From contig JAOAHZ010000009.1 of NCBI GenBank assembly GCA_026414975.1, positions 72,038 through 113,171 on the forward strand: a stretch of DNA of 41,134 nucleotides, read 5' to 3'. Positions 1 through 41,134 of the stretch are shown one piece after another. The translations under genes were made by a program, and so were the position numbers. The stretch is from Bacteroidia bacterium. Lineage in GTDB: Bacteria; Bacteroidota; Bacteroidia; SpSt-205. Under the pieces are notes generated by a model. The model saw nothing but the letters and a program-made list of their open reading frames with translations, did not search any database and was not told the DNA's origin. Position 1 is the stretch's first letter. Each line of letters starts with the position of its first letter.

Positions 1-755
1 GTAAAATACACCAGAGACGCTCGAGGTTCCGCTGGTAGGTGAATCCATCCATATAAAAGGGGCTTGCGGGGTGAATAGTGTCGGGGATATTGGCCCGGAG
101 CGGTAGGCAGAGCATTCGCAAGGAGAGCTGCCTTGGAAAAGAGCTTAGTGCCCAAGGCTTCTTCTATCAGTTCGCGCGATAGGGCACCAGGGCGATACAG
201 GAAGAAGCGTCCGTCTTCTTCTCCGATAATAGTAGATTCAATCCCGGCTTCGCAGGGTCCTCCATCCAGAATGAGAGGGATTTTGCCCGCAAAATAAGAC
301 AAGACATGGTCAGCGGTGGTGGGGCTGGTGTAACCGAAGGGGTTGGCGCTTGGGGCTGCAAGAGGAAAAGGAACTCGTTCAAGGACAGCTTGCGTGAGGG
401 GGTGGTTAGGCGAGCGGAGGGCTACACGGGTAGAGCCTGCTGTTACCAGATCAGGAATCTTAGGGCTCTTAGGGAGCAGGATGGTAAGGGGGCCTGGCCA
501 AAAGAGCCGCATGAGCCGCTCCGCCCATAGAGGAGGCTCTATCTCTATGCTCTCCAGAGCTCCTATATTTCGGACATGGACAATAAGGGGATCTGCCTTC
601 GGGCGATTCTTGAGCATGAAAATCTTCTCTACTGCTACTACACTAAGGGCATTGGCGGCGAGTCCATACACCGTCTCCGTCGGAAGCGCCACTACCTCAT
701 CTCGAAGTAGTATTTCCACTGCTTGATCCACTTCCGTGCTCAAGAGGGTCTCCAT
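1..755 (-). CDS. Sua5/YrdC-type threonylcarbamoyl-AMP synthase (3' end beyond window)
   Basis: This enzyme family makes L-threonylcarbamoyladenylate from threonine, bicarbonate and ATP, the first step of t6A modification of ANN-decoding tRNAs in the cytoplasm. The frame is open from an ATG at 755 to the left edge, about 251 codons, so the C-terminus is missing. Visible YrdC-fold signatures are LPTETVYGLAANA near the N-terminus, the KNRPKADPLIVH nucleotide-site segment, FWPGPLTILL, and SANPFGYTSPT. After the catalytic domain comes PGQYPRHYSPRKPL, which resembles the linker that joins the Sua5 C-terminal domain, so it is probably the longer Sua5 form rather than short TsaC. It overlaps the upstream cytidine deaminase gene by 16 nt, suggesting co-transcription. 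A second, more divergent YrdC-family gene lies at 15790-16416. Confidence 0.9.
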   Translation of the reverse strand, partial: METLLSTEVDQAVEILLRDEVVALPTETVYGLAANALSVVAVEKIFMLKNRPKADPLIVHVRNIGALESIEIEPPLWAERLMRLFWPGPLTILLPKSPKIPDLVTAGSTRVALRSPNHPLTQAVLERVPFPLAAPSANPFGYTSPTTADHVLSYFAGKIPLILDGGPCEAGIESTIIGEEDGRFFLYRPGALSRELIEEALGTKLFSKAALLANALPTAPGQYPRHYSPRKPLLYGWIHLPAEPRASLVYF

Positions 756-1207
756 AGGAATGCAAAAGGTAAGAGATTATCCACACCCACGAAGCGATAC
801 ACTAAGTCAGTTTCGCCTCCTGCAAATATAAGTATCCACGGCCGCTGAGCGAGACTCTCATACTCATACATGACTTGCCTGCAAGCTCCACATGGCATCA
901 CAGGTCCTTCCGAGCGAGGAGCGAAGACCGCTAAAGCTTGGATGTGAGGAACAAGTTTTTGAGCACCTAAGTAGAAAAGCAAAGTGCGTTCAGCGCAGAG
1001 CCCACTCGGATAGGCAGCATTCTCTTGATTATTGCCAGTGAATAAGCGTCCATCTCTAAGCCGAATAGCGGCTCCCACTCCAAACTTGGAGTAGGGAGCG
1101 TAGGCTCCGCTCGCTGCTTCCTTAGCTGATTGTACGAGCATTTGTTCGCCCTCCTCTAACTCACTTAGGGTAAGCTTGTCATAAGAGAGAATCAGGCTGT
1201 AAGTCAT
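740..1207 (-). CDS. cdd: cytidine deaminase
   Basis: Cytidine deaminase hydrolyses cytidine and deoxycytidine to the uridine forms in pyrimidine salvage. The 155-residue length fits the homotetrameric bacterial family. The zinc site is clear: the CAER motif (zinc Cys and catalytic Glu) in the first half and PCGACRQ (two zinc Cys) in the second. The substrate-binding GNNQENAAYPSG stretch is also present. It starts with ATG at 1207. The sequence TATCTTTTTGC immediately before the ATG looks like a degenerate -7 element, but the spacing is irregular. The Sua5 gene downstream overlaps its 3' end. The 111 nt between it and the prenyltransferase gene hold nothing else I recognise. Confidence 0.95.
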   Translation of the reverse strand: MTYSLILSYDKLTLSELEEGEQMLVQSAKEAASGAYAPYSKFGVGAAIRLRDGRLFTGNNQENAAYPSGLCAERTLLFYLGAQKLVPHIQALAVFAPRSEGPVMPCGACRQVMYEYESLAQRPWILIFAGGETDLVYRFVGVDNLLPFAFLWRPS

Positions 1208-1318
1208 GCAAAAAGATAGGCTTTTTGCTTTGGATAGAGACCCGCATCCGTGAGCAGATAGCTAACCCTCCCCAAGGCCGCCCGATCTTGATCCATAACT
1301 CAAAAAATCACCAATTGG

Positions 1319-2170
1319 TCAGAGGAAAAAGGTGGAGAGCATGGCCAAACCCCCGAATACGACCGAAGCCAAGCCATTGTAGGTAAAAAAAGCTCGGTTA
1401 ATCCGACTTTTATCTTGGCTTACGCGATGCTGGTATAGCACGAACGCTGCAAACCCTCCCCAACCTATCCAGTACAAGACGGTCTCCGCCAGACGATACC
1501 CCACAGTAGCCAGCAGTAGGATCGCTAAGGCGTGGCTGATTAAGGCCATGAGCCGAGCTCGCTTCTCACCCCATACAGCGGGTAGGCTGTACAGGCCCGC
1601 CATCTTATCAAACTCCTCATCTTGTAGGGCATACAAAATATCAAAGCCCCCTACCCATAAAGCGACCGCCATCCCGATAAGGAGAATCTCATACGAGACC
1701 TTATCCGTCATAGCGATGTAAGCCCCAATAGGGGCTAATCCCAAAGCTATCCCCAGCACATAGTGGGATAAGAAGGTAAATCGCTTGGTGTAAGAATAAC
1801 CCAGAAGAATGAGGAGAGCCACAGGCGATAAAAGCCCACAAACAGGACTAAGCATCCACGCAGACAATCCAAAGACCGCAGCACTCCCTACGGCTAAACC
1901 GAGAGCCTCCCAGGGACGAACCTCACCGCGAGGAATCTCCCGCTGAGCCGTGCGAGGATTCTGGGCATCTATCTCCCGGTCGGCATACCGATTGAAGGCC
2001 ATGGCAGCCGTGCGAGCTGATACGACAGCCGCTATCACCCAGAATAGCTTCCAGCCCCAAGAGGTCGGATGAGAGGCTTTGTAGCCCAACGCAAATCCCC
2101 ACAAAGCAAACGGAAAAGCAAAAACTGAATGAGATAAAGCCACGAGTCGGGCATACTTCTTTATCTTCAT
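1319..2170 (-). CDS. UbiA-family polyprenyltransferase, MqnP-like
   Basis: This integral-membrane aromatic prenyltransferase resembles the UbiA subfamily assigned to MqnP in the futalosine route to menaquinone. The first Asp-rich site is NRYADREID, followed by RTAQREIPRG; the second is DILYALQDEEFDK followed by GLYSLP. Both are typical of that subfamily. About eight hydrophobic segments are visible. I chose ATG 2170, giving 283 residues beginning MKIKKYARLV, over an upstream TTG at 2188, because 2170 lies 2 nt after the stop of the preceding gene and matches the usual N-terminus. It is the last gene of the long his-to-mqnP train. Menaquinone versus another quinone is inference, because no other mqn or men genes are in the window. 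Confidence 0.85.
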   Translation of the reverse strand: MKIKKYARLVALSHSVFAFPFALWGFALGYKASHPTSWGWKLFWVIAAVVSARTAAMAFNRYADREIDAQNPRTAQREIPRGEVRPWEALGLAVGSAAVFGLSAWMLSPVCGLLSPVALLILLGYSYTKRFTFLSHYVLGIALGLAPIGAYIAMTDKVSYEILLIGMAVALWVGGFDILYALQDEEFDKMAGLYSLPAVWGEKRARLMALISHALAILLLATVGYRLAETVLYWIGWGGFAAFVLYQHRVSQDKSRINRAFFTYNGLASVVFGGLAMLSTFFL

Positions 2171-2172
2171 GT

Positions 2173-2862
2173 TCAATCGTCCCGCCAATAATCGTAGATT
2201 TTTTCTCGCTTGATTTGAGCTTTCTCAGTAAGGTACCGAACGAGTCTATAAACAGCTATAGGGTCTAAGATTGGATAAGTAGGACGCAGCGTGCGCTCAT
2301 AATACAAATCTCGGTATCGCTGTTGAGCTATCTTGATACGCTCTTGTGGATCGGCAGGGAGATTTTGGAGAAAGTAGGCAATAAGCTCTGGACTTACATT
2401 GTCGCGAGCGGGCTGAGTTTGAGTCTCTAAGGGAATATTGAGCAAGGCGATCTTGAGCTCCTCAGGGGTACGAATCGCCGTGATACGCACGGTGGGTAGC
2501 TCTATGGTATCCTCCACTAAGTAATGCACAGCGTAAATAAACCCTTGAGAGGTATCTCCCGTGTAGGCGTTCAAGTACTCATCCACTACAAACCGAGCTC
2601 GCTTATAGCCCAGAGCCGAAAAGTACAGCGTATCCCCCCGAATGACAGGCAGGCTATAAAATCCGTCGGCATTAGTCGTGGTGCCGCGTCGGGTACGACC
2701 GACTCGGATGGATACATAAGGGATGGCCTCGCCAGTTGTGCTGCTTAGAACCATCCCCGAGAGCTGATAAATTGTGGGTTCCTGAGCCAACAATATAGAT
2801 GAAAAAAGGGCCCATGCTCCGCATGTCCGCAGGTTGATCCGCCCTGATCCTTGGACGCTCAT
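2173..2862 (-). CDS. exported protein with CarboxypepD_reg-like domain
   Basis: The 229-residue protein has a hydrophobic N-terminal segment ending SILLAQ, a probable signal peptide. Next comes a beta-sandwich of the carboxypeptidase regulatory-like type (about residues 35-100), with the usual pattern GMVLSSTTGEAIPYVSIRVG ... GTTTNADGFYSLP ... SALGYKRARF. In Bacteroidota this domain is common at the start of TonB-dependent receptors and in standalone periplasmic or surface proteins. The C-terminal half (about 130-229) is charged, has no motif I recognise, and ends in a basic, aromatic helix-like stretch. The start ATG overlaps the stop of the TPR-SpoIIE gene as ATGA, so translation is probably coupled. 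The function is unknown; a structural or envelope role is likely. Confidence 0.75.
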   Translation of the reverse strand: MSVQGSGRINLRTCGAWALFSSILLAQEPTIYQLSGMVLSSTTGEAIPYVSIRVGRTRRGTTTNADGFYSLPVIRGDTLYFSALGYKRARFVVDEYLNAYTGDTSQGFIYAVHYLVEDTIELPTVRITAIRTPEELKIALLNIPLETQTQPARDNVSPELIAYFLQNLPADPQERIKIAQQRYRDLYYERTLRPTYPILDPIAVYRLVRYLTEKAQIKREKIYDYWRDD

Positions 2863-4706
2863 AGCCGTACGGCAGCGAGCAGGACATCATCCGTGAGAGC
2901 CGCTCCCTCTCGCCAATTGTCAAACTCATTTTGCACAGAAACGAGCCACTCCTCCAAGTCTTGTGGTGGATGTTTAGCGAGATAATCCCGTACTGCACTG
3001 CGACCGTAGCGCTTCCCATCCGAAGCTCGTACTTGACGCTCCCATCCATCCGTCATAAAAAGAAGTACCCATCGCTTCTCCACGGGAATGATAGTGCTCG
3101 TATAGAGGCGAGGGGCGCTTTCTTTTTCTATCTTTTGTCCTATGAGACGCTTGTCGGGGCTAAGCTGTTCCCATCCCAGCAAGGGATTGTATATCCACAG
3201 CGGAATCTGCGCCCCCGCATAATGTACTTCTCCTGCCCCGGCGAATACGGTGCATACCCCGATTTGCAAGCCCTCTGACTGTATGGCTTCCAGCTCGGGT
3301 GAAGTAGCCTTAGTAGGAGGATAAAGCAAATCCAAAAGCCCTTTGTGAAGCTGACTGAGAATTTTACCTGGGTCTGTAACGCCTCGCATGCTAATGATTT
3401 CATAGAGAAGGGTATGAGCTATCGTGGATAGCATAGCCGAAGAGACCCCAGCCCCAGAGGCATCCGCTACGATAAGTAACTGAGATGCATCCTTCCCCTT
3501 GCCAACCCACAGAAAGTCCCCGCTGACCAAGCTACGTGGAGCCAACCAGTAAATGCTTTCAGGAAAAATGTGGCGAAGCTCTTCCTTAGAATGCAGTAGG
3601 GCTTCTTGAATCCGACTCGCTACCACTAGATCCGCTTGCGCTTCTTTCTCCATCCCTAAAATGTCCTCCCGAATGATTCGATCTATAGTGGCTATGGTAT
3701 TTCGGGTGGCACTACGTTGCATCGCTAAATAGCGTTTCGTGTATTCTTTGTAGTGCTCGTAGGCACTCTTGTAATCCCCTAAGGCCTCGGCTAATCGAGC
3801 GCGTACCTGGGGTAAATAGTAGTCCAAGGTTCCTTCCTTGACTTGAGGAAGGAGTTCATCTAAGGCTTGCATGCTTTTCTGGGCTTCATCCAAAAGTCCT
3901 AATATCGTCTGAGTCTCTGCCATCAGTGAATACAGACTGGCTCGGAGATAGTGATTTTGAATAGAGGCGGAAATGCGTTCAGCTTGCCTAAGCTTAGCTA
4001 TAGCTTCTTCAGGGAGTTCCTTGTCTCTAAAGAGCTGAGCCTGCGAAAGCAGTACTCGGGCCACTAAGTCCTCCTCTCCAAGCTCTGATGCCACATCTAA
4101 CGCCTGCATGAAAAATCCTTCAGCCCGATCAAACTCCTTAAGGGACTGAAAGAGCGAGCCCAAGGAGAGTAAGCTGAAAAATATCCCTCGGAGATTGTTA
4201 TTCTGGCGATGAATCTCTATGGCTCGCTGATGATAATCTAAGGCCAAGTCAAACTGCTCCAGCTCTCCAAACAGCGAACCGAGGTTAGCTAAGGCTTGAG
4301 CGTAAAAAGGAGACAAATCTGGAACAAGTTGTAGATAACGGACCGAACGGCTGTAAAATTCTATGGCTTTATCTAACTTGCCGAGCTGCTGATAGATGGT
4401 AGCCAAGTTGGACAGGACTAAACCAATCCCACGCATATCCTCCAACCGCTCAAACAGAGCTAGGGCTTCCTGCATATAAGCCTCAGCAGCATCAGGACGT
4501 CCCGAAATCGCATAACCAATCCCAATGTTTCGCAGAGCCCAAGCCTGGCCAAGCGGGTACTTTATGGACCGAGCCTTTTCTAAGGCATCTAAGCCCAGCC
4601 GCAGGGTCAGTTCCGGGTTATTGTACCGCTCCTCATAGGCTTGGGCATTGAGCTGATTGACCAACTCTCGCAGTCGCTCAACATCCGAAGTGAAAGAGGT
4701 GCTCAT
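2859..4706 (-). CDS. TPR-SpoIIE/PP2C-type serine phosphatase
   Basis: The protein has 615 residues with two parts. Residues about 15-330 form TPR-like helical repeats (for example LGQAWALRNIGIGYAISG and ALANLGSLFGELEQFDLAL). Residues about 385-615 form a SpoIIE/RsbU-type metal-dependent phosphatase domain. The acidic metal-binding positions of that family are all present: Asp397 (SGDF), Asp415 (VADASG), Asp553 (MTDG) and Asp606/607 (LTDDVLL). The usual SGHG after the second Asp reads SGAG. There is no signal peptide or transmembrane segment, so it is probably cytosolic. Such phosphatases normally act on anti-anti-sigma or similar regulators, but none is encoded nearby. It overlaps both neighbours by ATGA, tying it to the serine palmitoyltransferase gene upstream and the exported protein downstream. 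Confidence 0.85.
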   Translation of the reverse strand: MSTSFTSDVERLRELVNQLNAQAYEERYNNPELTLRLGLDALEKARSIKYPLGQAWALRNIGIGYAISGRPDAAEAYMQEALALFERLEDMRGIGLVLSNLATIYQQLGKLDKAIEFYSRSVRYLQLVPDLSPFYAQALANLGSLFGELEQFDLALDYHQRAIEIHRQNNNLRGIFFSLLSLGSLFQSLKEFDRAEGFFMQALDVASELGEEDLVARVLLSQAQLFRDKELPEEAIAKLRQAERISASIQNHYLRASLYSLMAETQTILGLLDEAQKSMQALDELLPQVKEGTLDYYLPQVRARLAEALGDYKSAYEHYKEYTKRYLAMQRSATRNTIATIDRIIREDILGMEKEAQADLVVASRIQEALLHSKEELRHIFPESIYWLAPRSLVSGDFLWVGKGKDASQLLIVADASGAGVSSAMLSTIAHTLLYEIISMRGVTDPGKILSQLHKGLLDLLYPPTKATSPELEAIQSEGLQIGVCTVFAGAGEVHYAGAQIPLWIYNPLLGWEQLSPDKRLIGQKIEKESAPRLYTSTIIPVEKRWVLLFMTDGWERQVRASDGKRYGRSAVRDYLAKHPPQDLEEWLVSVQNEFDNWREGAALTDDVLLAAVRL

Positions 4707-5944
4707 ACAGCTAACTCAGTAGAAAGGTAGTAACCCTGACGCAAGCGTTCGGCAATGGTTTTGAAGGCTTCTAAAGTACGATTCACATCCGCTTCCGAGT
4801 GAGCTGCAGTAGGAATGAGTCGTAGGATGATCTTACCCCGCTCAATGACAGGATAAGTGACCACAGAGCAGAATATACCAAAGTTTTCACGCAGGTCTCG
4901 CACGAGCGCTATAGCCTCGCGTTCGTTCCCAGAGAGGTAAACGGGGGTCACGGGCGACTCTGTTGGACCAATATCTAAACCAGCTTGACGGAGGCCAGAC
5001 TGGAGGAGGTGAGTAATATGCCAGAGCTTCTGAAGACGCTCAGGCTGAGTCCGAATGAGTTCTAAACGCTTTCTCGCCCCTATCACCAAAGCTATGGGGA
5101 GGGACTTTGCGTAGATCTGGCTGCGCAAGTGATAGCGGAGGTACTGTATCACCGAACGTTCGCCAGCGACGAAAGCGCCGATTAGAGCCATACTTTTAGC
5201 AAAAGTGGCGAGCCATATATCCACTGCAGGCTCCACGCCAAAATGTTCGGGTACGCCTCGCCCTGTACGCCCCATCACTCCAAATCCATGAGCATCATCC
5301 ACCAGCAAACGAAAAGGATACTTCGCCTTTAGAGCAGCGATTTTATCTATGGCCCCTAAATCCCCTCTCATACCAAAGACCCCTTCGGTGATGACCAAAA
5401 TACCACCTCCTGTTTTCTTCACATGAGCGGTGGCTCGCTCTAAACGCTCTTCCAAATGGGCTATATCGTTGTGTCGAAAGCTCATCCGAAGAGCAGGGCT
5501 CAGTCTCACCCCATCTATCAAACAGGCATGAGCCAGTTGATCGTAAATCACGACATCATGCCGGTCAACAAGAGCATCTATGACCGACATGAATCCCTGG
5601 TAGCCGTAATTCAAAAGGAATACATCCGGCTTTCCAACAAAGTCAGCCAACTCCTGCTCCAAAGCCTCATGCTCGTCGGTATTCCCTGTAAGCATGCGAG
5701 ACCCCATCGGATAAGCGAACCCATACCGGGCCGCCGCCTCTGCATCGACAGCTCGCACGAGGGGATCGTTGGCTAAGCCTAAGTAGTCATTGAGAGACCA
5801 AACCAGTACCGGTCGTCCCTGAAACTCCATGTGAGGACCAATCGGACCCGTGAGCTTCGGAAAAGCCAAGTAGTGGTGGCCTATATCAGCATACCTGCCT
5901 AAGTCCTCACCCATGCGGGCCCTTACTTTCTCAAATAAATCCAT
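4703..5944 (-). CDS. serine palmitoyltransferase-like alpha-oxoamine synthase
   Basis: This PLP-dependent fold-type I enzyme of the alpha-oxoamine synthase family most resembles the Bacteroidota proteins annotated as serine palmitoyltransferase, which condense serine with an acyl-CoA in the first step of sphingolipid synthesis. Characteristic segments are WSLNDYLGLAN, YPMGSRMLTGNTDEHEALE, LLVDDAHGFGVMG, and TFAKSM with the PLP lysine at Lys250. The ATG at 5944 gives 413 residues starting MDLFEKVRARM, the usual N-terminus of this group, and is preferred over an upstream TTG at 5974. A glycine C-acetyltransferase or 8-amino-7-oxononanoate synthase role cannot be excluded from sequence alone, but the absence of biotin genes and the long N-terminal region favour SPT. 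It lies 10 nt after the small gene at 5955-6251. Confidence 0.85.
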   Translation of the reverse strand: MDLFEKVRARMGEDLGRYADIGHHYLAFPKLTGPIGPHMEFQGRPVLVWSLNDYLGLANDPLVRAVDAEAAARYGFAYPMGSRMLTGNTDEHEALEQELADFVGKPDVFLLNYGYQGFMSVIDALVDRHDVVIYDQLAHACLIDGVRLSPALRMSFRHNDIAHLEERLERATAHVKKTGGGILVITEGVFGMRGDLGAIDKIAALKAKYPFRLLVDDAHGFGVMGRTGRGVPEHFGVEPAVDIWLATFAKSMALIGAFVAGERSVIQYLRYHLRSQIYAKSLPIALVIGARKRLELIRTQPERLQKLWHITHLLQSGLRQAGLDIGPTESPVTPVYLSGNEREAIALVRDLRENFGIFCSVVTYPVIERGKIILRLIPTAAHSEADVNRTLEAFKTIAERLRQGYYLSTELAV

Positions 5945-5954
5945 CGCCACAAAG

Positions 5955-6251
5955 TTAGTCAAGTAATCGTTCAATCTCTATCACGATGAGCCGTAAAATT
6001 GGACGAGGGCTACCTTGGGGGGGGTGCCATAATCGGCCTTCCATAGCAAAGCGCACTCTGACTTTGGCCTGCAGCGGTATGCGATGAAGCTCCTGCATAA
6101 GAGGCTCATGTACCTCCAAGGGGATCATCTGAGGAGAGGGGGTATCCGAGAGGAGGAGAATCTGCTGCTTTTGCCGACCGTATCCATATCGCACGGGAGC
6201 GGACACACTGTGTAAAAGGCCCACAAGCTCATATTCAGGGGCGCCGCTCAT
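5955..6251 (-). CDS. small hypothetical protein, possibly OB-like (DUF3127-type)
   Basis: This is a 98-residue soluble protein with no signal peptide and no cysteine. It alternates beta-strand-like stretches (YELVGLLHSV, QQILLLSD, AKVRVRFAMEG, RPILRLIVIEIERL), in the manner of a small barrel. The spacing, with a strand-rich start, a VRVRFAMEGRLW segment and a final hydrophobic strand, vaguely recalls the DUF3127 family of Bacteroidota. That assignment is weak. Its gene overlaps hisIE by 17 nt upstream and lies 10 nt before the serine palmitoyltransferase gene. This supports real, coupled translation. Function unknown. Confidence 0.65.
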   Translation of the reverse strand: MSGAPEYELVGLLHSVSAPVRYGYGRQKQQILLLSDTPSPQMIPLEVHEPLMQELHRIPLQAKVRVRFAMEGRLWHPPQGSPRPILRLIVIEIERLLD

Positions 6252-6834
6252 GTCGCCTCCGAAGAACTGCTTCTACATCGGAAAGCTGAACCCCACTGGC
6301 ATACAAAAGTACCCACAAGTGATACAATAGGTCAGCTGCCTCTTCGCTGAGGCGTTCCTTGGACTGGCTGAGGGCTGCGATTAGAGTTTCTACCGCTTCC
6401 TCACCTACTTTTTGAGCTATACGAGGAACTCCAGCTGATAAAAGACGATAGGTATAACTTGCCGCTGAGGATTCAGCTGCGCGCACCTCTATAATGCGCC
6501 ACAAATGCCCAAGAAAAGAGCCCAGAAGGTCTCCATCCTCAGCGAAGCAGCTATAACTCCCTAAGTGGCAAGTCGGACCGGCCGGAATCGCTCGTACCAA
6601 GATAGAATCCCCATCACAGTCTATGTGTATTTCCACCACTTTCAAGTAATGCCCTGAAGTTTCGCCTTTCACCCATAAGGCTTGACGACGACGACTGTAA
6701 AGGGTTACATAACCTGTCTCTTGAGTCCGGCGATAAGCCTCTTCGTTCATATAACCCAACATGAGCACACCATGAGTCGCTGCATCTTGAATAATAGCTG
6801 GAAGGAGGCCTCTGGAAAAGTCAGGCTCCCTCAT
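6235..6834 (-). CDS. hisIE: bifunctional phosphoribosyl-AMP cyclohydrolase / phosphoribosyl-ATP pyrophosphatase
   Basis: This fused enzyme catalyses steps 2 and 3 of histidine biosynthesis. The N-terminal HisI domain (about residues 1-110) carries the metal-binding CDGD in IHIDCDGDSIL and the zinc cysteines in GPTCHLGSYSCF, after LYSRRRQALWVKGETSG. The C-terminal HisE domain (about 110-199) is an all-alpha MazG-like pyrophosphatase with GEEAVETLIAA and EEAADLLYHLWVLL. Total length 199 is normal for the fusion. Its ATG overlaps the hisF stop by 4 nt, and its 3' end overlaps the next small gene by 17 nt. The gene belongs to the hisB-H-A-F-IE run. Confidence 0.96.
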   Translation of the reverse strand: MREPDFSRGLLPAIIQDAATHGVLMLGYMNEEAYRRTQETGYVTLYSRRRQALWVKGETSGHYLKVVEIHIDCDGDSILVRAIPAGPTCHLGSYSCFAEDGDLLGSFLGHLWRIIEVRAAESSAASYTYRLLSAGVPRIAQKVGEEAVETLIAALSQSKERLSEEAADLLYHLWVLLYASGVQLSDVEAVLRRRHERRP

Positions 6835-7589
6835 AGACGCACAGGGATTTGATGCTGAGCTAAAAAGAGCTTGACCTGGGTGGGCGTCAGATATCCCTCA
6901 TGAAAAATCCCAGCAGCAAGGGCGGCGTCGGCTCCCCCCTTAGTAAAAACCTCTAAGAAGTCTTCTAAGCGTCCTGCTCCTCCAGAAGCGATGACCGGAA
7001 CTGAGACGGCCTCAACTACCCGCCGAGTAAGGAATAAGTCAAATCCATCTCGGGTCCCATCGCGACCTATCGCAGTGAGAAGGATCTCCCCTGACCCGCG
7101 ACGAACCCCTTCCTGGCACCAGCTCACTGCTTCCCATGAAGTGGCTTGCCTGCCCCCTCGGACATAAACCCGATACTGGTCTATCGCCTCTTGTTTGGCA
7201 TCCACAGCTAATACGATGCACTGCCGCCCGAAACGCTCCGCCGCCTCTTCTATGAGAGCGGGCCGCTCTACCGCTGCCGTATTAAGAGAAACTTTATCCG
7301 CTCCCGCTCCCAAGAGGCGCCGAATGTCGTCTATAGACCGCACTCCCCCGCCAACCGTAAAAGGAATACGAAGATGAGCTGCTATGCGTTCCACAGCCCT
7401 AAGGAATGTGCGTCGCCCCTGCACGCTTGCCGATATATCCAAGTACACCAGCTCATCCGCCCCCAACTCCTCATATCTGACCCCCATTTCAACTGGATCA
7501 CCCATGTCCCTTAGCTTCTCAAACTGGACACCTTTCACCACGCGCCCCTCATGGACATCCAAACATGGAATAATACGCCGCGTGAGCAT
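6831..7589 (-). CDS. hisF: imidazole glycerol phosphate synthase, cyclase subunit
   Basis: HisF is the (beta/alpha)8 cyclase that, with HisH-supplied ammonia, converts PRFAR to IGP and AICAR. With ATG 7589 the protein has 252 residues, the standard length, and the two catalytic aspartates fall at Asp11 (PCLDV) and Asp130 (LAVDAK), matching the well-known Thermotoga numbering. The longer reading frame that starts at 7655 runs back into hisA and is rejected. Phosphate-binding glycine loops VGGGVRS and ASGGAG are present. In the usual LTSxDxDGT segment the first Asp is Gly (LTAIGRDGT), a tolerated but less common state. The start lies 1 nt after the hisA stop. Confidence 0.97.
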
Positions 7590-7590
7590 A

Positions 7591-8310
7591 TCAAATAAAC
7601 TGAGAAATCCACTCAGACGCTTGAGGGTCTGTGTAGAGCGCTTTCCCGACGACAACTGCTGTTACCCCGATATTCGCTAAGGCTTGGAGGTCGCCTGGTC
7701 CCCGAACCCCCCCAGAGGCAATGATCGTTGCAGGTTTTGCCGCTTCTAATAGAGCTTCATAAAGCGCAATATCAGGCCCACTGAGCGTTCCATCTCGTTC
7801 TACTTCTGTGCATAGAAAAGTTTGAATACCCTGCGCTTTCCACACTTCAAAAAAATGACTCGGCTCTATTGCTGTGCGCGTTTGCCAGCCCCGTATGGCA
7901 AGGTAGCCTGCCCTTAGGTCTGCCGCTAAAATAAATCGCTGCGCCCCGTAGCTCTCTATCCATGAGCATGCCTCCTTAGGCCTCTCTACGGCTGCGCTCC
8001 CAATCACCAGGTAGTCAAAGCCAGCTGAGACACCCCATCTTATATCCTCTATCGTACGCAGCCCCCCTGCCAAGTTCATCTTCACCTCCGGAAAAGTCTG
8101 CCTTAGCTTAGCCAAAACAGAACTCTGCTGAAGTTGCCCTACTTTAGCCCCCATCAAATCCACTACGTGCCACCAACGCACACCCCATTCGCAGAGTTGA
8201 CGTCCGATATCTAACGGATTTGAATGAATCTCCTGTGGAGCAGAAAAGTCTCCTTGCCTCAGCCGAACTACTTTCCCCTCCCAAACATCTATTGCCGCTA
8301 TTAGCTGCAT
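7591..8310 (-). CDS. hisA: ProFAR isomerase
   Basis: HisA is the half-barrel-duplicated isomerase that opens the ribose of ProFAR to give PRFAR. The 239-residue length is standard. Catalytic Asp8 (AAIDVWEGKVVRL) and Asp131 (LAADLR) are both present, as are the phosphate loops LAGGLRTIED and ASGGVRGPGD. The gene overlaps hisH by 10 nt at its start and is 1 nt from hisF downstream, the normal HAF order of Bacteroidota his operons. No frame problem is visible. Confidence 0.97.
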   Translation of the reverse strand: MQLIAAIDVWEGKVVRLRQGDFSAPQEIHSNPLDIGRQLCEWGVRWWHVVDLMGAKVGQLQQSSVLAKLRQTFPEVKMNLAGGLRTIEDIRWGVSAGFDYLVIGSAAVERPKEACSWIESYGAQRFILAADLRAGYLAIRGWQTRTAIEPSHFFEVWKAQGIQTFLCTEVERDGTLSGPDIALYEALLEAAKPATIIASGGVRGPGDLQALANIGVTAVVVGKALYTDPQASEWISQFI

Positions 8311-8891
8311 AGTTTGAGAAAGTTTCGCAGGATTTGGAGACCGACCTGCCCACTCTTTTCAGGGTGAAACTGTACACCCCAGAATAGACCCTGCCTCACA
8401 GCGGCTGAAAATAACTCACCGTATTCGGTTTCGGCTATAGTATAGTCGCCTACCCCTGCACGATAACTATGAACGAAATAAGCGTAGAACTCTGTCGGAA
8501 GCCCATTCCAAAGGGGATCTGTCCCCAAAAGGCGAACGAGATTCCATCCGATGTGAGGTAGGCGCGGGACATTTCTGAATACTTGGACTTCATAAGGCAA
8601 TACACCCAATCCCGGAGCCGGTCCTTCTTCGGAACTTTTTCCCAAAAGCTGCATACCCAGACAGATACCCAAAAAAGGACGATCCCATGCAGGCAGCCAG
8701 TCCCATAGCCCACGCCGGCGCAAGTCCTCCACAGCGGACAGCGCAGCCCCCACTCCAGGAAATACCAACGCCGCACAGGACTCCAAGCGAGTCGGCTGAT
8801 CTGAATAAATAACCTTAGCTCCTAAGCTTTCCAAAGCACTACGAATGGAGCGCACATTTCCGCCGCTATAAGCAACCAAACCTATTTTCAT
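8301..8891 (-). CDS. hisH: imidazole glycerol phosphate synthase, glutaminase subunit
   Basis: This is the class I glutamine amidotransferase subunit that feeds ammonia to HisF. The Cys-His-Glu triad is visible: Cys77 in GICLGMQLL, and His176 and Glu178 in VQFHPEKSG. The N-terminal YSGGNVRSIRSAL and the VFPGVGAA oxyanion region are typical. It is 196 residues long. Its start overlaps the stop of hisB by 4 nt, and it overlaps hisA by 10 nt. Confidence 0.97.
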   Translation of the reverse strand: MKIGLVAYSGGNVRSIRSALESLGAKVIYSDQPTRLESCAALVFPGVGAALSAVEDLRRRGLWDWLPAWDRPFLGICLGMQLLGKSSEEGPAPGLGVLPYEVQVFRNVPRLPHIGWNLVRLLGTDPLWNGLPTEFYAYFVHSYRAGVGDYTIAETEYGELFSAAVRQGLFWGVQFHPEKSGQVGLQILRNFLKLCS

Positions 8892-10015
8892 AGCGTGCCC
8901 TTAGTAGAAGGAAGGATCCGCTCAGCTGCCTCTCGCTGAAGAGCTTCTCGAAGAGCCCGCCCCACCCCTTTGAAAATGGACTCGATGGTGTGATGGGCAT
9001 CTTCACCGTGAGCCTGTATGTGAAGGGTAAGGGCTGCTTCTCGAGCCAGCGTCTCAAAGAAATGCTTCCACAGAGAGACAGATAAGCCTCCGGGCGCTTC
9101 AGATAGAGCCACACGCCATACCAATAGCCCCCTTCCGCTGAGATCCATAGCCACCAAAGCCAAGGCCTCATCCATCGGTACAAGCCGCCAGCTTCCCTTT
9201 ACATCTTGTCCATAACGATGCAGGCCTCGCTTGTCCTGAAGTAGCCGATATAGCGCCCGACCTAATCCAATAGCCACATCTTCCATCGTGTGATGCGCAT
9301 CTACGTGAAGATCACCCTCTGCTACAAGCTCCATATCCCACCCCGCATGGAACGCCATAAGAGTCAGCATATGGTCCAAAAACCCTATGCCTGTATGAAC
9401 CCGAACGCGTCCTTCACCATACAAGGTCAGCCGTACCGATAGATTCGTTTCGTTCGTCTGACGGACAACATGAGTGGAAAACACCGCTCGCTTCAGTGCC
9501 TCTAAAACATCTTGCCAGTTCTCCACCCATATAGCGCCAGGCAACGAGGTGTCCCGAGGGTGTAAAGGGTTCGGAAGCCAAAGACCCCGCAAACCCAACC
9601 GCTGAGCCAAAAGCATGTCAGTCCGCCGATCTCCTATCACGAAACTACGCTCAATATCCAAGCCGGCCTCTACATAAGGCAAAAGGAAAATAGGCGAAGG
9701 CTTCCTATAGGGCGAGGGGCTATCGTTTCGGCTTCTGTCTATATGAAGGCCATACCAGATGACGCCCTCAGAAGCGCATAAGTCCATGAGAAGACGCTGG
9801 ATAATCCAAAACTTCTGCTCCGGAAAGGCTTCAGTTCCCAGTCCATCCTGATTCGTAATCAAGACAAGGCGATAGCCACCAACTTCCTGCGCCCATCGAA
9901 GAACCGACAGCACCCGAGGTAAGAGTCGGAGGCGTTCGCAGCTATCTACCTGCTGGGTATCCGCCGGTTCTTCTATAAGAGTGCCATCCCGGTCTATGAA
10001 TAGATAGCGGTGCAC
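8888..10015 (-). CDS. hisB: bifunctional histidinol-phosphatase / imidazoleglycerol-phosphate dehydratase
   Basis: The N-terminal HAD phosphatase (about residues 1-165) has FIDRDGT, LITNQDGLG and VIGDRRTDM. The C-terminal IGP dehydratase (about 185-375) has GIGFLDHML, DAHHTMED and EDAHHTIES, the metal-binding His clusters. I chose a GTG start at 10015, reading MHRYLFIDRDG (375 residues). It puts the first HAD motif a few residues from the N-terminus as in other HisB proteins, and a perfect TACCTTTG element lies 9 nt upstream. The longer frame from GTG 10078 would begin upstream of that element. The Cys-rich zinc loop of enterobacterial HisB is replaced by a Cys-free IDRSRNDSPSPYRKP. This is the first gene of the train; hisG, hisD and hisC are not in the window. 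Confidence 0.93.
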   Translation of the reverse strand: MHRYLFIDRDGTLIEEPADTQQVDSCERLRLLPRVLSVLRWAQEVGGYRLVLITNQDGLGTEAFPEQKFWIIQRLLMDLCASEGVIWYGLHIDRSRNDSPSPYRKPSPIFLLPYVEAGLDIERSFVIGDRRTDMLLAQRLGLRGLWLPNPLHPRDTSLPGAIWVENWQDVLEALKRAVFSTHVVRQTNETNLSVRLTLYGEGRVRVHTGIGFLDHMLTLMAFHAGWDMELVAEGDLHVDAHHTMEDVAIGLGRALYRLLQDKRGLHRYGQDVKGSWRLVPMDEALALVAMDLSGRGLLVWRVALSEAPGGLSVSLWKHFFETLAREAALTLHIQAHGEDAHHTIESIFKGVGRALREALQREAAERILPSTKGTL

Positions 10016-10024
10016 GGTCGGTGT

Positions 10025-10032
10025 CAAAGGTA
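10025..10032 (-). promoter_or_regulatory. -7 element (TACCTTTG) for hisB operon
   Basis: A perfect match to the Bacteroidota TAnnTTTG -7 consensus ends 9 nt before the proposed hisB GTG. A second match, TAGCTTTG at 10063-10070, lies further upstream and could be an alternative start site. The 194-nt gap between tRNA-Val and hisB otherwise shows no coding potential, and no His-rich leader peptide was seen. Confidence 0.55.
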
Positions 10033-10209
10033 TGGATAGGTCTGACACATCAGAGCCCAACACAAAGCTACTCCCCACGCTTTTCCGAAGCTCTTTAGCA
10101 GAAACCGAAGCCTTTCAGCGCATAGAGAGCTAAGTTGAGGAGCAGATGATGGGGAAAGGAAGCTGCCTCTTAGCTTAGGAGGACGCAGACCTGCAACCTC
10201 AGACGAGTG

Positions 10210-10284
10210 TGGGCTGTGGAGGATTCGAACCTCCGACCTCTGCTCTGTCAAAGCAGCGCTCTAAACCAACTGAGCTAACAGCCC
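10210..10284 (-). tRNA. tRNA-Val (GAC)
   Basis: A complete cloverleaf can be folded. The acceptor GGGCTGT pairs with ACAGCCC, followed by T8-A9, a GCTC/GAGC D stem, a CTGCT/AGCAG anticodon stem with loop TTGACAG (anticodon GAC), and a GGAGG/CCTCC T stem with loop TTCGAAT. The discriminator is A at 10210 and CCA is not encoded. Its 5' end is only 2 nt after the rpsA stop codon, so it is probably processed from the rpsA transcript. Confidence 0.96.
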
Positions 10285-10286
10285 GC

Positions 10287-12002
10287 TTATTTGGATTGCT
10301 GTGAAAATAAGGCCTTCAGTTGAGAGATAGCCTCAATATCTCCCAGCTTCTGGCGCGAAACGGCACGAGTACGGGGCTCGGGCAGAGCCGCCTCGACACT
10401 TTCCTCTCCCTTTTTCTTGCTTTTCCGAGCTGGACGGGGAGCGGCTTGAGCTAAAACAATCGTACGATTCTGCTCATCCAGTTCTATAACTTTGAATAGG
10501 GCAGATTCCCCCTCCTTGGGTATTTCACTTGAAGGAGGCTTGAGGTAGTGCATGGGACAGAAACCCTCTACACCAAAAGCCAGTTCTACTTGAGCTCCTG
10601 CATCGGTGATGCGAGTGATGATTCCCTCATGATAGCTATCGGGCTGAAAGACACTGCGAATCATGTCCCATGGGTCCTCAGAAAGCTGCTTGTATCCCAA
10701 GCGAAGCCGCTTATTGGCTACATCTAAATCTAAAACAACCACCTCTATCTCCTGTCCGCGCTGGAGAATTTCAGAGGGATGGCGCACACGCCGTATCCAA
10801 GACAAGTCTCGCACATTTACAAATCCCTCTACACCCGGCTCTAACTCCACAAAAGCCCCTATAGCTGTGTAGTTTTTCACTATGCCTTTATGGGTAGAGC
10901 CGACAGGATATTTATCTGCCGCTTGAAGCCACGGGTCAGGGGAAAGTTGCTTGACACTAAGCGTGAGACGCTGCGTTTCCGGCTCAAACTGAATAACCTT
11001 AGCTTGTATCCTGTCTCCGACTTTGTAAAGCTTGGAAACTTCTACGGGCGTAGCAGACCAAGAAAGCTCAAACACAGGCAGAAGACCCTCTATACCAGGG
11101 ATAATCTCCACTGTGATACCGTAGTCAGCGATAGCCACGATGGTTCCCTCCACCACAGCACCGACTTGTAACCAGTCGGGCGGAGCTTCCCATGGATTAG
11201 GTTGAAGTTGCTTGATACCAAGGTTGACCCGCCCAGAATCGGGATCGTAGTCTAAAACTACCACTTGAACCTTATCTCCAATCTTGTAGAGGTCCTCCGG
11301 GTGAGAGACCCGCCCCCAAGAGAGGTCGCTCACATGTACTAATCCATCCATCACCCCGCCTAAATCCACAAATATGCCGAACGATGCTACATTTTTGACA
11401 GTCCCCTCCAGCACTTGGCCCCGCTCTAAGATATTAAGGATACGCTCTTTCTGACGAGCCAGCTCCTCTTCCATGAGGGCTTTGTGCGATACGACTACAT
11501 TATATTGAGCTGGATTGATTTTCACAACTTTGAATCGCATGCGCTTTCCAAGCAGCTCTTCATAGCTATCAGACGAACGCAGTGGCTTAATATCCACCTG
11601 AGAGCCTGGAAGAAATGCCTCTATCCCACCAATATCCACCACAAAACCACCCTTCGTTCGACGACGGATGATACCCTCTATAGGAATGTCCTCGTGAAGA
11701 GCCTGCTGAATAAGCTGCCAAGTTCGCAGAGAATGAGCCAAACGACGAGAGATACGAAGGCCCCCATCTTGGCTATCGGCTGTCTCTACATAAACTTCTA
11801 TTTCATCGCCTGGGTGGGGAAGCCCTTCATCTGAACCCCACTCAGAGAGAGGAATACGCCCTTCCGCTTTGTGCCCAATAGAAACGAGCACTTCGCTCCT
11901 ATCCACAGCGATTACGACCCCCTTCACAATGGCGTTTTGAATGCGAGGGGGGGAATACGAATCATACAACTGTTTCAGGTCTAACTCCGAAGTTTGGCTC
12001 AT
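10287..12002 (-). CDS. rpsA: 30S ribosomal protein bS1
   Basis: bS1 brings mRNA to the 30S subunit. The 571-residue protein has six S1 OB-fold repeats at about residues 22-88, 105-175, 195-265, 278-352, 365-439 and 453-519, each with the strand pattern seen in SFGIFVDLGGVMDGLVHVSD. Repeats 3-6 are the best conserved. The tail (520-571) is low-complexity and basic/acidic. ATG 12002 lies 7 nt after a perfect TACCTTTG element, so rpsA has its own promoter in the 21-nt gap after the phoD-like gene. tRNA-Val follows after 2 nt. Confidence 0.96.
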   Translation of the reverse strand: MSQTSELDLKQLYDSYSPPRIQNAIVKGVVIAVDRSEVLVSIGHKAEGRIPLSEWGSDEGLPHPGDEIEVYVETADSQDGGLRISRRLAHSLRTWQLIQQALHEDIPIEGIIRRRTKGGFVVDIGGIEAFLPGSQVDIKPLRSSDSYEELLGKRMRFKVVKINPAQYNVVVSHKALMEEELARQKERILNILERGQVLEGTVKNVASFGIFVDLGGVMDGLVHVSDLSWGRVSHPEDLYKIGDKVQVVVLDYDPDSGRVNLGIKQLQPNPWEAPPDWLQVGAVVEGTIVAIADYGITVEIIPGIEGLLPVFELSWSATPVEVSKLYKVGDRIQAKVIQFEPETQRLTLSVKQLSPDPWLQAADKYPVGSTHKGIVKNYTAIGAFVELEPGVEGFVNVRDLSWIRRVRHPSEILQRGQEIEVVVLDLDVANKRLRLGYKQLSEDPWDMIRSVFQPDSYHEGIITRITDAGAQVELAFGVEGFCPMHYLKPPSSEIPKEGESALFKVIELDEQNRTIVLAQAAPRPARKSKKKGEESVEAALPEPRTRAVSRQKLGDIEAISQLKALFSQQSK

Positions 12003-12009
12003 GTGGGCG

Positions 12010-12017
12010 CAAAGGTA
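12010..12017 (-). promoter_or_regulatory. -7 element (TACCTTTG) for rpsA
   Basis: A perfect TAnnTTTG match, followed by 7 nt and the rpsA ATG. It fills the short gap after the phoD-like gene, so any -33 contact would lie inside that gene's 3' end. Confidence 0.6.
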
Positions 12018-12023
12018 AAAAAA

Positions 12024-13727
12024 TCAGTGTAAATGCAGGCGCATCCCATAATAAGCGCCGCCAGATTCAGCCCGCAAGAAGTAACTACCTGCCGGCTGCT
12101 CGGGGAGTATAAGCTGTTTCTGACGCTTCCAGTAAGAAGCATCCGCAGATGGTGAGGCCCACACCCGTTCGCCCTTATCGTTGTACAAAACAAAAACCAG
12201 ACTATTAGGCATCCGCTCAGGTGCGCGCCATCGGAGAGCGTAGGTGCGAGGAGCGGTTTCCCGAAGCTCAAACATTAGCCCTAAGTTAGGACTCGCAAGC
12301 CTGGACCATAAAGGCGGTGGCAGAACCTTATCACGAGCCCAACAGACCATACGAGCTAACTCTCCTTTATCTACTCCTATGAGGCGCACCACAGCCGAGT
12401 CTGGATAAAAATCTATAAGCCCAAAAGCAGGGCGGAAATGATTTTGAGATATACCCTGTCCCCCGCCGTTGAATATGTTGATTCCTAAATACTTAGCAAG
12501 CCGGTAAGACCGTTTCTCTGTTTTACCCACCCCCCCCGTCATAAGCTCTGGCAAACCGCCCATCGTACCATCCTCCAGCGTACCAATATGGGTATCACCG
12601 CTCACTACTATCACCCCCTTTATGCCCTTATGCCAACACCACGATAATAGCGAATCTTGATCAGACGGATAACCAGCCCACGTGTCCGCTATGTAGCCCG
12701 CAATAAATATAGAAGGAATCCGATACAATCCACCCAGCGTGGAGAAGGTCTGCCCGGGAAGAGCAAGCGCCTGCTGGATAAATAACTGGAGGTTGCGATT
12801 ATAGGTTACACCAGAAAGGATGACTTTCCAACGAGCCGTACTCTGAGCTAAGGCGGCGAGAAGCCACTCTCGCTGACGAGCCCCCAAAATAGATATGTCA
12901 GGCTTAGGACGAAAGTAGTAGCGTCCAAGCTCTCCCATCTCAAAGGCCTTCATTGTACCTGTACGGGCGCTGCGATTATCTATGAAGAAAAACTCAGTAT
13001 CCCCCCACCGAAACCGCTGAAATAATCCTTCCGCAGAATCAGCGAGAGGATAGTGAGGAAAATAGCGCTGATAAGCCCGCATAGCATTGCCCCTTATGAT
13101 GGGCTCAAAAGGATAATCGCCTATAGGCAACTTGAGCGTTCTGTATTGAGCGCGATAGTCGCGTCCTGTATTATCGGCAGCATAGTCGTGGTCATCGTAA
13201 AGATAAGCCCAGGGCGCTATACTATAGAGAGAACGAAGATTTGGGTCTGTATATCGCTTCTGGTAGAGCACACGAAGGTTGTCCCAGTTCTGAGGAAAAA
13301 AGCGAGTCTTAGGAGGAAATTCCTTTTCAGTGGTATCGGGATACCCCCAATCTCCTAAATGGACGATTAGATGCGGCTGGTGTTGAGCAATAAGCTGGTA
13401 GAGGCGAAGTTGGTCTTTCGTTTTAGGTACGAGGTCATGGCACGAGATAAACGCTACTCGGAGAGGGGATAGGGGAGGTGTGTGAAAAGCCCCTGATAAG
13501 ACGCGCCCATCTGAGAGCTTCACTTCATAAGCATAGCGTGTAGCCGGTTGAAGGTCGGAGAGGAAAAGGCAAATCGGTGGCTCCGCAGCGGTGAAACCCT
13601 GCTTTTGGAGGGTTGCTACGGAGACTTCTGCTTGGGTATCCCAAATGCAAAGGCGAGCGGTGTGTTCAGTAACCCCTCCTACGATAACCTGACCCCATAC
13701 CCAGTTAAACAGAAGTCCCAAATCCAC
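12024..13727 (-). CDS. PhoD-like metallophosphatase/phosphodiesterase
   Basis: The 567-residue protein has an N-terminal beta-sandwich (about 10-85, with VIVGGVTEHTARLCIWD) followed by a PhoD-type metallophosphatase domain (about 88-430). Metal-ligand motifs are ISCHD, HLGDWGYPD, YLYDDHDYAADNTG and SGDTHIG. The C-terminal 90 residues look like a further beta-domain (YALRWRAPERMP ... PAGSYFLRAESGG), as in secreted, surface-sorted Bacteroidota proteins. The only available start is a GTG at 13727, just 3 nt after tRNA-Phe. The N-terminal hydrophobic stretch ending in WG is short and lacks a basic residue, so it is a poor signal peptide. The substrate (phosphomonoester or phosphodiester) is not predictable. 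It is probably co-transcribed with tRNA-Phe. Confidence 0.85.
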   Translation of the reverse strand: MDLGLLFNWVWGQVIVGGVTEHTARLCIWDTQAEVSVATLQKQGFTAAEPPICLFLSDLQPATRYAYEVKLSDGRVLSGAFHTPPLSPLRVAFISCHDLVPKTKDQLRLYQLIAQHQPHLIVHLGDWGYPDTTEKEFPPKTRFFPQNWDNLRVLYQKRYTDPNLRSLYSIAPWAYLYDDHDYAADNTGRDYRAQYRTLKLPIGDYPFEPIIRGNAMRAYQRYFPHYPLADSAEGLFQRFRWGDTEFFFIDNRSARTGTMKAFEMGELGRYYFRPKPDISILGARQREWLLAALAQSTARWKVILSGVTYNRNLQLFIQQALALPGQTFSTLGGLYRIPSIFIAGYIADTWAGYPSDQDSLLSWCWHKGIKGVIVVSGDTHIGTLEDGTMGGLPELMTGGVGKTEKRSYRLAKYLGINIFNGGGQGISQNHFRPAFGLIDFYPDSAVVRLIGVDKGELARMVCWARDKVLPPPLWSRLASPNLGLMFELRETAPRTYALRWRAPERMPNSLVFVLYNDKGERVWASPSADASYWKRQKQLILPEQPAGSYFLRAESGGAYYGMRLHLH

Positions 13728-13730
13728 GTG

Positions 13731-13803
13731 TGGTGACGGGCGGATTCGAACCGCCGACCCCCAGATTTTCAGTCTGGTGCTCTACCGACTGAGCTACATC
13801 ACC
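13731..13803 (-). tRNA. tRNA-Phe (GAA)
   Basis: A complete cloverleaf can be folded. The acceptor GGTGATG pairs with CGTCACC (one G-T pair), followed by T8-A9, a GCTC/GAGC D stem, a CCAGA/TCTGG anticodon stem with loop CTGAAAA (anticodon GAA), and a GGCGG/CCGCC T stem with loop TTCGAAT. The discriminator is A at 13731. CCA is not encoded, since CAC follows. The 3' end lies 3 nt before the phoD-like start codon. Confidence 0.96.
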
Positions 13804-13811
13804 AAGCTCTG

Positions 13812-13819
13812 CAAATATA
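13812..13819 (-). promoter_or_regulatory. -7 element (TATATTTG) for tRNA-Phe and phoD-like gene
   Basis: A perfect TAnnTTTG match ending 8 nt before the tRNA-Phe 5' end, which would place the transcript start a few bases before the tRNA. A TTTG run upstream could serve as the -33 element. Confidence 0.6.
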
Positions 13820-13841
13820 CGCCAAGAGAGGCAAACAAACT

Positions 13842-14960
13842 TTACCTTGCCCCTTCCTCAGCTTGCCGAATGAGAAGAAACTCTGCAATGTTTTCAGCAT
13901 CCACGATTCCAAGAAGCTGCCCATTCTGCATGACGACCAAGAAGGGCTTGTGCTTCTCATTCAGTAGATGAAACGCCTCATGCAGAGGCAGATTAGGAGA
14001 AACCATGAGCAGGTCAGCGTCCATTACCTGAGTTAGGGATGTACTGCGCGGCCTACCCTCACTTAGTGCTTCTATAATCTGCTCCCGAGAAAGGCTACCA
14101 GCCGGCATGCCAAGGGGGTCAAGGATGAGAAAAGACCTCGCCTGAGAGTCTAAGAGCAATCGAATTGCGTCGTCTAAAGTTTGATTGACCGAAAGCAGGG
14201 GAACTTCCCGAAGCAGGGCATTGGCTACCACAAAACCCTGCATAGCGGTGCGCTGCTCCGCATGCTGGCGCTCCTGAGCCGCTGCTACAAATACAAAAAA
14301 GCCTATAAGGATCAAAAATGGATTGCTGTAAATCCCGAGCAGAATAAAGAGAACAGAAAACACCTGCCCTATCAGGGCTGCTACCTGGGTAGCCCGCACA
14401 TAAGATAGTTTCGTCGCTAAGAGAGCTCTCAACACACGCCCTCCATCCATCGGAAACGCTGGGAGAAGGTTAAAGAGAGCTAAAACCCCATTCAAAACGC
14501 CTAAGCTGACCAGCCAAGCCTGGAAAGACAGCATGCCCTCTCCTGTGTATATCAAAGCATCGGCTGACCATTCAGGCACCTCTCCTATCAGCAGTAGCAC
14601 TACACTAAAGAGCCCAATTAGCAAGAGATTAACCAGCGGACCAGCAAGCGCCACAACCAGCTCTTGGAGAGGCTTGTCAGGTATGCGAGCTACTGAGGCT
14701 ACCCCCCCAAAAGGGTACATGGTAATATCCCGAGTCGGAATCCCAAACGCCTTTGCAGCAAAGGCATGGCCCAGCTCATGCAAAATCACGCTCACCACAA
14801 GACCCCCAATCAAAGCCAGTCTCCAAACAATAAACCCCATTGAGGCGTAAGGAGAGAAAGCTGCACTAAGCAAAATCCATAAGACAAGCAGCCAAAAGCT
14901 CCAGTGGAGGTATATTGGAATACCGGCTATAGTAGCGATCCGCAGGGTAAAGCGACTCAT
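13842..14960 (-). CDS. site-2 protease (M50) with CBS domains
   Basis: This is a membrane metalloprotease of the S2P/SpoIVFB type, which cleaves substrates within the membrane. It has the zinc motif HELGH (His61, Glu62, His65) in a transmembrane helix and the third ligand in FPMDGGRVLRAL (Asp172), with about six hydrophobic segments through residue 235. Residues about 245-365 hold two CBS domains (SVNQTLDDAIRLLL ... FLILD and VSPNLPLHEAFHLL ... FLVVM), which usually bind adenine nucleotides and regulate activity. ATG 14960 lies 3 nt after a perfect TATCTTTG element and is preferred over the TTG at 14966. The substrate is unknown; anti-sigma factor cleavage is the common role of the family. 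Confidence 0.93.
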   Translation of the reverse strand: MSRFTLRIATIAGIPIYLHWSFWLLVLWILLSAAFSPYASMGFIVWRLALIGGLVVSVILHELGHAFAAKAFGIPTRDITMYPFGGVASVARIPDKPLQELVVALAGPLVNLLLIGLFSVVLLLIGEVPEWSADALIYTGEGMLSFQAWLVSLGVLNGVLALFNLLPAFPMDGGRVLRALLATKLSYVRATQVAALIGQVFSVLFILLGIYSNPFLILIGFFVFVAAAQERQHAEQRTAMQGFVVANALLREVPLLSVNQTLDDAIRLLLDSQARSFLILDPLGMPAGSLSREQIIEALSEGRPRSTSLTQVMDADLLMVSPNLPLHEAFHLLNEKHKPFLVVMQNGQLLGIVDAENIAEFLLIRQAEEGAR

Positions 14961-14963
14961 ACT

Positions 14964-14971
14964 CAAAGATA
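14964..14971 (-). promoter_or_regulatory. -7 element (TATCTTTG) for the site-2 protease
   Basis: A perfect TAnnTTTG match with only 3 nt to the ATG at 14960, predicting a leaderless or nearly leaderless mRNA. Confidence 0.55.
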
Positions 14972-15000
14972 CTCACTCTTTCCAAGGTACTGATAGAGGC

Positions 15001-15750
15001 TCAAGGATGAAGATTTACCTCATACTGTAGACCTAAATGCACCCCCCAAAGCTGATATTGCACAGGTTTCCTTTGAGGGTCATAAATAGATACTTCCGTG
15101 TTAGTCAGCCGTGCCCCCTTTTTCTCTATGTCTCCAAAACTACGCTCGTAGTGCAGCAAACCCAGAACCCAGACCGATGGCGCTAACCGAATACGCAGAC
15201 CGCCTGAAACATTCAAAGAGGGAACAGAGCGCCGATACATTTGCACAAGAAGAAGACGATCATCCGGGTCTGTACTTTGATCCAAATGGGTTAACACCCT
15301 TCGAATAATCTGTGGAGCAACGATGGACCCCTGAGGCAGGCTATCCCCCTGATAAGCCAGTTCACTTTGAGCAAGAAAGCTCAGGCCTGGAGAGATACTT
15401 GCCCAAAGCCCCCAGGTTCCGTGGGCATACTGCGGCTGAAAAGCAAGAGCCATACGAAGGTAATGAAGGTCTATTTCGGCCGCATAGCTCTCCCCCCGCA
15501 CCCCAATCCCATAGTACTTTTGACCCACCCCTTGGTAACTCAACTCTAGACTAGTAGCGAGGTAAGGCAGCCACCCCCACCCGAAAAACCCCACAACTCC
15601 AGCTTTATGAGTAGGAGAGGAAGTAGTCAAAGAAGAAGCATGGTCCGTGGAAGAAAGAAGCTGAGAGCGGCTAAACTGAAAGCGAGCTCCCATAGTGAGC
15701 CATTTTTGAGCTGAGAGGACCCCCAATAAAAGCCAGACCGCTCGAAGCAT
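15001..15750 (-). CDS. predicted outer-membrane beta-barrel protein
   Basis: The 249-residue protein begins MLRAVWLLLGVLSAQ, a short signal peptide. After it come alternating amphipathic strands rich in Gly, Tyr and Trp (for example GFFGWGWLPYLATSLELSYQ and VWVLGLLHYERSFG), typical of PorT-like or general Bacteroidota outer-membrane barrels. I chose ATG 15750 because a perfect TACCTTTG element lies 4 nt upstream and the signal peptide then begins with a basic residue. Longer starts at 15774 or 15777 would run into the divergent promoter. No catalytic motif is seen; function unknown. Confidence 0.7.
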   Translation of the reverse strand: MLRAVWLLLGVLSAQKWLTMGARFQFSRSQLLSSTDHASSLTTSSPTHKAGVVGFFGWGWLPYLATSLELSYQGVGQKYYGIGVRGESYAAEIDLHYLRMALAFQPQYAHGTWGLWASISPGLSFLAQSELAYQGDSLPQGSIVAPQIIRRVLTHLDQSTDPDDRLLLVQMYRRSVPSLNVSGGLRIRLAPSVWVLGLLHYERSFGDIEKKGARLTNTEVSIYDPQRKPVQYQLWGVHLGLQYEVNLHP

Positions 15751-15754
15751 AACA

Positions 15755-15762
15755 CAAAGGTA
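15755..15762 (-). promoter_or_regulatory. -7 element (TACCTTTG) for the 15001-15750 gene
   Basis: A perfect match with 4 nt to ATG 15750. It faces away from the plus-strand element at 15777-15784, with 14 bp between the two. Confidence 0.6.
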
Positions 15763-15776
15763 GGCTCCAAGCATCA

Positions 15777-15784
15777 TACTTTTG
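15777..15784 (+). promoter_or_regulatory. -7 element (TACTTTTG) for the YciO-like gene
   Basis: A perfect TAnnTTTG match with 5 nt to the GTG start at 15790. No clear TTG -33 element is visible because the upstream DNA is the opposing promoter. Confidence 0.55.
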
Positions 15785-15789
15785 TCCAA

Positions 15790-16416
15790 GTGGCTCGCTG
15801 GGACCTTAGCGGCGTTATTCCTCACAAACGGGCTATCTCGCAAGCATTACAAGCCCTCCGAACAGGCGAACTGATTCTTTACCCCACAGATACAACCTAT
15901 GCAATAGCCTGTGCTGTATCACATCGGACAGCTTTCAACGCTCTTTGTCAGCTTAGGGGCGTACATCCAGAAAAAAGTCTCTTCTCCTTATTTCTGCCCT
16001 CTATAGGGTCTATCGGTCAATATGCCCTCGGTGTAGATACGCCGACCTATCGCCTTTTGAAACGGATTTGGCCGGGCCCCTATACGATCATCCTAAGGCC
16101 TGGACCCGCTATCCCCCGCCACCTCTGGCATCGCCGAACTGTAGGCTTTCGCGTAACAACCCATGTCATTGTACAAGCGCTTTTAGAAGGGCTTGGAGAA
16201 CCTATGGTAACAGCCAGCGTCCCTGAGGGTCAAATCCATGCCTACGCCCAACGAGTAGCAGAGTTCTTAGACATCGGACCTATTCTGTTTCAGCAAACAA
16301 CTGTAATAGACTTGAGCGGTGGATTAGGTCGCATGCGTGTCCTTCGAGTCGGAGCCGGGCCTATCGGAGAACTTGAGCCGTTTCTCAGTCTCTCGGAGAG
16401 TTTCCAAGAAGCGTAA
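15790..16416 (+). CDS. YrdC/YciO-domain protein (Sua5/YciO family)
   Basis: The 208-residue protein has a YrdC fold, recognised by LILYPTDTTYAIACAV, KSLFSLFLPS, IWPGPYTIILRPG, VGFRVTTH and PMVTASVPEG. The nucleotide-site segments are looser than in the gene at 1-755: the SAN motif is ASV and the KxR region is reduced. It therefore looks more like YciO than a core t6A synthase; the role is unproven. The start is a GTG at 15790, supported by a -7 element 5 nt upstream. It is a single gene, divergent from an outer-membrane protein gene and convergent with the Smr-containing operon. Confidence 0.85.
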   Translation: MARWDLSGVIPHKRAISQALQALRTGELILYPTDTTYAIACAVSHRTAFNALCQLRGVHPEKSLFSLFLPSIGSIGQYALGVDTPTYRLLKRIWPGPYTIILRPGPAIPRHLWHRRTVGFRVTTHVIVQALLEGLGEPMVTASVPEGQIHAYAQRVAEFLDIGPILFQQTTVIDLSGGLGRMRVLRVGAGPIGELEPFLSLSESFQEA

Positions 16417-16533
16417 GAGCACCTCCCTAGGAATGCCCAAATCCACCTCCCCATTTTCCCGAACGCGAGGAGATAAACCTTGAAGCTCCAGGGGTAGAGA
16501 GAACGGGCGTCTTTTTCTACGACCACGGGACAC
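16324..16533 (-). CDS. possible small charged protein
   Basis: A 69-residue frame starting with GTG at 16533 lies just downstream of the Smr gene and overlaps the convergent YciO-like gene by 93 nt. Its composition is protein-like: a basic N-terminus (SRGRRKRRPF), then LPLELQGLSPRVRENGEVD and LGIPREVLLRFLETLRETEKRL, which reads as an amphipathic helix. The frame stays open upstream through DERRSGYVRLIV, so a TTG start or a frameshifted extension of the Smr protein is conceivable. A strong AGGAGG sits near 16556 but is spaced for an ATG in another frame. I do not recognise a family. Real coding status is uncertain. Confidence 0.35.
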   Translation of the reverse strand: MSRGRRKRRPFSLPLELQGLSPRVRENGEVDLGIPREVLLRFLETLRETEKRLKFSDRPGSDSKDTHAT

Positions 16534-16561
16534 AATAAGCCTAACATAACCTGACCTCCTT

Positions 16562-17422
16562 TCATCCCAAAGTAAAATATACTCGGCTTGCTCCTCCCAA
16601 ATAAGGCGGCATTAAGAGAACTTCAGCTTTCCACCCTTGCTCTTGGCAGAAATCCAACAGAGCTGCTTGAAGTCGCTTTTTCCCCACCCCGTGGATAACA
16701 ATCGCCGAGGCTTGACCTGCCGCTTCGCAAGCATATAAATACCGCTTCATGCAGCTAAGCTGGTAAGCATATATCGCCTCTGGCGAAGCCGTACGCAAAT
16801 GCGGCGCTAACACTTCTATGTGGAGGTCTATCTGAGGACCTGCCTTGACAGTCCCCGTAGACTCCTTGGAAGGAATCAGCTCAGGCGCTCCATAAGATGA
16901 TTTGACTTCTATCGGGAGCTTCTGAGCCTCCCCTCTAGTCAGCATAGAGAGCCTAATCGTAATCTCAGACGTCCGGAGGGAAGGAGGCTCCAAAACAGAA
17001 GAATCGGGCACGTCTAGCCGTTGTAGTAGAAGTCGCCAAGGAGGAGGATAAGCACTCATATCCACGATAGCCGAAGCGCCTTCTCCCATGCCAAATAGAC
17101 CACGAATGAGGGGCATCAAAGTTTTCTGGGGAGTCATTAGATAGAGAGCATAAAAGCAGCGCGTACCAGAGCCGTGAAGCAACCGCAGCTCGGCCGCATG
17201 ATCTAAAAGCCGAGGATGAAGTTCTAGCTCGGTCTCATGATTTAGAGGAGAAGAAAGAGGGGCAAGTAAACAGTCATTTTCCTCAGATGCTTCCATCACC
17301 AACTGCTCCAGAGAAATGCTCTGCTCAAATCCATAACGCCGAATCGTAGCGATCCTCGCCTGGTTATCTATGTGCAAGACCTCTACACTCTCTGCGCTAT
17401 GCAGGAGTCGCGCCCGTCGCAT
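16562..17422 (-). CDS. DUF2027-like protein with C-terminal Smr domain
   Basis: The 286-residue cytosolic protein ends in an Smr (small MutS-related) domain (about 200-286). It is marked by IDLHIEVL, a helix with MKRYLYACEAAGQ, AIVIHGVGKKRLQAALLDF and the final GGASRVYF strand. The N-terminal two-thirds is beta-rich and resembles the DUF2027 region found in front of Smr in Bacteroidota proteins. Smr domains are often nucleic-acid endonucleases; the classic DxH motif is present as IDLHI and the HGxG loop as HGVGKK. Its substrate is unknown. It lies 8 nt after ferritin at the end of the exbB-tonB-ferritin run. Confidence 0.82.
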   Translation of the reverse strand: MRRARLLHSAESVEVLHIDNQARIATIRRYGFEQSISLEQLVMEASEENDCLLAPLSSPLNHETELELHPRLLDHAAELRLLHGSGTRCFYALYLMTPQKTLMPLIRGLFGMGEGASAIVDMSAYPPPWRLLLQRLDVPDSSVLEPPSLRTSEITIRLSMLTRGEAQKLPIEVKSSYGAPELIPSKESTGTVKAGPQIDLHIEVLAPHLRTASPEAIYAYQLSCMKRYLYACEAAGQASAIVIHGVGKKRLQAALLDFCQEQGWKAEVLLMPPYLGGASRVYFTLG

Positions 17423-17430
17423 GAAGAGGG

Positions 17431-17934
17431 TTAGTCTTCTTCCTGAGCAGCTTTTCGGGCTTCTTTATCCAAGAAGAGAAGGGCAGCGGGGTCCTCTCTG
17501 GCTATCATAAGCTTTTCCATCCAGTGCCTCATGAGCGCCTCCTCCTCGCGCTGTTCGCGCAGATACCAGTGGAGAAACTCCTCCAAGTCGTACTCACCCA
17601 TGTCGCGCGCACGCTTGAAGAGATTGTAGTAGCTCAGCGTAACTTTCTGCTCATATTCATAGGAAGCCCGAAAACAAGCTAAGGGCGAATCATAGTTTTT
17701 GCTGGGGATTTCAATAGGCAAAGGCTGAAATGGTGCATGTCGCTCCATCAGGTAATGGAATAGCCTCATAGCGTGCTCGCCCTCCTCTCGAGACTGCTTC
17801 AAAAAGAATGCGCCAAATCCCTCATAGTCATGTTCTATGAAGTAGCTGGCGATGGTGAGATACATATACTGAGCGAACAACTCCCTGTTGAGTTGTTCAT
17901 TTAGACTTTGATGAAGTTCATTTGGCAGTTTCAT
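17431..17934 (-). CDS. ftnA: ferritin (FtnA-type)
   Basis: This is a non-haem ferritin of 167 residues that oxidises Fe2+ and stores it as a mineral core in a 24-mer shell. The ferroxidase ligands are complete: Glu18 (NREL), Glu51 and His54 (EEGEHAM), Glu95 (YEYEQ) and Gln128 (REQREE). This is a constant offset of one from E. coli FtnA. ATG 17934 overlaps the stop of the TonB-like gene as ATGA and is preferred over the longer frame from 17970. Position directly behind TonB genes suggests joint iron-related expression. Confidence 0.95.
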   Translation of the reverse strand: MKLPNELHQSLNEQLNRELFAQYMYLTIASYFIEHDYEGFGAFFLKQSREEGEHAMRLFHYLMERHAPFQPLPIEIPSKNYDSPLACFRASYEYEQKVTLSYYNLFKRARDMGEYDLEEFLHWYLREQREEEALMRHWMEKLMIAREDPAALLFLDKEARKAAQEED

Positions 17935-18557
17935 GGATGAGTGGGTATTTTGAGGGAAACTGTAGTCCATGCAGAGGCAGGCTTACCGTTATAGGTGGCT
18001 GGAGTGAAGCGTAGCTCTAAGAGGGGATGAACAAAGTATTCAGGTGTAAGTTTAGGGTCTGAGGTTTTGAGCAGCTGGTAGCGGCGCACTGTTCCCTCTT
18101 CTGTTACATAGAGACGCAGGGTCATATCTATCGGTTTTTTGGGCTTGTAACGCTGCGCAATGAGTATAGCTACGCTGGAAAGGTTGCGAGGCATAGGCTC
18201 ATCTTCCAAAAAGATAGCCGCATTGGGAGGAGGAATATCGTTCAGATCTGTCAGCGTATCCATCCATGGCTCCTTCTTAGGAGGCGGAAGAGGCTTAGAA
18301 ATGGCTACTGTCATCCGTCCAGAAATAGAATCTGAGGAAGGCCGTCCGGCCGATTCCGAGGCGACCTCTTTCAGGCTATCCGCGTATCTATCAACCAGAG
18401 AAGAAGGAAGGGTGTCAACAGAAGAGGTGTTACTGGAAGTATCCGAAGAAGCACACTCAGTGGTCAAAATCAGGGCAGCCAAGTAGAGGATATGCAGGGA
18501 CCGGCGCCTTGCCGCTGTACGATAATAAGTAGCAGTCAAGTCTGATTGCCTGTCCAT
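17931..18557 (-). CDS. TonB-C-like exported protein
   Basis: The 208-residue protein has one N-terminal hydrophobic helix (about 20-35, LHILYLAALILTT) followed by a Ser/Thr-rich, low-complexity spacer. The C-terminal domain (about 125-208) follows the TonB-C pattern: IDMTLRLYVTEEGTVRRYQL, a PELTP-like middle and LRFTPATYNGKPASAWTTVSL. The Cys after the hydrophobic helix sits in TTEC, a poor lipobox, so membrane anchoring by the helix is more likely. It lies 42 nt after tonB and overlaps ferritin by ATGA. It may be an accessory TonB or a periplasmic partner; there is no proline-rich spanner. Confidence 0.7.
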   Translation of the reverse strand: MDRQSDLTATYYRTAARRRSLHILYLAALILTTECASSDTSSNTSSVDTLPSSLVDRYADSLKEVASESAGRPSSDSISGRMTVAISKPLPPPKKEPWMDTLTDLNDIPPPNAAIFLEDEPMPRNLSSVAILIAQRYKPKKPIDMTLRLYVTEEGTVRRYQLLKTSDPKLTPEYFVHPLLELRFTPATYNGKPASAWTTVSLKIPTHP

Positions 18558-18599
18558 TCTATGAGAGAGATATGAGGGTCTTCACCAGAGGGCATTTCA

Positions 18600-19409
18600 T
18601 CAGCGTAGTTGAAAGTCAAAGGGTATGGTTACCCAAACCTTGATGGGCTTGCCTGCTTGAATACCTGGACTAAATTCCAAGTTAGGAAGTTCTTTTTCTA
18701 CAGCTTCGGTGAGTAGCTTGTGGGGAGAGCGTAATACGATGTGTTTTTCGTACTTACCAGTTTTGCCGACGAGCACGCGCACGATTACTTTGCCTTGAAT
18801 ACCAGCTTCTTTAGCAAGGGGAGGATAGCCGATCCGCTTCTTGATTTCATCCATATTGACGGGCTGGGGTTCTTTTTCCACGGCAATAAAGGCGCTCGGA
18901 TCGGGCTCTTCCTCTTTTTCCACTAACTCCACAGGCTGCGAGCCTTTTCCTTCTATTTCGCCAATATCGGGAATAGCGTTGGGGTCTCCCTGTACATCGC
19001 GCGTACCTGGGTCTACTTTCATGAGCGTGTCTATATTAGCTATGGTTTCTTCCCGCTTCGCTTCTTCTTCTTTGACGACTTGGGGAGGGACAAACTTAAT
19101 CTGAGCGCGCTGAGGCGGCGGAGGAGGCTGCTCGATTGGCGGGGGCGGTGGCTCGTTCTTTTTATCTATAGGAGGCGGCTCCATGAGCTCGGTGATAACC
19201 TGTCGCTTCTCCTTCCGAAGGGCCCCCAGCTTAGATTCTACATAGGCCTTCACGAAGGGGACAGCTACTCCAATCGCCACCGCCGAGACAGCAATCACTA
19301 AAGCTCTGAAGGTATGCTTCACGTAGTTCTTTCGGAGGAAGTAGGCTCCGTACGCTCTATTTCGGTTCTGGAATAGCTTGTCATCCCAGTCAAATGCAAC
19401 CGTAGCCAT
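18600..19409 (-). CDS. tonB: TonB energy transducer
   Basis: The 269-residue protein has a cytosolic N-tail typical of Bacteroidota TonB (NRAYGAYFLRKNYVKH), one transmembrane helix (about 36-53), a Pro/Glu/Lys-rich periplasmic spanner (PPPPPIEQPPPPP, then many EEK stretches) and a TonB C-terminal domain (about 190-269: YPPLAKEAGIQGKVIVRVLV ... KVWVTIPFDFQLR). It transmits proton-motive force from ExbB/ExbD to outer-membrane receptors. It follows the two exbD genes by 4 nt. Confidence 0.95.
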   Translation of the reverse strand: MATVAFDWDDKLFQNRNRAYGAYFLRKNYVKHTFRALVIAVSAVAIGVAVPFVKAYVESKLGALRKEKRQVITELMEPPPIDKKNEPPPPPIEQPPPPPQRAQIKFVPPQVVKEEEAKREETIANIDTLMKVDPGTRDVQGDPNAIPDIGEIEGKGSQPVELVEKEEEPDPSAFIAVEKEPQPVNMDEIKKRIGYPPLAKEAGIQGKVIVRVLVGKTGKYEKHIVLRSPHKLLTEAVEKELPNLEFSPGIQAGKPIKVWVTIPFDFQLR

Positions 19410-19413
19410 AAGC

Positions 19414-19983
19414 TCAGGAAGACAGGTTGAGAGATTTCTTGTAGTCTTCTACCATGCCTTTCTCTTCCTCAGTGATATCCACAAGAGCGTACTTCTTTTG
19501 CTGGATGATGGCCATTTCGTCTAAAATATCAACGAAATCCTTATATTGAGCCTCTTCCAGCATCTTGATAATCACAATCATTTCATCCGCTTTACCATAG
19601 CGCTGCTCGACCTCAGCTCTTCTATCCAGTAAGACCTTTCGGATACCTGTCTTGGGAGAAAAGTCCGTCACGAATAGCTCCGGCTTTTCTACACCTACAT
19701 AATAATACACCTTACCTCGTCCGACAAGAAGGGTGATAACTTTACCTTCAGCGATCTTGGGGGGCTCTACCTCATCTTTCTCCGTTATTTTAGGAGGCAC
19801 GACGACGGGCATCGTATTAGGCGTAGACATAGTCGTCGTGAGGACGAAAAAAGTTAGCAAGAGAAAGCCCAAGTCTACCATCGGCGTCATGTCTATCCGA
19901 GGCCGCTTTTTAGGCTTTCGGGCTTTTCCTTTCTTTTTACCTTTTTTGGGCGCACCACTGTCGCCACCGACTTCCGCTGCCAT
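19414..19983 (-). CDS. exbD: ExbD-like biopolymer transporter (second copy)
   Basis: The 189-residue protein has a Gly/Lys-rich cytosolic N-tail of about 30 residues and one transmembrane helix starting IDMTPMVDLGFLLLTFFV, with the proton-path Asp at Asp37. A periplasmic domain follows. The N-tail (KKGKKKGKARKPKKRPR) is unusually basic compared with the first copy. It lies 2 nt after the other exbD; paired ExbD paralogues are common in Bacteroidota Ton systems and may form heteromers in the ExbB pore. Confidence 0.93.
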   Translation of the reverse strand: MAAEVGGDSGAPKKGKKKGKARKPKKRPRIDMTPMVDLGFLLLTFFVLTTTMSTPNTMPVVVPPKITEKDEVEPPKIAEGKVITLLVGRGKVYYYVGVEKPELFVTDFSPKTGIRKVLLDRRAEVEQRYGKADEMIVIIKMLEEAQYKDFVDILDEMAIIQQKKYALVDITEEEKGMVEDYKKSLNLSS

Positions 19984-19985
19984 AG

Positions 19986-20591
19986 TTAGGTTTTAGGTTG
20001 GGCTTCTAAGGTAGAAATAAGATTGAATCGATGTACTTTCTGATCTTTGAGCGTCTCTATAATCCGAGCTATAACAGGATAAGGGGCTTTTTCGTCTGCA
20101 CGAATGGCTATGCGAATCTTGGGATTGCTGTACCGAGCAAAAAGAATCCACTGTTTGAGCTGATTGTTGCTGCTATCAACAGGAATAGAGACGCGCTTAT
20201 CCATGGCCTTGCGCTCCATGTCGCTTAAGGAAAGATAGGACTTGAGCTGCTCAAAAGGCACCCCCACCTCCGCCAGGACAGAAAAAATTTGCTTTTCCTT
20301 ATCAGTGAACTGATAACCGTATCGGTCTTTTATTTTTTCTAAGATAGCCAACCGAGTGTGCTTGCTATCCACACCAAAGAAAATCCGCCCATCAGCCGAT
20401 ACGGAAATCGTGAGGATATCTTGGGCTGGCAGAGGGGTGTCTGCAATAGAGGAGGGGAGGTCAACCTCTATGGCTTCGGGAGCCCGAAATTTCACCGTTA
20501 GCATAAAGAAGGTAATAAGCAGAAACGCCAGGTCGACCATCGGGGTCATGTCTATGGCGATATTCTGCTTTTTCGCCTTAAACTTAGCCAT
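19986..20591 (-). CDS. exbD: ExbD-like biopolymer transporter (first copy)
   Basis: The 201-residue protein has a short N-tail and a transmembrane helix beginning IDMTPMVDLAFLLITFFM, with the conserved Asp at Asp20. The periplasmic domain (about 45-201) ends in the usual ExbD fold (IRIAIRADEKAPYPVIARII). It has a long insertion about residues 85-135 compared with proteobacterial ExbD. It lies 3 nt after exbB. Confidence 0.94.
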   Translation of the reverse strand: MAKFKAKKQNIAIDMTPMVDLAFLLITFFMLTVKFRAPEAIEVDLPSSIADTPLPAQDILTISVSADGRIFFGVDSKHTRLAILEKIKDRYGYQFTDKEKQIFSVLAEVGVPFEQLKSYLSLSDMERKAMDKRVSIPVDSSNNQLKQWILFARYSNPKIRIAIRADEKAPYPVIARIIETLKDQKVHRFNLISTLEAQPKT

Positions 20592-20594
20592 GGA

Positions 20595-21440
20595 TTAGGC
20601 CTTTGCTTGGAAGGTTTGAACGATGATATAACCTGCCTCATCTATACGGTAAGTGATATCGTCTATGCGGCTGGTAAAATAGTTATAGACAATCGTAGCT
20701 ATGGTGGAAGTTGTGATCCCTAAGGCGGTATTGACGAGAGCTTCAGAAATACCCGTAGCTAAGGCTACTGCATCGGGAGCTCCTGACGTAGCTAAGGCCG
20801 CAAAAGCCCGGATCATCCCTAAAACCGTCCCAATCAGACCTATGAGAGTCGCAATAGAAACTATCGTAGCGATTATGGTCATGTGCTTCTCTAACATCGG
20901 TAGTTCCAGAGCTAACGATTCCTCCAAGGCCTTTTGCAGGGCAGCCACTTTCTGGTCTTTATCCAGCTTGGTGTCGTCTTTGACTTGCTTGAGGCGAGAT
21001 AGAGTCTCTCGGACCACATTCCCCACTGTCCCACGCTGCTTGTCGCATAATGCGATAGCTTCATCTATACGGTCCTGCTCCAAGAGGTACTCTATCTGCT
21101 GGACAAAACTCTCCATGCTCATCTTCCCTGAAGCTCGAGCCAGGGTGATAGCCCGCTCTATAGACATGGTGATAGTGATAAGCAAGAGGCCGATGGCTAT
21201 TGGGACTAATACACCCCCTTTGTAGGCGATACCCAGGTAGTTGCCCTGGAGAGGGTTGTTTTTAGGGTCGCCTCCTTCAAAGTTAGCGGGATTCCCGAGA
21301 ATAAACACGTAGAAGAGAATGCCCACCGTGATACAGGCGACGATGACTATTGTGGCAAAAAATTCACGAAGCGCCGTACCTCCAGATCGAACTTGAGGGG
21401 TCGCCGCTTTTGCAGGTGTTTGAGTAGCTGTCTGACTCAT
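20595..21440 (-). CDS. exbB: ExbB/MotA-type proton channel subunit
   Basis: The 281-residue inner-membrane protein forms the pentameric proton channel of the Ton system. It has an N-terminal helix (about 28-48), another (about 80-97) and the conserved MotA/TolQ/ExbB pair (about 190-265), with ATLIGLIGTVLGMIRAF and ALVNTALGITTSTIATIVYNY. I chose ATG 21440 (MSQTATQ) because a perfect TATATTTG element lies 7 nt upstream; the frame from 21467 would start before it. It is divergent from rplS. Confidence 0.95.
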   Translation of the reverse strand: MSQTATQTPAKAATPQVRSGGTALREFFATIVIVACITVGILFYVFILGNPANFEGGDPKNNPLQGNYLGIAYKGGVLVPIAIGLLLITITMSIERAITLARASGKMSMESFVQQIEYLLEQDRIDEAIALCDKQRGTVGNVVRETLSRLKQVKDDTKLDKDQKVAALQKALEESLALELPMLEKHMTIIATIVSIATLIGLIGTVLGMIRAFAALATSGAPDAVALATGISEALVNTALGITTSTIATIVYNYFTSRIDDITYRIDEAGYIIVQTFQAKA

Positions 21441-21447
21441 ACCAGCG

Positions 21448-21455
21448 CAAATATA
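21448..21455 (-). promoter_or_regulatory. -7 element (TATATTTG) for the exbB-tonB operon
   Basis: A perfect TAnnTTTG match with 7 nt to ATG 21440. A TTTG lies 17 nt upstream and could be the -33 contact. No Fur box was recognised. Confidence 0.6.
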
Positions 21456-21510
21456 GCAAGCCTGCAAAAATCCAAATAGAGTTTGGCGTTGGCTCTATGG
21501 GGAAACGCCA

Positions 21511-21518
21511 TACCTTTG
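21511..21518 (+). promoter_or_regulatory. -7 element (TACCTTTG) for rplS
   Basis: A perfect match with 4 nt to the rplS ATG. A TTG at 21489-21491 lies 19 nt upstream, the expected -33 spacing, which makes this the best-formed promoter in the window. Confidence 0.65.
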
Positions 21519-21522
21519 CAGT

Positions 21523-21882
21523 ATGAGCCATCTAATCCGCGAGATCGAGTATCTCATTAATGCCCCCTATGTCAAATCTGACCTTCCTGAGTTCCGTGCC
21601 GGAGATATTGTACGCCTACATATGAAGATAGTGGAAGGGGGGAAAGAGCGCATCCAAATCTTTGAGGGCATGGTGATTCAAAGACGAGGAAGCGGAGTGC
21701 GTGAGTCCATAACTGTACGGAAAGTATCGGGTGGAGTCGGTGTAGAGCGCATCGTGCCGATACATTCACCCTTTCTTCAAAAAATAGAGGTGGTTCGGAA
21801 GAATCGGACCAGACGAGCGCGCTTATTCTATATGAGAGGACGATTAGGGAAGGCCCTGCGTCTCAAACGGCGAGACGAATAA
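21523..21882 (+). CDS. rplS: 50S ribosomal protein bL19
   Basis: The 119-residue protein carries the standard L19 signature: [34 protein letters not shown] and [19 protein letters not shown]. bL19 sits at the 30S-50S interface. The ATG is 4 nt after the -7 element. The usual rpsP-rimM-trmD neighbours are absent; instead the large CHAT gene follows after 12 nt. Confidence 0.97.
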
Positions 21883-21894
21883 AGGGTAGATGTT

Positions 21895-24800
21895 ATGAGA
21901 AGACTTGTCCTTGTATGGATCGGTTGGCTTCATGCTCAAGGTCTGCCGTTTGAAAAGCTTTACTTTTCGGGCAAAGTCTCTTCCTTTGGAAAGAAAGTTA
22001 CTGCAGCCTACAAAAGGGCGATCCGAGGTCACAGCAGCGCCGATCCTGCTACTTTGGGAGTAGCATTAGCTTATGCTCTGTACCAGTCGGACATCCATGA
22101 TCTGAAGGAAGCCGAAACGGCCCTGCGTCCTTACTTAGCTATTTTACAAGGTTCAGGGAACCTTCCAGCTCAACTACGGCTCTATTACCATTGGATTGAA
22201 GGACGCTTGGCAAGGCGACGCGGATACCTAAAATATTCTTCCAATGCCCTGCGTCAAGGTTACACTTTCACTCAATCCCCATGGGAGCTTGCCTTATTGC
22301 GTTTAGAGATGGTAGAAAACTTACTTCTTCTCGGAAATGCTACGGCAGCTCAAGATACCCTTTCTCAACTACCCCTCTCTGACCAGCTTCAAGAGCCCTA
22401 TCGAAGCTATCTCCAGGCACGGGCTGATTACCTAAAAAGAGTTATCTTGTGGGAAAAGGGGGAGTGGGATTCACTGCTTGTCAGGCCCACCCATAAACCC
22501 AAGAACCAACTTGAAGCCCTATACGAATCTGAGTACGCCTACTTGAAGGGCTTAGCCGCTTTTATGCAGGGAAATGTCCGAACCAGTCAAAAGTTCTCAC
22601 GCACCAGCATACACTACGCTAAAAAGACCGTCAATAAGGGCAAAGACCTTGTTATCCGAGCCGAAGCCCTGCGACTTTTAGGATACTACACTACAACTTA
22701 CAAGATTAGAAACCCCTCTAAGCTCCGTTACCTGAACCCCCTTATCAAGGCTTTTAGCTCTCCAGCCCTTCCTACAAGCTACGCTACCATACAAGCGTTG
22801 GAGCATATAGAAGCCATCGGACGCATAACCCGGCGCAGCGACTTAGCTGAAAACATCCTAAGTAATCGGCTCAGTGATGCGGAAGGGCTCCGTAACATTC
22901 AGATTCAGAGACTGGCTTCTCAGGCGGCTCGCGCTCAATATAGAGGCACTATAGCACTCGGCTACGCCAGCCAAGCTGCGCTTCGAGCAAAAGAGGAAAT
23001 AGACTTTCCCTCTGTGGAGGGAGCCCTCTCTTTAGCGGAACTTGGGGAAGCGGCCCTCGTAGCTTACCATTACCCCCAAGCCGACACCGCCTTTAGTGAA
23101 GCCTATGGAATGCTGATCAAGCTGGGAGAACCCGAGGGCCCCCGAACCCTCCCCTTGTGGGCCTCTATCGGACGATACAAGCTCACAGCCGGGCGCTATA
23201 AGGAAGCCGAAAGAGTCTTCCTACGACAACGCGATAGCTATAAGCGCCTATTAGGCATGCCAGAGAAAAATCTGAACTATCTGAGAAACGAGCTAGCTCT
23301 CGCCCAAATCGCTTTACGCTTAGACGAAGTGGCAAAAGCAGAAACCCTACTAAGCCATGTAGATAAGCTCATCCAAGACATGGGCGATGTAGCTTTCCGT
23401 GAGCGGATTGCCTTGGAAGAAAGTCAAGGAGACTTGGCCCAAGCCAAAGGGCAATTTCGGGAAGCCGAAAGACACTATTTAGAGGCCATCCGGTTGCGCC
23501 AGCGGTACAAGCGAGGGGCTAAAGACACAGAAGAGATAGAGGGCAGTAGTCTATTACGCTTGGCTCTTTTATACCAAAAGACAGGGAGACTCTCCCGAGC
23601 CCGAGAAGTATATCAGCGAATCGGCACCGCCTACGACCGCCGAAAACAAGAAGATGCCGATATGGCCTCTTTCTACATCGGGCTGACCGATTTTTATCTG
23701 GCTATAGGGGACTACCTCAAGGCAGAAGAGAGCGCACGAAAAGCCCGAGATATCAACAAGAAGCTGTTTGGAGAGGCCTCACCAGGGTACATTGAAGCCA
23801 TCTTAGCCTCAGCGCGGGTAGAACGAGCTCTAGGACGATACGAGAAACAGAAAGCCTTTCTCTCAGCAGCTCTCACCGCTCAACGCTCTTTTTATCAGGA
23901 TAAACCGACGATTGCCTTGGGTCGCACCCTATACCTCCTTGCTGAAAATGCTTTGCTCTCCAATCGGCCCGATACTGCCGTTAGATACCTCACCAAGAGT
24001 AGCGATGAAGCGCGAAAAGTACAAGACTCCGCCCCAGTAGAATTTGCCAGCTTGAGCTTGGATATAAGTGGTATTTGGCTGGGATTAGATAGTTTAGCTC
24101 GGGCGGAAGAGCAGCTCAGCATGGCTCGTGCTGTGTTAGAAAGCCAGGTACCTTCTAAACATCCCTTGCGCTTATCAGCTCGGCTACATTCGGCTCGTCT
24201 CCTGCGTGCAAAGGGAGAATACCTCTCAGCTCTTCGGGAGTACTCTGTCTGGCTCAATCAGTGGAAAACCATTTATGGGACTCAGCATCCCGAGTATCCG
24301 TTTCATCTCGCTGAGCAAGCCGATCTCTACTGGCTTGCCAGGGATCTCAGCTCTGCTAAAAATACCTACAAAAAAGCCGTGTCCCTTTTACTTACCCAAG
24401 TGGACCGGCTCTTCAACGGACTTACGGAAAACGAGAAGGCCCGCTACTGGATAAAAGTACGCCGAGTCTTGGAGCATTATTACGCTTTTAGTTTCACCTT
24501 AGGTACGGATCGGGATAAGCTACAAGCCTACGAGACCTATCTGACCACTAAGGCTTTCCTTCTCAGTGAAACAGCGCAACTTAGAGCTCGACTCTCCGCC
24601 AGCCGAGATTCAACTATACAACGGTTATTCAAAGAATGGCAGGATCAGAAGGAATACGTCGTGCGTTTGTACGCTTACACTCCGGCTGAATTGAAAGAGC
24701 TGAATATTAACCTGCCTCAGGAAGAGGAACAGCTCAATCAGCTGGAAAAAGCCCTAACTCAATACATAGGAGATATTCGGTTGAAGCCTGTTAGTTGGAA

Positions 24801-25935
24801 ATCGCTTCGAGCCGCTATACCCTCAGATGGAGCAGCGATAGACTGGATAAAACTTAGACTCCCTCTAATGCGTGACTCAGTGGTGTATTATGCTGTTCTT
24901 ACCTTACCCTCTAAAAAAGCTCCGCTATTTATAGCCTACCCAAATGGTCACCTCTTGGAGACTATAGGGCTCTTTCGTTACACCCAATCTATTCTCAACT
25001 TTGAAACCGATACGACATCTTATGGGTTATACTGGGCTCCGCTGGCCAATGCCCTTCCGCCCTCGGTCTCTAAGCTTTACCTCTCTAACGATGGAGTGTT
25101 CAATCAAATGAATCTTTCAACCTTGAGATTACCGAGTGGAGGCTACCTTGCTGATAAGTACCAGATCATCTATCACACCCGCTTAGCTAATCTCGCCAAA
25201 CCACCCAAGCCACTGCGTTATTGGGAGGGCCGGAAGGCTTTCATTGTAGCCAATCCGGATTACGCTGCGGGTATACCAGCCGACAGTATTAACATTCCCC
25301 CCCTGCCTGGCACAGACGAGGAAGCACGAGCTATCCGAGATATCCTACGCAGCGAAGGTATCTTGCCCTATGTTTATACTCGCTCAGAGGCAGGGGAAAC
25401 TGTGTTATATGAGACTGTATCACCATACATCCTCCACATAGCAACGCATGGACTATTTCTTCCTTATAGTGAGGGGATAGGAAGTTTAGTCGGCATACAA
25501 AGCGCGGAAGCTCTCTCTAATCCCCTATTTCGGTCAGCCCTCCTCTTAGCGGATGCAGGACGCTCCATGCTCTTTGGGTCACAAGACACGAAGCGAGACG
25601 GCATCGCTAACGCCTATGAGCTTTTGTCTTTAGATTTGAGCAACACGGAGCTGGTCGTTCTCTCCGCCTGTGAGACAGGACTGGGAGACATCCAGAATGG
25701 AGAGGGGGTCTATGGTCTGCAGCGGGCTTTTCTCTTGGCCGGAGCTCGTCATTTGGTCGTGAGTTTATGGCGAGTGGATGATGAGGCCACGAGAGATTTT
25801 ATGATTACCTTTTATGATGAATGGCTTCGTAAAAAGCTGCCTATTGTAGATGCCTTTTGGAATGCTCAGAAGGCAATGAGAAAGGCACGATCAGCCCCCT
25901 ACTTCTGGGGAGCTTTTGTGCTGGTTCGGCCATGA
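21895..25935 (+). CDS. exported TPR-CHAT (caspase-like) protein
   Basis: The 1346-residue protein starts with a short signal peptide (RRLVLVWIGWLHAQG). A long alpha-solenoid of TPR-like repeats follows (about 40-860; clear examples are ALAQIALRLDEVAKAETLLS and LARAEEQLSMARAVL). A CHAT domain occupies about 1020-1346. CHAT domains are caspase-fold peptidases; the His-Cys dyad is intact, with His1185 in HIATHG and Cys1259 in LSACETG, followed by GEGVYGLQRAFLLAGARHLVVSLWRVDDEAT and the final FWGAFVLVRP. If the signal peptide is right, the peptidase acts in the periplasm or outside. The only close neighbour upstream is rplS (12 nt), so expression is probably tied to it. The substrate is unknown. 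Confidence 0.9.
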   Translation: MRRLVLVWIGWLHAQGLPFEKLYFSGKVSSFGKKVTAAYKRAIRGHSSADPATLGVALAYALYQSDIHDLKEAETALRPYLAILQGSGNLPAQLRLYYHWIEGRLARRRGYLKYSSNALRQGYTFTQSPWELALLRLEMVENLLLLGNATAAQDTLSQLPLSDQLQEPYRSYLQARADYLKRVILWEKGEWDSLLVRPTHKPKNQLEALYESEYAYLKGLAAFMQGNVRTSQKFSRTSIHYAKKTVNKGKDLVIRAEALRLLGYYTTTYKIRNPSKLRYLNPLIKAFSSPALPTSYATIQALEHIEAIGRITRRSDLAENILSNRLSDAEGLRNIQIQRLASQAARAQYRGTIALGYASQAALRAKEEIDFPSVEGALSLAELGEAALVAYHYPQADTAFSEAYGMLIKLGEPEGPRTLPLWASIGRYKLTAGRYKEAERVFLRQRDSYKRLLGMPEKNLNYLRNELALAQIALRLDEVAKAETLLSHVDKLIQDMGDVAFRERIALEESQGDLAQAKGQFREAERHYLEAIRLRQRYKRGAKDTEEIEGSSLLRLALLYQKTGRLSRAREVYQRIGTAYDRRKQEDADMASFYIGLTDFYLAIGDYLKAEESARKARDINKKLFGEASPGYIEAILASARVERALGRYEKQKAFLSAALTAQRSFYQDKPTIALGRTLYLLAENALLSNRPDTAVRYLTKSSDEARKVQDSAPVEFASLSLDISGIWLGLDSLARAEEQLSMARAVLESQVPSKHPLRLSARLHSARLLRAKGEYLSALREYSVWLNQWKTIYGTQHPEYPFHLAEQADLYWLARDLSSAKNTYKKAVSLLLTQVDRLFNGLTENEKARYWIKVRRVLEHYYAFSFTLGTDRDKLQAYETYLTTKAFLLSETAQLRARLSASRDSTIQRLFKEWQDQKEYVVRLYAYTPAELKELNINLPQEEEQLNQLEKALTQYIGDIRLKPVSWKSLRAAIPSDGAAIDWIKLRLPLMRDSVVYYAVLTLPSKKAPLFIAYPNGHLLETIGLFRYTQSILNFETDTTSYGLYWAPLANALPPSVSKLYLSNDGVFNQMNLSTLRLPSGGYLADKYQIIYHTRLANLAKPPKPLRYWEGRKAFIVANPDYAAGIPADSINIPPLPGTDEEARAIRDILRSEGILPYVYTRSEAGETVLYETVSPYILHIATHGLFLPYSEGIGSLVGIQSAEALSNPLFRSALLLADAGRSMLFGSQDTKRDGIANAYELLSLDLSNTELVVLSACETGLGDIQNGEGVYGLQRAFLLAGARHLVVSLWRVDDEATRDFMITFYDEWLRKKLPIVDAFWNAQKAMRKARSAPYFWGAFVLVRP

Positions 25936-25954
25936 AAATGTTTATATAGGAGAT

Positions 25955-26278
25955 ATGAAGTTGATACTTACTCCTTCAGCTGCAGCGGAGCTTCGCCGCA
26001 TCTGGGAAAGCTCGCCAAACTCAGCTGGATTTAGATTAGCAGTAGAAGCAGGAGGCTGCGCCGGCTTGACTTACGAACTGGAGCTTCTTTCCGAATCGCC
26101 CGAAGGCATGTTACCCCTTGAAGTATCGGGCATTCCGATTTATGTATCAGAGGGCCATCAAACGCTATTAGATGGCATAGAAATAGACTTCCCCACTGGA
26201 TTAGCGGCACGAGGGTTTGTATTTCGAAACCCTCAAGCTCGTATCACCTGTGGCTGCGGGACATCCTTCGCCGTGTAG
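25955..26278 (+). CDS. A-type iron-sulfur carrier (IscA/ErpA/HesB family)
   Basis: The 107-residue protein holds or delivers Fe-S clusters or iron. The three family cysteines are Cys35 (GGCAGLTY) and Cys99/Cys101 (CGCGTSF). ATG 25955 is preceded by ATAGGAGAT, a rare good Shine-Dalgarno-like match in this window, and follows the CHAT stop by 19 nt. The longer frame from 25916 overlaps the CHAT gene and is rejected. Whether it is IscA, SufA or ErpA cannot be told. Confidence 0.92.
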   Translation: MKLILTPSAAAELRRIWESSPNSAGFRLAVEAGGCAGLTYELELLSESPEGMLPLEVSGIPIYVSEGHQTLLDGIEIDFPTGLAARGFVFRNPQARITCGCGTSFAV

Positions 26279-26285
26279 TTTTTTG

Positions 26286-26293
26286 TATTTTTG
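26286..26293 (+). promoter_or_regulatory. -7 element (TATTTTTG) for rpsF-rpsR-rplI
   Basis: A perfect TAnnTTTG match with 8 nt to the rpsF ATG at 26302. It overlaps the GTG at 26293 that would start a longer frame, arguing against that start. Confidence 0.55.
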
Positions 26294-26301
26294 TGCCGCC
26301 T

Positions 26302-26670
26302 ATGCCAAGATTAGACCCAGTTGGGCAGTACGAGGTTACTCAGATATGGCCCCCCGACCTCACGGGAGAGGAACAGAAGCAGTATTTAGATGAATTCAAC
26401 CAGTTTCTGACTGAAAATGGAGCTGAAATCGTCAATCAAGAGGTCTGGGGGCTTCGCCGCTTAGCTTACCCCATCCGCAAAAAAGAAGCGGGTTATTACG
26501 TTTATACGGAGTTTCGAGCCCGAGCCTCTTTCATCGCTCAGCTGCGCCGCTACCTTCAACTGCGCCCCTTTGTGATGCGCGAACTTATCGTGAAGTTAGA
26601 TAAGCACGCCATAGAGTACAATCGTCGCCGACAAGAAAAAGTCCGTCATCAAACCCCTTCTGAGGTATGA
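26302..26670 (+). CDS. rpsF: 30S ribosomal protein bS6
   Basis: The 122-residue protein has the bS6 ferredoxin-like fold: [38 protein letters not shown] and a final strand ending MRELIVKL. It binds bS18 and 16S rRNA in the platform. ATG 26302 is chosen over GTG 26293, which lies on the promoter. The 3' end overlaps rpsR by 4 nt. Confidence 0.96.
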
Positions 26671-26951
26671 GCTTAGACAAAGGAATAGGCCCAGCGCCCT
26701 CTAATCCTGCCTTAGCCGCTTTATCTGGCGTACGCCAGCGGAAGAAGTTTTGCTTCTTTAAGAAGAGCGGGATTCGGTACATTGACTATAAGGACCCCAC
26801 TTTTCTCTTCAACTTTATCAATGAACAGGGCAAGATACTCCCTCGCCGCATCACAGGTACGAGCTGGAAGTATCAGAAACAGCTGGCGCGCGCTGTCAAG
26901 CGAGCCCGTCACTTAGCCCTTCTGCCCTTCGTCGCCGACAACCTCAAGTGA
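26667..26951 (+). CDS. rpsR: 30S ribosomal protein bS18
   Basis: The 94-residue protein has the core [38 protein letters not shown] and a basic tail ending [12 protein letters not shown], all typical of bS18. The N-terminal extension of about 24 residues is Ala/Pro-rich. The ATGA overlap with rpsF suggests coupled synthesis of the S6-S18 dimer. Confidence 0.97.
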
Positions 26952-26958
26952 TAGCCCT

Positions 26959-27426
26959 ATGCCCTCTCGAAGCGTAGAAGTTATCCTGAAGTCAGATATA
27001 GACGGCTTAGGACACAAGTACGACATTGTAAGGGTTCGCCCCGGCTACGCATGGAACTATCTCCTGCCCCAAGGCCTAGCCGAGTTAGCCACCGATGGAG
27101 CGAAACGCCAATTAGCTGCCCATTTACGCCAGATAGCTAACAAGCTGGCTCAGGAAAAAGCTGCAGCCGAGCAACTTGCCGCTTCTATGAGCGGTCTGAA
27201 ACTACAGCTAAAGATGCTCGCTGGCAAAGAAGGCAAACTATTTGGAGCAGTTACACCTCAGCACATAGTCAGCGCCTTGGCCGAACAGGGCTATACCATA
27301 GAACGGCGACAAGTTAGTTTTCCCGTCCCTATACGCACTTTAGGTGATTATCTCGTTCAGATTCGCCTCCATCGGGAAGTTATCGTATCGCTACCAGTGG
27401 AGGTAGTTCCGACGGAAGAGGACTGA
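26959..27426 (+). CDS. rplI: 50S ribosomal protein bL9
   Basis: The 155-residue protein has the bL9 N-domain (VEVILKSDIDGLGHKYDIVRV, GYAWNYLLPQGLA), a long connecting helix rich in Ala/Gln/Lys (about 50-85), and the C-domain with GKLFGAVTPQHI. It lies 7 nt after rpsR. No ssb or priB gene occurs between rpsF and rpsR. The 202 nt to the convergent nrdB gene hold only the hairpin described separately. Confidence 0.96.
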   Translation: MPSRSVEVILKSDIDGLGHKYDIVRVRPGYAWNYLLPQGLAELATDGAKRQLAAHLRQIANKLAQEKAAAEQLAASMSGLKLQLKMLAGKEGKLFGAVTPQHIVSALAEQGYTIERRQVSFPVPIRTLGDYLVQIRLHREVIVSLPVEVVPTEED

Positions 27427-27565
27427 GAATTCCGCAGGATAGTTCTCTTCATAGGTAACTTGCCAAAGGCAGGCAGGGGAGCCGCCTTATACCTAACTGT
27501 ATAAACGAGCCAGAACCTGGTTGCTTTGAGGATTGACGGGGAGAGAGTTTTAGCCTTTATCTTTT

Positions 27566-27604
27566 GGGGGGGGCGCCAGCGCCGAAGGCGCTGGCGCCCC
27601 CCCC
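27566..27604. terminator. perfect 18-bp GC hairpin between convergent genes
   Basis: Eight G followed by CGCCAGCGCC at 27566-27583 pair perfectly with GGCGCTGGCG followed by eight C at 27587-27604, leaving a GAA loop. It sits between the 3' ends of rplI (plus) and nrdB (minus), the expected place for a bidirectional transcription stop. Neither side has a T-tract of the intrinsic-terminator type, so the terminator role is inferred from position and stability. Confidence 0.6.
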
Positions 27605-27628
27605 AACTACCTCACCTCTTACCCTAAC

Positions 27629-28714
27629 TCAGAGCTCATCGTCGCTAACTACAGCCAGGGCGGAGGCTTTTCGGTACTCTGTAACGCGCCCCTCAAAAAA
27701 GTTCTGTTCCTTACGGATATCCATTAGCTCTGCCAACCAGGGCAAAGTATTTTGAGCACCCGGATAAAGGGGGTCTAATCCAACGCCTTGAAGGCGGCGA
27801 TTGGCGATGTAGTGGATGTATTCAATGAACTCTTCAGGCTTCAGCCCCACAGCTGGCAGGGGCAGACAGTCCCGAATAAAATCCTCCTCCAAACGCACAC
27901 CTTGAGCCATGAGGCTTCTCAGCTCCTCTTGAAACGACGAAGTCCATATATCAGGATTCTCATTCACCAGCTCCAGAAGGAGTCGCCGAAATAGTTCTAT
28001 GTGGTTGCTCTCATCTCGCAAAGTATAACGGAACATTTGACCGATGCCTGGAAACTTGCCCTGACGATAGAGGCTAAGAACCATACCAAAAAGTCCATAA
28101 AACTGCGTACCTTCCATAATCAGACCAAAGGTGAAGATGTTCTTTGCTAAAAGCTGTTTGTTCGCTGTCAGGGTCAAATCCAAGCCTCGCCTAAGCGCAT
28201 GAGATATTTCTGTAACAAATGCATTTTTCGCACGAATAGTTGGCACATCCAAGAACATAGCTTCGCACTCATACGGGTCTATGCCCAGCGATGAAATCAT
28301 GTACAAGAGAGAATCAGCATGCACATTTTCCTCATGCGCATGACGACCTAACACGAGCTTGAGCTCGCTGGCGGTTACCAGCTCGCGCACCACATGTAGG
28401 ATATTATCGCCCACGATGCCTTCCGCAGCCGAGAAGTATCCAACCGCCATCCGAATGATCCACCTGTCTATGTCTGAAACCTCCCTGCTTTTCCATTGAC
28501 TGACATCCTTATTCATCGGAATATCCTCGGGCTCCCAATGATTGGCTTTCATGGTCCGATACAGATCATACGCCCAAGGATATTTGAGAGGCATAAGATT
28601 GAACGCCATCGTGATGCGTCCATTAATGACTCGCTTCTCGGCGATAGCTTGCTCAGCCTTATCTACATCCAACACAAACTCTCGTCCCCCAAAGGTGTAG
28701 GTGCGTGTAGCCAT
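27629..28714 (-). CDS. nrdB: class Ic-like ribonucleotide reductase R2 subunit (no radical Tyr)
   Basis: The R2 subunit supplies the oxidant that starts ribonucleotide reduction in the R1 partner. The 361-residue protein follows the chlamydial (class Ic) sequence type. Metal ligands are Glu98 (SAAEG), Glu129 and His132 (EENVH), Glu201 (IMEG), Glu235 and His238 (RDESNH). The first ligand is Glu, as in chlamydial R2, not Asp as in E. coli. The residue that is the radical Tyr in class Ia and Phe127 in Chlamydia is Leu136. Trp60, Tyr138, Tyr230 and C-terminal Tyr347 match the chlamydial electron-transfer residues. The start ATG is 4 nt after TAACTTTG. No nrdA is in the window. Confidence 0.93.
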   Translation of the reverse strand: MATRTYTFGGREFVLDVDKAEQAIAEKRVINGRITMAFNLMPLKYPWAYDLYRTMKANHWEPEDIPMNKDVSQWKSREVSDIDRWIIRMAVGYFSAAEGIVGDNILHVVRELVTASELKLVLGRHAHEENVHADSLLYMISSLGIDPYECEAMFLDVPTIRAKNAFVTEISHALRRGLDLTLTANKQLLAKNIFTFGLIMEGTQFYGLFGMVLSLYRQGKFPGIGQMFRYTLRDESNHIELFRRLLLELVNENPDIWTSSFQEELRSLMAQGVRLEEDFIRDCLPLPAVGLKPEEFIEYIHYIANRRLQGVGLDPLYPGAQNTLPWLAELMDIRKEQNFFEGRVTEYRKASALAVVSDDEL

Positions 28715-28718
28715 ATGG

Positions 28719-28726
28719 CAAAGTTA
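28719..28726 (-). promoter_or_regulatory. -7 element (TAACTTTG) for nrdB
   Basis: A perfect TAnnTTTG match with 4 nt (CCAT) to the ATG at 28714. I found no NrdR-box-like repeat in the 105-nt gap. Confidence 0.6.
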
Positions 28727-28819
28727 ACGGAAGAAGCGACGAGCCGGTTTCACAGCAGAGTGAAAAACATGTGGAAAGGGTACAAACGACATCCCCCCTC
28801 AGTGGAGAGAATGAACAGG

Positions 28820-29941
28820 CTAATCTACTGGACTTCGATGAAGAACGACATTTCGGTCTGATAAATAGCTCCGGACATACTCAAAACACCCCGGAATGCC
28901 TGCAAGCTGCTCTGGAGCATAGACGCCTGGAGGAAGCTCAGCTTTATCTAAAAGCCAGGTTGCCAAAGCAGTACAGGTGTATCCAGTCGTACGAGCCATA
29001 GAACTGATTTGCCTCGGCACGTCCGCTGTGTCTATCAAGGTGTAACGAATGGTTTCAGACTGGACGGTGTGTATATGTACATCCATAATAGTCATGTCCT
29101 CGTCAGTCGGGGACATAGCCCATGCCTTGTACAGGAGAGCGGCTGTAACCTGTCTCGGGCGGATCAGCCCTTCTTGAGTCTCTATGGGTTCATCTGAGAG
29201 AAATCCCGCCTGAAGCAATAATTGTATATACTCTGCATGACCAGGGTATCGAAGGGTTTTCTCTATGAGCGTGGGAACGGAGGTATTGCGAAGTAGAGTT
29301 CTCAGGCCGTCGGTATTGAAAGCCTCTAAGAGGCCGATATCAGGGATAGAAACCAGCTCCAAGTCTGACAAGGGAGGCTTTATTACCATAGAACCCCCGA
29401 TACGCTGACGCACTGGACGCGTGTACTCCTCAATCACATCCTCGGGAGAGAAAGGCGCCTTATACTGAAAGGGCCAAGAGGGCTTCAATGGAAGCCCCCC
29501 TACGTAGCATACAAACCGATCCACAGCTACATGAGAGGACTCGTAGCCCAGCAGAAGATTACTCAAGCCAGGTGCTACGCCTGCATCCACCACCAAGATA
29601 GAGCCACTGCGCACAGTAAGCTCGGATAAATCATACGGGTCTTGCGGAAAAAACGATATATCTACTATCCTTTTACCCATGCTGACCAGCTCCTGCAAAA
29701 TCTTATAGGCCACCCTACCAGGTAAGGCAGTGATGATGATATCAGACTTTAGAATGATCTCATGCAGCGGATCAAGCGAGACCAAATCAGCCGTGATGAC
29801 TTCTATGGAGGCGGACTCTGCTTGGAGAGCTTGAAGAGCAGCGGGATTGCGGTCAGCTGCCGTAACAATATGCCTTTGAGCCAAATCTAAGGCGATAGCA
29901 CGCCCAACTCGCCCCGCCCCGAGAATCAAAAAGTGAGCCAT
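28820..29941 (-). CDS. saccharopine dehydrogenase-family oxidoreductase
   Basis: The 373-residue enzyme has an N-terminal Rossmann domain (LILGAGRVGRAIALDLA, then DRNP and the ADLVSLD pair) and a C-terminal saccharopine/lysine dehydrogenase domain with DAGVAPGLSNLLLGY and a TTGYTCTALATWLL helix. It resembles the lysine 6-dehydrogenase and carboxynorspermidine dehydrogenase branches more than the two-domain eukaryotic enzymes. The substrate could be saccharopine, lysine or another amino acid. No lysine genes adjoin it. Upstream is a one-base-short version of the promoter element (TAACTTG, 5 nt from the ATG). Confidence 0.82.
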   Translation of the reverse strand: MAHFLILGAGRVGRAIALDLAQRHIVTAADRNPAALQALQAESASIEVITADLVSLDPLHEIILKSDIIITALPGRVAYKILQELVSMGKRIVDISFFPQDPYDLSELTVRSGSILVVDAGVAPGLSNLLLGYESSHVAVDRFVCYVGGLPLKPSWPFQYKAPFSPEDVIEEYTRPVRQRIGGSMVIKPPLSDLELVSIPDIGLLEAFNTDGLRTLLRNTSVPTLIEKTLRYPGHAEYIQLLLQAGFLSDEPIETQEGLIRPRQVTAALLYKAWAMSPTDEDMTIMDVHIHTVQSETIRYTLIDTADVPRQISSMARTTGYTCTALATWLLDKAELPPGVYAPEQLAGIPGCFEYVRSYLSDRNVVLHRSPVD

Positions 29942-30076
29942 GGGGCAAGTTAGGCATTATTTGTCCATCCAGTGGGAAGGCTATCCTACCTCACCTCTCT
30001 CTGAAACTAATCAGTCGGGTCCTCCGCAAGACTGTGCCTGCGATGGAATATCAGAAGAACTCCCTCAAGGGCGCTG

Positions 30077-30613
30077 CTATTCTGCTTCCACCGACACTAC
30101 TTCTGGCACGAGGCGCTTAAGTAGATTTTCTATCCCCGCTTTGAGGGTAAAGAGGCTGGAAGGACATCCAGAGCAGCTACCTTGCAGACGCAGCCGAACT
30201 ACGCCACTATCAAACCCTAAAAACTCCACATCCCCCCCATCCATAGCTATCCCAGGACGAATGTATTCCTCTAGGACGCTCCTAATCTGCTGCTCAATAG
30301 ATGAACCCTCTTGGGCTTCCTGTGACTGGCGAGCGACAAGGGGACCTTGGGGAAGGTAGGTCTGGAGTACTTGCTTGACCTCAGGAATGATGGCGTGCCA
30401 GCTCGCCTCTTCAGATTTAGACACCGTAATAAAAGCCCGAGTGAAGAAAAGCCCACGAACTCCAGGAATCTTCCACAGCTCTCGAACGAGCGGTTCGTCC
30501 TCCTCCGTGGGTGCCGTAGCCTCATAGGTGCCCCGCTGAATAGCCGGGTACTCAGGAGGCACGATAAACTTCAAACTGTGAGGATTTGGGGTAATCTCCG
30601 TATAGATGAGCAT
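30077..30613 (-). CDS. NifU-like Fe-S scaffold (Nfu)
   Basis: The 178-residue protein has an Nfu N-terminal domain (MLIYTEITPNPHSLKFI, ending near residue 90) and a NifU C-terminal domain (about 105-178). The C-domain carries the cluster-binding CxxC as Cys147/Cys150 in GSCSGCPSS, together with GIAMDGGDVEFL. Such proteins hand [4Fe-4S] clusters to target enzymes. ATG 30613 is chosen because this is the normal Nfu N-terminus; the frame to 30637 adds a non-conserved stretch. It lies 73 nt downstream of nuoB and has no clear promoter of its own. Confidence 0.92.
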   Translation of the reverse strand: MLIYTEITPNPHSLKFIVPPEYPAIQRGTYEATAPTEEDEPLVRELWKIPGVRGLFFTRAFITVSKSEEASWHAIIPEVKQVLQTYLPQGPLVARQSQEAQEGSSIEQQIRSVLEEYIRPGIAMDGGDVEFLGFDSGVVRLRLQGSCSGCPSSLFTLKAGIENLLKRLVPEVVSVEAE

Positions 30614-30686
30614 AATCGGAAGGCTAAATGAAAACAACTATCAGAGATAATGAATATACCGGCTGGATGCTCCATTGATACGGAGG

Positions 30687-31181
30687 TCATACATAAGTCC
30701 TATCTTGGGAAATAGAGTGCTCACGCTGTATCTTCTTCTGAAGCTCCATTAGAGCATGCAACAGCACCTCGGGGCGAGGAGGGCAGCCAGGCACATACAC
30801 ATCTACGGGCAAGAACTGATCCACCCCTTGTACCACACCATACACTCGGTGCATCCCCCCCGTTGAAGCACAGGCTCCCATAGCAATGCACCACTTAGGT
30901 TCTGCCATTTGATCCCAAATGCGCTTAATAGCATGAGCCATCTTATAAGTACACCATCCAGCTACGATCATAACGTCAGCTTGACGAGGGGAAAAGGAAA
31001 AACGCTCCATTCCAAAGCGGGCGATATCGTATTTGGGACCGGCAGCGGCCATCATTTCTATCGCACAGCAAGCAAGTCCCATCGGCATCGGCCAAAGGGA
31101 ACCTGCCCGCGCCCAACTCACTAAATCATCTAAGCGGGCCAGCATAAAGCCCTGTTCATTGAGTACTTTCTCCAGACTCAT
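30687..31181 (-). CDS. nuoB: NADH-quinone oxidoreductase subunit B, solitary
   Basis: The 164-residue protein carries the N2 cluster of complex I. All four cluster Cys are present: [19 protein letters not shown] and PGCPPRPE. The helical segment [21 protein letters not shown] and VVQGVD...PVDVYVPG are typical. The following loop reads [11 protein letters not shown], where most family members have GT and a non-Cys residue. There is no nuoA upstream and no nuoC/D downstream, so the gene stands alone here. ATG 31181 lies 11 nt after a perfect TACTTTTG element. Confidence 0.93.
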
Positions 31182-31192
31182 ACCAATATCAA

Positions 31193-31200
31193 CAAAAGTA
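31193..31200 (-). promoter_or_regulatory. -7 element (TACTTTTG) for nuoB
   Basis: A perfect TAnnTTTG match with 11 nt to the ATG, the longest spacing seen in the window, implying a 5' leader of a few bases. Confidence 0.5.
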
Positions 31201-31295
31201 CGCTCCTTGCAGCATCTAAGGAGAGGCCGCCCTGACTCGGTGTTGGCTTACACACCTACTCCACTTAAGCAGGCCAAAGTCAAAATGCTTCCCTT

Positions 31296-31811
31296 CTAAG
31301 CTATAACCGCTCGCACTGCTTCTAATGCGGCTTCGTAGTTGGGCTCCTGAGCTATCTCCGGCACTAACTCCACATACGTTATCCTGCCATGGGCATCAAT
31401 CACAAATACCGACCGAGCTAAAATCCCCCGCAAACTCCCCTCAGCGATCACCACCCCATATTTCTCCATATCACGATAACGGTAGTCCGAGGCGATGGTA
31501 ATGCCTTGGACCTGATAACTATCACAGTACCGATTTTGAGCAAAGGGAAGGTCCATAGAGATAACCGTAGCCATGATTTTCTCACTCATGCTGGCAAGAA
31601 TCTCATTGAATTTTCGGGCCTCAGCGGCGCATACAGGAGTGTCTAAGGATGGAACCGTGATAAGGATTTGGGGCTTTCCCGTTGCTCCCCCAACCCATAT
31701 CTCTTGATTGTCGCGACGGACTAAACACACTTGCGGTGCAATCGTCCCCACGGAAAGAGGGGAGCCAGCTAAACTTAGAGGCTGCCCCTTGAGCGTTACT
31801 GTAGCTGCCAT
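31296..31811 (-). CDS. tpx: thiol peroxidase
   Basis: This atypical 2-Cys peroxiredoxin of 171 residues reduces hydroperoxides using thioredoxin. The peroxidatic Cys61 is in PSLDTPVC and the resolving Cys96 in FAQNRYC. The rest of the thioredoxin-like fold (VISMDLPF, FVIDAHGRITYVEL) matches the Tpx family. The ATG is 4 nt after a perfect TAACTTTG, so it is likely transcribed separately from hom, which ends 21 nt upstream. Confidence 0.96.
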   Translation of the reverse strand: MAATVTLKGQPLSLAGSPLSVGTIAPQVCLVRRDNQEIWVGGATGKPQILITVPSLDTPVCAAEARKFNEILASMSEKIMATVISMDLPFAQNRYCDSYQVQGITIASDYRYRDMEKYGVVIAEGSLRGILARSVFVIDAHGRITYVELVPEIAQEPNYEAALEAVRAVIA

Positions 31812-31815
31812 GCGA

Positions 31816-31823
31816 CAAAGTTA
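31816..31823 (-). promoter_or_regulatory. -7 element (TAACTTTG) for tpx
   Basis: A perfect TAnnTTTG match with 4 nt (TCGC) to the tpx ATG, inside the 21-nt gap after hom. Confidence 0.6.
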
Positions 31824-31832
31824 GTGGGCTCA

Positions 31833-33039
31833 CTACGGCTGAAACACCTGCCAATATCCTCTAAAGGGATAGGACAAAGCGAGCGTGAGCTCGGTTGGAA
31901 CAAGTGCCACGAAATAGCTCTCAGGAGGCAGCTCGCAGCAGAGTCTGTATAGGTCATCAGCCCTGCCTTGCCATAGCACGCCCTCTCCTATGGGGGTGAT
32001 AGGGCTTTTCACTTGGCTAAGGAGACGGTCGCCCCTCAGATAAAAGGTGCCTTCTAAGCCGGCTACCGTCAGCTTCGAGCCAGACAAAGGACCAGCATAT
32101 CTCGCCTTATTCAAGACAGCTGCGAGGTCCCCCAGAATAGCTGAACCGGTGGCATCCGGACCGGCTCCCATGCCTTGATAAAATTGCCATCCAGCCCACG
32201 CCCATCGCAGGAGCAAACCATTCTCCGCACCCTCCAAGCGTCCTAAGGCATGTTCGGCGGGTAGGAACGCTGGCCCTACATAAACCTCAAGCAGGTCCTC
32301 CTTCACGCGCGCATACGCCACCGGCTTGAGTAAGAGACGATGGGTCTGGCAGACAAGGTGCTCAGACTCACTAAAACCTGTAATCCCCCATAGAGATAAC
32401 GCCGAAGGAGATATTACAACCTGAAAGAATCTCCAGCTCAGCAAGATGAACTTATAAGCTGCGTCCCAACCCGAAACATCTAAGTATGGGTCCTCCTCGG
32501 CATAACCTAATCTCTGAGCTTCTCTCAAGGCTTTTTCATAGGAGGTCCCTTCTTTCAACATTCGACTCAGTATGTAGTGGGTCGTACCATTCACCACACC
32601 TAAGAGCTCTTGGGCTTTCTCAGAGGTAAAATGCCCTAAAATCCCCCCAAATACTGGCAGAGAAGCCACCGCAGCCGCTTCATAGCGGAGGACAGCTTCT
32701 GGATGCTCCCTGAGCCACGAGTCTAAAATAGCAAGGTTCTCAGCCAAAGGGCGCTTGCTTGAGGTAATCACAGCTTTTCCTGCTCGCAAAGAGGAGAAAA
32801 TGATGTCCCACCCTGCCACTGGGTCACTGGTGCATTCTATGACGACATCCGCCTTTTCCCACGCAGGATGCCAGGTGGTCTCATCGTACGCATGAAGTAA
32901 GTCGGAGGGCAAGTTAGCATGTTTTTCTTTGTGCTTAACCACCACAGCGATTAGCTCAACAGGTAAAGGAGACTGGACAGAACGGAAAATCCTATAAAAC
33001 CCACCCCCTACATTTCCAAATCCAAAGAGAATGAGGCGC

Positions 33040-33047
<8 letters not shown>
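31833..33047 (-). CDS. hom: homoserine dehydrogenase
   Basis: This enzyme reduces aspartate semialdehyde to homoserine. The 404-residue protein has the NAD(P) site (LFGFGNVGGGFYRI), the STKKP-like SSKRPLAE, and the active-site region VVNGTTHYILSRM with YAEEDPYLDVSGWDAAYK. It is monofunctional: there is no aspartokinase domain, and no clear ACT domain at the C-terminus, so threonine feedback by that route is doubtful. It overlaps metX by 8 nt and lies downstream of metY-metX, supplying their substrate. Confidence 0.95.
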
Positions 33048-35494
<2,447 letters not shown>

Positions 35495-35582
35495 TTAGTT
35501 CGGTGAAAGGTAGTTGGCAAGGCTCTCTCGGCAGCACCTGACACCGCAGAAACACATCCCCCCTACAAAACCTACAAGCGCC

Positions 35583-36359
35583 CTATCTCTGGGTCATGCT
35601 GACACCCACAGAAGCCCAGTTGCCCGTCGTCGGCTGATATCCATAACCCACATCCAACGAAACCTTTTTGTATCGCAGAGTCCATCCCGCCCCTATACCC
35701 AAAATAGGCCAGCAAACCCCAACCCTGAGTATGAGAAGAGCATGTGGAACATACACTAAAGCTGTCCTAACCTGAGGCACAGTATTTTCCTGTTGGGTGA
35801 CCTCTGTCAGGGTTTGAACTATGGGAGAGGGTTGATAGGATAATCCTATTCCGTACTGAGTCCGCCCGGGTAAATTTCCCCATCCCTTAGCTAAGAGGTT
35901 ATAGCCGTAGCCGCCCAGATACCAAGAGCCTCCTAACTTGAGAGTGAAACCCACGTCCGGTGTACCTTGATACAATCGGCCATACTCCGAGAAGGTCGTA
36001 CTCAACAGGCGAGCCCGTACAGCCAATGTGAGACGCGATCTTACCAGCCGCAGCGCATAACCTGCTCCTATTTCGCTGTGATGAATTTTATCGAAGCCCC
36101 ACCGCTGCCATAACAAATGAACGCTCTGTAAGGTGTCCCAAGTGTAACTGCCTCCCCCTGAATAGAAGATCAGCTCAGGAGCCGGTAGATACAAGGCGCT
36201 GTTCACACCAAGGTGAAATCGTTCTAAGGGAAAAACAGCCGCCGGATTGGCATTAATGGGCTCGTGCAAGAGCGTAGCCTGCGTTTGCATGGTACTCAGC
36301 AGATGAGGGGTGTAATACTGAGCCCAAAGGACCCCTACAAGAATCCCCAGATATCGCAC
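35583..36359 (-). CDS. predicted outer-membrane beta-barrel protein (PorQ/PorV-like style)
   Basis: The 258-residue protein has a short signal peptide (MRYLGILVGVLWAQ) followed by alternating aromatic/Gly-rich strands (GGSYTWDTLQSVHLLW, IGAGYALRLVRSRLTLAVRA, GGSWYLGGYGYNLLAKGW). The pattern, and NANPAAVF near the start, recall the PorP/PorQ-type barrels. I chose GTG 36359 because a perfect TATATTTG lies 5 nt upstream and the signal peptide then starts correctly; the longer frame from 36401 crosses both promoters. No functional motif was found. Confidence 0.72.
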   Translation of the reverse strand: MRYLGILVGVLWAQYYTPHLLSTMQTQATLLHEPINANPAAVFPLERFHLGVNSALYLPAPELIFYSGGGSYTWDTLQSVHLLWQRWGFDKIHHSEIGAGYALRLVRSRLTLAVRARLLSTTFSEYGRLYQGTPDVGFTLKLGGSWYLGGYGYNLLAKGWGNLPGRTQYGIGLSYQPSPIVQTLTEVTQQENTVPQVRTALVYVPHALLILRVGVCWPILGIGAGWTLRYKKVSLDVGYGYQPTTGNWASVGVSMTQR

Positions 36360-36364
36360 TTCTC

Positions 36365-36372
36365 CAAATATA
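36365..36372 (-). promoter_or_regulatory. -7 element (TATATTTG) for the 35583-36359 gene
   Basis: A perfect match with 5 nt (GAGAA) to the GTG at 36359. It shares a 41-bp gap with the opposing element at 36388-36395. Confidence 0.6.
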
Positions 36373-36387
36373 AATGTCCCTTGCACA

Positions 36388-36395
36388 TACCTTTG
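36388..36395 (+). promoter_or_regulatory. -7 element (TACCTTTG) for the epimerase-pfkA unit
   Basis: A perfect match with 5 nt to the ATG at 36401. It fixes the start codon of the epimerase. Confidence 0.6.
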
Positions 36396-36400
36396 CCTCA

Positions 36401-37387
36401 ATGAAACGAGCGTTAGTCTGTGGAGCAGGCGGCTTCATCGGTAGTCATTTAGTCAAACGCCTCAAAGCGGAAGGATATTGGGTGCGCGGCGTAGACCTGA
36501 AGTATCCCGAGTTTTCCCCTACCCAAGCTGACGATTTCGTAATAGGAGACCTGCGAGAGCCCAGCTTCTGCCGAAGCATTGTAGATGGGCCTTTTGACGA
36601 AGTGTATCAGCTGGCAGCCGACATGGGTGGGGCTGGCTACGTATTCACGGGAGAACACGATGCCGATATTATGCACAACTCAGCCATGATTAACCTGAAC
36701 ATGTTAGACGCCTGCTACAAACGAAACGTGCGCCGCATCTTTTATTCGTCTTCCGCCTGCATGTATCCAGCCTACAATCAAGAGGACCCTGAAAACCCGA
36801 AAACAGCCGAACATACCGCCTACCCAGCTGACCCCGATAGCGAATATGGATGGGAAAAACTCTTCAGTGAACGGCTCTATTTAGCCTACCATCGCAACTA
36901 CGGCATGGAAGTTCGCATAGGGCGCTATCACAATATCTTCGGACCGGAAGGCACTTGGATGGGAGGACGCGAAAAAGCCCCAGCCGCTCTAAGCCGAAAA
37001 GTCGCCCTGGCTAAGCTCAAAGGCCTATCCTACATTGAAGTATGGGGGGATGGCTCGCAGACGCGTTCGTTCCTGTATATTGACGAATGCATAGAGGGCA
37101 CCCTGCGCCTAATGCGGTCAGACTTCACAGGTCCTGTCAATATCGGCTCCGAGGAAATGGTCACCATCAATCAGCTGGCACGACTGATTATGAGCATCGC
37201 AGGTGTAGAGTTAGAAATCCGACACGTACCGGGTCCCGTAGGTGTGCGAGGCCGAAACTCGGATAATGCCCTTATATATGAAAAGTTGGGCTGGAAGCCG
37301 TCGGAACCTCTCCAGAAAGGCATGGAGATTACCTATCGTTGGATAGAAGAGCAGGTTCGTCAAGCCATTGCTAAGGGTAAGCTATGA
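36401..37387 (+). CDS. GDP-mannose 3,5-epimerase homologue
   Basis: This 328-residue extended SDR epimerase closely resembles the plant-type GDP-mannose 3,5-epimerase, which makes GDP-L-galactose and GDP-L-gulose. It has GAGGFIGSHL, LAADMGGAGYVF, SSACMYP, YGWEKL, GRYHNIFGPEGTWMGGREK, WGDGSQTRSF and GVRGRNSDN. Cys120, Tyr149, Lys153 and Lys192 align with Arabidopsis Cys145, Tyr174, Lys178 and Lys217 at a constant offset of 25. The glycine-rich NAD motif opens the protein. ATG 36401 is fixed by the -7 element; an earlier frame start at 36374 lies upstream of it. The stop overlaps pfkA by ATGA. The product probably feeds a surface polysaccharide. Confidence 0.88.
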   Translation: MKRALVCGAGGFIGSHLVKRLKAEGYWVRGVDLKYPEFSPTQADDFVIGDLREPSFCRSIVDGPFDEVYQLAADMGGAGYVFTGEHDADIMHNSAMINLNMLDACYKRNVRRIFYSSSACMYPAYNQEDPENPKTAEHTAYPADPDSEYGWEKLFSERLYLAYHRNYGMEVRIGRYHNIFGPEGTWMGGREKAPAALSRKVALAKLKGLSYIEVWGDGSQTRSFLYIDECIEGTLRLMRSDFTGPVNIGSEEMVTINQLARLIMSIAGVELEIRHVPGPVGVRGRNSDNALIYEKLGWKPSEPLQKGMEITYRWIEEQVRQAIAKGKL

Positions 37388-38361
37388 AGCCCCGTATTGG
37401 CCTTCTCTGCTCGGGTGGCGACTCACCAGGCATGAATGCAGCCATACGAGCTATTGTACGAATGTCCCTCTATTTAGGCTACGAACCCATCGGAATCCAT
37501 CGAGGGTATGAGGGACTCATAGATGGACGCATGGAAGTTCTTACGGCTGGTTCCGTGAGTGGGATTATCCAACGAGGAGGTACCATCTTGGGGTCAGGGC
37601 GCAGTGTACGGTTCCTTTCGCCCGAAGGACGCCGTCAAGCGTACGAAAACCTCCAGAAATGGGACATCCAGAAGCTCATCGTCATCGGCGGAGATGGAAC
37701 CTTCAAAGGGGCCGACCAATTCCTTCAAGAGTATCCTACCCTTCGGGTTCTTGGACTGCCGGGCACGATAGATAATGACTTGTATGGCACAGACCTAACT
37801 ATCGGATTTGACACAGCGGTCAACATCGCTGTAGAAGCGGTAGACCGCTTGCGCGATACAGCTGCGGCGATGGGTCGCCTCTTTCTGGTGGAAGTAATGG
37901 GACGAGATGCAGGATTTATAGCCCTTCACACCGCCGTCGCAGGCGGCGCCGAAGCTGTACTGATACCAGAAACCCCTACCGATTTTGATGCCATAGTGAG
38001 CGTATTAGAGCGCGGATGGAAGCGTCAAAAAACCTCTGCTATCATTATTGTCGCCGAAGGCGATGAAGCCGGTGGCGCCCTCCGAGCTGCTGAGGAGCTT
38101 CAAAAGCGATTTCCTCACTATGAAATCCGAGCAACCGTCTTAGGGCACATTCAGCGAGGAGGTAGTCCAACTGCTACAGACCGTATCCTCGCCAGCAAGC
38201 TCGGTGCCGTAGCGGTGGAGCGCCTTCATGAGGGGGCTTCTGGGGCTATGGTCGGCATCCAATCTGATCTTATCGTTCTCACACCCTTCTCTAAAGCTGT
38301 AAAAGCTCACTCCCCGCTCAACCCCCTCTTACTCCGGCTGATTGATATACTTTCTCTCTAA
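37384..38361 (+). CDS. pfkA: ATP-dependent 6-phosphofructokinase
   Basis: This enzyme phosphorylates fructose 6-phosphate in glycolysis. The 325-residue protein has GGDSPGMNAAIR, the ATP-type GGDGTFKGA (Gly105 rather than the Asp of PPi-dependent forms), the catalytic PGTIDND (Asp130, Asp132), MGRDAGFIA and HIQRGGSPT. It overlaps the epimerase gene by 4 nt, so the two are co-translated, although no pathway link is obvious beyond sugar metabolism. The 129 nt after it hold only the next promoter. Confidence 0.96.
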   Translation: MKPRIGLLCSGGDSPGMNAAIRAIVRMSLYLGYEPIGIHRGYEGLIDGRMEVLTAGSVSGIIQRGGTILGSGRSVRFLSPEGRRQAYENLQKWDIQKLIVIGGDGTFKGADQFLQEYPTLRVLGLPGTIDNDLYGTDLTIGFDTAVNIAVEAVDRLRDTAAAMGRLFLVEVMGRDAGFIALHTAVAGGAEAVLIPETPTDFDAIVSVLERGWKRQKTSAIIIVAEGDEAGGALRAAEELQKRFPHYEIRATVLGHIQRGGSPTATDRILASKLGAVAVERLHEGASGAMVGIQSDLIVLTPFSKAVKAHSPLNPLLLRLIDILSL

Positions 38362-38473
38362 GCTACTTGCCATTCCATAACTAACTGCTAAGCAGGTATT
38401 TACACCGATTTGGCAGCCTCTCCAGCTTGATTAAGCGAAAAAATCTCTTCAACTTTTCTCTAAATTGTCCTTT

Positions 38474-38481
38474 TAGCTTTG
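38474..38481 (+). promoter_or_regulatory. -7 element (TAGCTTTG) for the lipoprotein cluster
   Basis: A perfect TAnnTTTG match with 9 nt to the ATG at 38491. It probably drives all four following genes, which are 2-14 nt apart. Confidence 0.55.
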
Positions 38482-38490
38482 TCCCATTCC

Positions 38491-39609
38491 ATGAGCGAAA
38501 AGCGCTGGAGAGAATGGAGAAGTTACCTATTCATCCTGACAAACCCCAAACGGGTCGTACACGCCAAGCTCCGTGTGCATCTCCTTTCCCTATTGGGAGC
38601 AGCGGCATGGACAATAGGCTGTAATCCTTACTATTCTGCTCGTATCCGAGAATGGCGTCCCTCTGATATAGAGCTCCCTAAGGACATCAAAAAGATAGCT
38701 CTGGTCAATCGCAGCACGATACCTGAGGCAGAGCGCAAACGCATTATGGAGGAGTATAAGAAGCGCGGGGTCGCTCAAGGAGCTGTCTACGGGGCACTTA
38801 CAGGAGGTATCAGCGGGGCAGCCTATGGCGCGACCAGTGGCGCCCTCACAGGTATTTTGGATGAAAAGTGGCTGGAGCGAGCGCCCCAGCTCGCTCTCCA
38901 GCAGGTTCATGATCGATTCAAGGCTTGCGGCTGCTTTGAGCCCCTCATGGCGGGGCAAGAGCTCAAATGGGCTGGGAGTATGGAAGGCTCTCTTCCCCCA
39001 CCTTTACCCATAGATAGCCTCAAGAAAATCCATAAAAAAGTCCCAGAGGCCCAAGCTATCCTGGTTTTAGAAAGCCTTCTTCCTGGGGGGTCTCCTCAGC
39101 AGCCAGAGGTGTTAGCGGGCTTTCGTCTCTACGATCCGAAAACGGGGAAGGTCATAGATGAGGCGACGAATACAGGTTCTACCCGAGGAGACTACTACGG
39201 TTACAGCGGAGCAGCCCCCCAGGCACATACCTATGCAGTAGAGAAGTACATCCACCGCATCTGTCCTTGCTTCCCTTTTTACGAGGATATGACGGTGCGC
39301 TTCTTTGTGAAAGGCTCCCCAGCCTTAGAGCAAGCGAAAGCCGCTGTCATCGGGCGCAACTGGAGCGAAGCCATTCGTCTCTGGGAGCAAGAAGCCAACT
39401 CAACTAAGAAAACGCCCGCGAAGCGCGCTGCTTACAACCTCGCTGTGCTGTACGATGCCCTCTGCGAAGTAGATAAAGCCGAAGAATGGTATAAGCGAGC
39501 GGTCTCAGCCGGCTTAGGCAGTGCAGAGTATGAGAAATGGGGTCGCGAACGCCGTCCGCTCTGCCAAAAACTCAATGCCCAGCTTCCGAAAGACAAACGA
39601 GCCTACTAA
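38491..39609 (+). CDS. envelope protein with glycine-zipper and TPR-like tail (DUF6340-like)
   Basis: The 372-residue protein has a hydrophobic segment about residues 30-43 followed by Cys44 (TIGCNPYY), a possible but imperfect lipobox behind an unusually long basic N-region. Residues about 97-121 form a glycine-zipper (GAVYGALTGGISGAAYG). The middle (about 180-260) is a beta-type domain with LYDPKTGKVID. The C-terminal part (about 295-350) has TPR-like helices (AAYNLAVLYDALCEVDKAEEW). The KIALVNRS segment and the tail resemble Bacteroidota DUF6340 proteins; that assignment is tentative. It heads a run of envelope genes. Confidence 0.75.
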   Translation: MSEKRWREWRSYLFILTNPKRVVHAKLRVHLLSLLGAAAWTIGCNPYYSARIREWRPSDIELPKDIKKIALVNRSTIPEAERKRIMEEYKKRGVAQGAVYGALTGGISGAAYGATSGALTGILDEKWLERAPQLALQQVHDRFKACGCFEPLMAGQELKWAGSMEGSLPPPLPIDSLKKIHKKVPEAQAILVLESLLPGGSPQQPEVLAGFRLYDPKTGKVIDEATNTGSTRGDYYGYSGAAPQAHTYAVEKYIHRICPCFPFYEDMTVRFFVKGSPALEQAKAAVIGRNWSEAIRLWEQEANSTKKTPAKRAAYNLAVLYDALCEVDKAEEWYKRAVSAGLGSAEYEKWGRERRPLCQKLNAQLPKDKRAY

Positions 39610-39611
39610 CT

Positions 39612-40142
39612 ATGAGATATACGGGTTTGATTGGACTTATCGCAGTTTTGAGTCTGGGAGGCAGCTGCTCCTCTTCTGAACAAGCGGGAAAAGCCAAAGG
39701 AGAAGAAGCCAGCCAGACAGCCGAAATCAAGACTTCCACAGGCGGTCCGATGTACTTCAAAACAGGGCTCTGGCGCATTCGTATGCGCATGGAAAGCTTG
39801 GAGAGAATGGGGCTCAAAGTAGAAATCCCAGAGACGCAGACGGAGTTTTGCATGGATGAGCAGATGGCACAGGCTAAGCGGGCTCCCTTCGGCGGGGTGC
39901 CAACCGAAGGACAGTCTCCTATGCCCGACTGTAAGTTTGAGAATCTGCGCATCAAAGACGGGCGGATGCAGTATGATCTGGTTTGCCCCGACATGCGCGC
40001 TGAGGTGGATATTAAATTCTCTGAGACAAAGTTTGAAGGCGAATACAAAATGCGGCGGGGTGAAACCGAGGTCATGGGCTTTCGGATGATAGGCGAGCAT
40101 GTGGGCGAATGCAACCTTTCTTCAGACAAGAACCCCAAATAA
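39612..40142 (+). CDS. DUF3617-like lipoprotein
   Basis: The 176-residue protein has a signal peptide ending LSLGGSC, a plausible lipobox with the mature N-terminal Cys, then a Ser/Lys/Glu-rich linker. The domain (about 50-176) follows the DUF3617 pattern: GLWRIRMRMESL, TEFCMDEQM, a central CKFENLRIKDGRMQYDLVC, and a closing MIGEHVGEC. Four conserved-looking Cys could form disulfides. ATG 39612 is chosen for the signal peptide and lies 2 nt after the previous stop. Function unknown. Confidence 0.8.
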   Translation: MRYTGLIGLIAVLSLGGSCSSSEQAGKAKGEEASQTAEIKTSTGGPMYFKTGLWRIRMRMESLERMGLKVEIPETQTEFCMDEQMAQAKRAPFGGVPTEGQSPMPDCKFENLRIKDGRMQYDLVCPDMRAEVDIKFSETKFEGEYKMRRGETEVMGFRMIGEHVGECNLSSDKNPK

Positions 40143-40149
40143 ACTGCCT

Positions 40150-40692
40150 ATGTACAGACGCGTGCTACTTTCATGGGTAATCCTCTCTGTAGGGACTTTC
40201 GGATTTGTCTCGTGTAAAAAGAAAGACAAAGACAATCCGAGTGGCGGTGGAGGATCCGGTGGAGGCCTCCCTACCGACAATCGCGTCAGCTTCAAAGTGA
40301 ATGGGCGGCTCTTGGAATACACTCCCCTCGTAAGCTTCAGTGGGGGATTCGACAGGCGTTCTCTCAGCTCTGTTGATACCCTCATTACAGGGGTCGACAC
40401 GATTGAGTTTGGTATTCTTTTCCCCCTCCCAATGACTCGTACGGACACCTCTTATCAAATCCATTCCCAGAATGATGTCCCTGGAGGAGAGTTCCGGGTG
40501 ACCTATTACCGTACACGCGCATTCTATGTCACCAGTGCCCGCCATGGAAATCGGTATTCTTACCTCAACGTGCAGCTCAGCACTTCTGGAGGGAATGTAG
40601 CCCAGGGGACTTTCAGCGGCTTGCTATACAACTACTGGGAGGCCTCTGACTCTATCCGCATCACGGATGGAGAATTTCGCCTACGCTTCTAA
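40150..40692 (+). CDS. poly-Gly-linker lipoprotein, copy 1
   Basis: The 180-residue protein has a lipoprotein signal peptide ending FGFVSC followed by KKKDKDNPSGGGGSGGGLP, a charged then glycine-rich tether. A beta-rich domain follows (about 45-180; VSFKVNGRLLEYTP, FGILFPLPMTRTDTSYQI, YSYLNVQLSTSGG ... GTFSGLLYN). The ATG at 40150 follows the previous stop by 7 nt. It is a paralogue of the next gene, sharing CKKKDKD, the Gly tether and the RPDTSY/RTDTSY segment. I do not recognise a named family; the layout resembles small Bacteroidota surface lipoproteins. Confidence 0.75.
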   Translation: MYRRVLLSWVILSVGTFGFVSCKKKDKDNPSGGGGSGGGLPTDNRVSFKVNGRLLEYTPLVSFSGGFDRRSLSSVDTLITGVDTIEFGILFPLPMTRTDTSYQIHSQNDVPGGEFRVTYYRTRAFYVTSARHGNRYSYLNVQLSTSGGNVAQGTFSGLLYNYWEASDSIRITDGEFRLRF

Positions 40693-40706
40693 GTTCTTGA
40701 TAAGAT

Positions 40707-41134
40707 ATGCGATACTCAAACATACTTATCTGGGGGCTATTTAGCCTTCTTGTGATAAGCGCCCCTGCCTGCAAGAAGAAAGACAAAGATGATCCAGGTT
40801 CTGGACAAAACTCTGGAGGCGGTGGTGGGGGTGGCGGAGGCGGCGGTGGAGATGCTTCCCTGGGAACTATCCAGTTTCGGCTGCGGGGAGAACTGCTTCA
40901 GTTTCCTGTAAGGGAAACTTCCTACATGTATGGTCGGGCTCAAGCCTTCTCTCACAGGCTCAATCGTCCCTCCGATACCTTGGGGTGCGTTATCTCTTTT
41001 GCCTACCCTACGAGTCGTCCCGACACTTCCTACACTGCTAATGTTACCACGATGAGTGACATGTTTATTTTCATTTTCAATATCTACCGCTCAAGAGGCG
41101 ATTCTGTGTACAGTTCCCAGACGATCTCCAAGTC
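40707..41134 (+). CDS. poly-Gly-linker lipoprotein, copy 2 (partial)
   Basis: The frame opens with ATG at 40707 and runs off the right edge after about 142 codons. The signal peptide ends in SAPAC, a good lipobox, followed by KKKDKDDPGSGQ and a run of twelve Gly residues at about 38-49. A domain similar to copy 1 follows (IQFRLRGELLQFP, FAYPTSRPDTSYTA). The C-terminus is missing. It starts 14 nt after copy 1. Confidence 0.75.
   Translation, partial: MRYSNILIWGLFSLLVISAPACKKKDKDDPGSGQNSGGGGGGGGGGGGDASLGTIQFRLRGELLQFPVRETSYMYGRAQAFSHRLNRPSDTLGCVISFAYPTSRPDTSYTANVTTMSDMFIFIFNIYRSRGDSVYSSQTISK

Follow-up and report, generated by a model that had tools for sequence, protein, structure and literature searches.

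The question raised by this locus, which lies within a 41,134-nucleotide stretch of Bacteroidia DNA (hereafter the window), is what kind of oxidant an R2 protein of class I ribonucleotide reductase (RNR) might hold when leucine occupies the position of the radical-bearing tyrosine. The reading frame concerned runs on the minus strand from an ATG at 28714 to a stop at 27629 with no internal stops, coordinates correctly given by the original prediction, which had left the strand unstated. The product matched the NCBIfam model NF005550/PRK07209.1 at 326.6 bits against a cut-off of 309, and the Pfam match, the individual residues and the ranking obtained with the predicted fold each indicated a ferritin-like R2 fold carrying the E/D, ExxH, E, ExxH ligand set. 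Its sequence identifies the nrdB product as the small subunit, R2 (beta), of a class I RNR, an aerobic enzyme.

Residues read by script from the translation bore out the six metal ligands of the original prediction (Glu98, Glu129, His132, Glu201, Glu235 and His238), including glutamate rather than aspartate as the first of them, and a printout of residues showed Trp60, Tyr138 and Tyr230 to be kept, as had been claimed; the offsets of +9 and +8 relative to the Chlamydia trachomatis R2 were likewise correct. Alignment to 1syy using HMMER placed Leu136 opposite chlamydial Phe127, and thereby at the radical-Tyr position. The ungapped block around His132 (chlamydial EEAVHTHTFLY against EENVHADSLLY) sets Leu136 against Phe127 and Tyr138 against Tyr129; the radical-Tyr column is marked by PDB entry 2ani, the F127Y mutant of the chlamydial protein. 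The C-terminal Tyr347 is also present. Positions of the relevant codons and neighbouring features are collected in Table 1.

Table 1. Positions within the window of nrdB, its diagnostic codons and an adjacent hairpin (Ct, C. trachomatis).
Feature	Positions	Strand	Basis
nrdB, class I ribonucleotide reductase R2 subunit, 361 aa	27629..28714	-	PF00268, 222 bits; NCBIfam NF005550 (PRK07209.1)
Leu136 codon, radical-Tyr position (Ct Phe127)	28307..28309	-	Leu in 119/119 clade members
Glu98 codon, first metal ligand (Asp in Tyr-radical R2s)	28421..28423	-	residue readout, alignment
Glu129-Asn-Val-His132 codons, second and third metal ligands (ExxH)	28319..28330	-	residue readout, conservation
Glu201 codon, fourth metal ligand	28112..28114	-	residue readout, conservation
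Glu235-Ser-Asn-His238 codons, fifth and sixth metal ligands (ExxH)	28001..28012	-	residue readout, conservation
Thr231 codon, clade signature, four before Glu235 (position of class Id L. blandensis Thr294)	28022..28024	-	alignment
Gln204 codon, clade signature (Ct R2: Phe196)	28103..28105	-	alignment
His125 codon, clade signature (Ct R2: Gln116)	28340..28342	-	alignment
Trp60 codon, radical-transfer residue (Ct Trp51)	28535..28537	-	invariant in Leu, Phe and near Tyr groups
Tyr347 codon, C-terminal inter-subunit radical-transfer Tyr (Ct Tyr338; E. coli Tyr356)	27674..27676	-	invariant
C-terminal tail SDDEL, probable R1-docking tail	27632..27646	-	D358, D359 and L361 each >=90% conserved
Perfect GC-rich hairpin GGGGGGCGCCAGCGCC-GAA-GGCGCTGGCGCCCCCC, extended by more G/C runs	27568..27602	.	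sequence

A phmmer search of the PDB returned the C. trachomatis R2 (1syy/4d8f) as the top match (E = 1.6e-76), followed by 6y2n (E = 1.9e-70), which is the R2 of Saccharopolyspora erythraea (PMC7467353). The third solved relative was a Tyr-type R2 from Francisella hispaniensis (9dws, E = 4.6e-43); mouse class Ia (E = 4e-28), class Id (~1e-6 to 1e-13) and R2-like ligand-binding oxidases (R2lox; ~1e-6 to 2e-13) followed, and class Ib also ranked well behind the C. trachomatis and S. erythraea proteins. Foldseek searches with the predicted fold placed 4m1i and other chlamydial NrdB entries first, the AlphaFold model (shallow alignment, mean pLDDT 66) being deployed for this ranking alone and not for distances around Leu136.

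A scan of genomes located 80 loci coding for proteins 70-91% identical to the nrdB product, with hosts in the Bacteroidia genus of the window, Rhodothermota (Roseithermus), Armatimonadota, Verrucomicrobiota, Lentisphaerota and Actinomycetota. Nearly full-length relatives at least 66% identical were present in 40 of the 195 Verrucomicrobiota genomes sampled; in the window's own phylum grouping only two of 395 genomes besides that of the window held relatives of this grade. No close relative was found in the viral contigs searched, nor in the phages searched, where the best match (35%) was of the Asp/Tyr type, nor on plasmids, where the relatives listed reached at most 37% over most of the protein; a phage origin was rejected on the results for viral contigs and phages.

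Sequences with leucine at the radical-Tyr position were collected as a set of 119, which were 66-91% identical apart from two at ~50%, came from at least six phyla and included a few genes fetched twice. Glu98 and Leu136 occurred together in all 119 of these homologues, so that Leu136 can be attributed neither to chance nor to sequencing error. Three further positions proved characteristic of the set: Thr231 in 119/119 (Ile or Val in all Phe-type R2s), Gln204 in 83/83 of the sequences first collected and, with one exception, in the later additions (class Ic group: Phe or Trp), and His125 with a single exception, where Trp is found (Gln in the Phe type). The position of Thr231 is that of the conserved Thr294 in the class Id NrdB of L. 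blandensis, four residues before Glu298 (PMC6754362). The sharing of these second-sphere residues across the clade indicates that Leu136 is one part of a rebuilt metal-site pocket. Tyr93, Tyr138 and Tyr230 are conserved in the Leu clade; Trp60, Tyr138, Asp234 and Tyr347 are invariant across the Leu, Phe and near Tyr groups. The identity of the first ligand followed that of the residue at position 136 strictly among near relatives, Leu- and Phe-type proteins having Glu and close Tyr-type proteins Asp; the Glu/Phe near relatives were 1syy, 6y2n, L011, L132-L136 and L233-L237, and the Asp/Tyr near relatives were the plasmid and phage proteins L187, L188, L190 and L191.

Two variants were recorded in the course of this comparison. 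One locus (L231; G554:C11:43244-45528) carries two Leu-type R2 genes in tandem, the second being a 566-aa frame, 51% identical, in which Tyr138 has become His, Tyr230 Asn and Phe209 His, and which may be a changed paralogue. A distant R2 lineage of Bacteroidota (L145, L154, L157 and L158, family code f50; ~28% identical) has Glu as first ligand, Phe in place of the radical Tyr, Ile at 138 and Val at 231; the radical Tyr seems to have been lost there independently.

Three maximum-likelihood trees built from different samples recovered the Leu proteins as one clade (support 100/99, 98/96 and 99/97), although several long branches limit statements based on these trees. The original prediction had proposed a tree against characterised classes as a check, and the nrdB product fell apart from both R2lox and class Ia: the R2lox-like proteins L167 and L168, R2lox being sampled in the first tree only, were separate with 100/100 support, and eukaryote-like class Ia was apart from the Leu clade. 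Glu98 and Leu136 also rule out both class Ia and class Ib. The Leu clade lay beside rather than inside the chlamydial group, which also contains Asp/Tyr proteins, and the S. erythraea R2 grouped in two trees with Asp/Tyr proteins (support 100/99 and 100/100), which are encoded on plasmids and phages of Gammaproteobacteria and relatives. Constraining the Phe-type R2s to one clade was rejected (AU p 0.027); constraining the Leu and Phe types together to one clade was not (AU p 0.32 and 0.29). With full support 6y2n (Glu/Phe) joined L187, L188 and L190 (Asp/Tyr), a grouping which hints at repeated switching between the Tyr/Asp and Phe/Glu states. The description 'class Ic-like' in the original prediction holds for the residue pattern, that is Glu98 and the lack of a radical Tyr, but not for membership of the chlamydial clade, since the Leu clade is separate and the Phe types do not themselves form one clade; class Ic is, however, customarily defined through cofactor and residue and not through clade. 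Inside the Leu clade the genus of the window joined Rhodothermota (support 100/98-99), and the other Bacteroidia sequences examined were Asp/Tyr R2s with the single exception of L011 (Glu/Phe); lateral acquisition, or loss elsewhere, would explain the presence of a Leu-type R2 in this genus.

Genomic context linked the Leu-type genes to an R1 partner. Directly downstream on the same strand, nrdA was present at 64 of the 80 loci, while of the remaining 16, ten were cut by contig ends and six lacked nrdA despite long flanks on both sides. It also adjoins nrdB in two congeners, in one of which (G005) the encoded NrdA combines a single Pfam ATP cone with the PF02867 barrel, scores above the cut-off of NF005544/PRK07207.1, and shows NLCTE, a second active-site Cys (AVCNLG), a YY pair (TTYYLRT) and a C-terminal CEAC. 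The complete Armatimonadota chromosome CP075366 (L045, G433) encodes a single R2 and a single PF02867 protein and lacks NrdD; the nrdB/nrdA pair is therefore the sole RNR, and the Leu-type R2 must serve it. In the single-contig congener G005 the searches gave one PF02867 protein and a single match to this R2, NrdD again being absent, and if they missed nothing the Leu-type R2 supports all deoxynucleotide synthesis in both hosts. No second R2 accompanies the gene of the window in its genome, and a Leu-type R2 stands alone in six of eight other genomes checked.

By contrast with these linked loci, the next gene after nrdB in the window is rplI-like and not nrdA, and the host assembly (58 contigs, 96.7% complete) yielded no PF02867 (NrdA/NrdJ), NrdD (PF13597) or ATP cone (PF03477) match, and no match to the NrdA of the congener. 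An assembly gap is probably responsible for the missing R1, and is the simplest account because contigs of several congeners either end within ~100 bases downstream of nrdB or cut nrdA itself. Taken together, the nrdA linkage, the sole-RNR status of the pair in CP075366, the intact ligands, Trp60, Asp234, Tyr347 and the conserved tail render a non-functional or R2lox role very unlikely, and the nrdB product can be predicted with near certainty to be catalytic in RNR.

In the mechanism proposed, the dinuclear site of four Glu and two His would take up two divalent ions, and its reaction with O2, or with oxygen in a reduced form, would raise it to a high-valent state. Since Leu136 stands in for the radical Tyr and cannot hold a tyrosyl radical, the oxidising equivalent would remain on the metal cluster, most likely as Mn(IV)/Fe(III) by analogy with C. 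trachomatis. From there Trp60/Asp234, Tyr230 and Tyr347 would relay it to the partner NrdA, whose Tyr-Tyr pair and thiyl Cys would receive it. A Glu first ligand accompanies metal-centred oxidants in classes Ic and Id (PMC8463856), and Leu136 together with Glu98 points to a resting oxidant in the form of a high-valent metal cluster. The protein is very likely a working R2 whose oxidant is centred on the metals, and it is highly probable that it has no stable Tyr radical at all. The original prediction is supported in that the protein lacks the radical Tyr, has Glu98 and keeps the radical-transfer path and the probable R1-docking tail; its Mn/Fe cofactor stands as a likely proposal. Ligand sets do not reveal metal identity (PMC4118035), and since Thr231, Gln204 and His125 alter the surroundings of the metal site with respect to the chlamydial R2, Mn/Fe cannot be assumed; closeness to that protein nevertheless favours Mn(IV)/Fe(III), and Mn/Fe would be a reasonably likely cofactor when set against Mn/Mn or Fe/Fe. 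The explanation as a whole, a working R2 with a metal-centred and most likely Mn(IV)/Fe(III) oxidant, is on balance the probable one.

Were the protein a working R2 with a di-manganese Mn2(IV,III) oxidant assembled with superoxide, it would resemble the class Id R2s of Leeuwenhoekiella blandensis (5olk/6sf4) and Flavobacterium johnsoniae (6cwo-6cwq), which share the Glu first ligand and the Thr four residues before the fifth ligand, the latter absent from Phe-type R2s. Class Id is, however, distant in sequence (8dq3, E = 6.6e-13; 6sf4, E = 1e-6; against 1.6e-76 for the chlamydial R2), retains at the position of Leu136 a Tyr that is essential there, and has Lys four residues after the first ligand (Lys174 after Glu170 in L. 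blandensis) where the nrdB product has Gly102. These differences exclude membership of class Id itself and leave the di-manganese oxidant an unlikely choice. A di-iron R2 with either an Fe(IV)/Fe(III) oxidant or a tyrosyl radical on Tyr93, Tyr138 or Tyr230 would accord with the conservation of all three tyrosines, the first of which corresponds to Phe84 in C. trachomatis; yet the chlamydial R2 also keeps the equivalents of Tyr138 and Tyr230 with a Mn/Fe cluster as its oxidant, and this possibility is likewise unlikely. It is doubtful, too, that the combination of Glu98, Leu136, Thr231, Gln204 and His125 sets apart an R2 subclass that arose independently of chlamydial class Ic and has a cofactor or a route of assembly peculiar to it, for example a di-Mn site assembled with superoxide or a Mn/Fe site made without a Phe-lined pocket.

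Readings that remove the protein from catalysis in RNR fare worse. Non-catalytic R2 paralogues such as yeast Rnr4, which depend on a second R2, can lose the radical Tyr, but the present protein keeps every ligand and is the sole R2 of its genome, as in six of eight others, so that such a role is highly improbable. An R2lox, no RNR subunit, would share the Glu first ligand, the absent radical Tyr and a Mn/Fe site (PMC4118035), but R2lox proteins lack the C-terminal radical-transfer Tyr and an nrdA partner and have an open ligand channel, with Ala at the position where the nrdB product keeps Phe205 (chlamydial F197; PMC4118035). The tree, Phe205, Tyr347 with its conserved tail, and synteny with nrdA in most relatives reject this assignment, the NCBIfam R2lox models scoring 53.7 against a cut-off of 194, and it is barely credible.

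With respect to characterised systems, the preferred Mn/Fe-type reading draws on the class Ic R2 of C. trachomatis (1syy, 4d8f, 4m1i; ~37% identity), which has the same Glu first ligand, a redox-inert residue at the radical-Tyr position and the same Trp/Tyr/Tyr path. The nrdB product differs from it in having Leu for Phe127, Thr231 for Ile223, Gln204 for Phe196 and His125 for Gln116, and in belonging to a separate clade. The S. erythraea R2 similarly combines Glu with a non-Tyr residue, but that residue is Phe, not Leu. The occurrence of Leu at the radical-Tyr site of R2c proteins had been put on record before (Högbom 2010, as cited in PMC3824934). Calling Leu the less studied variant was nevertheless a fair statement. 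The open-access literature searched, a partial coverage and thus weak evidence, yielded no purified Leu-type R2 and no biochemistry. The same literature yielded no description of the clade-wide second-sphere set (Thr231, Gln204 and His125). With the Leu variant known as a sequence, nrdB offers a system ready for experiment and does not represent a novel kind of enzyme.

Going by the open-access literature found, knowledge of the class Ic mechanism derives from C. trachomatis, and a large Leu clade with a different second sphere offers a natural test of the residues that dictate metal choice and a metal-centred oxidant. Its hosts include Verrucomicrobiota, Armatimonadota, Rhodothermota, Actinomycetota and hot-spring Bacteroidota, and thermophilic members may yield stable protein for spectroscopy. 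To annotate Leu-type genes as 'class Ia' RNR with a tyrosyl radical would be a mistake.

Elsewhere in the window, the hairpin listed in Table 1 lies where nrdB and the rplI-like gene converge, between their 3' ends, and is a possible bidirectional terminator; Rfam gave no match across positions 20000-36000. Positions 21895-25935 code for a 1346-aa protein that, on inspection by eye, resembles a run of TPR-type repeats with a CHAT-like domain (motifs ACETGLG and SLWRVDD) at the C-terminus.
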